In this document: positions 1-64,000 of the stretch, in pieces
How positions within the stretch are numbered: the first letter of the stretch is position 1
Layout of the letters: every line of letters starts with the position of its first letter
Assembly: GCA_001029295.1 (NCBI GenBank)
Contig: LDXJ01000064.1
Location: 434,001-498,000, forward strand
From: Peptococcaceae bacterium CEB3
GTDB lineage: Bacteria > Bacillota > Desulfitobacteriia > Desulfitobacteriales > Desulfitobacteriaceae
Reading direction: 5' to 3'
Length of the DNA stretch: 64,000 nt
Notes under the pieces: model-generated
Seen by the model: the letters and a program-made list of their open reading frames with translations, nothing else
What the model was told of the DNA's origin: nothing
Databases searched by the model: none
Position numbers and translations under genes: made by a program

Positions 1-1
1 T

Positions 2-607
2 TACGATGGTAGAGAAGCCCTGTCTTATATTGCCAATCAGGAATACCAACTTATAATTCTAGACTTGATGTTGCCTAAAGTTGATGGTCAGGAAGTCCTG
101 CGCAGAATTCGCGAAAAGAAGACCATCCCGGTGATTATTCTGTCCGCTAAAGATACAGAAATGGATAAAATACTGGGTTTAGGGCTTGGGGCGGATGATT
201 ATATGACCAAGCCCTTTACGATCGGAGAGTTGATCGCAAGAGTCAAAGCTCAGCTTCGCCGGTACACGGATTTTAATCTGAATACTAATGGTGCCGAATC
301 CAAGGTCTTGAAGCACGGCGATCTTGAGCTCGATACCGGTACATATGAGGTTACAGTGGACGGACTAAAAAAATCCTTAAGCGCCAAGGAGTTCGCCATC
401 CTGAAACTATTCGTGTCAAATCCCACCCGCGTCTTTACCAAATCCCAGATCTTCCAAGCCGTTTGGCAGGAAGAGAGCCTGACCGATGATAATACCGTCA
501 TGGTGCACATAAGCAGGCTACGGACTAAAATAGAGAGAGACCCATCCAACCCCGTGTACATCCAGACTGTGTGGGGTTTTGGCTACAAACTGGGCGAGGG
601 GTGTTAG
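2..607 (+). CDS. OmpR-family response regulator, 5' partial
   Basis: This is the DNA-binding half of a two-component system; its start lies before the window. The visible frame opens inside the receiver domain. The phospho-acceptor Asp lies in the LIILDLMLP strand, followed by the conserved Lys in MTKPF. A linker leads to a winged-helix output domain (LSAKEFAILKLF to VWGFGYKL), which is diagnostic of the OmpR/PhoB class. The stop is two bases before the histidine kinase start, so the two are co-transcribed and probably coupled. The ABC exporter just downstream is the likely target, as in bacitracin- or lantibiotic-response systems, but that is inference from position. Confidence 0.95.
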   Translation, partial: YDGREALSYIANQEYQLIILDLMLPKVDGQEVLRRIREKKTIPVIILSAKDTEMDKILGLGLGADDYMTKPFTIGELIARVKAQLRRYTDFNLNTNGAESKVLKHGDLELDTGTYEVTVDGLKKSLSAKEFAILKLFVSNPTRVFTKSQIFQAVWQEESLTDDNTVMVHISRLRTKIERDPSNPVYIQTVWGFGYKLGEGC

Positions 608-608
608 C

Positions 609-1532
609 ATGCTGAACCTCGCTCTTTTTCTTGTTCTCATATCCCTCGGCATCTTTCTCTTTCTACGATACTTCCATCTGCTACATCAATTGAAAAAGAT
701 AACGCAGATAACGAGGGAAATCCAGGCAGGTAATATTAATTTGCGTTACCGGCTGCGCACGCCCCAGAAGGACCTGGAGGATCTGGGCGGAGAGCTAAAC
801 AGGATGGTGGACCACTTTCAGAATGCTTTTGAACGGACCAGATTCTTAGAGGAAGAGCGCAAGAGGATGATTGCCAATATCTCACACGACCTGCGCACAC
901 CTTTGACCTCTTTACTGGGATACTTGGAAGCGTTGCAACATGACGAAACCCTGACAGTAGAGGAAAAAGAAAGGTTTCTTCTCATAGCGGCCCAAAAAGG
1001 GAAGGACTTACGGTCGTTATTGCAGGATTTTTTTGAACTGGCTAGGCTGGAAGAGGACGATTCCACACCGGAAATTCGCAGAGTTAATCTAGCGGAGATC
1101 GTGCCTGAGGTTCTCGTCGGATTGTATCCTGATTTTATGCAGGCTGGGATTACCCCTGTGGTTGGGATCCCCGATGCTCCTCTTCATGTGCGGGGAGATG
1201 CGGCCTACCTTCGGCGCATCTTAAACAACCTTCTGACCAATGCCTTGCGCTACGGCCTGGAAGGGAAGGAGATCGGTATCGGCATTCGCGAGGAAGCGGG
1301 CCTGGTCTGGATAGACGTTTGGGATAGAGGCAAGGGTATCTCGGCTCAAGACCTGCCCCATGTTTTTGAGCGCTTGTATACCGGCGAGGCTTCGAGGAAT
1401 ACTTCCCTCCGGGGCACCGGTCTGGGGTTGACCATCACCAAGAACCTGGTCGAAAAACAGGGCGGTCAGATCACTGTAACCAGCACACCCAATGAGAAAA
1501 CAATTTTCTCTTTTTACCTAATCAAGAGTTAA
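609..1532 (+). CDS. Sensor histidine kinase
   Basis: A membrane sensor kinase that should phosphorylate the response regulator encoded just upstream. ATG 609 was chosen because GAGGGGTG lies just before it; the frame stays open further upstream inside the regulator. One N-terminal membrane segment (about residues 1-22) is followed by a HAMP-like linker, the HisKA box with phospho-His 93 in SHDLRTP, an N-box (NNLLTNALRYG), and G1/G2 boxes (DRGKGIS, GTGLGLTI). There is no extracytoplasmic sensor domain. Such short kinases often sense through the membrane or through a partner transporter, and the ABC genes downstream fit that idea. At 307 residues it is short for the family. Confidence 0.95.
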   Translation: MLNLALFLVLISLGIFLFLRYFHLLHQLKKITQITREIQAGNINLRYRLRTPQKDLEDLGGELNRMVDHFQNAFERTRFLEEERKRMIANISHDLRTPLTSLLGYLEALQHDETLTVEEKERFLLIAAQKGKDLRSLLQDFFELARLEEDDSTPEIRRVNLAEIVPEVLVGLYPDFMQAGITPVVGIPDAPLHVRGDAAYLRRILNNLLTNALRYGLEGKEIGIGIREEAGLVWIDVWDRGKGISAQDLPHVFERLYTGEASRNTSLRGTGLGLTITKNLVEKQGGQITVTSTPNEKTIFSFYLIKS

Positions 1533-1628
1533 ACAATATTTATTTAAAAATTTAAGGATTTTGTAAGGAACTTTTAAATGGCTTGAAAGAACTGTTGTGT
1601 ATACTATGCTTCGAAAGGAGTGATTTCC

Positions 1629-2549
1629 GTGGGCTTTTGTTTACGAACCCATCATTTGACCAAACGCTACGGAGAAAAAGCAGTAGTTCATGACATTAAC
1701 CTGAGCATCAGGACTGGAGATATCTACGGTTTTTTGGGACAGAACGGTGCAGGCAAGACGACCACGCTGCGGATGCTCATGGGACTGATCCGGCCTTCGG
1801 CTGGAGAGATCGAACTATTCGGCGCAGGGTTGAAGGGTAGCAGGGCTATGGCTTTGGAGCGCGTCGGCGCTATTATCGAGTACCCAGGGTTTTATCTCAA
1901 CCTGAGCGCAGCAGAAAATCTGGAGATTCATCGCCGCCTCATGGGTATGGGCAACAAGGAATGCATTGATGAGGTTCTAACTACTGTTGGCTTGCTCGAT
2001 GCCAAACAACAAAAAGTAAAGAATTATTCCCTGGGAATGAAGCAGAGATTGGGAATCGCCCGGGCTCTACTTCATCATCCAGAGCTCCTAATCTTGGACG
2101 AACCGACTAACGGTTTGGATCCGGTAGGCATTAAGGAAGTCCGGCAACTCTTTCTAGATCTAGCCAGGCAACGTGGCATCAGCATTCTAATCTCCAGTCA
2201 TTTGTTAAACGAGATTGAGTTGCTGGCCACCAGGATCGGGATCATTCATAAGGGAAAGCTACTGGAGGAAATAGATTACGAGGCTCTGCAGAGAAAGGCC
2301 AGGCAATATCTAGAGATAAAGGTTGATGACGAGCAGCGGGCAGCCTATATTTTAGAGCAAAAGCTCGGAGTGACCGATTATCTTGTAGCCGGACCCGGCA
2401 TCTTGCACCTTTACGAACGTTTGGATCAGTCGGCGAAGGTCAACTTTACACTGGCTAGTAATGGTATCGGCGTCAAAGAGATCGTGCTGTCGGGGGATAG
2501 CTTGGAAGACTATTTCCTCAAAATCACCGGAGGTGCTAGGCTTGTTTAG
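1629..2549 (+). CDS. ABC transporter ATP-binding protein (BcrA-like)
   Basis: The ATPase subunit of a drug/peptide-type ABC exporter. The GTG at 1629 lies 8 bases after AAAGGAG; an in-frame GTG at 1620 overlaps that site and is unlikely. Walker A is GQNGAGKTT (residues 37-45). The signature is YSLGMKQRLG and Walker B with the D-loop is LLILDEPTNGLDPVG. The C-terminal about 80 residues resemble the extension of bacitracin and lantibiotic exporter ATPases (BcrA type). The permease starts inside its last codons, so the two are translationally coupled. The substrate cannot be told from sequence. Confidence 0.93.
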   Translation: MGFCLRTHHLTKRYGEKAVVHDINLSIRTGDIYGFLGQNGAGKTTTLRMLMGLIRPSAGEIELFGAGLKGSRAMALERVGAIIEYPGFYLNLSAAENLEIHRRLMGMGNKECIDEVLTTVGLLDAKQQKVKNYSLGMKQRLGIARALLHHPELLILDEPTNGLDPVGIKEVRQLFLDLARQRGISILISSHLLNEIELLATRIGIIHKGKLLEEIDYEALQRKARQYLEIKVDDEQRAAYILEQKLGVTDYLVAGPGILHLYERLDQSAKVNFTLASNGIGVKEIVLSGDSLEDYFLKITGGARLV

Positions 2550-3315
2550 CGTTTTTAATACGGAAATGATGAAGCTTAAAAATACAAAGATTCTTTGGCT
2601 GGTTCTTATTGGAGTATTACCGGCAAATCTTGTGAGCTTAATAGCCTTATTACCGAAAATAGCTCCAGCAGGTACTCCCGCAGGTATTAACCTGCAGGAC
2701 ATGTTTTACCGCCAGGGGCAGATGCTTACAATATGGGGGCCTGCTTTGTTTGCTCTGATGACTGGGTATATTATTGCCAGGGAATATCAGGAGCGTACGA
2801 TTAATCAACTGTTTTCCTATCCGGTCGCACGAGTGAGCTTTCTCGCGGCCAAACTAGCGGCAGTGTTAGCGCTCATTGCCCTAACCACAGTGCTGTCGAG
2901 TGTGTCTGTGTTTGTGGTCGGTGCTAAATTGGTTTTCCAGCAGCACGCAGATCTTAATGTGCTATGGTTGGGAATGAGAATGAACATGATGATCTGTGCA
3001 CTTTCGTTTGGTACGATTCCCGTGGCAGCAGCCCTAAGCATGGTAGGGAAGAACATTATTCCCGTCGCGGTTTTAGGAGTGTTTGTTACAGTCATCACTG
3101 CTATCGGTGAAGCTGGACATGGTAGTCAGGGCATCCTTTTCCCCTGGTTGACTCCTTACTGGCCTGTCCGACAACTAGCCCAAGGTATAGCCCAAAACTC
3201 CGGCCCGAATCCTTATGCGACGCCTGCGCTGGTGGTTCTTGCACTTACCTTCATTATCTCGCTAATCTTCTGCGTCGTATATTACGCCAGAGCGGATGTC
3301 CACAGTGGATCTTGA
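2542..3315 (+). CDS. ABC-2 type permease
   Basis: The membrane partner of the preceding ATPase. The proposed TTG start at 2542 overlaps the end of the ATPase gene by 8 bases and is preceded by GGAGGTG. An ATG at 2566 is the alternative. The 257-residue product has about six hydrophobic segments, an N-terminal amphipathic stretch, and a large loop after the first segment, as in BcrB-type ABC-2 permeases. Together with the two-component pair it forms a likely envelope-stress or antimicrobial-peptide response unit. No sequence motif identifies the substrate. Confidence 0.85.
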   Translation: MFSVFNTEMMKLKNTKILWLVLIGVLPANLVSLIALLPKIAPAGTPAGINLQDMFYRQGQMLTIWGPALFALMTGYIIAREYQERTINQLFSYPVARVSFLAAKLAAVLALIALTTVLSSVSVFVVGAKLVFQQHADLNVLWLGMRMNMMICALSFGTIPVAAALSMVGKNIIPVAVLGVFVTVITAIGEAGHGSQGILFPWLTPYWPVRQLAQGIAQNSGPNPYATPALVVLALTFIISLIFCVVYYARADVHSGS

Positions 3316-3344
3316 ATGGACTTTTTGGGGGGGAGAGATGAAAA

Positions 3345-4175
3345 GTGACAAATGTGGTTAATAGATCGGCAGTTGATATAAACCAAGAAAAATATGTGAA
3401 AATTAGTACTTTTGTTTTGAAAATTGTGGCGCTTATAGCCATGCTGCTTGACCATTTGGAAGGAAGTTTTCCTAATACATTCCCGGTTGTTTTTGGGTGG
3501 ATCGGCAGAATCGCCATACCGGTATTCATGTTCTGCGTTATTCAGGGTCTCATCCATACTGGCAATACAAGAAAGTATTTGTTCCGGCTCTATATCGGAT
3601 CCGTAGTTATGTCAGTTGGAAGCTTTATCTTGCAGACATTCTTTTCCAAAGCCCAGTTTCAGATTGCAGATAATATTTTTGCGACATTCTTCTTATTGGC
3701 TGTTCTGATTACCTTGACAAAAACCAAACTAACCCCGAATAAAAAAGTGAGATTATGGATTGTCTTCATAGTGATTCAAATTATCAGCTTTCTGCTCATC
3801 ATAAAGTTACAGACGGTATCCAGATCCTTCGCCTATTTAGCCAATGGGCTACTCCCAAACATTATTACCAGCCAAGGTTCTATTTTATTTTTGATGCTTG
3901 GTATTTTGATGTACGCCTTTAAAAATAACCGCCTGAAATTTTCGGTTATGTACGTTATCTTTTGCGTCTTAATGTTTGTCAGCGCGGTATTTTCTGGTTT
4001 TACAGTTCAAAATCTGTTCTATGCCAATTACCAGTGGATGATGATCATAGCCCTCCCGTTGATGCTTGCCTACAACGGCGAAAAGGGAAGAAGTCTAAAA
4101 TATTTCTTTTATGCGTTTTATCCTTTGCATACTTGGATTTTGTTCTTAATCGCAAACTTTGTACAAAGGAAATAA
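3345..4175 (+). CDS. TraX-family membrane protein
   Basis: A 276-residue polytopic membrane protein. The N-terminal block LKIVALIAMLLDHLE, the GWIGRIAIPVFMF segment and the following HTGNTRKYLFRLY loop are the hallmarks of the TraX family, which includes the acetylase of F-pilin. About eight membrane segments follow and the tail is a short basic stretch. The GTG start at 3345 follows a G-rich ribosome site (GGGGGGAGAG); no other usable start is near. No conjugation genes are nearby, so this is one of the many chromosomal TraX-like proteins of unknown acyl-acceptor. Family fair to good; function unknown. Confidence 0.75.
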   Translation: MTNVVNRSAVDINQEKYVKISTFVLKIVALIAMLLDHLEGSFPNTFPVVFGWIGRIAIPVFMFCVIQGLIHTGNTRKYLFRLYIGSVVMSVGSFILQTFFSKAQFQIADNIFATFFLLAVLITLTKTKLTPNKKVRLWIVFIVIQIISFLLIIKLQTVSRSFAYLANGLLPNIITSQGSILFLMLGILMYAFKNNRLKFSVMYVIFCVLMFVSAVFSGFTVQNLFYANYQWMMIIALPLMLAYNGEKGRSLKYFFYAFYPLHTWILFLIANFVQRK

Positions 4176-4289
4176 AAATAAATTGTCGTTTCAGTTCGGG
4201 TTGTAAGTATCTCTTCGATGACAATTAAAGTAAACCCGATAATGAATTCCTGATAAAAGGGACCGTCTAATCTTGGGAGGCGTATTGTA

Positions 4290-5006
4290 TTGAAAAGGAA
4301 ATTCTCCCTAGCAGGCTTATTGCTTATTATGTTCCTTTCCATAGGTGCCGGGTGGGGAGGGTGGCAGTTACTTCTGGCCCGTACGGGACCGGCAGTGCAA
4401 CTGCTGCCATCAATGGTCCGTAACCGCCTGGCAGCGTGCGGTGGCACCTATGTGCCACTGTCCGAAATGCCGCCAATGATGCTAAGGGCAGTGGTTTCCA
4501 CCGAAGATAATAGCTTTTGGAGCAACCCCGGTATTGATCCAGCAGGTATTGCCAGGTCTCTCGTGGCTGATGTTACTACTTTTAGCCTCGAACAAGGAGG
4601 CAGTACCATAACACAGGAACTTGTTCGTAATATGCTGCTCAACCCTAAAAAGACCCTGGGGCGCAAGATTAAGGAAATGCTTCTCGCCCTGGTCGTCACG
4701 CATTATTATTCAAAAGATGCCATTCTGGAAATGTATTTGAACGAGATCTACCTTGGGCATGGAGCCAACGGAGTGGAACTGGCGGCAAGGATCTATTTCA
4801 ACGCTACACCGGACGCCATGTCTCCAGCCCAGTGCGTGATGCTAGCGGGACTCCCTCAGGCACCATCCCTCTACGATCCACTGGTAAACTTGCATGCAGC
4901 AAGAGAAAGGCAACGGGAAGTTCTTGATAGCATGGTGCAATCTAGATATATCAGTGCGGCAGAGGCCGATCAGATTTATGCCAAGCCCCTAGGGCTATCC
5001 CGCTAG
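4290..5006 (+). CDS. Monofunctional peptidoglycan glycosyltransferase (GT51)
   Basis: Polymerises lipid II into glycan strands outside the membrane. The TTG start at 4290 has GGGAGG about 9 bases upstream. An N-terminal membrane anchor (about residues 6-30) is followed by the GT51 motifs: catalytic Glu72 in STEDNSFW, then GGSTITQELVRN, then the RKIKEM and LEMYLNEIYLGHG motifs. The second catalytic Glu lies in the last of these. The protein stops at 238 residues, so the transpeptidase half of class A PBPs is absent, as in MtgA-type enzymes. It stands alone; the neighbour downstream is convergent. Confidence 0.93.
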   Translation: MKRKFSLAGLLLIMFLSIGAGWGGWQLLLARTGPAVQLLPSMVRNRLAACGGTYVPLSEMPPMMLRAVVSTEDNSFWSNPGIDPAGIARSLVADVTTFSLEQGGSTITQELVRNMLLNPKKTLGRKIKEMLLALVVTHYYSKDAILEMYLNEIYLGHGANGVELAARIYFNATPDAMSPAQCVMLAGLPQAPSLYDPLVNLHAARERQREVLDSMVQSRYISAAEADQIYAKPLGLSR

Positions 5007-5036
5007 ACCTCGCGTAGGTTGAGTATCCCGGCCCGC

Positions 5037-5996
5037 TCAGACTTGGACTATTTTCCGGACATCCGGTGCAGGGCTCCGGGCACATTCACAGTCGGCCAGC
5101 AGATCCTGATGGGCGGAGGTGTAGCAACAGACAAAATCCGTAAAGGCTAAGCTGGCCCGGTTGGGCTTTTTGTCCTTGTGCCAGACGATAGCAAACTGCC
5201 GCTCCATGACGAAGTCCGCCACCCGCAATACCTTAAGCCGGCCGCAGGCCACCTCCCATTCCAAAGTCAGCGCGGAAGCAATCCCGAGACCGAGACCGGA
5301 AGAGACTAGGCGTTTGATAGCTTCCGGACTTTCCAGTTCCATAAGAATTTGGATAGGCAAGCCCCTTTGGGACATAAGTGTGCGGAAAACCTTGCGGGAG
5401 TTGGACCCCGGTTCGCGCAGGATGAAGGGTTGAGTGGCAAGTTGGGCAGCCGTGATTTCTTGACCGACAAAGGGATGGTCAGGTCCGGCGATCACGACCA
5501 GGTGATCGTTGAGAAAAGGCATCATGCTGCAATCCGAGGCATGGGCCAGGTCCCGTTCCACCAAGGCCATGTCAACTTGATTCTTGAGAATCTGTTCTTC
5601 CGCCCACTCAGTGTTGCCCATTTTAAAAGACACTTCCAGTTTCGGAAAATGCCGGCGAAATTCCGTCAGGAGTTGGGGTACGTAATACGTGCCCAGAGTC
5701 GAGGAAGTGCCAATGATGAGTTCGCCCGTGTTAAGGCCGCGGTAGTCGGCCAACATGTTTTCGGCCTGTCGCTCCGCCGCAAAAATCTCTTCCGCATACC
5801 CTTTAAGCTGTGCACCTGGCTCTGTCAGGTAGAGTTTCTTACCGATTTGCTCGATCAACTCCACACCGGTTTCCTCTTCCAGTTTGCGAACTTGGACCGA
5901 GACCGCTGGTTGGCTGATATGCAACTCCTCGCTCGCTTTGGAAAAGCTGAGACACTGGGCCACATAATAGAACACCTTAAGTTGATGCAAGTTCAA
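5037..5996 (-). CDS. LysR-family transcriptional regulator
   Basis: A typical LTTR with an N-terminal winged HTH (SFSKASEELHISQPAVSVQVRK, about residues 15-36) and a periplasmic-binding-protein-like effector domain (about residues 88-290). The frame can be opened at a GTG at 6005, but that codon lies inside AAGGAG. The TTG at 5996 sits 8 bases after it and gives the usual MNLHQLKVFYY start, so I choose it. The C-terminal end carries an unusual Cys-containing tail (DCECARSPAP). It is divergent from the siroheme/ferredoxin gene at 6189, which is therefore its likely target. The effector is unknown. Confidence 0.92.
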   Translation of the reverse strand: MNLHQLKVFYYVAQCLSFSKASEELHISQPAVSVQVRKLEEETGVELIEQIGKKLYLTEPGAQLKGYAEEIFAAERQAENMLADYRGLNTGELIIGTSSTLGTYYVPQLLTEFRRHFPKLEVSFKMGNTEWAEEQILKNQVDMALVERDLAHASDCSMMPFLNDHLVVIAGPDHPFVGQEITAAQLATQPFILREPGSNSRKVFRTLMSQRGLPIQILMELESPEAIKRLVSSGLGLGIASALTLEWEVACGRLKVLRVADFVMERQFAIVWHKDKKPNRASLAFTDFVCCYTSAHQDLLADCECARSPAPDVRKIVQV

Positions 5997-6188
5997 GGGT
6001 CTCACTCCTTCATCAGTTATCCCGAAAGTTTATCAATACCTTCGTACCTTTTGCTGGTTTTTGAACGGTCGGACCAAAAATTCTGGAACTGTTTTGGTTA
6101 GCTTCGGATGCATTTGTGATTGAAACCACACTCCGGCGAGATTCGGTCTGATACACTGGAAACAGCACCGTTGCGGGAGGATATGACC

Positions 6189-6824
6189 ATGGAAGAAAGT
6201 GCCCGGAGCTATAGTACCCAGAACTATAGTGCCCAGAACTATATCATAGAACACTGCCGGCCGGGCTGTCCCAAAGCCGCCAGGTCTTGGCGGGACTTAA
6301 ACGAACGCTTGCGCCCGGCCCTGGAAAGATTGGCGCTCGGGGAGAAACTCAAAGAAAAGTTCCCGCGGATTCTTTACCATCATTTGCCTAAGATTGGGAT
6401 CTCCGCTTGTCCGAACGGTTGCTCCCAGCCCCAAATCAGGGACATCGGCGTGATGGGTTTTATAAAACCTCGCTTTGAAGCGGAATTGTGCACGGATTGC
6501 CGGATTTGCGCCGGTGTTTGCCTGGAGGACGCGATTGATTTTGAGTCCGGCAGCTTCCGCCTTGACCCCGAGTCCTGTCTGGGCTGCGGGGACTGTATCC
6601 GCAGCTGCCCGTCCGGCGCTTTGCGCAAAGGAGAAAGCGGTTGGAAGCTGCTTCAGGGCGGAAGAGTGGGCAGGCACCCCCGCTTCGGGGAGCCGAGCGG
6701 ACAAGTGGTAACTGATGAGGAGGCGCTCTCTTGGGTCCTCGCGGTTCTGCGCCGGTATCTGGCCGACAGCGGACCGGGAGAGCGCCTGAGCCATTACTTG
6801 GAACATCATCTCATCAAACCCTGA
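6189..6824 (+). CDS. Sulfite/nitrite reductase-like 4Fe-4S protein with two ferredoxin motifs
   Basis: A 211-residue cytoplasmic iron-sulfur protein. Two earlier in-frame starts exist (TTG 6120, ATG 6183). ATG 6189 is chosen because GGGAGG lies 8 bases before it. A CRPGC pair near residue 20 and the ISACPNGCSQPQIRDIG motif resemble the siroheme/[4Fe-4S] half of sulfite and nitrite reductases. Two classic ferredoxin clusters follow: CTDCRICAGVC and CLGCGDCIRSC. It is too short to be a full sulfite reductase, since the substrate-binding repeat is missing, so a small sulfite-reductase-like or electron-transfer role is possible. It lies divergent from the LysR gene and upstream of a molybdenum oxidoreductase operon. 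Confidence 0.75.
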   Translation: MEESARSYSTQNYSAQNYIIEHCRPGCPKAARSWRDLNERLRPALERLALGEKLKEKFPRILYHHLPKIGISACPNGCSQPQIRDIGVMGFIKPRFEAELCTDCRICAGVCLEDAIDFESGSFRLDPESCLGCGDCIRSCPSGALRKGESGWKLLQGGRVGRHPRFGEPSGQVVTDEEALSWVLAVLRRYLADSGPGERLSHYLEHHLIKP

Positions 6825-6929
6825 TCTTCCGGTCTCGATCCCTGACTCGGGGTCTCCGGCCCCATCAGCTGGTTTCAAAGAGAAGTACTCTCAAGGAAAG
6901 ATCGCAGATACTCTCAGGGACAGATGCCT

Positions 6930-7655
6930 TCAGAGAGAGCCTCTCTCGGCCCTGGCATGGATCCAGCCGCTCAGTACGTTCAAATCGGGAATCGTAATCT
7001 CTTTTTTCGCAACATGGATGATTTGGCTCTGTTTCAGTTCTCCCAGAATACGGCTGACTGATTCCCGGGCCAGGCTGCACATGGCCGCCAATTCGGTGGC
7101 CGACAAAGGAATGGAGATCTGTACTCCCGCCGGGGTTTCCTGCCCGTGGGCATGGGCCAGGGCGAATAATTTAGCTCCCAGGCGCAGGCGGGCGTCGCCC
7201 AGGGAGAGGTTCTTAATTTGTCGGTAGCTCCTGCGCAAGTCGAGAGCCAAACTCCGGTAAAACAGCCAGAGCAAAGCGGGATGGGTTTGCAGGAATTGTT
7301 TTAAGGATTCCGTGTCCAGGCTGAGCACGTCACAGTTCTCCAAAGACAGCGCGGCCTGGGGATAGGGTTTGCCGTCAAGGGCGACTTCCGGAAAGAAAGT
7401 GGAGGGGCTGAGAACGCGCAGGATCTTCTCACTGAACTCAGTGGTCAGGAGCAGCTGAATGCGACCGTTCAGTAAGACAAAGACGGCGGTGGGGTCATCC
7501 CCCGAAAAGTAAAGATATTGTTTGGGCGCATAGCGGCGAACCCTGCCGTGTGTCAGCCAGAAATCAAAAAACTCACCCGGAAGATCTCCCCAGAAGGGGA
7601 CCTCTTCCAAAGCTTGGCGGATTTGACTTTCGTTAAGGACTCCGTGTCCAGACAT
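6930..7655 (-). CDS. Crp/Fnr-family transcriptional regulator
   Basis: A 241-residue regulator with an N-terminal cyclic-nucleotide-binding-type beta roll (about residues 20-130, including FSGDDPTAVFVLLNGRIQLL) and a C-terminal HTH (LSATELAAMCSLARESVSRILGEL is the recognition region). The frame is open far upstream to 7922, but ATG 7655 is preceded by GGAGGT at 8 bases. The cysteine pattern of true [4Fe-4S] FNR is missing, so it is not an FNR orthologue. It is divergent from the molybdopterin oxidoreductase operon at 8086 and is the best candidate for its regulator, much as CprK-type proteins act beside their target operons. Confidence 0.9.
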   Translation of the reverse strand: MSGHGVLNESQIRQALEEVPFWGDLPGEFFDFWLTHGRVRRYAPKQYLYFSGDDPTAVFVLLNGRIQLLLTTEFSEKILRVLSPSTFFPEVALDGKPYPQAALSLENCDVLSLDTESLKQFLQTHPALLWLFYRSLALDLRRSYRQIKNLSLGDARLRLGAKLFALAHAHGQETPAGVQISIPLSATELAAMCSLARESVSRILGELKQSQIIHVAKKEITIPDLNVLSGWIHARAERGSL

Positions 7656-7817
7656 TAGTATACCTCCGGCGCTGTAAGCGGTACTCCTCAAAGTCGAGGC
7701 TTTTTTAATATTTAACGTCTGTTTCTGTTTAATTTCTACTTTCTCTATTTCTCTATTTCGTGCTAAGTCCGGAAATTCCTGCCCCGTCCACAGGGAAGAG
7801 CACATCTTTTTCCGCTC

Positions 7818-7854
7818 CGTCTCGGCGAATGGATACACTGCGTCTCGGCGAATG
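7818..7854. repeat. Direct repeat, 14 bp twice, period 23 bp
   Basis: CGTCTCGGCGAATG occurs at 7818-7831 and again at 7841-7854. A spacing of 23 bases is about two helical turns, which would place both copies on one face of the DNA. It could be a tandem regulator site or just a local duplication. Confidence 0.6.
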
Positions 7855-7951
7855 ATTGTCTGTTTCTGATTTCGAATCCGTCTGCGGTTGGGAAGAGAAC
7901 GGATTTGCCCATTGATACCCACCCATGGTATAGGGGCAAGTCTAAGAAAAA

Positions 7952-7973
7952 TGACATGTTCTTAACGATGTCA
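7952..7973. promoter_or_regulatory. Inverted repeat, candidate Crp-type operator
   Basis: TGACAT, ten bases, then ATGTCA: a 22 bp dyad about 115 bases upstream of the molybdoenzyme start. The size is in the range of Crp/Fnr sites and a Crp-type regulator is encoded divergently. The half-site is not the FNR consensus TTGAT, so the assignment is inference only. Confidence 0.4.
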
Positions 7974-8085
7974 GAGCTCCTTTGCTCAGAAAGCGGCACA
8001 GGCCCGGATTTGTCGTTCGCATAAATTCAAGAAAAACTATATGCTTACTATAATAAAGAAAGTGTGTACAAAGGGGGTAAAGGAT

Positions 8086-10755
8086 ATGAGTTCTCTGAAA
8101 GAACGCAAGGTTGCGGCCAGACAGACAACCTCTTCCCGCGATGTCGAATGGGTGCCGAGCATTTGCAATTTTTGCTCTACGGTCTGCAACGTTCGTGTAG
8201 GCGTAAAAACTATTGACGGGAAAAAAACCGCGGTCAAGATCGAAGGAAATCCGAACAGTCCCTTGAATCGCGGCAAGACCTGTGCCCGCGGTCAGGCGGG
8301 CCTGCGTCAAACTTATGATGCCCAGCGCCTGACGATTCCCTTGATCCGCGTTTCCGGCTCGAAAAGAGGAGAATGGAACTTCCGTCCCGCTTCTTGGGAG
8401 GAAGCTTACGGCTACGTCATGAGCAAGCTGGAGGAGCATCAGGTCCGACCGTGGGAGATGAGTATGGTCGGCGGCTGGACTTCCTGTGTCTTCTATATGC
8501 CTTTGGCTTTATCTTTCGTATTCTCCACTGGGATTCCCAATATCGTCGCTTCACCGATGCAGCAGTGCGTCGCCGCCGGGCATTTCGGCAATGATCTGGT
8601 CACAGGCAATTTCAATTTTCACGATGAGGTTTTGGCTGACTTCGAAAACGCCAAATACATTCTTTTATCCATGACGAATTCCGGCGTGGCGGCTGCTTCC
8701 ACAAGTCGCTTGGTCCGCTTTGCCGAAGCCAAGAAACGGGGGGCAAAGGTGGTCGTCCTCGATCCCCGTCTTTCCGAAACGGCCGCCAAAGCAGACGAAT
8801 GGCTGCCGATCAAACCCGGCACAGACGGTGCTTTCTTTCTCGCCCTGATTCACATCATGCTGCGCAAAGACCTTTACGACGAAGAGTTCCTGATCAAGCA
8901 CACGAATATGCCTTTCTTGGCGCTGGAAAACCAAGGAATGGTCGTGCCTCTGATGGAGAGCGACGAACAAGGCTTTCCCACTTCGTTCCGGGTTCTGGAC
9001 CGGATCAGCGGTGAAGTGCGTCAACTTCCGGGTTACAGCAACACCAATGCCGTGGACAAGGAAGGGAAAAACCTGGTGCCGGCCCTGGAAGTCCCTCCGG
9101 GTTTTACCCTTGACGGCCATAAAGTGAAGACGATCTTTCAATATATGTTGGAACAGACGGCGAAATTTACCCCCGCCTGGGCGGAACAGGAAACCGGTCT
9201 GCCGGCGGCGACTATCGAGCGGATTGCCCTGGAATTCGGCCAAACCCGCCCCGCTTTGGTGGATCCGGGTTGGCATGGCGCGCGTTATGAAAACATCCTC
9301 AACACCCGCAGGCTGCAGGCAGTCCTTCAGGCCCTGGTGGGCGGCTTTGACACCCCGGGGGGCTGGTTGATGTCCGGAGAATATCATGAAAAACTGTTGG
9401 CTTTCCTTAAAGCCAAGCAGGAGGGAAAAGAAGTTCCGGTCTTGAGTCTGCCCGGCTTGCAGTTTCCCCTGACGGCAGCGGGAAAATTCTTTAACCCGGC
9501 CGAATGGTCCCATGGCCACCCTTCTTTTGCCATGGCCAAATCTATGGCGGATAAAGCGGAAGGCAAGCCGGGTGTCATTTTTCCCGCTTTCTCCGATTAC
9601 GGCTTGGAGGAGGCAGTGGAAGGGAAGCTCATGTTCAACGGGGAGCCCTATCGCATTAAGGCCCTTTTGATGAATGCCGCCAACCCCGTGCGCCATTTCT
9701 ATCCGGATACCCGTTGGAAAAACATCCTGACTCATCCCAATATGGGTCTTGTCGTAGCTATAGATATTGTTCCATCCGATACGGCGGCTTATGCCGACGT
9801 GATCCTGCCCAATCAAAATTATATTGAGCGAGACGAGCCGTTCCTTTATGGGGCCGGTCCCGCCACAGATCTCGCCCTCACGACCCGGTTCAGTGCCGTG
9901 GAACCTCAGCCCCAGACTAAGGGCACCGCTGACATCCTTTTCGAGTTTGCCATAGGTTTCGGCGCTCTGGACAAATTCATGGAGACGATTTCCGCTTTCT
10001 CAGGCTATGATCTGGCTGAGATTAAAGAGGAGGTCGGCAAGGCGACGAACGGTGAACAAACCTTCACCCAAGCAATCCGCAGCGTATCGTTCAAGCATCA
10101 TGCCCGTAACCTCGGCCTGACCCCTGACCAACTGGAGAAGACCCTGCGCGAAAAAGGCGTCCTGGTGGTGGAAGCCAAAGAAAAACTAATGGAACACGCG
10201 GCGATTTGCCGGCAGCTGCCCGTGCCGACCCCGTCCGGCCGCATCGAAATCTACTCACTCCTCTTGGCAGGGTTTGTCCGGCAGGAGGGCTATCGGATCA
10301 ACTGGGATCCGGGGCTGGTCTATATGCCGCCGGCATTGAATCAAGAGAAGAAGCCTGATGAGTTCTTCTTCACGTACGGGAAAACACCGACCGTTTCCTA
10401 CGCCTCGACCAATTCCAACAACCCCATTCTCATGGCTCTGTCCAAGGCCAAAGAGGATGAATTCATGGGGCTGTGGATTCACCCCCAAAGAGCGAGCCTC
10501 TTGAACATCATGACCGGCGATACAGTGACGGTGGAAAACTGTCTCAGCGGGCAAAAAGTTCAGATCAACGCTTTTGTCACAGAAATGATCCGGCCGGACA
10601 CCGTGTTCATGTCCTCTTCCTTCGGCACGGAGAACCCCTTGCTGAAGTACAGTTCAGGTGTGGGTACGGCTCTCAACCGACTCGTTCCCTACCAGGTCGA
10701 GCCGATCGTCAGTGCTTTCAAAACCCAGGAATTTACCGTGCGCGTTACGAAGTAA
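8086..10755 (+). CDS. Molybdopterin oxidoreductase catalytic subunit (PsrA/PhsA-like)
   Basis: The 889-residue catalytic subunit of a DMSO-reductase-family enzyme, likely reducing an inorganic sulfur compound or a related acceptor. ATG 8086 follows AAGGGGGTAAAGG. The N-terminal [4Fe-4S] site uses Cys27, Cys30, Cys34 and Cys66. Cys161 in SPMQQCVAAGHFG sits where the Mo ligand is expected. The C-terminal cap domain with the second MGD-binding region follows from about residue 760. No twin-arginine signal is seen at the N-terminus, although the operon encodes an NrfD-type anchor, so the site of catalysis is unclear. It heads a three-gene operon with the ferredoxin and anchor subunits. The exact substrate cannot be read from sequence. 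Confidence 0.9.
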   Translation: MSSLKERKVAARQTTSSRDVEWVPSICNFCSTVCNVRVGVKTIDGKKTAVKIEGNPNSPLNRGKTCARGQAGLRQTYDAQRLTIPLIRVSGSKRGEWNFRPASWEEAYGYVMSKLEEHQVRPWEMSMVGGWTSCVFYMPLALSFVFSTGIPNIVASPMQQCVAAGHFGNDLVTGNFNFHDEVLADFENAKYILLSMTNSGVAAASTSRLVRFAEAKKRGAKVVVLDPRLSETAAKADEWLPIKPGTDGAFFLALIHIMLRKDLYDEEFLIKHTNMPFLALENQGMVVPLMESDEQGFPTSFRVLDRISGEVRQLPGYSNTNAVDKEGKNLVPALEVPPGFTLDGHKVKTIFQYMLEQTAKFTPAWAEQETGLPAATIERIALEFGQTRPALVDPGWHGARYENILNTRRLQAVLQALVGGFDTPGGWLMSGEYHEKLLAFLKAKQEGKEVPVLSLPGLQFPLTAAGKFFNPAEWSHGHPSFAMAKSMADKAEGKPGVIFPAFSDYGLEEAVEGKLMFNGEPYRIKALLMNAANPVRHFYPDTRWKNILTHPNMGLVVAIDIVPSDTAAYADVILPNQNYIERDEPFLYGAGPATDLALTTRFSAVEPQPQTKGTADILFEFAIGFGALDKFMETISAFSGYDLAEIKEEVGKATNGEQTFTQAIRSVSFKHHARNLGLTPDQLEKTLREKGVLVVEAKEKLMEHAAICRQLPVPTPSGRIEIYSLLLAGFVRQEGYRINWDPGLVYMPPALNQEKKPDEFFFTYGKTPTVSYASTNSNNPILMALSKAKEDEFMGLWIHPQRASLLNIMTGDTVTVENCLSGQKVQINAFVTEMIRPDTVFMSSSFGTENPLLKYSSGVGTALNRLVPYQVEPIVSAFKTQEFTVRVTK

Positions 10756-10789
10756 GGGATAGAAGTAAGGGATAAAGGGGGAAAAGAGC

Positions 10790-11386
10790 ATGTCACGTTA
10801 TGGCATGGTGATCGATTTGCGCTCCTGTGTCGGCTGTCAGGCCTGCAGCGCAGCCTGTGCCTTGGAAAATCAGACACCTTACTGGTCTGACAAATGGCGG
10901 ACCAAAGTGATGGATATACAGAAAGGCGAGTACCCCAGCACAGGCCGCTATTTTGTTCCCACGATTTGCATGCACTGTGAGGAGCCTGCCTGTATGACCG
11001 TCTGCCCGTCCAAAGCGACCTTCAAGAGTGACGAGGGCTTTGTTTTGGTCAACTATGACACTTGCCTGGGTTGCAAGGCTTGCATGGCTGCCTGTCCTTA
11101 CGGGGCCCGTTATGTCTACGACAAGAAAGACGTGGCCCAGGAGAAAGAGGTTTACGGCGAGGCCAGCCAGCATAAAAAAGTGCATGTGGATAAGTGTACG
11201 TTTTGCCAAGATCGCGTCACCCGCGGTCTGGAACCTGCCTGTGTCTCAACCTGTCCCACGCTCTCGCGCCAGTTCGGCGATTTGGATGATCCGACCAGCA
11301 CGGTAGGCAAAGCAGTCTCCAGTGGGTTGGCTAAACCTTTGCGCCCGGATTTGGGTACGAAGCCGCGTGTCTACTATATCTATTGA
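10790..11386 (+). CDS. Ferredoxin-type electron-transfer subunit, four [4Fe-4S] motifs (PsrB/PhsB-like)
   Basis: A 198-residue subunit that should carry electrons between the membrane anchor and the molybdenum subunit. The N-terminal CVGCQACSAAC motif is followed by CMHCEEPACMTVC, CLGCKACMAAC and a last set CTFCQDRVTRGLEPACVSTC. These four cysteine groups match the DmsB/PsrB family. The start has GGGGGAAAAG just upstream. It lies 34 bases after the catalytic gene, in the same operon. No signal peptide is present, as is normal for this subunit. Confidence 0.93.
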   Translation: MSRYGMVIDLRSCVGCQACSAACALENQTPYWSDKWRTKVMDIQKGEYPSTGRYFVPTICMHCEEPACMTVCPSKATFKSDEGFVLVNYDTCLGCKACMAACPYGARYVYDKKDVAQEKEVYGEASQHKKVHVDKCTFCQDRVTRGLEPACVSTCPTLSRQFGDLDDPTSTVGKAVSSGLAKPLRPDLGTKPRVYYIY

Positions 11387-11451
11387 GCATGGTTTATGTA
11401 TACCCAAGAAATTCCCTATGTACCATGGAAATTCGAAGGAGGGATTGATTT

Positions 11452-12339
11452 ATGGCCCAGCCTATGCATGTTGAACGGCAAGAAGCTTACGAATGGCCGG
11501 TGTCCGTCTATTTGTTCTTCGGCGGCTTTGGGGGAGCCTTAATGGCCCTGGCTTTCATCTTTCACTTCTTTGCGGCGACCCAAACGATGATTCCCCTGAC
11601 CGTCGTCTCCGCTCTGGTCTTGTTCGCCCTGGCCGGTGCCTTTCTCGTCTTCTTTGACCTGGAAAGGCCGATCAACGCGATTTTTTCCCTGAATAATTTT
11701 ACGAAATCAGGAGTCTCCTGGGACGTCATTTTGATCGGTCTGAACTATGTGGCCGGAATCCTGTTTGTCCTGCCGCAATTTGCCTACGTCCCCGCTCTGA
11801 GCGGGATTAGCCAGGCTCTGACTCCCTACCAGGTTTTCTTCGGTGCCATAGCCGCTCTGGCAGGATTCTTGTTTCCCATCATTTCGGGCGGGCTCTTGGC
11901 GGCCCCCGCTTCCATCCCCCTCTGGCATACCCCGGCACTGCCTTTGCTCTTTCTGATTACAAGTTTCGAGTTGGCCTTGGCTTTTCTCGGCAGCCTCTTT
12001 CCGGTCTCCGGTACGCTCTACACCGTACTGGCCGGAGGGATCTTCGCTTTGTCACTCCTGGCATTCGGCATTTCCCTGGCTTATCTTGAGCACACGCATA
12101 ACGGACCCGTGGAGGCCACGGAAGGAATGCACCGCATGTTAAAAACCCCCCGTTTTCTTCTGCTCTATCCCCTCATCGGGCTGCTTTTCCCGCTGGTGCT
12201 CAGTGCTTACCTTGTTTTTGGCGGCTTAGAGAGCACCTGGGCCATGCCGGCACTGACAGTTGCCCTTTTCCTGGGCGGCTTTGCCCTGCGCAACTGCCTA
12301 GTCCTCAACGGCATTGAGACCTATCCTTGGCCGTATTGA
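11452..12339 (+). CDS. NrfD/PsrC-type membrane anchor subunit
   Basis: A 295-residue integral membrane protein with eight or nine hydrophobic segments, the third subunit of the complex. The start VYLFFGGFGGALMALAF and the later DLERP motif after the second segment are typical of the NrfD/PsrC family, which binds quinol in the membrane. AAGGAGGG lies just before ATG 11452. It closes the operon and is followed by a strong terminator at 12406. The three genes together make a quinol-linked respiratory or electron-exchange complex. Confidence 0.92.
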   Translation: MAQPMHVERQEAYEWPVSVYLFFGGFGGALMALAFIFHFFAATQTMIPLTVVSALVLFALAGAFLVFFDLERPINAIFSLNNFTKSGVSWDVILIGLNYVAGILFVLPQFAYVPALSGISQALTPYQVFFGAIAALAGFLFPIISGGLLAAPASIPLWHTPALPLLFLITSFELALAFLGSLFPVSGTLYTVLAGGIFALSLLAFGISLAYLEHTHNGPVEATEGMHRMLKTPRFLLLYPLIGLLFPLVLSAYLVFGGLESTWAMPALTVALFLGGFALRNCLVLNGIETYPWPY

Positions 12340-12405
12340 GGCTTGGTCCCCGGGAGACCGGAGTTCGTGCCGGAGTTGGGGATAAAACCTAAATTCCACT
12401 AAAAG

Positions 12406-12442
12406 ATGCCATGCAGTCGAGCCCGCATGGCATTAGTTTTTT
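12406..12442 (+). terminator. Rho-independent terminator of the molybdoenzyme operon
   Basis: ATGCCATGC at 12406-12414 pairs perfectly with GCATGGCAT at 12425-12433 around a 10-base loop, and a T-rich run follows (12436-12442). Confidence 0.9.
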
Positions 12443-12486
12443 GGAGGAATTTGATTAACTTGTCACGGGTAAGTCACGCACTGTGC

Positions 12487-12600
12487 CTAAATCCCATGAG
12501 ACTCCACCCGCTGGCGATAATCAAGAAGCGTACTCTCAAAAATAAAGCGGCGGCCCAACGGCGACCGCATAGAGGCCACTTGTGAACGATTATTGAAGGC
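12487..12600 (-). other. Short open fragment, possible gene remnant
   Basis: On the minus strand a stop-bounded fragment of about 37 codons (GRRFIFESTLLDYRQRV in its middle) reads like natural protein sequence but has no start signal. It could be the debris of a transposase or other lost gene. It lies in the 311-base gap between the molybdoenzyme operon and the antitoxin. I do not recognise it. Confidence 0.2.
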
Positions 12601-12629
12601 TTAGCATAATTATGATAATATTAAGCTAA
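12601..12629. promoter_or_regulatory. Inverted repeat upstream of antitoxin
   Basis: TTAGC at 12601-12605 and GCTAA at 12625-12629 frame an AT-rich stretch 22 bases before the antitoxin start. Antitoxins of this family repress their own promoter through short palindromes, so this is a plausible operator. Confidence 0.35.
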
Positions 12630-12650
12630 ACTGTTTAAGGGGTGAACATC

Positions 12651-12935
12651 ATGCCAAATATAAGGCCGGTATCCGATTTGCGAAACCACTTTGCCGATAT
12701 ATCAAGGACTGTTCACGAAAGCTCCGAGCCCGTTTTTCTCACGAACAATGGTTATGGCGACATGGTTGTCATGAGTATGGAGGCTTATGAACGCCACCAG
12801 TTTAACAGCGAGGTATATGTCAAACTAAAGGAAGCTGAGCTCGAAGCAAAGACCTCCGGCAAGCGTTTTACGCATAGAGAGGTGTTTTCCGACCTGCGGC
12901 GTAAGCTGCAGGAGAAGGCGGCGGAGGATGTATAA
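12651..12935 (+). CDS. Phd/YefM-type antitoxin
   Basis: A 94-residue type II antitoxin. The N-terminal block IRPVSDLRNHFADISRTVHES and the PVFLTNNGYGDMVVMSMEAYE segment are the DNA-binding/dimer fold of the Phd/YefM family; the C-terminal charged helix would wrap a ParE/RelE toxin. ATG 12651 sits 8 bases after AAGGGG; a GTG at 12642 overlaps that site. The partner toxin gene starts within the last codons of this gene but is cut after nine recognisable residues (next entry), so the antitoxin is an orphan. Confidence 0.9.
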   Translation: MPNIRPVSDLRNHFADISRTVHESSEPVFLTNNGYGDMVVMSMEAYERHQFNSEVYVKLKEAELEAKTSGKRFTHREVFSDLRRKLQEKAAEDV

Positions 12936-13011
12936 GCTTTTGTATCTGCCCGTTGAAGCCGCACCCCACGGTCCCGACCCTGACCTTGATTTGGTTCGTG
13001 AATTGAGGTAA
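12928..13011 (+). pseudogene. Truncated RelE/ParE-type toxin remnant
   Basis: An ATG overlapping the antitoxin stop opens MYKLLYLPV, the usual start of ParE/RelE toxins paired with YefM-like antitoxins. After about nine residues the sequence turns to unrelated, Pro/Asp-rich codons and stops at 13009-13011, 27 codons in all. The normal toxin is about 100 residues, so a deletion removed nearly all of it. Confidence 0.65.
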
Positions 13012-13065
13012 CATGCAAGGGAGAACCCGAAGGGTTGCTCCCTTGCTTAAATTGGAGTGGTTAGA

Positions 13066-13665
13066 ATGCCCCAGCAGACGGCCTATGGTTGTCTCTATTG
13101 TCATACGGCGGCCAGTTTCAAAGGGGACACCGCCCGTATGCCCAAAACCTGTCCTACTCTCACTCATCAAGAGATCGCAGGGGATGTTCAGGTTTACCGG
13201 GAAGAACCTTTAAAGACGCTGATGCGGACGGCTGATCGGACTCCTTTTACGCCGGACGGAGTCTTGCGTAACCGGGTCGAGGAACTCATTTTTTTCGCTC
13301 AGGAGATGGGATACCATAAGATCGGCATAGCGTTCTGCGTCACGCTCATGCCGGAAGCACAGACCTTAGCCAAGCTCTTGCGGGGGGAGGGCCTGGAAGC
13401 GGTCCCCGTCTGTTGTCGGGTTGGCGCCGTCGATTACAGCGAAATCGACTTACCCAAAGCCCACCCGGAGCGCTTCGCGGCCATTTGTAACCCGGTGGCC
13501 CAGGCCAAGCTTCTTAATCTGGCGCAGTGTGACCTGGTCGTGCAAGTGGGGCTATGCCTCGGCCACGATATCATTTTGCAGCAGACATGCCAGGCACCGG
13601 TCACGACCCTGGTAGTCAAAGACCGAGTTCTGGATCATAACCCGGTGCGCGCCTTGCGGGGGTGA
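13066..13665 (+). CDS. DUF1847-like metal-binding protein
   Basis: A 199-residue cytoplasmic protein. It starts with CLYCHTA (a CxxC pair), then has an alpha/beta core rich in Cys: IGIAFCVTLMPEA, VPVCCRVGAVD, AAICNPVAQA, GLCLGHDI and QQTCQAPV. This pattern matches what I remember of the DUF1847 family of clostridial and methanogen proteins, thought to bind metal; no activity is established. ATG 13066 follows GGAG at 8 bases. It sits between molybdenum genes and just before a MoeA-like protein. The final codons overlap a possible GTG start (GTGA) of a tiny frame. Confidence 0.7.
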   Translation: MPQQTAYGCLYCHTAASFKGDTARMPKTCPTLTHQEIAGDVQVYREEPLKTLMRTADRTPFTPDGVLRNRVEELIFFAQEMGYHKIGIAFCVTLMPEAQTLAKLLRGEGLEAVPVCCRVGAVDYSEIDLPKAHPERFAAICNPVAQAKLLNLAQCDLVVQVGLCLGHDIILQQTCQAPVTTLVVKDRVLDHNPVRALRG

Positions 13666-13781
13666 CTGCTGAGGAACTTGGCAGTGGCAACTCTCCCCAG
13701 TTCCCTTTGGGCGCCCTGCGAACCAATGCGGCGGACTATTGGGGATGCGCCGGCGCCGTGGTGAGTGTGCCGTGCGGGTGA
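13662..13781 (+). CDS. Possible tiny coupled ORF
   Basis: A GTG overlaps the stop of the DUF1847-like gene in a GTGA arrangement and opens a 39-codon frame (LGALRTNAADYWGCAGAVV in the middle). The GTGA overlap is typical of coupled genes and GGGGG lies just upstream. There is no recognised family. The same bases may instead belong to a structured leader (13666-14049), so this is only a possibility. Confidence 0.25.
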   Translation: MTAEELGSGNSPQFPLGALRTNAADYWGCAGAVVSVPCG

Positions 13782-14049
13782 CAGATGACCCGTTGCGGAC
13801 TATTTTTGAGATAGGCCCCAATGCCCGGGTGCGTAGCGCCTGTAGAGGGCAAATAGCGCAGACCGCGCAAGCCCGTAAGGCAGCAGAAAACGTTCCCCGG
13901 GCATGCGTGCGGGCAGACAGGTGGATTCCGAGCCCCGCTTCCTAAAGGTCGGACAGAACCCATGGAACGGGGCCGTTTCAGAAATGAAACCGGGGTTTGC
14001 TTAGAAATGAGCACACCTTCCGAACTAGAAAAGGAGGCTATACCTAGCT
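13666..14049 (+). other. GC-rich leader before the MoeA-like gene, possibly a structured RNA
   Basis: 384 bases with no solid gene. Pairing elements are seen: ATGCCCGGG (13821-13829) with CCCGGGCAT (13896-13904), enclosing an A/G-rich bulged region, and GTTTCA-GAAA-TGAAAC (13975-13990), a tight GNRA-loop hairpin 60 bases before the next start. I do not recognise the consensus of RNase P, tmRNA, 6S or the Moco riboswitch. A leader controlling the molybdopterin-binding gene is the simplest idea. Confidence 0.35.
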
Positions 14050-15072
14050 ATGCAAAAAATTCGAGTGCAAGATGCCGTCGGTTCCGTTCTCATTCACGAT
14101 TTGACTCAGATTCTCCCGGGTGAGAGCAAAGGACCGCGTTTCAAGAAAGGACATATCGTCCGGGAGGAAGACATCCCCGTCCTCCTCAGCATGGGCAAAG
14201 AGAACCTTTATGTTTGGGACCGGACGGAAGGGCTGGTCCATGAAAATGAGGCCGCCGAGCGGCTGGCCCGGGCAGTGGCCGGCCCCGGACTGCACTTGAG
14301 TGAGCCCAGCGAGGGAAAAATCACGCTCACGGCCGAGTATGCCGGGTTGCTAAACGTGGCGGAAGAGACGGTTGACGACTTAAATTCGATGGAGTATATC
14401 GTCCTAGCCACCTTGCACAGCCATCGCCCGGTGGAAAAAGGGGCTAAGGTGGCCGGAACGAGGGTTGTGCCCCTGATGATTGAGGAAAGTATCCTGGCGG
14501 AAGCGGAGAGAGTGGCTCAGGCTCACAGCGGTCCCGTGCTGGAGGTGAAACCGCTGCGCTCCTGGAAAGTGGGCGTCGTCACGACTGGAAGCGAAGTCTA
14601 TCATGGCCGGATCAAGGACAAATTTGGCCCGGTGGTTCGGGCGAAGATCGAAAGCTGGGGTTCGACGGTAATAGGCCAAAGTTTTGCCGACGACGACATT
14701 CCTATGATCCAGGAACGCATTCGCGAACACCTGGATAACGGCGCGGAAATGGTCCTGGTCACCGGCGGCATGTCGGTCGATCCGGACGATGTGACACCCA
14801 CGGCCATCCGGGAGCTGGGCGGAGAGCTGGTCACCTACGGGTCTCCCGTTCTCCCCGGGGCCATGTTCTTGCTGGCTTATTTGGGCGATATTCCCGTCAT
14901 GGGGCTGCCCGGTTGTGTCATGTATTCCAAAACGACGGTTTTCGACCTTGTGGCTCCCCGGGTTTTGGTCGGAGAACACTTGACCAAACGCGATATTGCC
15001 AAGCTCGGCCACGGCGGGCTTTGTCTGGAGTGTAAGGTCTGCACTTATCCTCATTGCCCGTTCGGAAAGTGA
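14050..15072 (+). CDS. MoeA-like molybdopterin-binding protein
   Basis: A 340-residue protein with the MogA/MoeA-type molybdopterin-binding fold in its second half: WKVGVVTTGSEVYHGRIKDKFGPVV, then LVTGGMSVDPDDVTP and the GLPGCVMY stretch. The first about 150 residues resemble the N-terminal domains of the clostridial MoeA relatives rather than full MoeA. The C-terminus ends in a Cys/His cluster (CLECKVCTYPHCPFGK) that could hold a metal. AAGGAGG lies about 11 bases before the ATG. It probably takes part in inserting or handling Mo/W cofactor for the oxidoreductase upstream. Its last 22 bases overlap the convergent methyltransferase gene. Confidence 0.85.
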   Translation: MQKIRVQDAVGSVLIHDLTQILPGESKGPRFKKGHIVREEDIPVLLSMGKENLYVWDRTEGLVHENEAAERLARAVAGPGLHLSEPSEGKITLTAEYAGLLNVAEETVDDLNSMEYIVLATLHSHRPVEKGAKVAGTRVVPLMIEESILAEAERVAQAHSGPVLEVKPLRSWKVGVVTTGSEVYHGRIKDKFGPVVRAKIESWGSTVIGQSFADDDIPMIQERIREHLDNGAEMVLVTGGMSVDPDDVTPTAIRELGGELVTYGSPVLPGAMFLLAYLGDIPVMGLPGCVMYSKTTVFDLVAPRVLVGEHLTKRDIAKLGHGGLCLECKVCTYPHCPFGK

Positions 15073-15665
15073 ACTTGGCTCACTTTAACGGCTTTTAGAA
15101 GGACATGGCTGGGCGCGAGCGGTTGGAGCCAAATGTTATCGAAACCGGCGGCTTCGAGGAGAGAACTCCATTCCTCCGTAGACTTACGGTCGGCGAGCGG
15201 GGGACCCATGGGGGTCTCCTTTTTTTGCCATTCGATAATCCAGATCCGGCCCCCGGCCGAGAGAACGCGCGACGCTTCCCGCAGGTAGGCCAACGGATCC
15301 CTAAGTTCATGCAGTACGCCGGCGATCAGGACGATCGCCACGGATTCCGCAGGCAGGGGAACGCTTTCGTCTTCAGCCTGATGAATGCGGATCCGCTCTC
15401 TGACCTGCCGCTCCTCTGCTCGGGCCGCCAGAACCTTCAGTCGTTCCGGCTCTATATCCACTGCGTCGATCCTACCCAGGGGACCTACCATCTCCGCGGC
15501 CCTGATGGCAAAGTAACCGAAACCGCAGCCCAGATCTGCCAGAGAATCGCCCGGCTTAAGACCGAAATGCTCGAGGATCTGCCGGGAGGGAAGGAGTTTT
15601 TCTCTTTCAGCAAAGTTCATCAAATGGTTATGGTTATGGTTGTGTTTGTGACTGTCCATAGGCAT
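15051..15665 (-). CDS. Class I SAM-dependent methyltransferase with His-rich N-terminus
   Basis: A 204-residue enzyme with the SAM-binding motif LADLGCGFGYFAIRAAE (about residues 42-58), the acidic DAVDIEPERL after beta-2 and the IAGVLHELRDP motif, like the UbiE/ArsM-type methyltransferases. The first residues are MPMDSHKHNHNHNH, a short metal-binding-like His/Asn run. ATG 15665 is preceded by GGGAGG. The substrate is unknown; a metalloid or a small molecule is possible. It overlaps the end of the MoeA-like gene tail to tail, and the VWA gene ends 66 bases before its start on the same strand. Confidence 0.85.
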   Translation of the reverse strand: MPMDSHKHNHNHNHLMNFAEREKLLPSRQILEHFGLKPGDSLADLGCGFGYFAIRAAEMVGPLGRIDAVDIEPERLKVLAARAEERQVRERIRIHQAEDESVPLPAESVAIVLIAGVLHELRDPLAYLREASRVLSAGGRIWIIEWQKKETPMGPPLADRKSTEEWSSLLEAAGFDNIWLQPLAPSHVLLKAVKVSQVHFPNGQ

Positions 15666-15730
15666 GAGCGAAGCCTCCCAACTTCAACAACTTTAGAATA
15701 TCTTTATCACCCGATTTATCACCTGATTTA

Positions 15731-17068
15731 TCACCTGAGCAGCGCCCTGGCGATGAGGTGAAGATCCTGCACGGTCCGGCAGCGGTACACTCCCTTGCAA
15801 TAGGGGCGGTAGGATGACAAGGCATTGTCTCTTTCCAGCCATTCCGGGGGATTGAGGGGGTTGAGCCAGAGGATGCCGCGCACGTTTTGTTCAATCTCGG
15901 CCAAGTACTCGGCTTGAGCGGGCCGGAAATTATTTTTGCCGTCGCCGAGGATGAGGAGGGTGGAAAGCGCGGAGATCTCCGGCAAGACGTTTTCCGCTAC
16001 CTGCCGGAAGACTTGGCCGTAATCCGAAAAACCCGAACTGGCCTTGCTTGACCAGGTTTCGATGGCCGGGGAGAGGTCCTGCAGATCGTTGTCCCAGATC
16101 TCGGCGGGAACATCCCACAAAGTGTCTATGAAAAAAAAGAGACGGACGCGGCGGAAATTGGCGCGAAGCCGGGCGACCAAGAAAAGCAGAAACTCGGCGT
16201 AAGGCGCGACAGAGTTCGACACGTCACAGAGGACAACAAGTTCCGGGATCCGCGGGAGTCTGCGGTGGTAATGCAGATGAAAAGCGCGGCCATCATTGCG
16301 GGAAGCCTCGCGGACTGTCGCCAGGAGATCGAGAGTGCCCCGGCGGGCAGGGGAGAAGCGCCAGCCCGGCCTCACTGCCAGCCTGCGGCCCCACTGACGG
16401 ATAGCCGTCTGCACCAGAGTTCTTTCCTCGGCCGTGAGCCCCAAAAGGGGTTTATGCTGCCAGGATTCCCGGCGCAAGGATTCCCAACTATTGTCCAGTT
16501 CAATGTTGCGGATTTTCAGTTCCCGGCGCAGAGCTTCCGCCAGGGACTCCAAATGGTTTCGGGCCTCTTCAAAGTCGTCGGCGGTCGTTTGCCCCCGGCT
16601 GAAGGCCAGTTCCTGAGCGTTGAGCCAGGTGTGGGCCCCTGCCTCTCCCAGAAGCTGTTTCACCGTCTCTTCCAGGGCCACCTCGGGTACGGTCCGGCTC
16701 CACCCGGCTAGAAGGGCGCGCACCTTGGCTAAAGAAGGCCGGCCCGCACTGAGACTAACCCCGCCGCTGCCCCGGCCCTGTCCCAGTCCCCCAGGGCCCG
16801 GGGCTTGAGCAGAAGACGAACCTGGGTCCCCTTTTTGTCCCTCTTCTTTTTCCTCTTCTGGGGAGGCTTGGTTAAAAACGGCCTGCCAAACCAGTTCGAA
16901 AGCGTTCGACTCCTGGGACCTATGAATGAGGGTAGCCCGCAAGACCTGTTTCTCAGGTAATTGGGGAAAACGGCGAAGCGCTGTGAGCGCCTCGCCGAGA
17001 TCCTGGGTTGAGACAGGAACGACATAACGGAGGGCGCTGGCGAAGAGAAGAAAGTGCCAACCGTCCAT
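15731..17068 (-). CDS. VWA-domain protein (CoxE-like)
   Basis: A 445-residue cytoplasmic protein with a C-terminal von Willebrand A domain. The MIDAS metal site is CDVSNSVAPYAEF (DxSxS), followed later by the ILGDGKNN loop with its Asp. A Gly/Pro/Glu-rich linker (about residues 90-125) precedes a helical region. Frames open further upstream inside the ATPase gene, but ATG 17068 lies one base after the ATPase stop and has GAGGTTACTTGAG before it. With the MoxR ATPase it forms a CoxD/CoxE-like pair, known to mature the active site of molybdenum hydroxylases such as CO dehydrogenase. No such hydroxylase lies here. Confidence 0.85.
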   Translation of the reverse strand: MDGWHFLLFASALRYVVPVSTQDLGEALTALRRFPQLPEKQVLRATLIHRSQESNAFELVWQAVFNQASPEEEKEEGQKGDPGSSSAQAPGPGGLGQGRGSGGVSLSAGRPSLAKVRALLAGWSRTVPEVALEETVKQLLGEAGAHTWLNAQELAFSRGQTTADDFEEARNHLESLAEALRRELKIRNIELDNSWESLRRESWQHKPLLGLTAEERTLVQTAIRQWGRRLAVRPGWRFSPARRGTLDLLATVREASRNDGRAFHLHYHRRLPRIPELVVLCDVSNSVAPYAEFLLFLVARLRANFRRVRLFFFIDTLWDVPAEIWDNDLQDLSPAIETWSSKASSGFSDYGQVFRQVAENVLPEISALSTLLILGDGKNNFRPAQAEYLAEIEQNVRGILWLNPLNPPEWLERDNALSSYRPYCKGVYRCRTVQDLHLIARALLR

Positions 17069-17069
17069 C

Positions 17070-17954
17070 TCAAGTAACCTCGGCCGTGCGCGCCGCTTCC
17101 GTCTGCCATTGCTGCAGGCGTTCCTCCAGTTTGGCCAAATCTTTGGGATATTTGAGCAAGACGGCCAGGGTGCCGGCCAATTGGTCGAGCACAAGCTGTT
17201 TTTGGTGCAGGGCATGCAGAGCTCGGGCAAAATCGAGACTTTCCGAAACACTGGGAAGTTTGCGCAGAGGGAGCTTGCGCACTTTAGCAACGAATTCCGC
17301 TACGTCATCCAAAAGGTTTTCGGTGACCTCGGGACATTGCCGGCGCAAGATAGCCACTTCCCGCTCCAAAGTGGGATATGCCAGATTGAGATTGACACAG
17401 CGCCGCCGCAGAGCATCACTGAAATCCCGGGCATTATTGCTGGTCAGGATGACGACCGGCTTGTGTTTTGCTTTTATCGTGCCCAATTCCGGAATAGTTA
17501 CTTGAAATTCCGCCAATAATTCCAAGAGGAAGCTTTCAAACTCTTCATCACTTTTGTCTAGTTCGTCGATGAGCAGCAATACGGGTTCCGAGGCCCGAAT
17601 CGCCTGCAGTAAAGGGCGCGCCAGGAGAAATTCCGGTCCGAAGAGATCTGTTTTAATCGCCTCCCAATTTTCCGTTTTCGCTGCCTGGAGGCGCAATAAC
17701 TGTTTGGCGTAATCCCAATCGTATAAAGCCTTAGCCGTATCCAACCCCTCGTAGCACTGAAGCCTGAGCAGGCGCCTGCCCGCTGCTCTGGCCAAGGCCA
17801 GGGCCAGTTGAGTTTTGCCAACCCCGGCGGGACCTTCGATAAGACAAGGCTTTTCCAGAGCCAAGGCCAGAAAGAGGGTCGTCGCCGGCTCTTCGTCCAA
17901 CAAGTAACCTTCTTCGGCCAAGGCTTCGAGCAGAGCCACTGGTGAATGCCACAT
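17070..17954 (-). CDS. MoxR-family AAA+ ATPase (CoxD-like)
   Basis: A 294-residue AAA+ chaperone-type ATPase. Walker A is GPAGVGKTQLA (about residues 39-49), Walker B LLLIDELDKSDEEFESFLLELL, sensor 1 ILTSNNARDFSDALRRR. This is the compact MoxR form. GGAGG lies 9 bases before ATG 17954. It is followed with a one-base gap by the VWA partner, the standard order of MoxR/VWA systems that remodel metalloenzymes. In the molybdenum context here it is most likely a maturation factor for a Mo enzyme. Confidence 0.9.
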   Translation of the reverse strand: MWHSPVALLEALAEEGYLLDEEPATTLFLALALEKPCLIEGPAGVGKTQLALALARAAGRRLLRLQCYEGLDTAKALYDWDYAKQLLRLQAAKTENWEAIKTDLFGPEFLLARPLLQAIRASEPVLLLIDELDKSDEEFESFLLELLAEFQVTIPELGTIKAKHKPVVILTSNNARDFSDALRRRCVNLNLAYPTLEREVAILRRQCPEVTENLLDDVAEFVAKVRKLPLRKLPSVSESLDFARALHALHQKQLVLDQLAGTLAVLLKYPKDLAKLEERLQQWQTEAARTAEVT

Positions 17955-18208
17955 TTCGCTAACCTCCCCGGCATCCTCATCAGGCTGAGAATCATTTAGA
18001 GAACCTACGCTGGAAAACCTCGGAATTCGATTCCGGGAATAAGAGCGCTGCCCTCAAAAATTCATGCACCATGAGCTTACTTGTTATTTTAGCATTGACT
18101 GAGCCCGGAACCAAGCGTCACAAAGGGCCCTTTTCCGGTTTCCGGCGCCTGTATAGACCGGCGGGAGGCGGGAAAAATAGGTTCAGCCTGAGCAAAAAGG
18201 AGGCCAAT

Positions 18209-18334
18209 ATGGGAGCACACAAAAAAGTTTCCCGTCCGAAATCCCCGGTGACGCTCCGAGATCCTCACTACTCGGAGTTTGATACGCAGAAAGAGCGCAA
18301 CATCCAAGCGGCGCATAAGCCCAACCACAAATAA
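18209..18334 (+). CDS. Small basic protein, unknown
   Basis: A 41-codon gene with an excellent ribosome site (AAAAAGGAGG, 6-7 bases before ATG 18209) and a hairpin right after the stop. The product is rich in Lys, His, Arg and Pro (ends QAAHKPNHK) with no hydrophobic segment. The frame is open further upstream to 18071 but without a start signal. It resembles no family I know. The tight RBS-gene-hairpin unit argues that it is real. Confidence 0.6.
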   Translation: MGAHKKVSRPKSPVTLRDPHYSEFDTQKERNIQAAHKPNHK

Positions 18335-18341
18335 GGGGCGA

Positions 18342-18373
18342 GGGGAGTATGAGCGACAGAGTTCATACTCCCC
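18342..18373 (+). terminator. Strong hairpin after the small gene
   Basis: GGGGAGTATGA (18342-18352) pairs perfectly with TCATACTCCCC (18363-18373). The tail is CTCTTTC rather than a long T run, so termination may be weak. Confidence 0.6.
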
Positions 18374-18478
18374 CTCTTTCAATAAATTAAGATTAACTCG
18401 CAGATGCTGGTATTATTGGTCGAACTTGTCCTGCACCTATCGAGCAATACTCACCCCTATACTTGATTTAACACAACT

Positions 18479-20716
18479 CTATTGGAGACCGAGACGTTTC
18501 AGTTTCTTCCATAAACCGGTACGGGTAATACCGAGATAGTCGGCCAAGGCCGTTTTGTTACCCTTGAATTCCCGCAGCAGCATCTCCAGCCTGTCGCGCT
18601 CCGAATCGGACGAAAAAGCCGGACTCGCGAGATCGCCCGGAAGGTCGTTTTCGCTAATCCAGGCCTCCTCGACGAAAACAAAGAGCCGGTTAATGACATT
18701 CTGCAGCTGTCGAATATTTCCCGGCCAAGTGTAATTGAGAAAAGTGCGCTTGGCCCCGGCAGACAGGTGTTTAACCGGAACACCGTGCGTTTGCGCCAGG
18801 TCCTGAAGCAGATGTTCCGCGATTTCGACAACATCCGTGCCCCGTTCGCGCAGAGGGGGGAGTTTGATCTCAATTGCATTGAGCCGATAGAGCAGATCCG
18901 CTCGAAACTGACCCTTTTGCACCATTTCATCCAGCCCGCGGTGCGTAGCGGAGATGATGCGGACGTGCACCGGGATCGGTTTAGCGGAGCCCAGAGGTTC
19001 CACCTCTTGTTCCTGCACGACCCTAAGAATCTTGGCCTGTAATTCCGGAGACAATTCCCCGATCTCGTCGAAAAAGAGGGTACCCCCATCGGCCAAAAGG
19101 ATTTTTCCTTTCCTGCCTCCTCGCACTCCGCCGGTGAAAGCCCCGTCCTGGTAACCGAATAACTCAGATTCCAAAAGATTACCCGGGATGGCCGCCGAGT
19201 TGACCACGATGAAAGGACCGGGGGCGACGGCGCTCGATTCGTGAATCGCCTTGGCAAAAAGTTCCTTCCCGGTTCCTGTTTCACCTGTGAGCAGGATGGG
19301 AAAGTCATATTTGGCGGCGGTGGCTGCCTGGCGAATTGTTTCCCGAATGGCGGGGGAGGATCCCACGATATGCCCGAACCCTTGCGGGACGGCAGCGTGC
19401 CCCAAAAGACTGCGCCCGCGCTTCTTTTCTGCGGCTTCCAAGTGTGCCTGGGAGAGGATTAGGGACAACTGCTCGCAAGCCGCCCGGAAAATTCCGGCAA
19501 AGGAATGGGACAAGGCTTGTTCATCAGAGGTTAGGGCCACGAGAGCCGCTATAATCTCGCGGTTCTCATTTTCCACCGGGGCATAGAGAATGGCGGTAAA
19601 CCCGCTCCCGCCCAACTCTTTTTCGATATTTTCGCAGTGTGGATCGGCGAGATTGAAGGCGACAATACTCTTTGAAGAAAGCATTTCCCGGATCCCACCG
19701 CTTGCTCGCAACGGTTCCCAATTCCCAGCCGCAAGGGGGATTTTCCCCACTTGGGTGATCCGGCGGCGCAGGTTTTTCCTTTGATCGAGTAAAAAAAGGC
19801 CCACTTGCCCCGCCTTAGCTAGGTGGAGCAACTGTAAGCAGTATTGGCAGAGAAAATCTTCCGGGGGTTCACCTTGAATGTTCGTCATGACTGTTTGCAG
19901 CAAAATCGCGTTGGCCCGCGCCTGATATTCGCGTTCCATAACTGCACCGGCCTGAAAAAAGGCGGATGCGACGTGTTGGGCCAGTAACCTGGTCAGCAGG
20001 GCATCCTCGAGGTCAAAGCGGTCGGCCTCGGTACTGCCAAGGAGGATGGCCCCAACCACCCCTTGATCGAACACAATCGGTACCCGCAGAATGGAGCGGA
20101 AGCCCGAATCGTATAGTTTTGGGTCTTCGTCAAAAGAAAATTTGGCCGGGGAAAAGTCTTCGACCAGGTGAGGACGAAGGTGGGAAAATATCCAACCCAG
20201 TCCGGTGTGGCGAATGGTGGAGTAAGCCGTGCGGACGACCCCGACGATGTCGAGCCCGATGGAATATTCGTAAACATAGTTACGCAAGCGCCGGTCGACC
20301 CGCAGCATGTCCAACCTTTCAAAACTTAAAGCCTTTTGCACTATGGCGGCAATCCGCTTGGTAACGGACGCCGGTTCGGTGGGCAAATCCTCCAGGATTT
20401 CCTCCAAAGCGGGCGGCAGCAGGGTCAAGGTATCGGGGCTTTCGCTGACCAAGAGCAGTTTATTCGGACTGCCCGCCACTCTGAACAGCGTGGCAAATAA
20501 TACTTGACCATCGGGTCGCACCCAAAAGCGCAAAGGGTCGTCATTTTTGTCCTGAGTTAAAGGACGGCTCTCCGCCCAGAGAGCCGAGAAGTAAGCCCAG
20601 GAATCTCCCGTTTCCGGGAAAAGAGTCTCCGCAAGCTGATTGCGGGAAATCATCTTACCGCCTTCGTCGAATTTGATGACGGCATAAGGAAATTGGCGCA
20701 GGGGGTTATCGTGCAT
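18479..20716 (-). CDS. Sigma-54-dependent activator with PAS/GAF-like sensor region
   Basis: A 745-residue enhancer-binding protein. The N-terminal half has a PAS-like start (FPYAVIKFDEGGKMISRNQ) and two GAF-like segments. The AAA+ domain begins near residue 440: Walker A GETGTGKELFAKAIHESS, Walker B GGTLFFDEIGEL. A Fis-type HTH ends the protein (NKTALADYLGITRTGLWKKLKRLG). The sigma-54 contact loop reads GAFTGGV where GAFTGA is usual; the last Ala is replaced. AGGAGA lies about 12 bases before ATG 20716. Its target is not obvious: no clear -24/-12 promoter was found nearby. Confidence 0.92.
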   Translation of the reverse strand: MHDNPLRQFPYAVIKFDEGGKMISRNQLAETLFPETGDSWAYFSALWAESRPLTQDKNDDPLRFWVRPDGQVLFATLFRVAGSPNKLLLVSESPDTLTLLPPALEEILEDLPTEPASVTKRIAAIVQKALSFERLDMLRVDRRLRNYVYEYSIGLDIVGVVRTAYSTIRHTGLGWIFSHLRPHLVEDFSPAKFSFDEDPKLYDSGFRSILRVPIVFDQGVVGAILLGSTEADRFDLEDALLTRLLAQHVASAFFQAGAVMEREYQARANAILLQTVMTNIQGEPPEDFLCQYCLQLLHLAKAGQVGLFLLDQRKNLRRRITQVGKIPLAAGNWEPLRASGGIREMLSSKSIVAFNLADPHCENIEKELGGSGFTAILYAPVENENREIIAALVALTSDEQALSHSFAGIFRAACEQLSLILSQAHLEAAEKKRGRSLLGHAAVPQGFGHIVGSSPAIRETIRQAATAAKYDFPILLTGETGTGKELFAKAIHESSAVAPGPFIVVNSAAIPGNLLESELFGYQDGAFTGGVRGGRKGKILLADGGTLFFDEIGELSPELQAKILRVVQEQEVEPLGSAKPIPVHVRIISATHRGLDEMVQKGQFRADLLYRLNAIEIKLPPLRERGTDVVEIAEHLLQDLAQTHGVPVKHLSAGAKRTFLNYTWPGNIRQLQNVINRLFVFVEEAWISENDLPGDLASPAFSSDSERDRLEMLLREFKGNKTALADYLGITRTGLWKKLKRLGLQ

Positions 20717-21412
20717 GTTGTCGTCTTCTCCTAGCGGGGAAATACTTACCCCCTAAATTTGAATCAAATGGGCAAAAAAATGCCGAAATTATCGCTGTAA
20801 ACCGGTAGGAAAACAAAAAAGAACCTCGGTAAAGAGTATACGCCAATAGAACGCCAATTTCCAGTCTCTGAAGGGTTTGTGAATGTTATCTTGATCACTT
20901 TGCCCTTTACAGCACTCTTGGGTCAACGAGCGGCTCTGCAGTGCACGCTCACCTTGGCGCCGGAGCTGCGTACTCGAAGGCTCCGCTAACGCGCCTAACC
21001 TCTGGGTATTTAAGCAGTGGAATCCAAATGCTGCTGCCCTGTCGGGCGCATTTGGCGTCAGTCCGCACCGTGGGACTGACGTCTTAGGCGCGTTCTAACG
21101 CTGCGCCTTCTGCGTGCGCGGACGCTCCTTTGCCTGAAAGGTTCGCTAAGCACTTGCAACGCTCGCTCGTTAACTTTGACGAGACCCTGTCCCCATGCCC
21201 GTATCCGGTTGATGCCTTGGGCGAAATGAGATATACTGTCAGGCAAGACGTAATTGCGACAACGAAATCTCGCAGGAAGCTGCTCCCAGCTAGTGATGGC
21301 AGGCGCAAAATCAAGTTTGCGGCGGGGGGCACAATGCTCCTAAGGAGAGAAGAACTATCCGCGGAGAGGAAAAGAGTGCGGCTAATACTTATGTGCGAAG
21401 GGTGGAATAGAG
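20717..21412. other. 696-base intergenic region with nested inverted repeats
   Basis: No convincing gene. The middle is a nested hairpin (20976-21110, listed separately). The right part (about 21240-21412) is likely the leader and promoter region of the glutamate decarboxylase gene. The left part is the upstream region of the sigma-54 activator. Confidence 0.5.
20976..21110. repeat. Imperfect long hairpin with perfect 11 bp arms
   Basis: AACGCGCCTAA (20988-20998) and TTAGGCGCGTT (21084-21094) are perfect inverted arms. Outside them GAAGGC and GCCTTC extend the pairing, and inside lies a second stem, CGTCAGTCC (21056-21064) with GGACTGACG (21073-21081). It could be a small structured RNA or a MITE-like relic. 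Confidence 0.6.
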
Positions 21413-22795
21413 TTGGCTTTGCATCGTCGGAGAAACAGGGACGCGGAAGAGTTTGAAGACATCTACACTGATCCGGTGTCTCAGATGCAGCTCCCCAAAA
21501 GCAAGCTGCCTGAAAGCGCTTCCAACCCAAGAGTGATAAAGCAACTGATCCGTGATGAACTCTTCCTGGATGGAAATGCCCGGCAGAACTTGGCGACCTT
21601 TTGTACTACATATGTTGAGGATGAGGTCCGGGAACTCATGAATTTGTCAATTGACAAAAACATGATAGACAAAGACGAATATCCCCAAACGGCCGAAATA
21701 GAACAACGCTGTGTAAACATATTGGCAAATCTTTGGCACGCGCCGGACAAGAAGGGCACTATTGGCTGTTCGACGACGGGGTCCAGTGAAGCGGCGATGC
21801 TGGGCGGCCTGGCTCTGAAGTGGCAGTGGCGCAAGCGGCGTGAAGCAGAGGGCAAACCTGCGTACAACCCTAATTTTGTCTGCGGGCCTGTCCAGATATG
21901 TTGGCACAAATTTGCGCGCTACTTTGATGTGGAAATCAGAGAAGTTCCTTTACTGCCTGGTGAGCTGGGAATGACGCCGGGTCAGCTGAGGGATTATTGC
22001 GATGAAAACACGATTGGCGTCGTGGCGACTTTGGGCAGCACCTTTACGGGTGTTTACGAACCCGTGCAGGAGTTGGCTAAAGCTCTCGATGTGATCGAGG
22101 ATGAAACGGGTTGGGATATTCCCATTCATGTGGATGGAGCCAGCGGGGCTTTCATCGCGCCCTTTATCCAGAGGGATCTCCAATGGGATTTTACCATTGC
22201 CAGGGTTAAATCCATTAACGCATCGGGTCACAAATTTGGCATGGCTCCTCTGGGTGTCGGTTGGGTGATTTGGAGAAGCCTAGCCGATTTGCCCGAGGAA
22301 CTGGTCTTTAACGTGGACTATTTGGGAGGGCAAATGCCGACCTTTGCTTTGAATTTCTCCAGGCCCGCCGGGCAGATCATCGCCCAGTATTATAAGTTCT
22401 TGCGCTTGGGGCGTGAAGGCTACACAGCCATTCAGCATGATTGTGCCCGTACTGCTCAATATTTGGGCGAACAGCTGAAGCACATAGATTTACTGGAAAT
22501 ATTGTATGACGGTCATGGCGGTATCCCGGCCGTTTGTTATACTCTCAGGGAGGCAGGGACGACAGGATTTTCCCTGTATGACCTTTCGGATCGTTTAAGA
22601 ATGCGCGGCTGGCAAATCGCTTCCTACCCGCTCCCGGCCGACCGCCAGGATACAACCGTACAGCGCATGTTGATTCGTCACGGGGTCAGCCGTGACATGG
22701 TATCCCTGCTCCTGAGTGATTTGCGGAGGGAATTGGAACATTTGAAGAATAACTCCGTGGCGAGTTCCGGCGACAGGATTAGTTTCCATCATTAG
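21413..22795 (+). CDS. gadB: Glutamate decarboxylase
   Basis: Turns glutamate to 4-aminobutyrate, consuming a proton; a cytoplasmic PLP enzyme of group II decarboxylases. It is 460 residues, close to E. coli GadB in length. The PLP lysine is Lys274 in SINASGHKFGMAPLG, matching the expected position. Other marks are TGSSEAAMLGGLALKW and HVDGASGAFIAPF. The TTG start at 21413 follows GGGTGG by about 9 bases and gives the usual MALH opening. No glutamate/GABA antiporter is beside it, so the full acid-resistance pair is not encoded here. Confidence 0.95.
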   Translation: MALHRRRNRDAEEFEDIYTDPVSQMQLPKSKLPESASNPRVIKQLIRDELFLDGNARQNLATFCTTYVEDEVRELMNLSIDKNMIDKDEYPQTAEIEQRCVNILANLWHAPDKKGTIGCSTTGSSEAAMLGGLALKWQWRKRREAEGKPAYNPNFVCGPVQICWHKFARYFDVEIREVPLLPGELGMTPGQLRDYCDENTIGVVATLGSTFTGVYEPVQELAKALDVIEDETGWDIPIHVDGASGAFIAPFIQRDLQWDFTIARVKSINASGHKFGMAPLGVGWVIWRSLADLPEELVFNVDYLGGQMPTFALNFSRPAGQIIAQYYKFLRLGREGYTAIQHDCARTAQYLGEQLKHIDLLEILYDGHGGIPAVCYTLREAGTTGFSLYDLSDRLRMRGWQIASYPLPADRQDTTVQRMLIRHGVSRDMVSLLLSDLRRELEHLKNNSVASSGDRISFHH

Positions 22796-22825
22796 GGCTA
22801 TTCCGTTAACGGGCAATTCTCATTG

Positions 22826-22857
22826 AAGGTATTTCTCATAGTCTTGGCAAATACCTT
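22826..22857 (+). other. Stem-loop after the decarboxylase gene
   Basis: AAGGTATTT (22826-22834) pairs with AAATACCTT (22849-22857) with a 14-base loop. There is no T run, so it may be an RNA-stability element or a weak terminator. Confidence 0.35.
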
Positions 22858-22983
22858 GGCGTCCGCGGCGAGCCCGCTTATAACTATCAGGCGGGGCACC
22901 GCGATCCTCGAAAGTGGTCAAGTCAAGATTCAGTCTAGGTAGAAGTAAGATTCAGCCTTGCGCAAGAAAGGGGGGAAACCGAC

Positions 22984-23196
22984 ATGGGGGTCAGCGGGGT
23001 AGTACCTTCAATACCAACAGTTTTTGTCCTTTGGATAGCGCTCTTTTTCCTTTTAAGCGCAATTTTGATGTGGCTTTGGAATATCACAATTACCAGTATC
23101 TTTGATGTCCGGGAAATAACGTATTGGGAAGCTTTTCGTCTCTTGATCATTGCTGGGATTCTGTTTGGTAAAATTGGGTTCAATATGCATTTTTAA
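22984..23196 (+). CDS. Small two-helix membrane protein
   Basis: A 70-residue protein with two hydrophobic segments (about residues 11-33 and 49-66) joined by a loop DVREITYWEAFR. The start has GAAAGGGGGG upstream. I do not recognise a family; the IFDVREITYWEAFRLL loop looks conserved and polar, as in small membrane regulators. It follows the decarboxylase gene by 188 bases and has its own ribosome site. A link to acid response is only positional. Confidence 0.6.
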   Translation: MGVSGVVPSIPTVFVLWIALFFLLSAILMWLWNITITSIFDVREITYWEAFRLLIIAGILFGKIGFNMHF

Positions 23197-23216
23197 AAAG
23201 TAGATTCCTTCAGACT

Positions 23217-24059
23217 TCAAGCGCTGCCGTTTATGAGATTGGACTCCCGTTTTGTAAAGAAATCGGATTCTTTTATCACCAGGAAAACCGTTAACAGAAG
23301 AAGAAGAACCGTTTGTATGATCTTGCTGTGGGGATCCGTTTGAAAAATCTCATTAAAAAATCCCGCCGTTATATGAAATACAATGGCCACCAAAATATTG
23401 CGGCCGGTTTTGTAATATAACCAGTTCATCAATACGACATAAGGGATAAGGCTGACCACAAAGTTCAAAGAATATATCCAGCCCGATTCGACTAAATTGG
23501 CTTGATAATAATCCTTAATAAATGAAAGCGGAAAATGCCAGAGCGCCCAGAAGACCGCAAATATTAAAGATGTAGTGAGCAGGCTGAAATGCCTGCGCAG
23601 GCAGTCGGTACCATAAGAATGCCATGCCAGTTCCTCCAAAATGGGAGCAAGGATCAGTATAAACCAAGCGGGAAAAATACCGGCTGAAAACGAAAATCTG
23701 CTTGACAGGTTAAACTGATTGGCACTGTAGCCAAATAATAAAGAAATAGCCTGGGCCAGAAGAATGCTTCCCAGCATAAGAAAGCACGTTGCGAGAATAT
23801 AGATGGGCTGTATCTTGTTGAAGGTAAACGTTCGGCCTAGGAAGTCGGCCCGCAGTTCACGGTCCCGGAAAATCAGAACCAAAGCTATTGTCATTGGGGC
23901 CAACAAGCCCAGAATGCCGAGTAGGCTTGACACCATGGTGTAAAAGCCGCGAACGGGTTCAATGTGACTCATGTATCCCCCCACAAACCAGAGGCCCCAT
24001 GGAACCGCTGTGGCTAAAGCATAAAATAGAAATGGATGCCGGTATTTTTCAATACTCAC
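23217..24059 (-). CDS. CPBP-family (CAAX-like) intramembrane protease
   Basis: A 280-residue membrane protein with about seven or eight segments and the CPBP motifs: EELAWHSYG (motif 1; the usual EExxxR has His/Ser in place of Arg) and FAVFWALWHFPLSF (motif 2, with the catalytic His). These belong to the Abi/CAAX prenyl-protease-like family, which often processes bacteriocins or membrane signals. The GTG start at 24059 has GGAGGG 6-7 bases upstream. It lies just downstream of a TetR gene on the same strand and is its likely target. Confidence 0.85.
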   Translation of the reverse strand: MSIEKYRHPFLFYALATAVPWGLWFVGGYMSHIEPVRGFYTMVSSLLGILGLLAPMTIALVLIFRDRELRADFLGRTFTFNKIQPIYILATCFLMLGSILLAQAISLLFGYSANQFNLSSRFSFSAGIFPAWFILILAPILEELAWHSYGTDCLRRHFSLLTTSLIFAVFWALWHFPLSFIKDYYQANLVESGWIYSLNFVVSLIPYVVLMNWLYYKTGRNILVAIVFHITAGFFNEIFQTDPHSKIIQTVLLLLLTVFLVIKESDFFTKRESNLINGSA

Positions 24060-24126
24060 GAGAACCCTCCTTACTTAGACACCTTAGACACAAATGATCC
24101 TCCTTCGTTGTTTCTGCCAGTCAATT

Positions 24127-24735
24127 TCACATAAACGAAAAAGACCCGGGAGCAGCGCCTAACGACCTTTCAATAAGGGTTTGCATAGCTGACATCCGTT
24201 TCAGCCGTTCTTCCTGACTCCACTCAAAGAGGCCTGATTCGAGGAGAAATTGGGACCCTGCCAGGAGGAATTGGACGGTTTCCAGGGCATTTTCCACCTG
24301 AAATAAAGACTCCTGTTTGCCTTGCTCGATGATTTTGGCAAAGATAGGCGAGATCTTCAGGATGATTTCTATGTTTATCCGTTCGTGAAGCTCCCTATTC
24401 TCAGGCCGGTGCAGGTTTTGCATCAACTCGCTTTCTTTCTCCGGAAGCCGGTCTTGCCCTCTCAGCATGCAACGCACTTTATCCATGACCCCTATTGCCG
24501 GATCCTCTGCGATTTTCCTGTACTCCTCATAGAGTTGGTCGGCTGCCACCTGGACGAGGGCATCGAGAATATCTTCCTTAGACTTAAAATAGTAATAAAA
24601 TGTTCCTTTCGCTACCCCCACCTTCTTAATAATGGAATCTACCGTGGTATTGATATACCCTTGACTTTTAAACAACTCTTCTGCAGCCTCAAGTATCTCT
24701 GTTCGCCGTTCCTCCGGATCTTTAGAAATTCTCAC
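24127..24735 (-). CDS. TetR-family repressor
   Basis: A 202-residue regulator. The N-terminal HTH (TTVDSIIKKVGVAKGTFYYYFKSKEDIL, about residues 30-57) is typical of TetR. The C-terminal part is the variable ligand domain. It is the first gene of a probable two-gene unit with the CPBP protease. A perfect 19 bp palindrome lies 16 bases upstream of its start (24752-24770) and should be its operator, giving autorepression. Confidence 0.93.
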   Translation of the reverse strand: MRISKDPEERRTEILEAAEELFKSQGYINTTVDSIIKKVGVAKGTFYYYFKSKEDILDALVQVAADQLYEEYRKIAEDPAIGVMDKVRCMLRGQDRLPEKESELMQNLHRPENRELHERINIEIILKISPIFAKIIEQGKQESLFQVENALETVQFLLAGSQFLLESGLFEWSQEERLKRMSAMQTLIERSLGAAPGSFSFM

Positions 24736-24751
24736 TATAGAGCCTCCTTGG

Positions 24752-24770
24752 TTGACTGACCGTCAGTCAA
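24752..24770. promoter_or_regulatory. TetR operator palindrome
   Basis: TTGACTGAC, one central base, then GTCAGTCAA: a perfect 19 bp dyad directly upstream of the TetR gene. Its position and symmetry fit an autorepression operator; GACTGACNGTCAGTC-type sites are common for this family. Confidence 0.8.
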
Positions 24771-24958
24771 CAATAAGAAACTATCACGTTTTGCCTTCAG
24801 TGTCAACGCTTCGTCTATCCTTTGGAGGTATTTGGCAGGACGTGGTACGTGGGGGGTATTGACCGCGGCCGTGAAAGAGGATTTCACAAGATAAATGGAG
24901 AATATTATTCTGAGGGAAATGAACGGGAAGGCAGGGCAAGAAAGTATGAGTAAAAGTC

Positions 24959-26146
24959 ATGGGTAAAAATAAAGATCCCCACACTTGGCGCAAGGGGTAT
25001 ACGACCGGAAGTTGCGCGGCCGGAGCTGCTAAGGCCGGCTGCCTTCTCCTGAAAGGCGAACTTGCCGGCCGCGGGAAGGCGGCGTCGACAGGGGAACCGG
25101 CGGAAACAAAGCGGGAGAAGACCACGGTAGATATCACCCTTCCGGATGGCGGTCGGCTGGTTTTGCCGGTAGCCAAGCAGGAATTGCGTTTCTCGGAGGC
25201 CTGCGCGACTATCATTAAAGATGCCGGCGATGATCCGGATGTTACAGACGGTCTGGCCATCGTTGTGACCACGCGCCTGCTGGCGCCGCAGGGAATCATC
25301 CGGGTGGAAGGCGGCAAGGGTGTCGGCCGGGTGAGCAAACCCGGATTGCAGGTTCCGGTGGGGGAAGCGGCCATAAATCCCGTCCCCAGGCGCATGATTG
25401 AAGCCGCGGTGCGTGAAGTGTTTCCGCGGGAAGAAGTCGAAGTGATAATTGAAATTCCGGGCGGGGAAGAGGCGGCAAAGCATACTTTGAACCCGCGTCT
25501 GGGCATTGAAGGGGGACTTTCCATCCTGGGCACCACGGGCGTTGTCCGGCCTATGTCGGAGGAGGCCTTCAAAACCTCGATTTTGCCCGAGTTGGATCAG
25601 GCGGTCGCTTACGGCCACCAGCGCATCATCCTGACCCCCGGCCACTATGGCTTTCGCACTGCCACGGAGCAGCTGGGCGTTCCTGCCGAGGCCGTGGTTC
25701 AGATGAGCAACTTCGTCGGCTTCCTCTTGGAGGAGGCGGCTTACAGGGGTGTCCGGGAAGTCGTCCTCTTCGGGCATATCGGCAAACTGATCAAAGTTGC
25801 CGGCGGGATATTTCATACTCATAACCGGATGGCCGACGCTCGGATGGAAATATTGCTGGCTGAGTCTGCCCTGGCGGGACTGAGTACCACGCGTCTGAGA
25901 GAGTTGGCCGCGCTGCCGACATTGGAAGGAGCGGCCGGATTATTGACGGAGGCTGGAGAAGGATCTATCCTGAACGGTCTGGCCCGAAAAGCAAGCCGGC
26001 GGGCCAAAGAATATGTGCGGGATCAGATGGAGATTGGGACGGTGTTCACCCTGCTGGACGGCCAACTCATCGGTTGGGATGAGAACGCCCCGTCCATCTT
26101 TGCCAGAGCAGGCTGGTCTTGGCCGGGTTTCGGAACGGAACCATAA
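24959..26146 (+). CDS. cbiD: Cobalt-precorrin-5B C1-methyltransferase
   Basis: CbiD adds the C1 methyl group in the anaerobic corrin pathway. It is 395 residues and begins with the family motif YTTGSCAAGAAKAG; the HYGFRTATEQLG and FVGFLLEEAAYRGVREVVLFGHIGKLIKVAGG blocks are also CbiD marks. ATG 24959 is not preceded by a good ribosome site, which is unusual here. It is separated from the main cobalamin operon by a lipoprotein gene on the other strand, and no cobalamin riboswitch is seen before it, so its regulation differs from that of the operon. Confidence 0.95.
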   Translation: MGKNKDPHTWRKGYTTGSCAAGAAKAGCLLLKGELAGRGKAASTGEPAETKREKTTVDITLPDGGRLVLPVAKQELRFSEACATIIKDAGDDPDVTDGLAIVVTTRLLAPQGIIRVEGGKGVGRVSKPGLQVPVGEAAINPVPRRMIEAAVREVFPREEVEVIIEIPGGEEAAKHTLNPRLGIEGGLSILGTTGVVRPMSEEAFKTSILPELDQAVAYGHQRIILTPGHYGFRTATEQLGVPAEAVVQMSNFVGFLLEEAAYRGVREVVLFGHIGKLIKVAGGIFHTHNRMADARMEILLAESALAGLSTTRLRELAALPTLEGAAGLLTEAGEGSILNGLARKASRRAKEYVRDQMEIGTVFTLLDGQLIGWDENAPSIFARAGWSWPGFGTEP

Positions 26147-26163
26147 ACTTCCGTCAGCGGGTC

Positions 26164-27519
26164 TTAAGGCTGAAACCAGGCGTAATCAATTGAATCTGGG
26201 GAATTTCCTTCCTTAGAAGACGTAGAAGAAGACGTGGAAGACGAACCCGCAATGATTCTTTGCGCTGACCGACCATCGGCCTTAATCAGCCAAAGGGCAT
26301 CGTCTCGTGCATACAGAATGCTGCTCCCGTCTTTGGACCAGACCGGTCGGGATATGCCATTTCCGGCGGCCGACAAGGGATGGGCACCCGAGCCGTCAGA
26401 GTTTTCGACCCAAAGGAAGCGTGTCCCTTGCCACTTACTAAAGGGATTGGGCGTGGCGGACCAGGATGCTCCCATGTCCTTGGCAGCCACAAAGGCAATG
26501 TATTTGCCGTCCGGTGACCAGGAAGGATCGAGAGCGACATCTCCCTTGGGACTAGGGAGAACGTTTACGCTTCCGGCTTTTGGATCAGCGATGGCCAGCT
26601 CCTTGTTCTCCCAAGGAAAACGTGAATTGCCCTTTACCAGCAACAGTTTCCCTTGAGGTGAAAAAGAAAGCCAATCCTTGTTCACCAAGCAGCTGGTAAG
26701 CAGTTTGGGTGTGCGGTCACCGAGCCAAAGACTCCAAAGGTTCAGCCCGTCAGCCATTACAGAAACTCCGTGAAAAGGGGCCAGCCAGTATAAGAGTCCC
26801 TTGTCGTCGGGCCAGCAAGCGGCTACTGAGATTTGCCCCTCGCTCGGAGCAACTTCCTGAATAGGTTTACCGCCGTTGATGTTTACTGTGTAGAGGGCGT
26901 CAGTGCGAGTGGCCGGATTTGACGAAGGCAAGGTGGAACTGTAAGCCAAGAATCTGCCGTCAGATGACCAGGCAAAACTGCCGAATTCGGCCAGCGAACG
27001 CGCTGTGCCATCCGCAGGAACGAGCCAGAGACGGCTGTTCTGATCACCTGCTGCCAGGATATCAGAGGCGGGTGACCAAGAAAACGTCACAGCCGGACCG
27101 GGCAGTCCTTTAACTTGGTGAGCTTGGCTGCCATCGCGGCGAACAAGGCAGAGAGAACCAAACCCCGCGTAGGGATTGGGAACATTAAGATATGCCAGCC
27201 ATTGACCGTCGCGGGACCAACTGGGGTTAGAGGCCTGTCCTGAGTAGGTGAGTTGCTTAACCTCGCCTGTTTTTCCATTAAGCGTATAGAGCAAGCCTTT
27301 CCGGACGAAAGCCAGGTCTCCCATATTCTTGAATGCTGCCGCATCAGGATTCTTGGGATTTAGAACAGCATCTTTATCTTCCACTTGATTTGCCTTGCCT
27401 TTGGAGACTGAATGGCTGTTAGGATGATTGCTTGACATTTTAGCCATTGGAATTGACCCGCACCCTGTTAAAATAAAAATAGAGAGCAAACTGACCGTGA
27501 CAAAGCGAACAAACCTCAT
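26164..27519 (-). CDS. TolB-like beta-propeller lipoprotein
   Basis: A 451-residue secreted lipoprotein. The signal ends with the lipobox LTGC (Cys about residue 18); GGAAGAGG precedes ATG 27519. At least five PD40/WD40-like blades follow (SWSRDGQWLAYLNV, AWSSDGRFLAYSS, SWSPDGKYIAFVA, VWSKDGSSILYAR). The C-terminus has a Ser/Thr tract (SSSTSSSTSS). It sits between cbiD and the cobalamin riboswitch on the other strand. A link to corrinoid uptake would be inference only; propeller lipoproteins serve many roles. Confidence 0.8.
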   Translation of the reverse strand: MRFVRFVTVSLLSIFILTGCGSIPMAKMSSNHPNSHSVSKGKANQVEDKDAVLNPKNPDAAAFKNMGDLAFVRKGLLYTLNGKTGEVKQLTYSGQASNPSWSRDGQWLAYLNVPNPYAGFGSLCLVRRDGSQAHQVKGLPGPAVTFSWSPASDILAAGDQNSRLWLVPADGTARSLAEFGSFAWSSDGRFLAYSSTLPSSNPATRTDALYTVNINGGKPIQEVAPSEGQISVAACWPDDKGLLYWLAPFHGVSVMADGLNLWSLWLGDRTPKLLTSCLVNKDWLSFSPQGKLLLVKGNSRFPWENKELAIADPKAGSVNVLPSPKGDVALDPSWSPDGKYIAFVAAKDMGASWSATPNPFSKWQGTRFLWVENSDGSGAHPLSAAGNGISRPVWSKDGSSILYARDDALWLIKADGRSAQRIIAGSSSTSSSTSSKEGNSPDSIDYAWFQP

Positions 27520-27954
27520 ATGCGCCTCTTCCTTTCCGCCTAACGTAAACTCTTGGTTTTGTTCCGAACTCCCAATCCCCCTCACTCCTCCGGCTAATCT
27601 GATGAACCTATATACTTACTTGCGCGAAAATTGGCTGGGCTGCTGGGCTATCGACGATCCAGACATCTTCATGGTACACTCCGTTACTATCCACATGGTT
27701 ACAGAATGGTAAACATATAGTTACAAAGTGGTAAACGTGGTTGCAAAAGGACCGAAGTTCCGGTCCCCTTACCAAGATTTGCTTAGAAATTTTCTCCCGC
27801 ACAAGGGGTGGTCTCTCTGGCGGAAGAGGCCCAAGTGTAGTACAATCTAAAGTAGTGCAATTATGAGGATAATTACAGGCAGCGTCCATTTCAGGGTTCA
27901 TCTGGGGCACTGAACCCTACCCTGACAACTGACATTGGCCCTGACAATTGAAAC
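27520..27954. other. Intergenic region upstream of the cobalamin riboswitch
   Basis: No gene is supported. It holds the divergent promoter area for the lipoprotein and the cobalamin operon and a set of spaced repeats at 27698-27751. A TACAAT hexamer near 27840 could be a -10 for the operon; no clear -35 partner is seen. Confidence 0.4.
27698..27751. repeat. Two tandem operator-like repeats, period 22 bp, plus a partial third
   Basis: GTTACAGAATGGTAAAC (27698-27714) recurs as GTTACAAAGTGGTAAAC (27720-27736), and GTTGCAAAAGG (27740-27750) is a partial third. Each unit is itself a loose dyad, GTTAC...GTAAAC. Spacing of two helical turns suggests a regulator array. Confidence 0.55.
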
Positions 27955-28122
27955 AAAATACCTTGGGGTTCCCTCTTTGAGGGATAATAGGGAAGCCGGT
28001 GTGAATCCGGCGCGGTCCCGCCACTGTGAAAGGGAGTTTTCCGTGATGACCACCGGCGTGAGCTGGGAAGGGACGTGAAAGCGATGATCTTGAGCCAGGA
28101 GACCTACCCCAGGGTTGGCACA
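27955..28122 (+). promoter_or_regulatory. Cobalamin (AdoCbl) riboswitch
   Basis: The leader of the cobalamin operon. It has the classic core: a GCCGGTGTGAATCCGGC stem-loop, the CGCGGTCCCGCCACTGT block (28011-28026), and the B12 box GCCAGGAGACC (28094-28104). It is followed by a rho-independent terminator (28164-28190) acting as the expression platform, so cobalamin should turn the operon off. Confidence 0.97.
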
Positions 28123-28163
28123 GACCTACGAGCGATAGGGGATGTGGTTGGCGGGAACCATTT

Positions 28164-28190
28164 CGAGCTTAAGGAGCTCGATTTTTCGTT
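28164..28190 (+). terminator. Riboswitch-controlled terminator
   Basis: CGAGCT, five bases, AGCTCG (28164-28180), then ATTTTTCGTTTT. It lies between the B12 riboswitch and cbiET, the correct place for transcription attenuation. Confidence 0.92.
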
Positions 28191-28209
28191 TTAAAAAGGG
28201 AGGTTTGGC

Positions 28210-29427
28210 ATGATTCATGTAATCGGTGTCGGTCCGGGCCGGCCGGAATGGGTTCCACAGGCCACCCATGATATCGTGGGCCAGTGTGATGCCATCGTGG
28301 GCAGTTCACGCGTGCTCCACCTGTTTCCGGAACTGCGCAAAGGCAGCTACCATTTATCCGGAGATATGGTGCAAAGTCTGCAACTGGTAGCCAATCTGTT
28401 GGAAGAAAACATGGTTGTGGGTGTGCTCGTTTCGGGGGACCCCGGCTTTTTCAGCTTTCTTTCGGCCTTGCGCCGGGAGTTTACGGAAGAGGTCATCAAC
28501 GCGTACCCGGGTTTGAGTGCCGTCCAGTTTGCCTTTGCCCGGGCGGGAATTCCCTGGCAAGACGCTTCCTTTGCCAGTGTGCACGGGCGGGACCTGGCCA
28601 GTTTGCCCAGGACGATTCTCAGACCCTTGGCTGTCCTGACGGGAGGAAACAACACCCCCCAGAAAGTAGCCCAACTGCTTCTGGAACGCGGCATCAACCC
28701 CAGGATTGCGGTCGGCAACTCTCTGTGCTATCCTGACGAGATCTGGGAAACCCTTGATGCGGAACAGCTGGCGCGCTATCCCCAACCACTGACTAACGCT
28801 GTCCTCATTATTTATCCGACCTTCCCCCAAGGCCCCTGGCAAGACAACGCCTTGCGCATCGGGATTCCAGACCGCGAATTTATTCGGGGCGAAGTTCCTA
28901 TGACCAAAGCGGAGATTCGGGTTCAAGTGTTGGCCAAGGCTCAGATTTCCCTCCATGACCACATCCTGGATGTGGGGGCGGGTACGGGAAGTATCGCCAT
29001 CGAGGCGGCGGCTTTAGCGGGGGAAGGAATCGTGTACGCGGTGGAGAATGATCCAGAGGCCCAGGAGCTGATACGGGCTAACCAGCGTAAATTTGCCGTC
29101 AGCAATCTGCAGCTCGTAGCCGGGACGGCACCGGAGATTTTTGCCCGCATTCCCCCCGTGGATGTCTGCCTTATCGGGGGCAGCCGGGGCAGGCTGGCAG
29201 CAATTATCGAAAAAGCGCCCTTGGTTCAGGGCGGCCGCCTGGTGATGACGGCCGTGACTTTGGAAAATACTCTCAAGGGTCTGGAGGCCCTGGAGAAACT
29301 GAACTTTGTCGATGTGGAGACCGTTTCCATCCAAGCCGTGCGCTGGCCCAAGATTTCCGATCTGCATATGGCCCAGTCCCTCAACCAAATCTTTATCACT
29401 TCGGCGCGCAAAGGAGGAGAACTGTGA
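28210..29427 (+). CDS. cbiET: Precorrin-6Y / cobalt-precorrin-7 methyltransferase-decarboxylase, CbiE-CbiT fusion
   Basis: Methylates C5 and C15 and decarboxylates the acetate side chain at C12. It is 405 residues. The N-terminal tetrapyrrole methylase half (CbiE, residues 1-200) opens with IHVIGVGPGRPEW; the C-terminal half (CbiT, from about 225) has the class I SAM motif ILDVGAGTGSIAIEAA. AAAGGGAGG precedes ATG 28210. It is the first gene of the operon after the riboswitch terminator, and its stop overlaps the next start by four bases (GTGA). The same fusion is called CobL in aerobic organisms. Confidence 0.95.
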   Translation: MIHVIGVGPGRPEWVPQATHDIVGQCDAIVGSSRVLHLFPELRKGSYHLSGDMVQSLQLVANLLEENMVVGVLVSGDPGFFSFLSALRREFTEEVINAYPGLSAVQFAFARAGIPWQDASFASVHGRDLASLPRTILRPLAVLTGGNNTPQKVAQLLLERGINPRIAVGNSLCYPDEIWETLDAEQLARYPQPLTNAVLIIYPTFPQGPWQDNALRIGIPDREFIRGEVPMTKAEIRVQVLAKAQISLHDHILDVGAGTGSIAIEAAALAGEGIVYAVENDPEAQELIRANQRKFAVSNLQLVAGTAPEIFARIPPVDVCLIGGSRGRLAAIIEKAPLVQGGRLVMTAVTLENTLKGLEALEKLNFVDVETVSIQAVRWPKISDLHMAQSLNQIFITSARKGGEL

Positions 29428-30146
29428 AAAATTGGGGCGTGTTTTATGGAGTGGGGGTGGGTCCCGGGGATCCGGAACTTTTGACCTTGCGGGCGCAGAA
29501 AATCCTGACGCAGGTGGAGTTCGTCGCCATCCCCAAGTCGCGTTTGGAGAGGGAAAGTGTCGCCTGGGAAATAGCCCGCCCCTTCTGCCGCCGGGACGCA
29601 GGTATGATTGAGCTTGAATTGCCCATGACCTCCGATCGAGCCCGGCTGGAAGAGGCTTGGCGGGAGGGGGCGCACAAGATTCTGGCTCATCTTCAAGAAG
29701 GAGCGAGTGTGGCTTTCATCACCTTGGGAGATCCTTCCCTCTACAGTACTTACAGCTATTTAGTAGACAGCCTGCGGGCGTTGGTTCCGGAAGAATGTAT
29801 CCGGACCGTCCCCGGAATCACGGCCATGTCGGCCGCAGCCGCTCTCGTCAACCTCCCTTTGGCCACAGGGGACGAGCCCCTGCTGGTTCTGCCCAGTGCC
29901 GAAGGGGCCATGGCTTATCAGGATTTCCCGAATTTGGTCTTTTTGAAAGTGTCCAGGCGCCTGCCGGAACTCCTCGCCACTTTTGAAAAAAGCGGGAGAC
30001 CTACGGTTCTGCTGACCCGGGTGGGCCAAGTGGGGCAAACTGTGCGCCGGCAGCCCAAAGCAGCCGATCTGGGTGAAGAAGGAATTGACTATTTGAGTCT
30101 GATGCTGGTTAAAGGAGCGAATAAGGGGGAAAACGATGGCCGCTGA
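29424..30146 (+). CDS. cbiL: Cobalt-precorrin-2 C20-methyltransferase
   Basis: The first methyltransferase of the corrin branch, acting on cobalt-precorrin-2. It is 240 residues with the family opening VGVGPGDPELLTLRA and the mid-protein motif ITLGDPSLYSTYSYL. The GTG start overlaps the cbiET stop (GTGA). Its end overlaps cbiF by 11 bases. Assignment rests on the SAM-binding glycine loop and on its place in the cluster; the ordering of the other methyltransferases supports it. Confidence 0.93.
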   Translation: MKNWGVFYGVGVGPGDPELLTLRAQKILTQVEFVAIPKSRLERESVAWEIARPFCRRDAGMIELELPMTSDRARLEEAWREGAHKILAHLQEGASVAFITLGDPSLYSTYSYLVDSLRALVPEECIRTVPGITAMSAAAALVNLPLATGDEPLLVLPSAEGAMAYQDFPNLVFLKVSRRLPELLATFEKSGRPTVLLTRVGQVGQTVRRQPKAADLGEEGIDYLSLMLVKGANKGENDGR

Positions 30147-30924
30147 AGTGAAAACAACGATGCCCGCTCAAGTGGTATTCGTGGGGGCCGGTCCGGGCGA
30201 TCCGGAACTCATCACCGTCAAAGGGCAGCGGGCCTTGCAGCGGGCGGACCGGGTTGTTTATGCCGGATCCTTGGTTAACCCGGCACTCTTGGACCATTGC
30301 CGTCGGGGCATCCCGCTCCATGACAGTTCCGCTTTAACCTTGGAAGAGGTCGTGGCCATCATGGTCTCGGGGGTAAAAAACGGGGAATATGTCGTCCGTC
30401 TGCACACGGGGGATCCCTCCCTTTATGGGGCAATTCGGGAACAGATGGACCGCCTGGCGCAAGAAGGGGTTCCTTTCTCGGTCATCCCCGGTGTCAGTTC
30501 GGTTTTTGCTGCCGTGGCCGCGCTGGAGCGCGAGTTCACGCTTCCGGCCGTATCCCAGACTTTGATCCTGACCCGCTTGGCAGGCAGAACTCCCGTACCG
30601 GAGAAAGAGAATCTGGCCGCCCTGGCCCGGCATGGAGCGAGCATGGCCATTTTCCTCAGTGTGCAGGAGATTGGTCAAGTCGTCGATAGCCTGCGCGCGG
30701 GCTATCCTTCCTCCACCCCGGTCGCCGTCGTTTACAAGGCGAGCTGGCCCGACCAGAAGATCCTGAGGGGAACTTTGGCTGACATTGAGGAACAGGTCAA
30801 ACGGGAGGGCGTGCGTAAGACAGCCCAGATCTTGGTGGGGGATTTCCTGACTTCCCCTTACTCCCGTTCGAAACTCTATGATCCCGGTTTCAGCCACGCG
30901 TACCGGCAGGGGAGGGCCGAATGA
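30136..30924 (+). CDS. cbiF: Cobalt-precorrin-4 C11-methyltransferase
   Basis: CbiF methylates C11 of cobalt-precorrin-4. It is 262 residues with VVFVGAGPGDPELITVKG at the start, LHTGDPSLYGAIREQMD and IPGVSSVFAAVAAL in the middle, all CbiF/CobM marks. AAGGGGGAAAAC precedes ATG 30136. The C-terminal residues (FLTSPYSRSKLYDPGFSHAYR) match the usual end of CbiF proteins. It overlaps cbiL by 11 bases and cbiG by four (ATGA), so translation of the three is coupled. Confidence 0.95.
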   Translation: MAAEVKTTMPAQVVFVGAGPGDPELITVKGQRALQRADRVVYAGSLVNPALLDHCRRGIPLHDSSALTLEEVVAIMVSGVKNGEYVVRLHTGDPSLYGAIREQMDRLAQEGVPFSVIPGVSSVFAAVAALEREFTLPAVSQTLILTRLAGRTPVPEKENLAALARHGASMAIFLSVQEIGQVVDSLRAGYPSSTPVAVVYKASWPDQKILRGTLADIEEQVKREGVRKTAQILVGDFLTSPYSRSKLYDPGFSHAYRQGRAE

Positions 30925-32309
30925 AAGCGGCCCTCATCGCCTTAACGGACCGGGGTGGAGTCGCGGCCCAAGCTATATCCCTGGTGCTGCCCGGGCCCGC
31001 CGATATCTTCCTGCACGAGCACTGCTCTCCTTTTCCCGCTTGGGCCCGTCCTTTCCGGTATCTTAAGGAGTTGCTGCCCGAAATTTGGGAAGAATACCGT
31101 TTGTTTGTCTTCGTCATGGCAGCCGGAATTGCCGTGCGCCAAATCGCGTCTTTGCTGCGGGGCAAAGACCGGGACCCGGCGGTCTTGGTGGCCGACGAAG
31201 GAGGGAGATTTCTCATTCCCCTCCTCTCGGGACATCTGGGCGGAGCTAACGCTTGGGCTAAGTTCTTAGATGAAAAGACCGGCGCGCTGGCGGTGATCAC
31301 CACCGCCACGGATGTAAACGGGCTAGTCGCTCCGGATGAATACGCCCGCCGCCTGGGCTGGCGGGTGACTCCCCTCACCAATCTGCCGGCTGTCAACCGG
31401 CGGCTCTTGGAGAAAGGCTATTTGACAGTTGCCACGGAGTTTGCGTTGGCTCCCGAGCACCCGCTTCGTCGGGATCCCAGCTATCTCTTCCTCGGGACGG
31501 CCGGGCTGAGCCCGGAGAGTCTGTTGAACCGGGAGACGGATAGACTGAGCTGGGAGACGATTAAACCGAGCTGGGAGACGGATAACATAGGTATTCCTCC
31601 TGAGGATGCTGGCAGCGGAGGAAGAGGGCGGGAACCTGACCGGAACGACCCAGGCGCCGGAGGAGTAGCGCGGGATCCTAACCGGAACGACGTAGGCGCC
31701 GGAGGAGCGACGCGGGAATCTGACCGACACGACGCGGGCACCGGAGGAGCGGCGCGGGAATCTGACCGAAGCAACCCAGTTACCGAAGAAGCAGTGCGGA
31801 AACCTCAGGGGAATGAGATACCCCCCGGGGTTCAGGTGCTTATCTCCGCTTTTCCGGGGGCGGCAAACGGGGGTATTTACCTCGTTCCCCCGGCGATCAG
31901 CATCGGAGTGGGGTGCCGGCGGGGAATTGCCAGCACCGCCGTGCTGGAAGGGATTGAGGAGGTCCTGAGGCGGGTCGGGACTTCCCTTCCGGCGGTGAAA
32001 GGACTTTACAGTATCGAACTGAAAGCAGGCGAGAGAGGACTGCTGGAAGCGGCCCAACACTTAGGCATTCCTTTCCGGACCTTTACCGCCGAGGCAATCC
32101 AAAGAGTAAATGAAGAAAAAGGACTGAGCCGCTCCGGCTTTGTCCGTAAGACGATTGGGGTGGATGGGGTATGCGAAGCAGCGAGTTTATTGGGAACGGA
32201 GCAGGGGGTCTTGATCCTGCCCAAAGTCAAAATGGCGGGGTTGACGTTAGCTCTCAGTCTGGAAAGATCTTTGTCGTGGGCCTCGGCCCGGGAGACCCCC
32301 AACATATGA
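30921..32309 (+). CDS. cbiG: Cobalt-precorrin-5A hydrolase, with repeat-bearing insert
   Basis: CbiG opens the delta-lactone and releases acetaldehyde from cobalt-precorrin-5A. The N-terminal domain (to about residue 200) includes VMAAGIAVRQIASLL and SGHLGGANAWA; the C-terminal domain (from about 300) includes IGVGCRRGI and TFTAEAIQRV. Between them lies an insert of roughly 100 residues made of tandem repeats (residues 204-224 and 233-299) absent from ordinary CbiG, which explains its length of 462 against about 350. The insert keeps the frame and looks like a flexible, charged linker between the two domains. The last 139 bases overlap cbiH. Confidence 0.92.
   Translation: MKAALIALTDRGGVAAQAISLVLPGPADIFLHEHCSPFPAWARPFRYLKELLPEIWEEYRLFVFVMAAGIAVRQIASLLRGKDRDPAVLVADEGGRFLIPLLSGHLGGANAWAKFLDEKTGALAVITTATDVNGLVAPDEYARRLGWRVTPLTNLPAVNRRLLEKGYLTVATEFALAPEHPLRRDPSYLFLGTAGLSPESLLNRETDRLSWETIKPSWETDNIGIPPEDAGSGGRGREPDRNDPGAGGVARDPNRNDVGAGGATRESDRHDAGTGGAARESDRSNPVTEEAVRKPQGNEIPPGVQVLISAFPGAANGGIYLVPPAISIGVGCRRGIASTAVLEGIEEVLRRVGTSLPAVKGLYSIELKAGERGLLEAAQHLGIPFRTFTAEAIQRVNEEKGLSRSGFVRKTIGVDGVCEAASLLGTEQGVLILPKVKMAGLTLALSLERSLSWASARETPNI
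31530..31591 (+). repeat. 21 bp tandem repeat inside cbiG
   Basis: Three units of 21 bases beginning GGGAGACG (31530, 31551, 31572), coding for seven-residue units of the type WETDRLS / WETIKPS. They lie in the inter-domain insert of cbiG. Confidence 0.8.
31617..31817 (+). repeat. 42 bp tandem repeat inside cbiG
   Basis: Four full diverged units (31617, 31659, 31701, 31743) and a partial fifth, each starting GGAGGA. Each codes for 14 residues of the form GGxxRExDRNDxGA. The period is a multiple of three, so expansion or loss keeps the frame. Confidence 0.88.
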
Positions 32310-32995
32310 CCGGACGGGCCAAAGAAGCGTTGGCTGAGGCGGACACGGTCGCCGGCTATAAAACCTATATCGACTTGATCCGCCCTTTTCTGAAGCGGCA
32401 AGAAATTGTGGCCACAGGCATGCGCCAAGAGGTGGAACGCTGCCGGGAAGTGGTCCGGCTGGCGAGTCAAGGACGCCGGGTTGCCTTGGTGTCGAGCGGG
32501 GACGCCGGCATTTACGGCATGGCCGGAATCCTGATCGAGTGCCTGTCAGAGGCGGACCGTTTGGATTTGCCGCTGGAGATCGTTCCCGGCATAACGGCAG
32601 CGAACGCCGCCGCGGCCGTCTTGGGCGCTCCTTTGATGCACGATTTTGCCGCCATCAGCCTCAGCGATCTGTTAACTCCCTGGGAAGTCATTGTGCGCCG
32701 GGTACACTTGGCGGCGGAGGGGGATTTTGTCATCGCGCTTTATAACCCCAAGAGCCGGGGCAGGACCGAACAGATCGAGATTATCCGCGAGGTCCTGCTC
32801 AAATACCGGGCTCCGGAAACTCCGGTTGGCATCGTGCGTGAAGCCCTGCGGGGTCCGGGCTGCACAGCGGTCATACGAACCCTGGCAAACTTTACTCAGG
32901 AGAAGATCGACATGTTGACCACTGTCATCATCGGCAATTCCCAAACCCGCCGTTTGGGTCCGTATCTTGTGACCGCGCGGGGTTATCATTTATGA
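32171..32995 (+). CDS. cbiH: Cobalt-precorrin-3 C17-methyltransferase
   Basis: CbiH contracts the ring and methylates C17. The core opens with GKIFVVGLGPGDPQHMTGRA, then SSGDAGIYGMAGIL and YNPKSRGRTEQ, the CbiH/CobJ marks. The only in-frame start that keeps the glycine-rich loop is ATG 32171, which lies 139 bases inside cbiG; a GTG at 32276 would cut the loop. This adds about 32 unusual residues before the core. GGGGTGGATGGGGT precedes it. Its stop overlaps cbiJ by four bases (ATGA). Function is clear; start is less so. Confidence 0.92.
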   Translation: MRSSEFIGNGAGGLDPAQSQNGGVDVSSQSGKIFVVGLGPGDPQHMTGRAKEALAEADTVAGYKTYIDLIRPFLKRQEIVATGMRQEVERCREVVRLASQGRRVALVSSGDAGIYGMAGILIECLSEADRLDLPLEIVPGITAANAAAAVLGAPLMHDFAAISLSDLLTPWEVIVRRVHLAAEGDFVIALYNPKSRGRTEQIEIIREVLLKYRAPETPVGIVREALRGPGCTAVIRTLANFTQEKIDMLTTVIIGNSQTRRLGPYLVTARGYHL

Positions 32996-33918
32996 GGCTC
33001 TTGGTTCTGGCCGGAACCCGGGACGGCCGCTTGTTAGCCCGGGAATTCGCCGGGCGCGGACATGAGGTCTTGGTTTCCACTCTGACGGAATACGGAGCCG
33101 AGTTGGCTGAGGCCGACGGACTCAGGGTCCGGTACGGAGCGTTCTCGGCGGGCGAGTTGAACCGAGTTTTGGAAGGCGGGGCTTTCGACGCCGTGATTGA
33201 CGCCACTCATCCCTATGCCAAAAAGATTCGGGCTGTTGCCCAAACGGCCAGCGCGGGCAGCGGAACCGCTTATTTCCGTTGGGAACGCCCGGCGAGCGCC
33301 GAAAATCTCCCCGGGGACACATCTTCCGGCTCAGAAAACGGTCTTGCTTTGGCAAGTGAGGTCTCCCCCGGAAGCGGGATTCCCTCAGCAAGGGAGAGCG
33401 GTACTGCGGCAGGATTCCCCCCCGGATGTGAGCCCCCCAGGGAAAAGAATTTGCCGCCGGGTAAGATTTACTGGGCAGACACTCTGGCCGACGCCGCCGA
33501 ACGCGCGGCGGGCTTGGGGGAACGCATCCTCCTTACCACCGGCAGCAACGGCCTGCCGGAGTGGTTGGGACAAGCCGTGCTCAGGGATAAAACCCTGTTC
33601 GTCCGGGTCTTACCCACCGCGAAAGTCTTGCAGCGTTGTGAAGAGCTGGGACTGAAGCCGCGTCAGATCATCGCCGCCCAGGGACCGTTTTCCCCGGAAT
33701 GGAATGAAGCGATGATTGCCCAGCTTGGGATCCAGGTGGTGGTGGCCAAAGACAGCGGACGAGAAGGAGGAACCCCGGCCAAAATCCTCGCTTGCAGTCA
33801 TAGGGGAATTCCCCTCGTTGTGCTTAAACGCCCATCGAAGGCAGGTGCCTTTGTCTCCCCAAGCCAATTTATTGTGAAGGTGGAAGATGACTTATGCAAA
33901 CGGAAATCATTCTCTTAG
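32992..33918 (+). CDS. cbiJ: Cobalt-precorrin-6A reductase, with linker insert
   Basis: Reduces the macrocycle of cobalt-precorrin-6A with NADH or NADPH. The N-terminal Rossmann-like half (LLVLAGTRDGRLLAREFA, then DAVIDATHPYAKKI) is followed by an extra Ser/Gly/Pro/Glu-rich stretch (residues 98-160), then the normal ILLTTGSNGLPEW, IAAQGPFSPEWNEAMI and VVAKDSGREGGTPAKI. It is 308 residues against about 250 for most CbiJ. The insert falls between conserved blocks, as in cbiG. It overlaps cbiH by four bases and cbiX by 25. Confidence 0.93.
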   Translation: MRLLVLAGTRDGRLLAREFAGRGHEVLVSTLTEYGAELAEADGLRVRYGAFSAGELNRVLEGGAFDAVIDATHPYAKKIRAVAQTASAGSGTAYFRWERPASAENLPGDTSSGSENGLALASEVSPGSGIPSARESGTAAGFPPGCEPPREKNLPPGKIYWADTLADAAERAAGLGERILLTTGSNGLPEWLGQAVLRDKTLFVRVLPTAKVLQRCEELGLKPRQIIAAQGPFSPEWNEAMIAQLGIQVVVAKDSGREGGTPAKILACSHRGIPLVVLKRPSKAGAFVSPSQFIVKVEDDLCKRKSFS

Positions 33919-34262
33919 GCCACGGCAGCCGCCGGGTGGAAGCCAACCAGGGGCTGATCGAGGTGGCGAACAAAGTTGAGTCCCTGCTGGGGAGACCAGT
34001 TACGCCTGCTTTTATGTCCCACGGTTCGCCGAGCCTGCCGCAGGCGGTCAGGGATAAAGCCCGGCAAGGAGCCAAGAAAGTGATCGTCATGCCACTGTTT
34101 CTTTTTTCCGGCATGCACGTCACCGTGGATATCCATGAAGAGGTCGCTGAAGTGCGCGAGGAATTTCCCGAAGTGGAAATTATCTTCAGCGAAGCCTTAG
34201 GAGCCGACGACATGATTGCGAATCTGGCCAGTGTGCGCATTAAGGAGGCAATGGGCGCATGA
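33894..34262 (+). CDS. cbiX: Sirohydrochlorin cobaltochelatase, short form
   Basis: Inserts cobalt into sirohydrochlorin, the step that opens the anaerobic pathway. At 122 residues it is the short CbiX form, which works as a homodimer. The metal-binding His lie in LGHGSRR near the start and in SGMHVTVDIHEE at about residues 80-91. It overlaps cbiJ by 25 bases and the cbiC-cbiP gene by four. Its place late in the operon is odd for a first-step enzyme but common in this cluster type. Confidence 0.93.
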   Translation: MQTEIILLGHGSRRVEANQGLIEVANKVESLLGRPVTPAFMSHGSPSLPQAVRDKARQGAKKVIVMPLFLFSGMHVTVDIHEEVAEVREEFPEVEIIFSEALGADDMIANLASVRIKEAMGA

Positions 34263-36463
34263 GTGTCTTTCTCACTGATCCCCAAGCCATAGAGAGCGAG
34301 AGCATGCGTTTGATCCGCTCTCAGCTGAAGCGTAACTGGCAGGATGAGGAACTGCCGGTGATCGAACGCCTCATCCACACCAGCGGAGACCCCAGTCTGG
34401 AAGAAGCCGTCGCCCTGCGCTCGGAAGCGATCGCGGCTGGGCTGGCGGCCCTGGGGAGGGGGGCACCTGTGATTACCGATGTAGAGATGGTCCGGGCCGG
34501 TATCGCCAAAAATAGCTTGGCTCAGCTCGGTGGCCGGGTCGAGTGTTTTTTGCATGATCCCGCGGTGGCGGAGAAGGCCAAAGTCTGGGGACTCACCCGG
34601 ACTATGACCGCCTTGCGCCTGCACGCGTCAAGCTTGGCCGGGGCGATCGTCGCTATCGGTAACGCTCCCACGGCTTTGTTGGAAGTTCTGAGCTTGGCCA
34701 AGGACCCCAGCCTGCGGCCGGCCCTGATTATCGGTATGCCGGTGGGCTTTGTCGGAGCCGCGGAAGCCAAGGAACTCCTCTGGCAGAACCAGGAAATACC
34801 CTGCATTACAGTGCGGGGAACACGGGGGGGAAGCCCACTGGCCGCCGCAGCCGTCAATGCCCTGATTTACCAGGCGGCAGCCAGGCGACGGCGGCAGGCC
34901 CGCACCTTAATGTTCCAGGGTACATCCTCCAATGTGGGCAAGAGCGTTTTGACGGCGGCCTTTTGCCGGATTTTTTACCAGGAAGGGTATATGACGGCAC
35001 CCTTTAAGGCCCAGAATATGGCCTTGAATTCCTTTGTCACGGCGGAAGGAGGGGAAATGGGACGGGCCCAGGTCGTCCAAGCTCAGGCGGCCGGCCGGGA
35101 ACCGGACGTCCGCATGAATCCCATTCTGCTCAAACCGACCGGAGAAGCCAATTCCCAGGTTATTCTCCTGGGCAAAGCCCAAGGAACGTTTCCGGCCCGG
35201 GATTACCACGGGGAATACCAAAAAACGGCCTGGACGGCGGTGGAAGCCTGCCTGCGGCAACTGAGGGAGGAGAATGAGGTCCTCGTCATTGAGGGGGCGG
35301 GAAGTCCGGCGGAAGTAAATCTGAAGGCCAACGACATTGTCAACATGCGGGTGGCCCGCGCGCTTCAATCTCCGGTACTGCTGATTGCCGACATTGACCG
35401 GGGAGGCGCTCTCGCCTCTGTGGTGGGCACTCTGGAGCTCCTCGAACCGGAAGAACGCGCTCTGGTCAAAGGAATCATCCTTAACAAGTTCCGGGGGGAT
35501 ATCCGGCTGCTGCAACCGGCCCTTGATTTCTTGCGGGAAAAGACCGGGATCCCGGTGCTGGGAGTGGTGCCCTACTTCTCAGAATTCTCGATCCCGGAAG
35601 AGGATTCGGTGGTTTTGGAACAGGAAACGGCGCAACCGGCAAAACAGGCGCAGCAACCGCGGCAGGCACACCAGCTGAGACAGGCGCAACAAGCGGAAGA
35701 GGCTGAACAGTTGGACATTGCAGTCATTCGTTTGCCTTATATCTCCAATTTTACGGACTTTGACGCCCTGCGCGATGAAGAGGATGTGACGGTGCGCTAT
35801 GTGGCTGACCCGGATTCCTTAGGCAGTCCCGATTTGGTCGTCATTCCGGGCAGCAAAAACACTTTGGCTGATCTGCGTTTCCTGCACGACAGCGGCCTGG
35901 CGGCTCGCCTCCGGCAGAGCTGGCAAGAGGACTTGCCCATTATCGGGATTTGCGGCGGCTATCAGATGCTGGGACGGGTGGTTCGGGACCCCCTGCATCT
36001 GGAATCAGATTTGGAGGTTACCCCCGGACTTGATATCCTGCCTTTGGAGACGGAGATTTTGCAGGAAAAGCACACCGTACAGAGCCAAGGCAGGATCCTG
36101 AGCGGTTCTTTGTTTTTTGAACAGTGCCGGGGTCAAGCGGTTTCCGGTTACGAGATTCACATGGGCTCTTCCCAAGCGGATGAGAATCAAGCGCCGCTGT
36201 TTGAATTGGAAGCCGGGGGGACTACTTACCGGGACGGTTTGCGAGCGGGCACAGCGGTGGGCACTTACCTGCACGGTCTTTTTGACAATGATTCCCTGCG
36301 CCGGGCACTTTTGACCTGGCTCTGGCAAAGGCGCGGCCGAAGCCGCCCTCCTGTCCGTTCTCTTTCTCAGGCAGCCATCCGGGAACAGGCCTTCAACCAG
36401 CTCGCCGATTTGGTTCGTAAGAGCGTGGATTTGGCGGCGGTCCGGGCCCTGATGGGGCTCTGA
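34259..36463 (+). CDS. cbiCP: Fused cobalt-precorrin-8 methylmutase and cobyric acid synthase
   Basis: One 734-residue polypeptide with two enzymes. Residues 1-205 are CbiC, with the catalytic-type His40 in IHTSGDPSLEEA and the VRAGIAKNSL and IGMPVGFVGAAEAKE blocks. From about 215 it is CbiP/CobQ: P-loop MFQGTSSNVGKSVL (218-231), KAQNMALNSFV, and the glutamine amidotransferase half with Cys565 in GICGGYQM and His672 in YLHGLFDND. A Gln/Ala-rich insert (residues 457-484) separates the synthetase and amidotransferase parts. No stop or frameshift divides the two enzymes. The methylmutase product is not the synthase substrate, so simple channelling is not implied. Confidence 0.93.
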   Translation: MSVFLTDPQAIESESMRLIRSQLKRNWQDEELPVIERLIHTSGDPSLEEAVALRSEAIAAGLAALGRGAPVITDVEMVRAGIAKNSLAQLGGRVECFLHDPAVAEKAKVWGLTRTMTALRLHASSLAGAIVAIGNAPTALLEVLSLAKDPSLRPALIIGMPVGFVGAAEAKELLWQNQEIPCITVRGTRGGSPLAAAAVNALIYQAAARRRRQARTLMFQGTSSNVGKSVLTAAFCRIFYQEGYMTAPFKAQNMALNSFVTAEGGEMGRAQVVQAQAAGREPDVRMNPILLKPTGEANSQVILLGKAQGTFPARDYHGEYQKTAWTAVEACLRQLREENEVLVIEGAGSPAEVNLKANDIVNMRVARALQSPVLLIADIDRGGALASVVGTLELLEPEERALVKGIILNKFRGDIRLLQPALDFLREKTGIPVLGVVPYFSEFSIPEEDSVVLEQETAQPAKQAQQPRQAHQLRQAQQAEEAEQLDIAVIRLPYISNFTDFDALRDEEDVTVRYVADPDSLGSPDLVVIPGSKNTLADLRFLHDSGLAARLRQSWQEDLPIIGICGGYQMLGRVVRDPLHLESDLEVTPGLDILPLETEILQEKHTVQSQGRILSGSLFFEQCRGQAVSGYEIHMGSSQADENQAPLFELEAGGTTYRDGLRAGTAVGTYLHGLFDNDSLRRALLTWLWQRRGRSRPPVRSLSQAAIREQAFNQLADLVRKSVDLAAVRALMGL

Positions 36464-36466
36464 GCG

Positions 36467-37531
36467 ATGGACAGCCGGGCCGGTTTTATCCCCGTCTCTT
36501 TCCTGGGCGGAATACCGGGCTTGCACCTGAGCCAGCAGCCGGGGTTTTTGCCCGGGGCCGTTCTCACCCCGGGGTGCGCTTTGCTGCTGGGCTTCATTTT
36601 AGACCGCGTCCTGGGAGACCCCGCGGGTTGGCCCCATCCGGTCATTTGGCTGGGAAAGGCCGTCTCCTGGGGCGAGAAGCGCCTCAATCGGGGAACGGCC
36701 CGGGCCCGCAAGCGCAAAGGGACCCTGCTGGCTGTCCTTCTCATAGGGGGCAGCTACGGTGTAACCTGGGGTTTGCTTAAACTGGCTGCCCTGATTTACC
36801 CCCTTTTGGGACTGGCCCTGCAGGTTGTCCTTATCGCTTCGGCCTTGGCGGGAAAATCCCTTTTGGAGGCGGGAAAAAGGGTCTACCTGCCCCTGAAGGA
36901 AGGAGATCTTCCCCGGGCCCGTCGGACCCTGGCCGGCTTCGTCAGCCGGGACACCTCAAATCTGAGCGAAGGAGAGGTTGTGCGGGCGACGGTGGAGACC
37001 CTGGCTGAGAATTTCGTGGACGGGATCCTTTCGCCCCTTCTTTTCGCCGCCGTCGGCGGGGCCCCGCTGGCCTGGGCTTTCAAGGCCGTGAGTACGCTGG
37101 ATTCCATGGTTGGCTACCGGAACGAGCGCTACCGCTCTTTCGGTTGGTTTTCCGCCCGGGCGGACGATTGGGCCAATTACTTGCCGGCTCGGCTGGCCGT
37201 GCCGATCCTCTTGCTGGCCGGAGCGGGGCAGGGTTTAGACGTACGTTCGGCCTTACGCGTTTGGCGGCGGGACGCCAAGTCGCACCCCAGCCCGAACGGC
37301 GGCAACCCCGAGAGCGTGGTCGCCGGGCTCCTGGGCATTCAACTGGGTGGAATGAACATCTATCACGGGGAGCTTTCCCATCGCGCGGAAATGGGAGATG
37401 CCCTCCGCCCTTTGCAAAAAGATGATATTCCAACAACCCTGGCTCTGGTCCGCTTAGCTACTTGGCTCTCACTGCTCCCCGCCCTCGTGCTTGTGCTCGT
37501 GCTTGTGCTTACGGTAAACCGGGTCCTTTAA
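36467..37531 (+). CDS. cbiB: Adenosylcobinamide-phosphate synthase
   Basis: Joins aminopropanol phosphate to adenosylcobyric acid; an integral membrane enzyme of 354 residues. The marks are DRVLGDPAGWPHPVIWLGK, FVSRDTSNLSEGEVVRATVETLAENFVDG and HPSPNGGNPESVVAGLLG. Its N-terminal 40 residues (proline-rich) are longer than usual before the first membrane segment. The C-terminus ends in a short Val-Leu repeat (LVLVLVLTV) from a DNA repeat. It follows the cbiC-cbiP fusion by three bases. Confidence 0.94.
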   Translation: MDSRAGFIPVSFLGGIPGLHLSQQPGFLPGAVLTPGCALLLGFILDRVLGDPAGWPHPVIWLGKAVSWGEKRLNRGTARARKRKGTLLAVLLIGGSYGVTWGLLKLAALIYPLLGLALQVVLIASALAGKSLLEAGKRVYLPLKEGDLPRARRTLAGFVSRDTSNLSEGEVVRATVETLAENFVDGILSPLLFAAVGGAPLAWAFKAVSTLDSMVGYRNERYRSFGWFSARADDWANYLPARLAVPILLLAGAGQGLDVRSALRVWRRDAKSHPSPNGGNPESVVAGLLGIQLGGMNIYHGELSHRAEMGDALRPLQKDDIPTTLALVRLATWLSLLPALVLVLVLVLTVNRVL

Positions 37532-37724
37532 GAAGCCCCTTCTGGTGACTTGAGAGAACAGGAACCCGCCGTAAGCCCCAGGGTAAATATTTCCGGTACC
37601 CCTTACCCACGGGCAGCCCGAAGAAAAGAAGTTGCACGGCTTTAGCCGTTGTTGAGTGTCACGCGAATTCTAAACGGAAGTAAGTTTAACAGACAGGATA
37701 TTGCAACGGAGGAAGGTTTCACAG

Positions 37725-39170
37725 ATGGGAATTCCCCGGATCGTAATTGCCGGAACTCACAGCGGGGCCGGTAAAACCACCTTGTCAACCGGAATTATGG
37801 CAGCTTTGGCCCGCCGGGGCCGGCCGGTGCAAGGCTACAAAGTAGGCCCTGATTATATTGATCCGAGTTATCACGCGGCGGCGACCGGGCGCCCCGGGCG
37901 CAACCTCGACCGCTGGCTGCTTGGGACGGAACTGCCGCGTTTATTCAGCCGGAGCGCCGCGGGGTCTTGGGCTGTGGTAGAGGGGGTTATGGGTCTCTTT
38001 GATGGGATGAGCGGGACCAAAAGTTTCGGAAGCACGGCGGACATCGCCAAATTAATCAAGGCACCGGTCGTTCTGGTGATCGACGCGGTTTCCCTGGCTC
38101 AAAGCGTCGCGGCAGTGCTCTTTGGCTTTGACCGCTATGACCCGGATCTGCGTCTTCACGGCGTGATCTTCAACCGGGTCAAAAGCGCGGCCCAGGAAAC
38201 CATGCTGTGTGAAGCCGTCCGTGAACAGGGGATTCCCGTCCTCGGTTGTATTCCTCAGGAAGACCGCGTGCGCCTGCCGGAACGTCATTTAGGCTTGGTC
38301 CCGGTGGGTGAGGAGGGACTCGCCCCAGATTACTTGGAGCGCTTGGCCGCCTGGGTCGAAAAGTATATCGATTTAAATTTATTGGAAGACATCATGCAAG
38401 GGGCTCAGTCGTCGGAAGGGGATGCCACGCCTGAGGCGACTGTCGCCGCCGGTGCGTCGTCGGCCGGTGCGTCCGCATTGAATCTCAAGCGGGGAGTCCG
38501 CCTGGGTCTGGCTTGGGATGAGGCCTTTTTGTTTTATTACCAGGACGCTTTGGAAGCCCTGACGGCAAAAGGGTTTGAACTCGTGCCGTTCAGTCCCCTG
38601 CACGATACAGCCCTTCCCCCCGACCTGGACGGTTTGTTCCTGGGCGGGGGATTTCCCGAACTGCATTTGTCGCAGTTGAGCCTTAATCATTCTTTTTTGG
38701 ATTCCCTTCGTACCTTTGCCCGGTCAGGCAAACCGATCTATGCGGAATGTGGCGGTTATATGTATTTGGGGTGCGGGATTCGCGACTTTCAAGGAAAACG
38801 CTTTCCCTTGGCCGGGATCATCCCCGTCGAAGCCGAGATGACCCCGCGTTTGCAGGGGATGGGCTACCGGGAAGGAAGGCTCGCTGTGGACACTTTCCTC
38901 GGTCCCAAAGGTACGGTTCTGCGCGGGCACGAGTTCCATTATTCACGGGTCCTGCCGCAAAGCGAAGAAGCGCCGGCTTGCCAATTGTACAAGAGTGGAA
39001 GTTTCCTCCGCTCGGACGGTTATGCTCAGGGCAGCCTCTTCGCGTCTTACCTTCACCTCAATTTCGCCGGGCAACCGGAAATATTGGATTACTGGCTGGC
39101 TTATTCTCAGCACTCGGTTCAGAACGGCGGGGGGAAAATCGGCGGGGCGGCGGACCCAAGCCGGGAGTGA
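37725..39170 (+). CDS. cbiA: Cobyrinate a,c-diamide synthase
   Basis: Amidates the a and c side chains using glutamine and ATP. The N-terminal P-loop is IAGTHSGAGKTTLSTGIM; the amidotransferase half has FLGGGFPELHLSQLS, the Cys nucleophile in AECGGYMYLG and the HEFHYS motif. ATG 37725 follows GGAGGAAG; the frame is open to a TTG at 37701. An Ala/Ser/Gly-rich linker (about residues 226-250) joins the halves. The 193-base gap before it has only a small hairpin (37636-37649), so it probably still belongs to the operon. Confidence 0.94.
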   Translation: MGIPRIVIAGTHSGAGKTTLSTGIMAALARRGRPVQGYKVGPDYIDPSYHAAATGRPGRNLDRWLLGTELPRLFSRSAAGSWAVVEGVMGLFDGMSGTKSFGSTADIAKLIKAPVVLVIDAVSLAQSVAAVLFGFDRYDPDLRLHGVIFNRVKSAAQETMLCEAVREQGIPVLGCIPQEDRVRLPERHLGLVPVGEEGLAPDYLERLAAWVEKYIDLNLLEDIMQGAQSSEGDATPEATVAAGASSAGASALNLKRGVRLGLAWDEAFLFYYQDALEALTAKGFELVPFSPLHDTALPPDLDGLFLGGGFPELHLSQLSLNHSFLDSLRTFARSGKPIYAECGGYMYLGCGIRDFQGKRFPLAGIIPVEAEMTPRLQGMGYREGRLAVDTFLGPKGTVLRGHEFHYSRVLPQSEEAPACQLYKSGSFLRSDGYAQGSLFASYLHLNFAGQPEILDYWLAYSQHSVQNGGGKIGGAADPSRE

Positions 39171-39259
39171 ACTCGTTCGAACAACTCCCACTTGTAGAAA
39201 TGGGAGTCTCACGAGTGGATCAACACAGCGGCAGGTTTAACACTGCAGGGGGCGAACTT

Positions 39260-39808
39260 ATGATTACCGTTTATACGGGAAACGGCAAAGGAAAGACCAC
39301 TTCCGCCCTGGGCGCGGCCCTCGCGGCCCGGGGAGAGGGGAAAAAGGTTATCATGCTTCAGTTTCTCAAAGGGAGCACCTACAGCGGGGAGCTGACCGGT
39401 CTGTACCGATTGGGCATTCCCCTGCTTCAGTTTGGCGTGGGATGCCGCTGGGCGGCCATGATCCGCACCGGTTTCAGGCATTGCACAGGCTGCGGTGAGT
39501 GCTTCCGGGACAACCGCAACCCTGCCCTGGCCACCGAATTTGTTGAAACGGCCTTTCAATTTCTCTCCGGACTGGCACCCCGTGAATACGACCTTATCAT
39601 TCTCGACGAAGTCAGCCATGCTCTCAACTACGGCTTTTTGCCCATGGATAAATTACTGCACCTCCTGACTGGGCCGGGGGACTGGATTTTGACGGGGCGG
39701 AGAATGCCGGATGAACTTATTCCCTGGGCGGATGAATGGTGGGAGCTGCGGGCCAAGAAACATCCCTTGGCCCGCGGAATCCAAAGCCGAAGGGGGATCG
39801 AGTACTGA
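39260..39808 (+). CDS. cobA: Cob(I)alamin adenosyltransferase, CobA/BtuR type
   Basis: Transfers the adenosyl group to cobalt. It is 182 residues with the P-loop VYTGNGKGKTTSALG at the N-terminus and LIILDEVSHALNYGF. ATG 39260 is chosen; the frame is open far upstream inside cbiA, but the conserved protein begins here. Compared with E. coli BtuR it carries an extra Cys stretch, HCTGCGECFRDNRN (about residues 73-86), which could bind a metal or cluster. Its stop overlaps the next start (TGATG). Confidence 0.92.
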   Translation: MITVYTGNGKGKTTSALGAALAARGEGKKVIMLQFLKGSTYSGELTGLYRLGIPLLQFGVGCRWAAMIRTGFRHCTGCGECFRDNRNPALATEFVETAFQFLSGLAPREYDLIILDEVSHALNYGFLPMDKLLHLLTGPGDWILTGRRMPDELIPWADEWWELRAKKHPLARGIQSRRGIEY

Positions 39809-40710
39809 TGGGTCCGACGGCTTGGGCACGATGTCCCGGCACCTGCGGAGAATGGGTGCAAGGGGCGCGATCCGGGATTCCTTTTCTGGTAGATTGCCCC
39901 ATTGACCAATACGCGGAAGCGGTCGTTGAAGTGGGGGAAGACAGCGGGAACTGGCTCGTGCCCGGGGAGAAGGAAAAGGTGAGAAAGGCCCTGCTCCTGA
40001 TGAGGGAAGAGCGCGGTTTTTCCGGCGGCGGAATTCTCCGCTTCCGCCGAGAACTGCCGACCGGCAAAGGAATGGCGAGTTCGACCGCAGACATTGTCTC
40101 GGCCTGTGCGGCCGTCGCCGCGGCCTTAGGCGAAGCGGTTTCCGGTCGCAATCTGGCCCGCTGGGCTTTCGGCATAGAACCCAGTGACAGTGTCATGTAC
40201 CCCGGTTTGACTGAGATTAACCATATCCGGGGCAGTTATCATCAGACACTGGGAGCCGCGGTTCCGGCCGGGTTTCTGGCTCTGGACTGGGGCGGGGAAG
40301 TGGACACCCTCCGTTTCAACGCCCGGGCTGATTTGTACGGCCACTACCGCAAACACGAGTTTACCATCAGCAGGGCCTTGGCTTTAGTCAGAGAAGGGAT
40401 CAAAGGCGGAGACCTGGAAAAGATGGCGGCTGGGTCCACCTTAAGTGCTGAATGTAATCTGGAGGTTAACCCCAAACCTTTTTTTACTGAATTTAAGACG
40501 TGGGTCAGGTCCCGGGGAGGCTTGGGGCTGGTCACGGCCCACAGCGGTACCCTGATCGCGGGAGTATTTCCGCCGGACTATGCCTTGGACAGCTTGCTGG
40601 CGGAAGCAAAGGAACGCTTTGGGCCGGTCTTTGCCGAGACCTTCCGGGCCAGAGGCGGGGGAGTGGAGTATGCCGCGATTCCCCGCGTGCAGGCGGTTCC
40701 GTCTGATTAA
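39808..40710 (+). CDS. L-threonine kinase of the GHMP family (PduX-like)
   Basis: Makes O-phospho-L-threonine, which feeds the CobD decarboxylase below and so the aminopropanol arm. It is 300 residues. The start ARCPGTCGEWVQG is the PduX hallmark, and PTGKGMASSTADIVSA is the GHMP phosphate loop. The ATG at 39808 overlaps the cobA stop and AAGGGGGATCG precedes it. A longer frame upstream is not needed. Its place between cobA and cobD fits the pathway. Confidence 0.9.
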   Translation: MGPTAWARCPGTCGEWVQGARSGIPFLVDCPIDQYAEAVVEVGEDSGNWLVPGEKEKVRKALLLMREERGFSGGGILRFRRELPTGKGMASSTADIVSACAAVAAALGEAVSGRNLARWAFGIEPSDSVMYPGLTEINHIRGSYHQTLGAAVPAGFLALDWGGEVDTLRFNARADLYGHYRKHEFTISRALALVREGIKGGDLEKMAAGSTLSAECNLEVNPKPFFTEFKTWVRSRGGLGLVTAHSGTLIAGVFPPDYALDSLLAEAKERFGPVFAETFRARGGGVEYAAIPRVQAVPSD

Positions 40711-40731
40711 AACCGTGGGCTTTCGGCTACG

Positions 40732-40786
40732 TTTCCGTGAAGAGTAGAGTCTCTGTGAAAAATAGAGTTTCGGTGAAGGCAGATAG
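40732..40786 (+). repeat. 18 bp minisatellite between pduX-like and cobD genes
   Basis: Three diverged units TTTCCGTGAAGAGTAGAG (40732), TCTCTGTGAAAAATAGAG (40750) and a longer third from 40768. Confidence 0.65.
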
Positions 40787-40846
40787 AAATCTCGGATTGG
40801 TCGCACCGCTTGGGAAATCGCTAAGAAAGCCCGAAGGAAAAAACCG

Positions 40847-40930
40847 AAGAATAAGGAATCCCCAAGAATAAGAAACCCCAAGGAATAAGAAATCTCGAAG
40901 AATAGGAAATCCCAAAGTATACGAACAGGG
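40847..40930 (+). repeat. 17 bp minisatellite before cobD
   Basis: Four clean units of 17 bases (40847, 40864, 40881, 40898), type AAGAATAAGAAACCCCA, and a decaying fifth, ending at the cobD ribosome site. Both minisatellites lie in the 230-base gap, the largest gap of the operon after the leader. Confidence 0.85.
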
Positions 40931-40940
40931 AGGGAACGGA

Positions 40941-42059
40941 ATGCACGGCGGAAACATCTACCAGGCCAAAGAGCGTTACGGGCACACCCAGTTCATCGAT
41001 TTGTCCGCCAATATCAATCCTTTCGGACCGCCCGACGGGGTCTTGGAGCGTTTGGCCAGGAAGCTCGAGAGCATCGTTCACTATCCCGATCCGGACAGTG
41101 TCGCCTTGCGCGCCCGGATGAGCGAACTCTATCATCTGCCGTTTGAGAACATCATCTTGGGTAACGGGGCGGGGGAACTCCTCTTTACCATCCTCCAGGC
41201 CCTAAGACCCCGGCGGGTCCTGATCCCGCTGCCAGCGTTCAGTGAGTATCGGCGGGCGGCCGAGGCGGTCGGGGCCCTAGTGACTCCTTTTTTCCTGGGG
41301 GCGGAAGGATGGTCCAGCCTGCCCCTCCCGGAATCCGCCCAGGAGGCGGAGCGATTTGCTGAGAAGTGGCGCGGGCTTTTATCCGGACAGGACATCCTTT
41401 TCCTCTGCTCGCCGCACAACCCCACCGGCACGCTGTTGAACCGCAAGCAGTTTGAAATTCTCCTCGAAGTCGCTCATACCTGCGACTGCCGGGTGATTTT
41501 TGACGAATCATTCGTCGATTTCCTGCCGGATGAAAAGCGCTGGTCCGCCCGCGAGTACCTAGCCAGCTACTCCAACCTGACGGTCGTCTATTCTTTGACC
41601 AAGTTTTACAGCTTGCCCGGACTCCGCTTGGGGGCCGCCTTTGGCCCGGCCCGCGATCTTGAACGTTTCCAGGAGGCACGCGATCCCTGGTCGGTGAATG
41701 TCTTGGCTCAGGAGGCCGGTTTGGCCGCTTTGGAGAACCGAACTTACGCTGAGGACGTGCGGAAGAAGCTGACCGAATGCCGGAATTTCTTTTACTCGGA
41801 GTTTGAACGGCAAGAATTTGCGAATTGGCGGCTTAGACCGACGTGGGTGAATTTCGCTCTGCTGGAGCTGAGAACAGGAAAATCCGACCGTTTAACAGAA
41901 TCTTTGGGGGAACGGGGCATCCTCGTCCGCGACTGTTCGAACTTTGCGGGCTTAGAGGGGGAATCCGTCCGCATCGCCGTCAAGAAGGAGTCGGACATGG
42001 CGAAGCTGCTCTTGGCGCTCCGGGAAATAGAGGACGAGAGGAACTCTTTCAAAGCCTGA
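40941..42059 (+). CDS. cobD: L-threonine-O-3-phosphate decarboxylase
   Basis: A PLP enzyme making (R)-1-aminopropan-2-yl phosphate for CbiB. It is 372 residues, of the aminotransferase class I/II fold (HisC-like). It opens with MHGGNIYQAKERYG and FIDLSANINPFGPP, typical of CobD. The PLP lysine is in YSLTKFYSLPGLRLG (about residue 220). AGGGAGGG precedes ATG 40941. It closes the cobalamin operon; a strong terminator follows at 42241. Confidence 0.94.
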   Translation: MHGGNIYQAKERYGHTQFIDLSANINPFGPPDGVLERLARKLESIVHYPDPDSVALRARMSELYHLPFENIILGNGAGELLFTILQALRPRRVLIPLPAFSEYRRAAEAVGALVTPFFLGAEGWSSLPLPESAQEAERFAEKWRGLLSGQDILFLCSPHNPTGTLLNRKQFEILLEVAHTCDCRVIFDESFVDFLPDEKRWSAREYLASYSNLTVVYSLTKFYSLPGLRLGAAFGPARDLERFQEARDPWSVNVLAQEAGLAALENRTYAEDVRKKLTECRNFFYSEFERQEFANWRLRPTWVNFALLELRTGKSDRLTESLGERGILVRDCSNFAGLEGESVRIAVKKESDMAKLLLALREIEDERNSFKA

Positions 42060-42240
42060 TGACGTGTAAAGTTGACAGTTGGCAGACGCAACCTAAAGAT
42101 TAGCGCCTGTTATCTTGTAGTCGGCACGGAGGTAGATGACGAACATATTGCCTTGGACAGAGCGCGTCGAGACAATCGTCCTGCTGCAAAACTGTCAGAG
42201 ATCAGGGGCGGTCAACAGGACAATTTCATAGATGAAACCA

Positions 42241-42275
42241 AAGACATCAGGACTCAATTCTGATGTCTTTTTTTA
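42241..42275 (+). terminator. Rho-independent terminator after the cobalamin operon
   Basis: AAGACATCAG (42241-42250) pairs with CTGATGTCTT (42260-42269), followed by a T run. The 180 bases between cobD and this hairpin show no convincing gene. Confidence 0.93.
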
Positions 42276-42447
42276 TGGCTTCAGCAGACAAAAAGAGCGG
42301 GTGCAATTGTTTTTCCTATGCAAGTTCTGAAAAGATGGAATTGCAGGGTGGTCAGTCCCTGACAAGCTATGCCTGTTCAACTTTCGTCCGAAGGTGGTAG
42401 GGTAAAATTATATCCTGGTTGTAAATATATAGATTAAGTTTTTCGCC

Positions 42448-42495
42448 TTGACAATTATCAAAAGGTATTATATTATCATTAATGATAATATAATA
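42448..42495 (+). promoter_or_regulatory. Sigma-A promoter overlapped by a perfect 30 bp palindrome
   Basis: TTGACA (42448-42453), 17 bases, TATTAT (42471-42476). The -10 lies inside a perfect palindrome 42466-42495 (arm TATTATATTATCATT and its complement), directly before the ribosome site of the HTH gene. This is the classic form of an autorepressor site. Confidence 0.9.
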
Positions 42496-42507
42496 GGAGG
42501 TAATAGA

Positions 42508-43023
42508 ATGGCATTCAATATTGAATTGTTCCTTCATCCGGTTAGGATGAGAATAATACAATTGTTTATTTCTAATAAAGAATTAACAGCTGGTCAAATA
42601 ATACAGCTTATTCCAGAGGTTCCCCAAGCAAGCTTATATAGGCAGCTTTCTAAATTAGCTGAAGCGAATATTATTGAAATTGTTGCTGAAAAGAGGATGA
42701 GAGGAACTGTAGAAAAGACCTATAGGCTACAATTAGATAGTATACATTCCAATATTGAAGAGTTGTCACCTGTGGAACATCAAAATGCTTTTTATACGTT
42801 CACGCTGCATCTATTAACCGAATTTAATAACTATATTCATAAAGAGAATATGAATTTTTATGAAGATGGGGTGTCATATCGTCAAGTTTGTGTATATTTA
42901 GATGAAGAAGAATACAGAGAAATTGTAGAAACAACTAATAGACTTGTAGAGAAAGCAATAGAGAATAAGCCAAGAGAAGGTAGAAAATTAATGACTCTTG
43001 CATCAATTATAATACCAAAATAG
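42508..43023 (+). CDS. ArsR/HTH_20-type winged-helix regulator
   Basis: A 171-residue regulator: the N-terminal winged helix (LFLHPVRMRIIQLFISNKELTAGQIIQLIP, PQASLYRQLSKLAEANII) resembles the ArsR-like HTH_20 class, and the C-terminal half is a helical dimer or ligand domain. AGGAGG precedes ATG 42508. Codons and base composition are far more AT-rich than the cobalamin genes next door, suggesting recent transfer. It is followed by a hydrolase gene on the same strand. The palindrome covering its own -10 supports autorepression. Confidence 0.88.
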   Translation: MAFNIELFLHPVRMRIIQLFISNKELTAGQIIQLIPEVPQASLYRQLSKLAEANIIEIVAEKRMRGTVEKTYRLQLDSIHSNIEELSPVEHQNAFYTFTLHLLTEFNNYIHKENMNFYEDGVSYRQVCVYLDEEEYREIVETTNRLVEKAIENKPREGRKLMTLASIIIPK

Positions 43024-43078
43024 GCTTACTTTCTAAAATAGTAATTCAATATGTTGAGTATGAAAGGAATACGTGATT

Positions 43079-43852
43079 ATGAAAATTAGAATAAAAAATA
43101 ATAATGTAACACTTCCTATCACCAGAACTGGTGACGGTCAGGCGATTATATTTTTTAATGGTCTGGGGTCTACGCAAGCAACCTGGAATAAGGTTATCAG
43201 TGTACTGAAAGGCAAGTACGAGATTATCACCTTTGACTTTCGCGGACATGGGCTGGCTTCGGCTGCTCAGGATTATTCTTTTGACACCTTCTTTAGTGAC
43301 GCCGAGTCTGTTCTAAAAGTGGTTGACGTAGAAAGGCCAATCATCGTTGCATGGTCACTGGGGGCCGATATTGCCGTATCCTATGCAGCAACACATCCGG
43401 GAAAAATCGGCGGAATCGTGATTGTAGACGGAGCGGATCCTGTACCGGAGCCGCTGATTGAAAACCTGGATGATACGCGAAAATCACTCAATAAACTCTC
43501 GGTAAAAATCGGCATGCTGCTGCTAAAGCTGTCGCCGTATGGATATAAGCTTTCGTCAAATGAATTTGTTGATGTCGTTGCTGAGGTTGACGCTCACCGG
43601 AGTAGGCTGATGAATCTCTACCGCAAAGTTGATTGTCCTATAACGATGATAATGGCATCTAAATCAATGGGTGAAAAAGATGCTCATAGTAGGAGAACGA
43701 ATCGCCTATGGCAAGAGGGGATTGACCAGTTGACCAAAGTTATTCCGTCCATTTCTGTGCAATGGATTGATGACTCTCATCAACTGCCCTTTAAGCATCC
43801 GGTTGAAATAGCACAGACGATAGACAATTTTGCAATCCGTATCAAGCCTTAG
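43079..43852 (+). CDS. Alpha/beta hydrolase
   Basis: A 257-residue alpha/beta-fold hydrolase. The oxyanion-type HG is replaced by FFNGLGSTQATW, the nucleophile elbow is AWSLGADIAVSYAA (Ser in WSLG), and the catalytic His lies near the end in DDSHQLPFKHPVE. ATG 43079 is preceded by AAGGA at 10 bases; the GTG at 43073 is closer than normal. It forms a likely two-gene unit with the HTH regulator. The substrate is unknown. The 3' part is more GC-balanced than the regulator. Confidence 0.85.
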   Translation: MKIRIKNNNVTLPITRTGDGQAIIFFNGLGSTQATWNKVISVLKGKYEIITFDFRGHGLASAAQDYSFDTFFSDAESVLKVVDVERPIIVAWSLGADIAVSYAATHPGKIGGIVIVDGADPVPEPLIENLDDTRKSLNKLSVKIGMLLLKLSPYGYKLSSNEFVDVVAEVDAHRSRLMNLYRKVDCPITMIMASKSMGEKDAHSRRTNRLWQEGIDQLTKVIPSISVQWIDDSHQLPFKHPVEIAQTIDNFAIRIKP

Positions 43853-44451
43853 CCTGAGTATTATCAGATCAGTTCCCTTTTCGAAATTCTGGGTTATATT
43901 CAGGAAGCCTCAAATCAAGTCTTAAAAAGATAACTATTGATTTACCAAGTTGGCGTTTGAGTTTAAGATGTTTTGCAAAGTGGGACATACACAAGTAAAG
44001 GTTTCAAGTGCTAAGAGCATTTGAGGGTTTAATAGCCTTACAATTTTTGATTTAAGAGATCCAAATCGTTAAGCTATTTATACTTTATATGACGACGATA
44101 AATAATCTCCGGCATGCGAAATCGGAAAAAAATGCTACATTTAGCCCAAAAAGTTAATCCAAAGGGCGATTTCATCAAGAGGATACCCTTCCTCCAAGGG
44201 AGTGCCAGCTTCAAGCGGCATCTTTTTTGACTGTTCAAGGCACGTTGGTGTTACTTCATTGAAGTCGAATTATTAAGCATTTCTTGAAGGAAATTAAAAA
44301 AATCTATAGAATTTCAATAATGAACAAGAAGGAAAATTGTATAACAAGGAATCTATGGCTCATTGAGAATTATGAATCAATTTCCCTACCGGATAACCCA
44401 CTATAACTTTCAACCATAGATTGGAATTCAAAAGTATCGTGAGGTGGCAGT
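43853..44451. other. 599-base AT-rich region without intact gene
   Basis: No gene is supported. On the minus strand at 44141-44269 a stop-bounded fragment (about 42 codons, LEAGTPLEEGYPLDEIALWI in its middle) reads like real protein and may be a gene relic. The last about 50 bases carry the ribosome site of the LuxR-type gene. Confidence 0.45.
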
Positions 44452-47076
44452 ATGAACCGCAAGGTTATTCCATTAAATGGTTCCACGCTCCAGATTCCTT
44501 TGCTCCAGACCAAGCTGCAAATGCCGCATACTTTGACGGGCATGGTAGATCGGCCGAGGATTCACGCCCGCCTAGACGAATCGCTGCAAAGCAGGCTTAC
44601 CTTGGTGACGGCCCCCGCAGGGTTCGGCAAAACGAGTGCCGTGGCTCAGTGGACCAGGCAAAAGGGGCTTCCTATGGCCTGGCTCTCTTTAGACGGCGGC
44701 GATAACTACCCGGTGCGGTTCTGGATGTATGTGACAGCCGCCTTGCAAGGTCTGCAAAAAGACATCGGCGTAGAGATAAGTCCGATATTGAAATCCGCAA
44801 CCAGTCCACCCTGGGAGGCAGCCCTCTCCCTGCTTATTGACTATCTATCGTGTCTGTCCTACGATTTTGCTCTGGTCCTGGACGATTATCACCTCATCAG
44901 TGAATCCCTTGTCCACGAAACTCTTTCATTTCTGGTGCGTTACGCCCCCCAACGGCTGCATCCCGTCATCATCGGACGTACTGAGCCCCCCATCGCCTTG
45001 CCGCGCCTTAGGGCTGCGGGCCAGGTGACGGAACTGACCGTCCGGGATCTTAGTTTTGACAATGATGAAGCAGCCGCTTTTTACCGCCTGAGGAATATTG
45101 AGCTCACCGGTGCGGAGGTCGATAAGCTAGCCGCCCGTACCGGCGGTTGGGCGGCCGGGATGCAGATGGCAGCCTTCTCCTTGCAAGGGGGTATGGACAA
45201 AGCCGTAATGATTGAACGCTTTAGGGGCTGCAACCACCTTCTGGCCGGTTACTTCTTCGAAGAGGTGTTCAATGGGTTTACGCCAGACATACAGGAATTC
45301 CTGGTACAAACGTGCATCCTAGTACGTCTTTGCGGTCCCCTTTGCGACGGGGTCACCGACAGAAAGGACGGCGGCGCTGTTCTCACCCTGGTGGCGCGTC
45401 AGAACGGTTTTCTGGTCTGCCTGGATGAAAAAGATGGCTGGTATGTCTATCATCATCTCTTTGCCGAATTTTTACAGGGTCTACTTCAAAAAAGACAGCC
45501 AACTATGATTCCGGCGCTGCACCGTAAGGCCGCACGCTGGTGCGAGGCGAATGGGTTATCCACGGAAGCCATTGATTATTACCTGCAGGGTGAGGCATAC
45601 ATTCAGGCGGCTGGCCTGATCGAGCGGCTATCCGCGGTAATGCTGGGCCGGGGCGAAACTCCGACCCTGCTCAAGTGGATTTCCGCTCTGCCGTCTGCAA
45701 TGCTGGACGCGAGTCCGGGCCTGAATGTCATGCAGGCCTGGGCGGCCATAGCAACCAACCGGATGGACGAGGTGGCGCACTTGCTGGAACGGGCTGACGC
45801 CATTGGCAGGCGGGGAGAAGAGATGCATGCGGAAGATGGAAACAGTATGGCTCTTGAGAAAGCCATGCTACGGATGCTCGTATCAGTCAGACAAAAAGAT
45901 ATTCAGGGGGCCCTGCACTGGTTGGCCCAGGCCGGCCAGGCCACGGAAAGTGTTTCCGCCCTGGAATTGGGTCTGACCTTCGAATCGCTGGAACCCAGCC
46001 TACTGGCGGGGCCATGGGGCTGGTTCGGGTATTTGAAAGAGATGTCACAGGTTATGGGGAGCGCTGCCTACGCCAAACTCAATAACCTGGGCGGCCCAGG
46101 CGCTCACCGGGGTTACGCCGGAGTGGCCAAGGCCGAGGCATTATACGAGTGGAACCAAATCGATGACGCGGTTAAGAGTCTGGCGGAGGGGATGGAGGAG
46201 GCGCAGAAAGCGGAAGATTCCTGTTCTCTGGTTCCGGCCTTGTTCATCCTGGCCAAAATTCACCTGGCCCGCGGTAAGCTGACGGCAGCCCTGGACGCGG
46301 CCGAAGAAGCGGAAAGAACGGTCCGGGCTCTCGGCCGCCCGCAGTGGCTGCCCTGCATTGCCGCTCTCAAGGCCCGTCTCAACTTAGCCGGGGGCGATCA
46401 GGACGCGGTCGGCCGGTGGTCGGTGCATAGCCGCTTGGACATATACGGCCGCCTCAGCGCCGCCCGCGCCTACGAGCACTTGACTTTCGCGCGGGTACTG
46501 CTGGCCCGGGGCCAGTTGGAAGAGACCATTCTGCTCCTGGAGCGCCTGCGGGTCTTTGCCGAAAAAGAAGAACGCCTGCCCGGCACCCTGGAAACTGCCA
46601 ACTTGCTGGCAATAGCTTACAATGCCGCGGGCCGGACGAGAGAAGCCCTGGAAATTCTCCGGCGGAACCTGTCACTTGGTTTGGAAAATAACTACCTGCG
46701 CATCTTCGTTGACGAGGGAGCGCCCATGCTGGCCCTCCTGAAGCGCCTGACCCTGGCTCGGGAGCGGGAGCAGCGTCCTGAGGGAGAGCTGGCTTACGCC
46801 GGGAAGCTGCTCGCTTTGTTGCGGGAGGGCCCTGCTCTCCGTTACCAGAGGCTGCCGGCGGTACAGCCATCCGCCCCGGCCGACGCTCTCACAGCCAAAG
46901 AAATGGCCGTACTGCGGCTGGCAGCAGCGGGCCTGAACAGAAACTCCATCGCCGGGGAACTCGGTGTTGCCCTGCCGACGGTAAAGACCCATCTGGCCAA
47001 TATTTATGGCAAGCTGGGAGTGAGCGGGCGCCGGGAAGCCGTGGAGCAGGCGTGCCGGTTGGGCATTCTCCGGTGA
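44452..47076 (+). CDS. LuxR-family ATP-binding regulator (MalT/LAL-type)
   Basis: An 874-residue STAND-type activator. The P-loop is VTAPAGFGKTSAVAQW (about residues 52-67) and the Walker B-like VLDDYHLI follows. A long helical TPR-like middle part leads to a C-terminal LuxR HTH (LTAKEMAVLRLAAAGLNRNS to VKTHLANIYGKLGV, about 811-860). GAGGTGG precedes ATG 44452. Such proteins switch on operons when an inducer binds and ATP is present. It stands alone, followed by a terminator; the secreted proteins beyond the intron could be targets, but nothing in the sequence shows this. Confidence 0.92.
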   Translation: MNRKVIPLNGSTLQIPLLQTKLQMPHTLTGMVDRPRIHARLDESLQSRLTLVTAPAGFGKTSAVAQWTRQKGLPMAWLSLDGGDNYPVRFWMYVTAALQGLQKDIGVEISPILKSATSPPWEAALSLLIDYLSCLSYDFALVLDDYHLISESLVHETLSFLVRYAPQRLHPVIIGRTEPPIALPRLRAAGQVTELTVRDLSFDNDEAAAFYRLRNIELTGAEVDKLAARTGGWAAGMQMAAFSLQGGMDKAVMIERFRGCNHLLAGYFFEEVFNGFTPDIQEFLVQTCILVRLCGPLCDGVTDRKDGGAVLTLVARQNGFLVCLDEKDGWYVYHHLFAEFLQGLLQKRQPTMIPALHRKAARWCEANGLSTEAIDYYLQGEAYIQAAGLIERLSAVMLGRGETPTLLKWISALPSAMLDASPGLNVMQAWAAIATNRMDEVAHLLERADAIGRRGEEMHAEDGNSMALEKAMLRMLVSVRQKDIQGALHWLAQAGQATESVSALELGLTFESLEPSLLAGPWGWFGYLKEMSQVMGSAAYAKLNNLGGPGAHRGYAGVAKAEALYEWNQIDDAVKSLAEGMEEAQKAEDSCSLVPALFILAKIHLARGKLTAALDAAEEAERTVRALGRPQWLPCIAALKARLNLAGGDQDAVGRWSVHSRLDIYGRLSAARAYEHLTFARVLLARGQLEETILLLERLRVFAEKEERLPGTLETANLLAIAYNAAGRTREALEILRRNLSLGLENNYLRIFVDEGAPMLALLKRLTLAREREQRPEGELAYAGKLLALLREGPALRYQRLPAVQPSAPADALTAKEMAVLRLAAAGLNRNSIAGELGVALPTVKTHLANIYGKLGVSGRREAVEQACRLGILR

Positions 47077-47102
47077 AATAAAGAATAAGGCGGAAAAATA
47101 AG

Positions 47103-47130
47103 GCTGGGGATTGATTTCCCCGGCTTTTTA
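47103..47130 (+). terminator. Rho-independent terminator of the LuxR-type gene
   Basis: GCTGGGGA (47103-47110) pairs with TCCCCGGC (47117-47124), followed by TTTTTATATTTTT. Confidence 0.92.
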
Positions 47131-47276
47131 TATTTTTAAAGAGGGATTATTTTTCCCTAATCTCATCCTTTTCTCATCCTCAGGATGATGTCAAAAGCGG
47201 AACCTTATGGTAAAAATGTATCTGATACTTATTGCTACTATTTAACTATTGAGTAAAGTGAGAAAAAGGAGGATTG

Positions 47277-48437
47277 ATGAAATAGGCGGATTAGCAAAGT
47301 AACCCGCCCCTTCCCGAACCGTACAAGCGATTTTCACCGCATACGGCTCTCCATATTCCAAATGAGTTATCGTCGTTTTAGCCGGATGAAACGTTCGTCG
47401 CTGATGCGCTCCCGAAGTATCTTTTCAAGTGTGCGATGGTCAATTTCATCAAAGCAGGCGGAGATGTCACCCTCAATAAACCAAATCGTACCTCTCCACG
47501 TTTCCACCTCGGCTATGGGACTTTGAGTAGACCGTTTTGGCCGGAAGCCGTGGGATAGGTTCGAGAAGGTAGGTTCGTAGATGCACTCCAGGACTATGTG
47601 GATTGCCTCCTGAATGAGCTTGTCCTTTCCGTTTGGAAAGCTGAGTTTGCGCATTTTGCCATTCTTCTTGGGAATCATCGTTGTCCTGTTGGGCTGGGGT
47701 TGGTAGGATTCGTCACGCATAGAAGAAATAAGCTCCGTAATCCATTCCTCACAAAAGCCATGCAGGGAGGTGCCGTCAAGAACCGGAAGTTTCCGCGCCG
47801 TCATTGGACTTTACTGAGTTGTAGGCAATGATGTACAGATCTCTGCTGTAGAACAAGCGATAGATGTCACTGTTGACATAGTTTTGGTTGGCACTGTTGC
47901 GACGGCGATAACCTTCCAGTCTTTCCATGAGTTTTGATTCTCCATTCAAAGCAACTCCTTTCAAAATAGGAAATTGGAATACTGCCCCCCTTCACTGTGT
48001 GCCTTCCATTACAGAAGGCCGTTAGGCTACTGTTAGGGCTCTCTGCCATATGCCGGGGAACGGCACTTAGGCAGGTCACGTTTGACAGTTTCATATAGTG
48101 TCTCCATACGTAGGTATCCGGTTGGTCTTTACCCCGCTTAACGCAGGTGTGTTAACAGGCCTGCTTATATCCAACCTCTTGCATATTGGGTATACCTGTT
48201 GATGTTGGTACATGACCAACAGCGTTCTATAGCCACAGACCCGGATTCAGCCCACAGGCTTTACCATATATGGCCTGACTCGCCAGGCCACTCGACAGCG
48301 TTAGTTGTCTAATCCTGACTTTACCGACATGCTGTTGTTCCCTAGAGGCTTTCGCATGAGGTTAGTCGGTTGTCTTACATCGCGACGCAGGAGCGATGAT
48401 TTCTGCGAAATATATATGAAACGCACAACGTGCGCAC
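47277..48437 (-). mobile_element. Group II intron, internally deleted
   Basis: On the minus strand the element starts GTGCGCACG at 48437 (5' end of group II introns) and ends with a clear domain V (GAGCCGTATGCGG, loop GAAAATCGC, TTGTACGGTTC, about 47353 to 47320) and a domain VI (GGCGGGTTACTTTGCTAATCCGCC, 47310-47285, with the branch region). The total is about 1.16 kb; intact introns with a maturase are 2-3 kb. The reverse transcriptase runs straight into the domain IV/V border after about 195 codons, so most of it (thumb/X, DNA-binding and endonuclease parts) was deleted. The 5' end lies 18 bases before the next gene's ATG, just ahead of its ribosome site. The exact 3' end is uncertain by a few bases. 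Confidence 0.88.
47367..47949 (-). pseudogene. ltrA: Group II intron reverse transcriptase/maturase, truncated and frameshifted
   Basis: Reads as the N-terminal part of LtrA: LEGYRRRNSANQNYVNSDIYRLFYSRDLYI, then frameshifts near 47778 (one extra A in GTCAAG on the plus strand), then DGTSLHGFCEEWI, PKKNGKMRKLSFPNGKDKLIQEA, SHGFRPKRSTQ and IEGDISACFDEIDH (RT motifs 0 to 3). It stops at RLKRR before the catalytic YADD box. Removal of the extra base restores the frame. It therefore cannot be active, so the intron would need a maturase in trans to splice. Confidence 0.88.
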
Positions 48438-48455
48438 CAAGAGGAGGAATGGAAG

Positions 48456-49694
48456 ATGAAAAATCGATTCAAGCGGCTTGTGTATTTAGCGCTTTCCTTT
48501 GTGTTTCTGGCAACTGCCATCCTGGGCTTTGCCGTGCCGGCATTGGCTGATACGGGCGTACCATTGTCTTCCCTGAGTAAGGGTGATTTGGTGAATTTCG
48601 CGGGTTATCGATGGAAAGTCCTGGACCCCGGCACCGGTTACCTGCTAATGGACATTGGCTATTATCGCGCTTACGACGCACTTCAATTTATTGACATCAT
48701 TCCCGGTGAATCGAACTATGTTGGCTTTGATCCTTCCAATACAAGCCCAAACAGTATTGCCTATTTTCTAAATAATGATCCCCAAGGGTTTTACCAGAAC
48801 CTTTCCCTCGCGGATCAGGAAATGATCCAATCCCACAGTTGGACTACAGGGGACGAGCAGCATGATACAAATCCGATGCCTGCCGTGAATTGTAAGATCG
48901 GGTTGCTCAGCTACAGCGAGTACAATAGCTATACTAATAATGGCACAACTACAGCTTATATTGGTAATTTTACATTGCCAAATGTAACTAATATTGGTGG
49001 ACAGTCTCTTGGCGGGTTCTGGACCCGCACTGTTGATTCTTCAGGCGTGTATAGTCTATGGTACGTGCCAAGCACCACCGATCCTTCTCAGCCTACCCTA
49101 CCGGCCCATACATCAGCTAGCTACGCAGCCTATCTCCGCCCCGCTTTGTATTTGGATCCTGACGTCATGGTATCCTCCGATTTTATCCATATCGTGACAG
49201 GTCATGCTGTCACCGTACTGACCAATTCCTCAGCGGGTGGCACGGTAACAGGCGGGGGCGCGTCCACTGAAGGGGCTTCAGTGCCGGTGACGGCCACGGC
49301 CAATAGTGGCTACAATTTCATCAACTGGACCGACGAAAACGGTGCACCCGTCGGTACCAGCCCATCATTCAACTATACCATTGGCACGGCGGACACAAAA
49401 CTGGTGGCCAATTTCCAAAAGGCTCCTGTTATAACAGTGGTGAACGGTGAACCATTTACCGTTACTGTTTACAACACCTGCGGGACATTAACCGGAACAG
49501 CTAACAGCAACTACGGCACCCTGACAGGCACTGCCAGCGGAAGCGATACTGTAATAACAGGAACCCTGACCGGAGTGCCAACCACGCCAACAGCGATTAC
49601 CCTTGGCAGTGGAAATGTTGTCGGTGGAACTATTGAGATAAAAGCTGTTAATCCGCCCTCAACAACGCTGGACAACAGCAAGTCGTTTTATTGA
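48456..49694 (+). CDS. Secreted protein with DUF6273-like and InlB-like repeat domains
   Basis: A 412-residue exported protein. The signal peptide is residues 1-31 (cut after AVPALA). The region 35-240 (GDLVNFAGYRWKVLDPGTGY, FWTRTVDSSGVYSLWYV, YLRPALYLDPDVMVSS) resembles the DUF6273 fold; then an InlB/Bacteroidales-type beta repeat (VTATANSGYNFINWTDENG). The C-terminal 90 residues are Thr/Gly-rich beta-type repeats (GTLTGTANSNYGTLTGTAS). GAGGAGG precedes the ATG, directly next to the intron end at 48437. No cell-wall anchor is seen. It lies 24 bases before the S-layer-like gene and is likely in one operon with it. Confidence 0.72.
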   Translation: MKNRFKRLVYLALSFVFLATAILGFAVPALADTGVPLSSLSKGDLVNFAGYRWKVLDPGTGYLLMDIGYYRAYDALQFIDIIPGESNYVGFDPSNTSPNSIAYFLNNDPQGFYQNLSLADQEMIQSHSWTTGDEQHDTNPMPAVNCKIGLLSYSEYNSYTNNGTTTAYIGNFTLPNVTNIGGQSLGGFWTRTVDSSGVYSLWYVPSTTDPSQPTLPAHTSASYAAYLRPALYLDPDVMVSSDFIHIVTGHAVTVLTNSSAGGTVTGGGASTEGASVPVTATANSGYNFINWTDENGAPVGTSPSFNYTIGTADTKLVANFQKAPVITVVNGEPFTVTVYNTCGTLTGTANSNYGTLTGTASGSDTVITGTLTGVPTTPTAITLGSGNVVGGTIEIKAVNPPSTTLDNSKSFY

Positions 49695-49718
49695 ACAGAT
49701 TAGTTGGAGGGTGAAAAT

Positions 49719-52700
49719 ATGTTAAAGCGAAAAATTCTCTCGCAGTGGATAATTGTGCCGTTGATCTTGCTGTTAGGTCTTTGCGGATTCATGGCCAGTC
49801 CGGCGTATGCGGGCAATGCGCCGTCCACATACGTACTGGTGCAATGCGACAGCAGCGGCGTGGTTACGAATAATACGGCAATTACCGGCGTGAATCTGCC
49901 AATCACGTTTGATACATCAGGGAACTTTTATGTTAACAGTGTGGATGTGGCTATTTTCACCGGAAGCACCTTAGTCAAAGAGTTGGACGGGTTTACCTCA
50001 ACCAACTTGCATATCGGTCTGGGCGGGGTTACCAATTACGACTATGACGCAGCAACCCCGGTTGTCTATGGAATTAAATTCCGTGTTCATTACGGCGTAG
50101 TCGGCCAAGGCGCCCAAGACATTACAGAAGACTGGCAAAGATCGGGGCTGTATTTTGAGGTGGTGCCAGCGTCATCGCCGACTCATTCAAGCAATACGGG
50201 CATTCAAGTGAATAACGGCGGCAGTTCGGTCGTGACCGGCGTGGATAATACCTCGGGAAGCCTGAGCGTCACGGTAGTCAACAGTACGACAGCGGGCACT
50301 CTCAAGAGTGACATTACCTCGACCGACGGCTCGGCCCAGGCGTATGCTGTGACAACCTCCAGCGGCGAGCCGGTCAACGACAGCACCGCCCTGGTGACCG
50401 GCAATAAGCTGACCGTGACCGCGGCGGATAACAGCACCACGGCGACCTATATTGTCACCGTGGCAGCAGTCAACACTGCCCCGATCCAGCTCGCGACGCG
50501 TTCAGGAATAAGCTGGGACGGCAGTACGCCCGGTAAAGCCGAATGGAATGCGGTAAGCAACGCGAGCGGGTACAGCGTGCAGCTGGAAAAAGGCGGGAAT
50601 AACCAGGGAAGCGCCGTATCAGTCGGTGCGGGGACGGAATACTACAACTTCACGACGGATATTACGACGGCGGGGAGCGGAAGCTACACCTTCACTGTGA
50701 CCGCCGTGGGAGACGGGACAAACTACAGCGACAGCGCGGAAAGCGTGGCGAGCAGTGTCTATAATTACACTGCCCCGGCAGTTCAGCTCACCACACCCTC
50801 GGGGCTAAGCTGGGACGGCAATATGCCCGGTAAAGCCGAATGGAATGCGGTAAGCAACGCGAGCGGGTACAGCGTGCAGCTGAAAAACGGCGGGACTAAC
50901 CAGGGAAGCGCCGTATCGGTGGGCGCGGGGACGGAATCCTATAACTTCACGACAGAGATAGCGGCGGCGGGAAGCGGGGGCTACACCTTCACTGTGACCG
51001 CCGTGGGAGACGGGACAAACTACAGCGACAGCGCGGAAAGCGTGGCGAGCAGTGTTTACAATTACGTGGCTCAGACAGCTCCGCCGTTTGTTGCAGTAAC
51101 AGGCATAACAGGCGTGCCCACAACGGCAACCGTCGGAACGCAACTGCCACTTACCGGAACAGTGAATCCATCTGACGCAACCAATCAGAATATTATCTGG
51201 AGCGTTAACAATAACGCCAGCACAACAGAAGCAACCATCAGCGGCAATGCCAACACCCTTTCTGCCACGGGAGCAGGCACTGTAGTTGTGACCGCGACCA
51301 TTGTAGACGGGGCAACGGCAACAACCAACTACACCCAGGACTTTAACATTACCGTAACCGCACCGCCACCAACTGCCTGCACCGTAACCTTTAACAGCAA
51401 CGGCGGGAGTGAGGTCGCAAGCCAAACGGTGAATTACAACAATGCGGCGGCCAAACCAAGCGACCCAACCAAGACAGGCTATACCTTTGTCGGTTGGTAT
51501 ACGGATAGCGCACTGACAAAGGCCTTCGATTTCGGAACCCCGATAACCGGAGATATTACGCTCTATGCCATGTGGTCGGCCAACATTTGCACCGTAACCT
51601 TTAACAGTAACGGCGGGAGTGAGGTAGCCAACCAAGCGGTAAACTACAACAATACAGCAGCCCAGCCAAGCGACCCGACAAGGCCGGATTATGTCTTTGC
51701 CGGCTGGTATACGGACAGCGGACTCAATACCCCCTTCGATTTCGGGACAAAAATAACCGGAAATATCACGCTGTATGCCCGTTGGTCCCCGCCCTGGCAG
51801 ACAGTAGGCAGCGCGGGATTTTCAGCAGGTGGGGCTCATTATACCTCCATAGCAATAGACAGCAGCGGAACTCCTTATGCCGTATATCAGGATGAGGGAA
51901 ACTCATATAAAGCGACAGTGATGAAATACGCTGAGGGCAGCTGGCAGACAGTAGGCAACGCGGGATTTTCAGCCGATAAGGCTAATTATACCTCCATGGC
52001 AATCGATAGCAGCGGAACTCCTTATGTCGTATATAGTGATGTGGGAAATTCAGGGTATGGGGGAAACTCAGGAAATGCGACAGTGAAAAAAATGATGTTC
52101 AATTCGGGGACGGACGGGGGGACTATCCCCATCAACGACGGCAATAAAAATCTTACGGTCGGCGCCGATGGGACCACAGTTGCTTTCACACCGGACACAC
52201 TTGCCACAGTAGGAAGCAGTCTGGTCAGCCTTACAGTAACGAATGGAGTGCACGGAACAAGACTGGATTTATGGGGGATCTCACAACCAACCCCCTCCGG
52301 AGGAATGCTCAGTAGTCCCCTGCCCCAAACTTCCGTATCCTCCGCACTTAAATTAGGTGGCAGCATTGCCACCCCGGTGAATGTCCTCGTCCAAATCTCA
52401 GAGGGGACGACAGTCAGCGCTCCGCCAGGTTCAGGATGGGATGGTACCATCAATACGCCAACCGTTCAATCCGTGGACAGTGTCGCCGCTCCGAATAAAA
52501 ACGGTGCAATAGCTCAAGTAGATAGTGTGATCGAAATCGGTTTTGGCGATGTACCCCTAACCTTCAGCCATGCCGTCCGGATCCGCATACCCGGCCAGGC
52601 CGGGAAAAAAGTCGGCTATGTCCGCAATGGAATATTCTATCCCATAACAACTGTATTAAGCGCGGATGACCAGAGTACAGCCGACAGCACTCTGGGCCCC

Positions 52701-54485
52701 GGTCAAGATGGCTATATCAATGTCGGACCGGACCTGGTTATTTGGACGAAGCACTTTACAAAGTTTGTAACCTATACAGAGACACCGGCAGATAACGGTG
52801 GGGGACATTCAAACGGGGGCGGAGGAGGTTCGTACTCTCCACCTTCAACTTCTACTACTGTTACGGGCAGTGTGCTAAACGGGAGCAACGGGGCCCAGGT
52901 GTCCAGTTTTACCGCCACAGTCACTACCGACAGCAATGGCAACAGCACAGTATCCATGCAGGCGGCGGACGTGGTCGCGCTGAAAGGGCCGGACGGAACC
53001 AGCGGCAGCATGTTCGGCGACCTGTCCCATCTGGCCTTGACAAGCAACGGGGGTTCACCCATCACCCTTGGCGCCGATGGCACATTAAGCATTGGAAACC
53101 TGGCCAAAGGCACGGACAATACTTATGATATTGTTTATGACCTGGGCAGCGGCCAGAAGATCGCGATCGGCACCATGGAAGTGAAGATTGACAGCAGCGG
53201 GAATGTTACCTTAACCGTTACTTTAATTGATCCCTATGGCATTATCACGGACGCGGCAACCGGCAAAGCCCTGGCGGGAGTCAAGGTCACCCTGTACTAT
53301 GCCGACACTGCCCGGAACAAAACGGCGGGCAAAACTCCGGATACCGTGGTCACCCTGCCCGGCATCACAGGATTCAAGCCCAACAATAACCAGGATCCCC
53401 AGACCAGCGACGTGAATGGAGCTTATGGGTTTATGGTCTTCCCGAACACCGATTACTACATAGCAGCCTCCAAAGACGGGTATGACCAATACACCAGCCC
53501 GACAATTTCCGTGGATAAGGAAATTGTCCACTGGGACTTCAAGATGAGCCCAACTACCTCCGGAGTGACTAGACTGGCGGGCCAGAGTAGGGTCGATACA
53601 GCCCTCGCCATCGCCAAAGCGGAATATAGCGGTAAGGTAGCCAATGTTGTCTTAGCCACCGCCGACAACTATCCCGATGCCTTGGCCGGAAGTGTCCTGG
53701 CTTACAAACTCAAGGCACCGATCCTCCTGGTGGGAAGCTCGGGGGCCGATCAAGAAAAAGTCTTAGACTATATGAAGGCAAATCTTGATCCGTCAGGGAA
53801 CGTCTATATTTTGGGCGGCACAGCAGTGGTAAGCGCTGATATGCAAACTCAAATTCAGGACGAAGGTTTCCAAAACATCACCCGGTTGGGCGGAACTGAC
53901 CGCTATGCCACTTCAGTGCAGATTGCCGAAGCGGAAGGCGTCGCGAGCGGGACACCGGTAGTGCTTGTTTCAGGCGAAAATTATCCGGATGCATTGTCTG
54001 TAAGCAGCGCCGCCGCCGTAAACCAATACCCCGTTCTGTTGGTCAGCAAGGATGGGATTTCCGACTTGGTCAAGCAGGAAATCGCCAAGATTAATCCAAG
54101 CAAGGTATACATCATTGGCTTAGAGGGCGTTATTAGTAAGGCGGTTGAAGACCAGATTGTCCAGACTATTAACATTGATAAATCAAACATTGTGCGTATT
54201 GGCGGAGCCGACCGGTTTGCAACTTCCCTGGCAGTAGATAAGTACTTCAATTTACAGGGTAACATTGCCTGTGTGGCGACCGGAAATGATTTCCCGGATG
54301 CTTTGGCGGGAAGCGTCTATGCTGCTTCACATGAAGCTCCCATTCTCTTAGTCGACAAAAGTTTGACGGATGAGCAAATAGCTTACTTAAAAGCAAGCAA
54401 GGCAGCGGGGGCAACAATCTTTGGAGGAGAAGGAGCTGTAAGTAGTGAGATTACAGGGCAGTTGTCCGAGATTTTTGGACAGTAA
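49719..54485 (+). CDS. Large S-layer-like surface protein with CWB2 cell-wall-binding repeats
   Basis: A 1588-residue exported protein. ATG 49719 follows GGAGGG. Order of parts: signal peptide (to ASPAYA, about residue 30); a cadherin-like or Ig-like segment; two 98-99-residue fibronectin-type repeats (about 253-450); an Ig-like (BIG2) domain; two InlB-type repeats of 70 residues (CTVTFNSNGGSEV, about 554 and 624); two 49-residue WQTVG...YTSIAIDSSGTPYVVY repeats; a middle beta region; then three CWB2 repeats at 1284-1588 (LAGQSRVDTALAIA, LGGTDRYATSVQIA, IGGADRFATSLAVD), as in clostridial cell-wall proteins. CWB2 modules bind wall glycopolymer. It should be a surface adhesin or coat component. 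Confidence 0.9.
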   Translation: MLKRKILSQWIIVPLILLLGLCGFMASPAYAGNAPSTYVLVQCDSSGVVTNNTAITGVNLPITFDTSGNFYVNSVDVAIFTGSTLVKELDGFTSTNLHIGLGGVTNYDYDAATPVVYGIKFRVHYGVVGQGAQDITEDWQRSGLYFEVVPASSPTHSSNTGIQVNNGGSSVVTGVDNTSGSLSVTVVNSTTAGTLKSDITSTDGSAQAYAVTTSSGEPVNDSTALVTGNKLTVTAADNSTTATYIVTVAAVNTAPIQLATRSGISWDGSTPGKAEWNAVSNASGYSVQLEKGGNNQGSAVSVGAGTEYYNFTTDITTAGSGSYTFTVTAVGDGTNYSDSAESVASSVYNYTAPAVQLTTPSGLSWDGNMPGKAEWNAVSNASGYSVQLKNGGTNQGSAVSVGAGTESYNFTTEIAAAGSGGYTFTVTAVGDGTNYSDSAESVASSVYNYVAQTAPPFVAVTGITGVPTTATVGTQLPLTGTVNPSDATNQNIIWSVNNNASTTEATISGNANTLSATGAGTVVVTATIVDGATATTNYTQDFNITVTAPPPTACTVTFNSNGGSEVASQTVNYNNAAAKPSDPTKTGYTFVGWYTDSALTKAFDFGTPITGDITLYAMWSANICTVTFNSNGGSEVANQAVNYNNTAAQPSDPTRPDYVFAGWYTDSGLNTPFDFGTKITGNITLYARWSPPWQTVGSAGFSAGGAHYTSIAIDSSGTPYAVYQDEGNSYKATVMKYAEGSWQTVGNAGFSADKANYTSMAIDSSGTPYVVYSDVGNSGYGGNSGNATVKKMMFNSGTDGGTIPINDGNKNLTVGADGTTVAFTPDTLATVGSSLVSLTVTNGVHGTRLDLWGISQPTPSGGMLSSPLPQTSVSSALKLGGSIATPVNVLVQISEGTTVSAPPGSGWDGTINTPTVQSVDSVAAPNKNGAIAQVDSVIEIGFGDVPLTFSHAVRIRIPGQAGKKVGYVRNGIFYPITTVLSADDQSTADSTLGPGQDGYINVGPDLVIWTKHFTKFVTYTETPADNGGGHSNGGGGGSYSPPSTSTTVTGSVLNGSNGAQVSSFTATVTTDSNGNSTVSMQAADVVALKGPDGTSGSMFGDLSHLALTSNGGSPITLGADGTLSIGNLAKGTDNTYDIVYDLGSGQKIAIGTMEVKIDSSGNVTLTVTLIDPYGIITDAATGKALAGVKVTLYYADTARNKTAGKTPDTVVTLPGITGFKPNNNQDPQTSDVNGAYGFMVFPNTDYYIAASKDGYDQYTSPTISVDKEIVHWDFKMSPTTSGVTRLAGQSRVDTALAIAKAEYSGKVANVVLATADNYPDALAGSVLAYKLKAPILLVGSSGADQEKVLDYMKANLDPSGNVYILGGTAVVSADMQTQIQDEGFQNITRLGGTDRYATSVQIAEAEGVASGTPVVLVSGENYPDALSVSSAAAVNQYPVLLVSKDGISDLVKQEIAKINPSKVYIIGLEGVISKAVEDQIVQTINIDKSNIVRIGGADRFATSLAVDKYFNLQGNIACVATGNDFPDALAGSVYAASHEAPILLVDKSLTDEQIAYLKASKAAGATIFGGEGAVSSEITGQLSEIFGQ
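50475..51065 (+). repeat. Two 297-bp direct repeats in the surface-protein gene
   Basis: The codons of the two fibronectin-type modules are almost the same in sequence (for example GCCCGGTAAAGCCGAATGG at 50528 and 50825). The high identity argues for a recent duplication or for gene conversion. Confidence 0.85.
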
Positions 54486-54512
54486 TTCCAAACAATAAAT
54501 GTAAGGACATCA

Positions 54513-54540
54513 GAAGCCAGAGTTTCATTACTCTGGCTTC
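54513..54540 (+). terminator. Hairpin after the surface-protein gene
   Basis: GAAGCCAGAGT (54513-54523) and ACTCTGGCTTC (54530-54540) form a perfect 11 bp stem with a 6-base loop. The tail is ATTGTAAAT, so the T run is short. Confidence 0.8.
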
Positions 54541-54935
54541 ATTGTAAATGGCGAACTGGATACACTTTTCTTTACGATCGCCGCAACAGTGACGGCAAAG
54601 TTCCTGGCGGATATTGTGTCGAAGGCGAGCCAATTATTTAATGGGCTTCAGATTCAGAGTCCGTGAAACCGGATGTTCAGCCGGAACCTACTCCTGTTCA
54701 ACCTGATGGAGGTGCGGAGTAAAATGAAGGATGTTTGTGTCGATTGTAAGCGAAAAGTATTGCCTGTACCCAGGTGAATCGTGGCTAATCCCATCCTCTT
54801 AATCCAAAAGGATGGGATCAGCGGGGCAGTCCGTCAGGAGCTTGCCGCGCTCAAACCGGGCAAGGCGGCTCATTACCTCCAGAAAAGAGTACCGGAAGAA
54901 ATAACTATTTTCGGCGGGGAGGCTTTCATTTTACA
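54541..54935 (+). pseudogene. Decayed fragments including a CWB2-repeat remnant
   Basis: Several short frames without starts: one ends VSKASQLFNGLQIQSP at about 54664, another is a Pro/Gln-rich tail (VKPDVQPEPTPVQPDGG), and at 54781 ANPILLIQKDGISGAVRQEL matches the end of a CWB2 repeat (compare YPVLLVSKDGISDLVKQE in the intact gene). It then degrades before the ATPase gene. This is the debris of a second cell-wall-binding protein or of an unequal exchange. Confidence 0.6.
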
Positions 54936-54947
54936 AAACCACGGGTT

Positions 54948-56174
54948 CTATTTCTCAAGCAGGAAATCTACGACGTTTTTTATTTTGATACCCTCATACG
55001 AATTCACGAAGCTCCTGTCCATGGAAAGCACGATTTTCTCATAGTTGTCGTTGATGCTGCGCAGCGGGTCAAGCTCCCGTTCCCGTGTGCGTTCACCGCT
55101 CATGGTTTCGGTAACTTGATAATAGATTTTCTCTTCCGGGCTTATGGCGATAAAGTCGACTTCCTTTTCCCCGGTTTTACCGATGGAAACATCGTAACCG
55201 CGCCGGAGCAGTTCAAAATATACGACATTCTCAAGTATGTGTCCTCTGTCCACGTCGCGGTAGCCCAAGAGCATATTGCGGATTCCTGTATCCACCATAT
55301 AATATTTGCTCTGCGTTTTAAGGTATTGCTTTCCCTTGATGTCGTAACGGCCAATGCCGTAAAACACATAGGCTTTCTCAAGAGCGGAGATATATCCCGA
55401 TATGGTCTTACTGGCAGGATTCTTCTTCCGTTTGTCTTCGTCCAGGTCTGCCTCATGCACCAATACATTCCCAATATTATTGGGAGATGTGAGATTGCCG
55501 ACGTTATCTGCCATAAACAGTACAAGCTTACGCAGAAACGCCTGGTCGGTAATCTTATTCCGCTCCACAACATCACGCAGGATGACGGAGGAATAGATGC
55601 CGTCGAGCGCAACGTTAATGTCACGCTGCCTGAAGTCATACGCGGCGACAGAAGGCATGCCTCCGTATTTGAGATAGGTTTCAAACTTCTGGTTGTCGCT
55701 CGCCCCCGGTTCAAAGGTATTGAAGTCAAGGAACTCCTTAAACGAAAGCGGCAGCATTTTGATCTCCACATACCGTCCCGACAGGAGCGTCGCAAAATCA
55801 GAGGAAAGCAAATAGGCGTTGGAGCCGGTAATATAGATGTCGGTGTCAAAATCCACGCGGAACGAATTGACCGCGCGCATCCAACCCGACACCATCTGCA
55901 CCTCGTCAAGTATGATGTAATTCTTACCGGTTTTTGAGATTCTGCCGGACACTTCCTTATACAGGGCGCGGTAGTCCTCAATAGCTTCATACTGCAGAGA
56001 TTCAAAGTTCAGATGGATGATGTTTTCAGCGGGAACGCCCGACTTTAACAGGTTGTCCGAAAACATATCCAACAGGGTGGATTTACCGCAGCGCCGGATA
56101 CCCGTGACAATCTTGACCATGTCCTTATCTTTAAAGGACATCAGAGTATTCATATAGATATCTCTCGGTATCAT
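54948..56174 (-). CDS. AAA ATPase with DUF4143-type C-terminal domain
   Basis: A 408-residue P-loop ATPase of the archaeal/AAA_14 class. Walker A is VTGIRRCGKSTLLDMF (about residues 23-38) and Walker B is NYIILDEVQMVSGW. The C-terminal DUF4143 part, with the nuclease-like GKTGEKEVDFIAISPEEKIYYQV motif, completes the family; many such proteins are found beside mobile DNA, and their role is unclear. ATG 56174 is chosen because AGAGGTG lies 5 bases before it; a GTG at 56183 overlaps that site. It stands alone on the minus strand. Confidence 0.88.
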   Translation of the reverse strand: MIPRDIYMNTLMSFKDKDMVKIVTGIRRCGKSTLLDMFSDNLLKSGVPAENIIHLNFESLQYEAIEDYRALYKEVSGRISKTGKNYIILDEVQMVSGWMRAVNSFRVDFDTDIYITGSNAYLLSSDFATLLSGRYVEIKMLPLSFKEFLDFNTFEPGASDNQKFETYLKYGGMPSVAAYDFRQRDINVALDGIYSSVILRDVVERNKITDQAFLRKLVLFMADNVGNLTSPNNIGNVLVHEADLDEDKRKKNPASKTISGYISALEKAYVFYGIGRYDIKGKQYLKTQSKYYMVDTGIRNMLLGYRDVDRGHILENVVYFELLRRGYDVSIGKTGEKEVDFIAISPEEKIYYQVTETMSGERTRERELDPLRSINDNYEKIVLSMDRSFVNSYEGIKIKNVVDFLLEK

Positions 56175-56398
56175 CGAAATCACCTCTTTTGAAGATAATA
56201 CACGAAAACCATCTGGAAATCAATAGTTTTTGACTCGAAAGTTAAAAACATCGCATTTTCGACAAATTATTGACTTTAATTTATGTTTTCGATTTATAGT
56301 ATAGTTTTCTTCTGCTTTGTTATTGAGCGATGAATCTGAATAAAATGGGACAATTTTCGTAAAACCGGCAATCGGTATCGGGCAAGGGGGGGAGAGGT

Positions 56399-56536
56399 AT
56401 GTTCCGAAACAAGCTGAATATGCCGCGCGCCGGCAGCGGTATCGTTAGAAGAAAGAAAGTAGAAGAAAAGCTGCGGGAGCCGCCGAAAAGAACTAAGCCT
56501 AAGATGGAAAATAGTGGTATAGAGTGGGATAGGTAG
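56399..56536 (+). CDS. Small basic protein, unknown
   Basis: A 45-codon gene preceded by a very strong ribosome site (GGGGGGAGAGG, 2-7 bases before ATG 56399). The product is basic and Lys/Arg-rich (GIVRRKKVEEKLREPPKR) without hydrophobic segments. A terminator-like hairpin follows within six bases. No family is recognised. The ribosome site, the compact frame and the hairpin make it likely to be real. Confidence 0.6.
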   Translation: MFRNKLNMPRAGSGIVRRKKVEEKLREPPKRTKPKMENSGIEWDR

Positions 56537-56541
56537 CCCGT

Positions 56542-56580
56542 AAAAGGCTGAGCTGCAGTACTAGCTAGCTAGGCCTTTTT
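56542..56580 (+). terminator. Terminator-like hairpin after the small gene
   Basis: AAAAGGC (56542-56548) pairs with GCCTTTT (56573-56579) over a loop that itself contains AGCT repeats; a T run closes it. Confidence 0.6.
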
Positions 56581-56744
56581 GTCGTGGCGAATTGTGCATG
56601 AATATACATGAACTTCCTGACTGTGAAATATAGGCCTGTGCACAAGCACTACCACCGCCCGAAAGGAAGAACGCTGGCAGTGGAAATTTATGAAACGTCG
56701 TGGAAGTGGCTGTATGGCAGGTTCGACATAAAGGAAAGGTCTTC

Positions 56745-56815
56745 TTGACACGGTGGTGTACTTTGACTATAATAGGCATATACAATCGTTCCAAACGCGA
56801 CGAACGTACCGTACG
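56745..56815 (+). promoter_or_regulatory. Consensus sigma-A promoter with downstream palindrome
   Basis: TTGACA (56745-56750), 17 bases, TATAAT (56768-56773): a perfect consensus, which predicts strong transcription unless repressed. CGTAC-C-GTACG at 56805-56815, about 25 bases past the expected start site, is a candidate operator for the GbsR-type protein downstream. Confidence 0.9.
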
Positions 56816-56848
56816 ATACAAACGAGTGGAGTGAAAGGAGAGAATATA

Positions 56849-57397
56849 ATGGTACAAATATCGTTTGCTGAACTCCGTGAACAATATGCGGACTATTTTG
56901 CGCGGGCAGCTTCAATTTACAATGTTAATCCTCTTCTAGGCCGTCTTTATGCCTATCTGCTGCTTTCACCTCAGCCCATGAGCCTGGGCGAGCTTGCCAC
57001 AACTGCAGGAGCAGCAAAAAGCACAGTGAGTGTAGTGATACGTACACTTGAACACTATCGATTAGTAGACCGACAACTGGTTAAAGGAGATCGGCGTGAC
57101 TATTTTACTGCGCGCACGGACTCCGCTCTGATGTTGCGGGAATTATACGATCTCTTCTTTTCCAGGGAACTAAAATATTATGAAGCTGCTAACAAAACGG
57201 CCCGGCAGGCTCTTGAGACAGCACCTATAGAAGGTGACTGGCCGGACCAAGAACAGCGAGCGCTATTGATAAGAAGGATGACGCAGTTAGAATCATTTGT
57301 TAATGTAATGGGTGACTTGCTTAAACAATTTATGAATGCTTCCGACAAGCCGGTGTCACCCGTGGAAATCATCCCAATTGAGGTAGAAAATGAGTAA
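56849..57397 (+). CDS. GbsR/MarR-family transcriptional regulator
   Basis: A 182-residue winged-helix regulator. The HTH reads LGELATTAGAAKSTVSVVIRTLEHYRLV and the wing KGDRRDYFTA. The length and the N-terminal helices fit the GbsR family. The frame is open 96 bases upstream without a start signal; ATG 56849 follows AAAGGAG. The last eight bases overlap the ArsA-like gene, so the two form one operon. It probably represses its own strong promoter. Confidence 0.9.
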   Translation: MVQISFAELREQYADYFARAASIYNVNPLLGRLYAYLLLSPQPMSLGELATTAGAAKSTVSVVIRTLEHYRLVDRQLVKGDRRDYFTARTDSALMLRELYDLFFSRELKYYEAANKTARQALETAPIEGDWPDQEQRALLIRRMTQLESFVNVMGDLLKQFMNASDKPVSPVEIIPIEVENE

Positions 57398-58595
57398 TAC
57401 GAAAATGCTGATCATCTCTGGTAAAGGTGGCGTGGGAAAAACGACTATTGCAGCCAGTACTGCCACAGCCGCTGCAATTAGGGGGTATCGAACCTTGGTG
57501 GTAAGTTTGGACCGGGCGCACAGTCTTGGGGATGTTCTTCAGTACCGTCTGGGATCGCTTCCAATTAACGTACCGGGTCTGGCCCATCTGGAAGCCATGG
57601 AAATTGATCCTCAATCCGAACTGAACAGCAACCGTGCTATTCTCAAGACGTATTTCAGACGGCTTTTAGCCTATCTGGGGATGGATGGGGTCGAGGCGGA
57701 AGAAATGAGCATCTTTCCCGGGTTGGAAGAACTGCTTGTTCTAACCCGGCTATCGGAATTGGTAGACAATGGCGGGTACGATTTGATTGTGGCGGATATG
57801 GCGCCGACGGCCAGCAGCCTCCGCTATCTGAGTTTCCCAGACATGATGGAAGGGGTCTTGGGTAAACTTGTTAAGTGGGATCAGCGGATGGCCAATCTAG
57901 TGCGACCGTTTCAAGGCAATCTCTTAAAAATACCGGTTCCTGAGGATGAGGTGTACGATAACTTCCGGGAATTGGCCCGTAGTTTAGGCGGTTTGCGTAA
58001 GTTATTGACCAATTCGGCTCGAACCGCGGTGCGCCTGGTCATGACCCCGGAAAATATCGTCCTGGAAGAAACAAGGCGGACTTTTGCCTACCTGAGTTTG
58101 TTTGGGCTTATGGTTGATTCAGTCATAATAAACAGGATTTTGCCCGAGGAAGCCACTCGTGGTTACCTGCACGTTTGGGGAAAAATTCAAGAACAAGTGC
58201 TGGCGTTGGCTCGGGAAGGATTTGCCGGTCTTCCCATGCAAACAGTGCATTTCCGGCCAACGGAAGTTCTGGGTGTTCAACAACTTAGGCAGACCGCTGT
58301 TGAATTGTATGATAAGAATGATCCTGCGGATTTTCAGGCTACCGACCCTCCACTTTCCTATCAGAAGGAAGGAGATATTACAATTATGGCTTTGCATTTG
58401 CCTAATATTGCTGGAGACTCCTTGGATTTACGGAGACGCAATCAAGATTTGATTATCACGGTAGGTGGTTGGCGTCGCGTTATTCTATTGCCCGATTTTC
58501 TTGCTGGGTATTCCGTGGGAAAAGCTCGGCTGTCTGAAGGGTATTTGAAGATTAGCTTTAGACCTCAGCCCAGCCAAAAGGCCGAAAGTATTTAA
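57390..58595 (+). CDS. ArsA/Get3-like ATPase
   Basis: A 401-residue P-loop ATPase of the anion-transport ArsA family. The deviant Walker A is IISGKGGVGKTTIAAS (residues 9-24). DRAHSLGDVLQ replaces the DPAHSL switch motif, with Arg in place of Pro. The A-loop-like motif is VADMAPTASSLRYL. The C-terminal part is a beta-rich tail (ITVGGWRRVILLPDFLAG) like the HSP20-like end of bacterial ArsA relatives. No arsenic genes are nearby and there is only one ATPase half, so arsenite pumping is not supported. It is translationally coupled to the GbsR-type regulator. Confidence 0.85.
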   Translation: MSNTKMLIISGKGGVGKTTIAASTATAAAIRGYRTLVVSLDRAHSLGDVLQYRLGSLPINVPGLAHLEAMEIDPQSELNSNRAILKTYFRRLLAYLGMDGVEAEEMSIFPGLEELLVLTRLSELVDNGGYDLIVADMAPTASSLRYLSFPDMMEGVLGKLVKWDQRMANLVRPFQGNLLKIPVPEDEVYDNFRELARSLGGLRKLLTNSARTAVRLVMTPENIVLEETRRTFAYLSLFGLMVDSVIINRILPEEATRGYLHVWGKIQEQVLALAREGFAGLPMQTVHFRPTEVLGVQQLRQTAVELYDKNDPADFQATDPPLSYQKEGDITIMALHLPNIAGDSLDLRRRNQDLIITVGGWRRVILLPDFLAGYSVGKARLSEGYLKISFRPQPSQKAESI

Positions 58596-58692
58596 TAGCG
58601 TTCCGAATTATCGTCAGAAGGAAAGCGAATGGGTTGCTGCTTGCAGGGGAAAATAAAGCAAGAGCCTAATAAGGATGAAGGAATGGTTTTCA

Positions 58693-59109
58693 ATGAAAGT
58701 CCTTGTTCTTTATTTTAGTGGTACAGGAAATACGGAGTATGTTGCAAAATATCTACAAAAGAGATTATTAGGTCCTTTACGTCAAATAGAGTTACGATCA
58801 ACTGAAAATACGTTACCGGAGAAGACTGCCGAATTTGATTTGCTGATAATTGGATTCCCGATTTATGCGGGGGCACCTCCGGAGTTTTTCGGCCAATATC
58901 TTAAATTGTTGCCTACTGTCAATCAAAAAGGAGTATTTGTTTTTTGCACAAGAGCTATGTTCGCAGGACATGCAATTAAAGATGTTTATGAATTGTTAGA
59001 ACACAAAGGGTATATTCCATTAGGCCATAGAATCGTTGCAATGCCAGGTTCGGACGGACTTCCTTTTATGCGTAAAAATTCGACCAGGGGAAAAATATTC
59101 AAAGCATGA
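58693..59109 (+). CDS. Flavodoxin-like protein
   Basis: The FMN-binding part of an EFR1-type flavodoxin/ferredoxin. It opens KVLVLYFSGTGNTEYVAKYL, the flavodoxin phosphate loop, then LLIIGFPIYAGAPPEF. It ends early after AMPGSDGLPF, at 138 residues. Earlier starts exist (58675), but ATG 58693 has AAGGAATGG before it. It ends in ATGA, overlapping the ferredoxin gene; in related proteins the two parts are one chain. Confidence 0.85.
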   Translation: MKVLVLYFSGTGNTEYVAKYLQKRLLGPLRQIELRSTENTLPEKTAEFDLLIIGFPIYAGAPPEFFGQYLKLLPTVNQKGVFVFCTRAMFAGHAIKDVYELLEHKGYIPLGHRIVAMPGSDGLPFMRKNSTRGKIFKA

Positions 59110-59420
59110 GTAAGAAAGCACCAGAAGGAATTCCGCTGCTAAACATAGTCTTTCAATTTCTCTGGGATATTGGATATAAACTTGCAGAAAAGAAGATTAA
59201 ACCCCGGTTTAGGGCAGATGATAAGTGTATTCGATGTGGACTTTGTGTCAAACAGTGTCCAGCAAAAAATATATCCTTAAAAAATGGATCCATCACTTTT
59301 GATAAACATTGTTATATGTGCATGCGATGTATTAATCAATGTCCGAATGAAGCCATACAAATAGGAAAATGGACTATAAACAAGTTTCGTTGGAAAGGGC
59401 CAATGGGCCCGTATAACTGA
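59106..59420 (+). CDS. Two-[4Fe-4S] ferredoxin
   Basis: A 104-residue ferredoxin with CIRCGLCVKQCPAKNI and CYMCMRCINQCPNEAI, two [4Fe-4S] sites. A hydrophobic N-terminal stretch (IPLLNIVFQFLWDIGY) is joined to them. The start overlaps the flavodoxin stop in ATGA, so the two are made together and should form an electron-transfer pair. As the pair is usually fused, either the split is native or a frameshift separated them. Confidence 0.88.
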   Translation: MSKKAPEGIPLLNIVFQFLWDIGYKLAEKKIKPRFRADDKCIRCGLCVKQCPAKNISLKNGSITFDKHCYMCMRCINQCPNEAIQIGKWTINKFRWKGPMGPYN

Positions 59421-59490
59421 TTTAGCAAAGGTAGATGCTTTCCTTTATAATCGGATGCCGCCGGGCTGCGCGTGATTTGGGAGGATTACA

Positions 59491-60009
59491 ATGGCGAAGA
59501 AAATCTTGTTATTTGCTCCGATGGCTTTCAACCTTGCAGAGACCACCCGTATGATCGAGATTGCAAAAGGGATCGCCCATCATGATACGGCGAGCAAAGT
59601 GTTCGACATTCAGTTCATGTCTGACGGTGGGGAGTTTGAGGGATTGATTGAGGAGCAGCATTTTCCGCTCCATAGGATGGAGCCGCGCTTGACGCCCGAG
59701 AAGATTGAGCATCTCTTGAAAGTCGACAAAGCCGAGAAATTTGCTCCGTCTTTTTCTGTTCAAGAAATCAGTGAGCGGATAGAAAATGAGGTGAAATACG
59801 TCAGGCAACTGAAACCGGCAGCCGTGATCACCGGGTTTTACATGACGATCCCACTGACGTGCCGGATCGCGCACATCCCGCTGGTCTGGGTCATCCAGTC
59901 TACTTGGCTTCCGGAATTCTTTTTGCACGGGGCTGGTATGACGGATCGCCTCACCTTCAAACCCGTCAAATGGAGTGGCAGCGCTGCTTGCATTGGATTT
60001 TTCTATTAA
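59491..60009 (+). pseudogene. Glycosyltransferase N-terminal half, truncated
   Basis: Reads like the N-terminal domain of GT28/UGT-type glycosyltransferases: FAPMAFNLAETTRMIEIAKG, LIEEQHFPLHRMEPRLTPEKIE, AAVITGFYMTIPL, IPLVWVIQ. GGGAGG precedes ATG 59491. It ends at 172 residues after FKPVKWSGSAACIGFFY, so the nucleotide-sugar half is lost; a terminator-like hairpin follows at once. It lies at the edge of the foreign mosaic that begins near 60160. Confidence 0.75.
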
Positions 60010-60046
60010 TTAACAGAAAATGTTTCAAAAAGGATACGACTAAAAT

Positions 60047-60084
60047 GCCGGCCGGGGTTGAGATAACTTCGACCGGCTGAGTCT
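60047..60084 (+). terminator. Hairpin after the truncated glycosyltransferase
   Basis: GCCGGCCG (60047-60054) pairs with CGACCGGC (60070-60077) with one mismatch, then TGAGTCTTTT. It fits a native Firmicute terminator. Confidence 0.7.
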
Positions 60085-60207
60085 TTTAACAAGTGAATTT
60101 ACAAATCTACTTGCTACTTACTGAATCTCCTACTATCTATCCTCTGCTATTTAATTCTCAGGTGATGGCCAGGGTGACCGCGTGATCAGGGTAATGAGTG
60201 TGATGCC

Positions 60208-60399
60208 GTGAGATGCCGACGCACCCTGCGTGCCATTACGGCACTGGCCACAGTCCAAGTCGTGACGGGCATCTACGTCTACAACACTTTGCCCTTCGGA
60301 CAGTGGTTCGGTCCGACACTGGCCGCAGTCGGCCTGACCACAGGTGTCTTCGGCTACAAGCTCGTGCAGCAGGGCATCGAGCTGAAGTCGGCCACATGA
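60208..60399 (+). CDS. Small two-segment membrane protein of phage-like, high-GC origin
   Basis: A 63-residue protein with two hydrophobic segments (LATVQVVTGIYVYNTLPF and GPTLAAVGLTTGVFGYKLV). The GTG start overlaps the stop of a truncated upstream frame (ATGCCGTGA), the dense packing typical of phages. The GC-rich codons and the terminator style differ from all genes before 60100. It could be a phage small membrane protein. It begins just inside the mosaic segment. Confidence 0.55.
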   Translation: MRCRRTLRAITALATVQVVTGIYVYNTLPFGQWFGPTLAAVGLTTGVFGYKLVQQGIELKSAT

Positions 60400-60414
60400 T
60401 CTACCTAGCGCAAC

Positions 60415-60446
60415 GGCCCCCGAGTTCCTCGGGGGCCTGTTCTTTT
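60415..60446 (+). terminator. GC-rich rho-independent terminator
   Basis: GGCCCCCGAG (60415-60424) pairs with CTCGGGGGCC (60428-60437), then TGTTCTTTTT. The very GC-rich stem is of the actinobacterial or phage style. Confidence 0.92.
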
Positions 60447-60499
60447 TGGGCGCTTCCGGGTTTTCCGTGGTTTAGCTCTGGTCTGGGCGGGCCGATCCG

Positions 60500-60837
60500 C
60501 GTCAGGCCCAGGATGTGGTGTCACCGCATCGGCACGGTGCTGACGGTGATGGTGGTGGCTGTGTTGGCCGGCGCACGAAACTTCCGAGAGATCGCCGATC
60601 GGGCGGCTAGGCTGCCCTCGGAGCTGTTGACGTTGGCTGGCCTGATCCAACGACTCCCGCACAGCAACCACTACCAACTCACCTCCGACGACATCCGGAT
60701 CGCCGTGCTCTACGCCGAGGTCCACAGCTGGCTATCGTCCCGCTTACGGCAGCCGATCAACCCAGGCCCCACCCGAAATCCGGGCCGCGCTACGCTCGCT
60801 CGATCGCCACGTCATCGGCTGCATCGACCAAGCCTGA
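60500..60837 (+). pseudogene. Decayed transposase-like fragment
   Basis: Pieces in shifting frames: HRIGTVLTVMVVAVLAGARN and FREIADRAARLPSEL, which resemble the start of ISAs1-type DDE transposases, then, after frameshifts, PEIRAALRSLDRHVIGCIDQA before a stop at 60837. No start, no catalytic triad and no terminal repeats are seen. High GC. Confidence 0.4.
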
Positions 60838-60917
60838 CTGAAAGCAGCAGCCTGAAACGTGACACAAATGTGAAGAAAGCCGCGCCCAAAAAGATCGCTA
60901 GTATACAACAAGCGGGA

Positions 60918-61592
60918 TCAATTAGCGCTCTGACGGCGACGCAGTAACATAACGCCGAATCCAATTGCCCAGAGCGCAAGTGGATATGCGCCCACGCGCT
61001 GCCAACCGCCATACCCGAGTCCTATATATGGCGGCGTGCCCGACATGATAATTCCAACAAAGCCCATGACACCCGCAAGGAGCGTTATCCAACCGAATAG
61101 CCGATGTGTCTTTATGGCCCCGCTGCCGAGTAAGATCAGACCGAGGTTCTGCGCAAAGAACTGAACGCTTGCCGCGACTTCATGTACCGTAAGCGCACTG
61201 TTGCCTGGCGCAAACCCAGCGACTGCTATGCACAAACCTGCCAAGGCGACTAGAAACACGCCAGTACTCGCCAACTTACGTCGCGGCCAAAATGATCGCG
61301 TGAGAAGGATCCCACAGAATATGAGCAGACCGTAGATTACGAAAGTAACATTCATAACCGCGTGAAATGGCGAACAGGCGACTATCGTCTGATGCGTGGT
61401 CGGATTCGTAAACGGCCCACACGTCGTTACCCCCAGCTCGCTGACAGCGTCATTTCGCAGGCTGTAGGGGGTCCTCATGCCTATTTGGGTGATGCCCTGT
61501 CCGATGAAGTACCAGATGACCAAGACAAGTAGTACTGCTCCTGCTCGAAAACTTAGCCCTTTCGTCGTTGATACGGTATTGGCTTTTCTCAT
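60918..61592 (-). CDS. DUF998-family membrane protein
   Basis: A 224-residue protein with about six hydrophobic segments. VSELGVTTCGPFTNPTT and SPFHAVMNVTFVIYGLLIF are DUF998-like. The ribosome site before ATG 61592 is weak (AAGAAAG). Its GC content and codons differ both from the native genes and from the phage-like parts of the segment. It is intact. The neighbours are fragments, so it gives no context. Confidence 0.65.
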   Translation of the reverse strand: MRKANTVSTTKGLSFRAGAVLLVLVIWYFIGQGITQIGMRTPYSLRNDAVSELGVTTCGPFTNPTTHQTIVACSPFHAVMNVTFVIYGLLIFCGILLTRSFWPRRKLASTGVFLVALAGLCIAVAGFAPGNSALTVHEVAASVQFFAQNLGLILLGSGAIKTHRLFGWITLLAGVMGFVGIIMSGTPPYIGLGYGGWQRVGAYPLALWAIGFGVMLLRRRQSAN

Positions 61593-61780
61593 TCAGCTTT
61601 CTTACGAGTCGCCCGTCTTACTCGCTGCTCCTTTCCATTTGGTTTTTTATCAACATTCGGGATCTTATTTACTATAATAACACGTCTGGACGATGAGGAG
61701 CAAGATTGATCCGAGGGCGCGGTGAACCCGCTTGGCTCAGCTACGCTTCCTGAATCGCCATGACCAGTACCTATGACGGA

Positions 61781-62281
61781 TTACGATCCGGGAATATCGC
61801 CGGCTAAGAGTATTAGTATTTGCAAGTCGCTTTCGTTGAACCCGGCAGCCCGCTCGAAGACGTCCCACAATTCGCGGTAGGTCCGTGCATTCTTCACAAG
61901 TTCTGCAATTGGTAAGCCGAGTTCTGGCTTACAGCTTAAAACCGCTACCTGGTCTGTGTCTACGGACGACAAGCCCAACTCGTACAAGCTGCAAAGTTCA
62001 CCTCGTGATACGACGCCGCGAAACTTACGGCGGCGCATCTTCACACCTTCCACACGACACGATTTCGTTGGTGGCACAACTGGCACGTAACTGCCGACTT
62101 TCACCACGTCAACCAAACCGCCGAAAATGATCTGAGACGGCTCACCACCGGGCGCATACACCACATCCGCTATGCGGATACGCTCAGCGTTGGGGTGAAG
62201 CCGGGTAGCTATGACTCTGCCAACAACAACGCCGACCGCGGTAAGCAGACTTTCTGGTGCAGTTGTGGCAATTTGTGGCAT
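61781..62281 (-). CDS. OB-fold tRNA-binding-domain protein (PheT N-terminal-like)
   Basis: A 166-residue protein. The N-terminal part, VGVVVGRVIATRLHPNAERI and IIFGGLVDVVKVGSYVPVV, is the EMAP-II/PheT-type OB-fold that binds tRNA or other nucleic acid. The C-terminal 55 residues are not recognised. No good ribosome site is seen before ATG 62281. It is much shorter than PheT (about 800), so it is a stand-alone domain or a fragment. Confidence 0.6.
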   Translation of the reverse strand: MPQIATTAPESLLTAVGVVVGRVIATRLHPNAERIRIADVVYAPGGEPSQIIFGGLVDVVKVGSYVPVVPPTKSCRVEGVKMRRRKFRGVVSRGELCSLYELGLSSVDTDQVAVLSCKPELGLPIAELVKNARTYRELWDVFERAAGFNESDLQILILLAGDIPGS

Positions 62282-62408
62282 GCTATCGATTATATCCTAG
62301 GTATCTATTTGACCAAGCATATAGATTCACGCGCGTTGTGTCCGGGCATTGCCTTGGGTGTGGATATCAGTGAAGCGTTGCGGTATGGCGTCTATCGACT
62401 TCGGCGTC

Positions 62409-63145
62409 CTATGCCCCGTTCCACACATACTGGCTGATCAACGGGCCAGGATAGGCATCCGACCGGACCATGATTTCATCGAAGATCACGTCGTGGGTAG
62501 TCGGCGACACCGGGTTAGACATGGGACCCCACTCCAGGTAGTCGATCAGGCCGGTGGCCATGGGCGCGGTGATCGTTTCGGTGGGTGTGGTCGAGGGCAG
62601 GTTCGCACCCAGGTAGATGTTCAGCGTCTGCGTACCGGAGGAGCCCACCTTCCACTCCAGCCGGAACCACTGCCCGGCCGTCACTGCGGACACGTTTTGG
62701 TGGCCTGGACGGTGTTGGACCCGTCCTCCAGCTCGAGATGACTGCCCCCGCTGGTGCTAGCGATCTGTACCCGGGCCAGGTGTGTACCGTTGATGCCACC
62801 GTTCTTCGCCGTCAGGATCGGCACCGGGCTGGAAGCGAGTGTGGGAATCTGGACGTATTGCCGTACGTACGCCGTGGCAAGCGAGGATGGCAGGGCCTTG
62901 CCCCAGAAGGCGTAGGCGCCAGTGCCCGCGGGCAACGCGATCTGACCGGCGCGGCCACCGTCCACACCGCCCGACACGAACGTTGCCGCCGATGAGGTGG
63001 TGTAGTTGTCGGAACCGTCACCGGGATTGTTCGTGAAGTTGGTGGTCGTCTTGTCCGCGACCGCCCCGACCGTGCCGTTGAACGACTCGGTGAACACCGC
63101 CGGCCCCAATGCCGTGACGATAGGGCTGAATAGAAACTTTCCCAA
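62409..63145 (-). pseudogene. Phage tail-like/LamG-type surface protein, frameshifted
   Basis: Two frames form one protein: the first (from about 63130 down to 62681) has FNGTVGAVADKTTTNF, GAYAFWGKALPSSLATAYVR and SGGSHLELEDGSNTVQATK; the second (62693-62409) goes on VSAVTAGQWFRLEWKVGS to YVWNGA. One base is missing at an A run near 62694; restoring it joins the frames. The style is that of actinobacterial-phage tail proteins. The 5' end is cut at the junction with AT-rich native DNA near 63135, so the gene has no true start. Confidence 0.6.
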
Positions 63146-63243
63146 TGAGTTTTCACTTGACTTATCACATAATTGGACTTAGTATAATATTAATCATAGG
63201 ATAAGATCTAGAATGATAAAATTGACTTAAGGGGAATATAGGA

Positions 63244-63837
63244 ATGAATAGAAGAGAACGCAAAAAAGAAGAAACGAGAAAAAACATCATATCTTGTGCG
63301 GTACGACTTTTCAAAGAGAAAAGTTTCCAGGAAACCCTCGTCGACGAAATTTCCGAAAACGCCGATGTGTCCAAAGGGACCCTGTATAACTATTTTCCGG
63401 ACAAAGAATCCATCTTAGTTGATTATTTTCAATTGATCATTGCCGACTATGGTAAGAGAATTAAAGAAAGCCTCATGGTAAAGAATGTCATAGAGGTAAA
63501 ACTGAATAAACTTCTCAATTTGATGAATGAAATATTCGCAAACGATCTTGAACTAACAACTGTTTACTTCAAATACAGGATGCAGAAGTTTTTCGATACC
63601 GATCCTTTTGACAATTCTCGCCGAAGCGGTCTGGAAAACCTTGTTCTTGCAATCATTAAGGATGCTCAGGATAACTATGAACTGAGGAGTGACATACCTG
63701 CCTTAGTCATAGCGCGCGCCTTTCTGATATTGACAATGGATTTTTTCATATTAAACCTAGCCAGAAAAGGATCTAATGAAACAGAAAATACGAATCGCCA
63801 GTTGCTGAACCTTTTTCTCGATGGGGCCAGGCCATAA
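63244..63837 (+). CDS. TetR-family transcriptional regulator
   Basis: A 197-residue regulator. The HTH is TLVDEISENADVSKGTLYNYFPDKESIL (about residues 30-57). AAGGGG precedes ATG 63244. It lies 40 bases before a PEP-synthase-like gene, which it probably controls, and marks the return to AT-rich native sequence. A TATAAT at 63183 with a TTGACT 20 bases before it is a poor promoter by spacing. Confidence 0.92.
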   Translation: MNRRERKKEETRKNIISCAVRLFKEKSFQETLVDEISENADVSKGTLYNYFPDKESILVDYFQLIIADYGKRIKESLMVKNVIEVKLNKLLNLMNEIFANDLELTTVYFKYRMQKFFDTDPFDNSRRSGLENLVLAIIKDAQDNYELRSDIPALVIARAFLILTMDFFILNLARKGSNETENTNRQLLNLFLDGARP

Positions 63838-63877
63838 TTGGTTTGGCAGCGTGTAAAAAATAATAGGGGGATTTAGC

Positions 63878-64000
63878 ATGGAGAAATATGTTCTCCAATT
63901 TCAGGCAATTGATAAATCTTCTCTGTTTTATGTCGGAGGGAAAGGCGCGAACCTTGGCGAGATGACCAAAGCGGGTTTTCCCGTTCCCAAAGGTTTTTGT
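63878..64000 (+). CDS. PEP synthase / rifampin phosphotransferase-type protein, 3' partial
   Basis: Only the first 41 codons are in the window. They read as the PEP/pyruvate-binding N-terminal domain: YVLQFQAIDKSS, then VGGKGANLGEMTKAGFPVPKGFC, a motif shared by PpsA and rifampin phosphotransferase (Rph). AGGGGG lies 10 bases before ATG 63878. The rest is needed to tell the two apart; Rph also begins with a YVL-F-E/A type stretch. Confidence 0.85.
   Translation, partial: MEKYVLQFQAIDKSSLFYVGGKGANLGEMTKAGFPVPKGFC

Follow-up and report, generated by a model that had tools for sequence, protein, structure and literature searches.

Does a short run of foreign-looking DNA, embedded among ordinary native genes, record an event in the life of a bacterial chromosome or a fault in its draft assembly? 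The window analyzed here is a whole stretch of 64,000 bases on the plus strand of one contig of 585,839 bases (G000:C64:434001–498000), which belongs to an assembly of 5.31 Mb in 64 contigs (98.48% complete, 2.45% contamination). The stretch in question extends over ~2.97 kb from 60160 to ~63130 of the window, contains no N, occurs once in the genome, and is surrounded by ordinary native genes, e.g., those for cobalamin and flavodoxin. Coordinates refer to the window unless a contig is named. The ends of contigs C9–C20 and C61–C64 overlap one another by 250–880 bp with 93–100% identity, which indicates that the assembly broke in repeats.

Composition and Anatomy of the Mosaic

At the level of the sequence, the mosaic is confirmed. 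Maximum-likelihood segmentation of G+C content in the region 59430–63850 places breaks at 60160, 60835, 62490, and 63120–63130, with an additional break at 59985 that lies within native DNA, and the G+C contents of the successive segments from left to right are.514,.36,.634,.527,.653, and.28–.40. The three foreign blocks (A, B, and C; Table 1) also have distinct GC3 values (.75,.55–.56, and.81–.84, respectively). In a scan of GC-adjusted 5-mers over 1.81 Mb of the genome, contig positions 493901–497201 rank second in length among the atypical runs (mean z of −3.4 over 29 windows); the longest coincides with a large open reading frame (C63:257–262 kb), and most of the other runs that were inspected correspond to native genes whose long frames are intact. 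In a 4-mer test, each 400-base window of the mosaic falls in the lowest ~15%. No second foreign mosaic was detected by composition in the 1.81 of 5.31 Mb scanned, with the small contigs C1–C8 (528–2,644 bp) masked.

The original prediction, made from the letters alone, described a foreign mosaic with changing composition, and both the segmentation and the 5-mer scan agree with it. The G+C profile that it had called for runs.36,.634,.527,.653, and.28–.40 across the four breaks, and the resumption of native AT-rich DNA, which it had placed near 63150, corresponds to the drop from.653 to.28–.40 at 63120–63130. Two of its internal breaks are not confirmed. The minus-strand genes on either side of 61700 share GC and GC3, and six-frame reading reveals a short reading frame between the OB-fold gene and the DUF998 gene whose stop overlaps the DUF998 start, which makes a break at that position unlikely; likewise, no break falls exactly at 62300, the block C gene stopping at 62409. 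Composition therefore gives three blocks, not five, and these blocks are random-looking gene fragments or small gene pairs, each in its own orientation.

Table 1. Features of the mosaic and its native flanks (window coordinates)
Feature	Position	Strand	Basis or remarks
Truncated glycosyltransferase-like ORF, native, 172 aa, C-terminal part missing	59491..60009	+	Assignment of the original prediction
Terminator-type hairpin with T-tail, last recognizable native feature on the left	60047..60077	+	Shared with other loci
Foreign block A	60160..60835 (right edge 60835–60917)	none	GC.63; G+C segmentation, 5-mer scan
63-aa membrane-like ORF	60208..60399	+	GC3.75; sub-threshold matches only
Decayed transposase remnant, ~100 aa, frameshifted	60528..60837	+	PF13808, tblastn
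Foreign block B	60836..62489	none	GC.53; G+C segmentation
DUF998 membrane-protein gene, intact, 224 aa	60918..61592	−	PF06197
166-aa protein with OB/tRNA-binding domain like the PheT N-terminus, intact	61781..62281	−	TIGR00472, PDB 6p8t
Foreign block C, 3′ part of one gene	62409..63130	−	GC.65, GC3.81–.84; ORFs 62681–63145 and 62409–62693
Native DNA resumes; promoter-like site 63157–63185	63131..63243	+	Segmentation; promoter scan 9 of 12
TetR-type regulator, native, intact	63244..63837	+	PF00440; relatives 45–48% identity

Gene Content of the Three Blocks

In block A, the 63-aa ORF is followed by a strong GC-rich terminator (60415–60437, terminator scan) and has no significant tblastn match in phages. 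The transposase-like sequence noted earlier as decayed is confirmed as such. Its N-terminal piece resembles DDE_Tnp_1_assoc (PF13808, E 9.8e-6, or about 1e-5, which is under the gathering cut-off), and its C-terminal part, split across two frames in tblastn, is similar to the C-terminal end of a hypothetical protein from a mycobacterium (Mycobacterium riyadhense plasmid, 47% identity, E 4e-10). Inside the block, the remnant is enclosed by a perfect inverted repeat of 13 bp (60441–60453 and 60882–60894), which suggests that block A extends to at least 60894. The search for an intact insertion sequence in the block yielded this ~100-aa remnant and the repeat around it only. From these mycobacterial relatives, at least one piece of the mosaic, block A, appears to be of actinobacterial type.

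Block B probably has its right edge at 62411 or close to it. On its minus strand are two intact genes with a total of 390 codons, and both assignments proposed for them are upheld. The DUF998 product matches PF06197 with 52.6 bits against a cut-off of 30, over positions 7–183 of 184. Its best plasmid relatives have 28–34% identity and are mostly from Actinomycetota; the gene is the sole DUF998 gene in this genome, and 198 other genomes of the phylum lack the family. The OB-fold product resembles the PheT N-terminus (TIGR00472, E 6.7e-14 over 17–130; PDB 6p8t, E 3.5e-9) and scores 26.6 with tRNA_bind, for which the cut-off is 27. Identification as a phenylalanyl-tRNA synthetase beta chain was rejected, as only the N-terminal OB region is present (51 versus 403 bits). 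A TATAAT motif precedes the ATG of the OB-fold gene by 7 bases (62281–62320, minus strand). In the source organism, this gene may be read from a leaderless mRNA, and block B as read here could express two small genes.

The gene in block C contains one frameshift near 62690 and is cut at the right native border. It has a weak match to phrog_2448, a family of unknown function (E 8e-4), belongs to no Pfam family, and gives nothing significant in tblastn against phages (best E 8). The labels "phage-like" and "tail-like" that had been attached to parts of the mosaic are accordingly weak, the best holin profile having an E value of 0.037.

Native Flanks and Borders

On the left, composition is native up to ~60000. 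The glycosyltransferase-like ORF, which has no Pfam or NCBIfam match, is separated from the foreign DNA by ~150 bp of AT-rich DNA that includes the terminator-type hairpin, and the foreign DNA begins ~80 bp past this hairpin. The glycosyltransferase was therefore not truncated by the insert, contrary to the original view of an island at a truncated glycosyltransferase gene. The hairpin is 87% identical over 38 bp to C64:433754–433791 (two copies in 1.81 Mb) and 89–90% identical to two places in the relative G008 (contigs 161 and 235). Its loop is conserved (GCCGGYCGGGGTTGAGRTRACTTCGACCGGC), and between loci and relatives the hairpins are more alike than a chance terminator would be. The idea of a 60-kb element bounded by the terminator copies at contig positions 433754 and 494042 was given up, because these are similar T-tailed hairpins that occur in G008 too and are not att sites. 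Farther to the left, a flavodoxin ORF (58675–59109) and a 4Fe-4S ferredoxin ORF (59106–59420) overlap by 4 bases. Domains of these two kinds frequently occur together in a single protein, and this pair may be a split gene.

On the right, the promoter-like site starts ~26 bp after native DNA resumes, and matches in such a scan are near chance level. The TetR-type regulator adjoins DNA matching the next gene in the relative G004; no relative showed the left and right flanks together. An imperfect 16-bp direct repeat is formed by 63120–63135 (ATAGGGCTGAATAGAA), exactly at the right foreign border, and 63238–63253 (ATAGGAATGAATAGAA), where the TetR gene begins, and may be due to chance. Neither native border falls in coding sequence, although coding DNA makes up ~89% of the contig (ORF estimate). 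Two independent false joints would both fall in non-coding DNA about once in eighty times, which is a rough argument and not a test.

Searches for Mobility Features, Relatives, and Donors

Searches of the mosaic with Pfam, PHROGs, and NCBIfam revealed no integrase or recombinase and no significant phage structural gene. There is no tRNA in the window, no direct repeat linking the two borders, no Rfam match in 59000–64000, and no defense gene (PADLOC). At the nucleotide level, blastn against 50,697 phage and 72,556 plasmid records gave nothing for the whole mosaic or for any block, and the 82 other genomes of the class gave just two short matches (23 and 45 bases, E ~8e-4), which are taken as chance. 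Peptide scans of IMG/VR with the ORFs of blocks A and C and the OB-fold protein found nothing. For a donor of block B, genome contigs were scanned with the DUF998 and OB-fold proteins together and, separately, with a degenerate motif based on the OB-fold protein; both scans were empty.

In the BLAST comparison of the pieces that had been proposed, protein relatives were obtained for block A (the M. riyadhense plasmid) and for DUF998 (plasmids), and nucleotide matches in phages and plasmids were not. The alternatives themselves, a foreign island or a chimera, had been rightly posed, except that an island in the usual sense is not supported for a segment in which the searches revealed neither an integrase or other mobility gene nor a tRNA or a direct repeat at the flanks.

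Insertions of Native DNA Near the Mosaic

To the right of the mosaic, the contig carries displaced scraps of its own DNA. A partial, frameshifted copy of the cobD gene of the window (41246–42065) is located at C64:500729–501548 with 95.7% identity and two indels, and is fused to 29 bp (source, 40647–40675) that come from 570 bp upstream in the source; the whole (C64:500701–501548) lies 3.6 kb to the right of the genes flanking the foreign block and 2.7 kb beyond the window end. Farther along, a 134-bp copy of 39398–39531 (C64:504611–504744, 98.5%) is adjoined by 149 bp resembling 56734–56882 (C64:504798–504946, 87%). These insertions of native DNA, 3.6–8 kb to the right of the mosaic, diverge from their sources by 1.5–13% and so are not simple assembly copies; they appear to be older illegitimate insertions. 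The region of 490–505 kb therefore looks like a place of earlier DNA-scrap insertion.

Origin of the Mosaic

The reading that we favor over a chimera, tentatively and with a probability of about 0.45, is that unrelated fragments were captured by end joining in the organism and that the mosaic is a scar of illegitimate recombination. The chromosome would have broken in non-coding DNA between the terminator of the glycosyltransferase and the TetR promoter. End joining by Ku and the ATP-dependent ligase would then have healed the break and, in doing so, taken up as filler three linear pieces of environmental DNA (~0.7, ~1.6, and ~0.7 kb) that are unrelated to one another, with one or more of actinobacterial type. 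The genome has what non-homologous end joining (NHEJ) requires of a host: a Ku gene is present at C25:518–1048 (E 1e-53), with an ATP-dependent DNA ligase gene directly downstream. End-joining capture would tie together what is seen in the sequence: the three-block anatomy, flanks that are non-coding, a segment without mobility features, a genome with NHEJ genes, and older native insertions nearby. It would place the joints in a living cell, with end joining as their maker, and would derive the fragments from different donors. As block B is intact over 390 codons, the insert is either much younger than the cobD copy, which has diverged by 4%, or raw contaminant sequence; if real, the insertion would be recent, and it is probably without a function of its own. 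A more specific form of this idea strikes us as rather unlikely: that a wild Negativicutes-type bacterium acquired at least three fragments from unrelated organisms in a single end-joining event, at a site where scraps are taken up again and again, so that natural filler DNA from several donors is seen here before decay.

A quite plausible competitor is an artifact, in which a chimeric clone or read, or gap filling, put contaminating environmental fragments between native DNA; the mosaic would then be absent from the organism, and positions 60160 and 63130 may not be neighbors in the real chromosome. The unrelated compositions, the gene fragments cut at borders (block C at the native joint), the lack of a mobile element, and the lack of the insert in relatives (82 other genomes of the class) all agree with such an origin, as does the state of the assembly, a draft of 64 contigs whose ends overlap in repeats. 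Contaminants would be most expected in the masked contigs C1–C8, the frameshift in block C is also what uncorrected reads of low coverage would leave, and chimerism has been flagged in about 5% of GenBank genomes by GUNC (PMC8201837). However, four successive false joints would be needed inside a 586-kb contig, with both native ends falling in non-coding DNA; rampant library chimerism would not leave the scanned 1.81 Mb with no other foreign mosaic; and the neighborhood holds diverged native scraps, which cannot be simple assembly copies. Misassembly is, moreover, rare relative to mis-binning according to GUNC (PMC8201837).

A common source for all three blocks, i.e., a mobile element, a prophage remnant, or part of a plasmid, acquired as a single segment and later eroded, is improbable. 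It would account for the transposase remnant with its inverted repeat in block A and for the PHROG match in block C, and blocks A and C are close enough in GC (.63 and.65) that they could share a donor; yet GC3 shifts between.75,.55–.56, and.81–.84 over blocks just hundreds of bases apart, and the segment has no integrase, att-like repeat, or known backbone. The phage and plasmid records, searched with the whole and with each block, and the IMG/VR scans also speak against it.

Significance and Comparison with Known Systems

If end-joining capture is real, the mosaic would show directly, at the level of the sequence, that end joining in bacteria can import short pieces of environmental DNA from distant donors without a mobile element, a route that has been proposed from experiments in Streptomyces and shown there with endogenous DNA only (PMC5869714). 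If it is an artifact, small multi-source chimeras can sit in very large contigs of a near-complete genome and be annotated as horizontally acquired genes, as would be the case for the only DUF998 gene of this genome.

The mosaic has the foreign composition and transposase remnant of genomic islands and prophage remnants, but, unlike them, lacks an integrase, a tRNA site, a flanking repeat, and genes that form a coherent set. With the chimeric contigs and contamination described by GUNC it shares unrelated composition within a genome contig, whereas the major error there is mis-binning of whole contigs and the mosaic is short and internal (PMC8201837). The nearest parallel to end-joining capture is NHEJ repair in Streptomyces ambofaciens, for which inserts of 30 bp to 18.8 kb have been shown and exogenous DNA has been proposed as a source (PMC5869714). 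Unrelated pieces are joined there at a break without homology, as they would be here, and both organisms have Ku and an ATP-dependent ligase; the documented Streptomyces inserts are endogenous (PMC5869714), whereas those here are foreign, comprise at least three pieces, and are read as repair from sequence alone.
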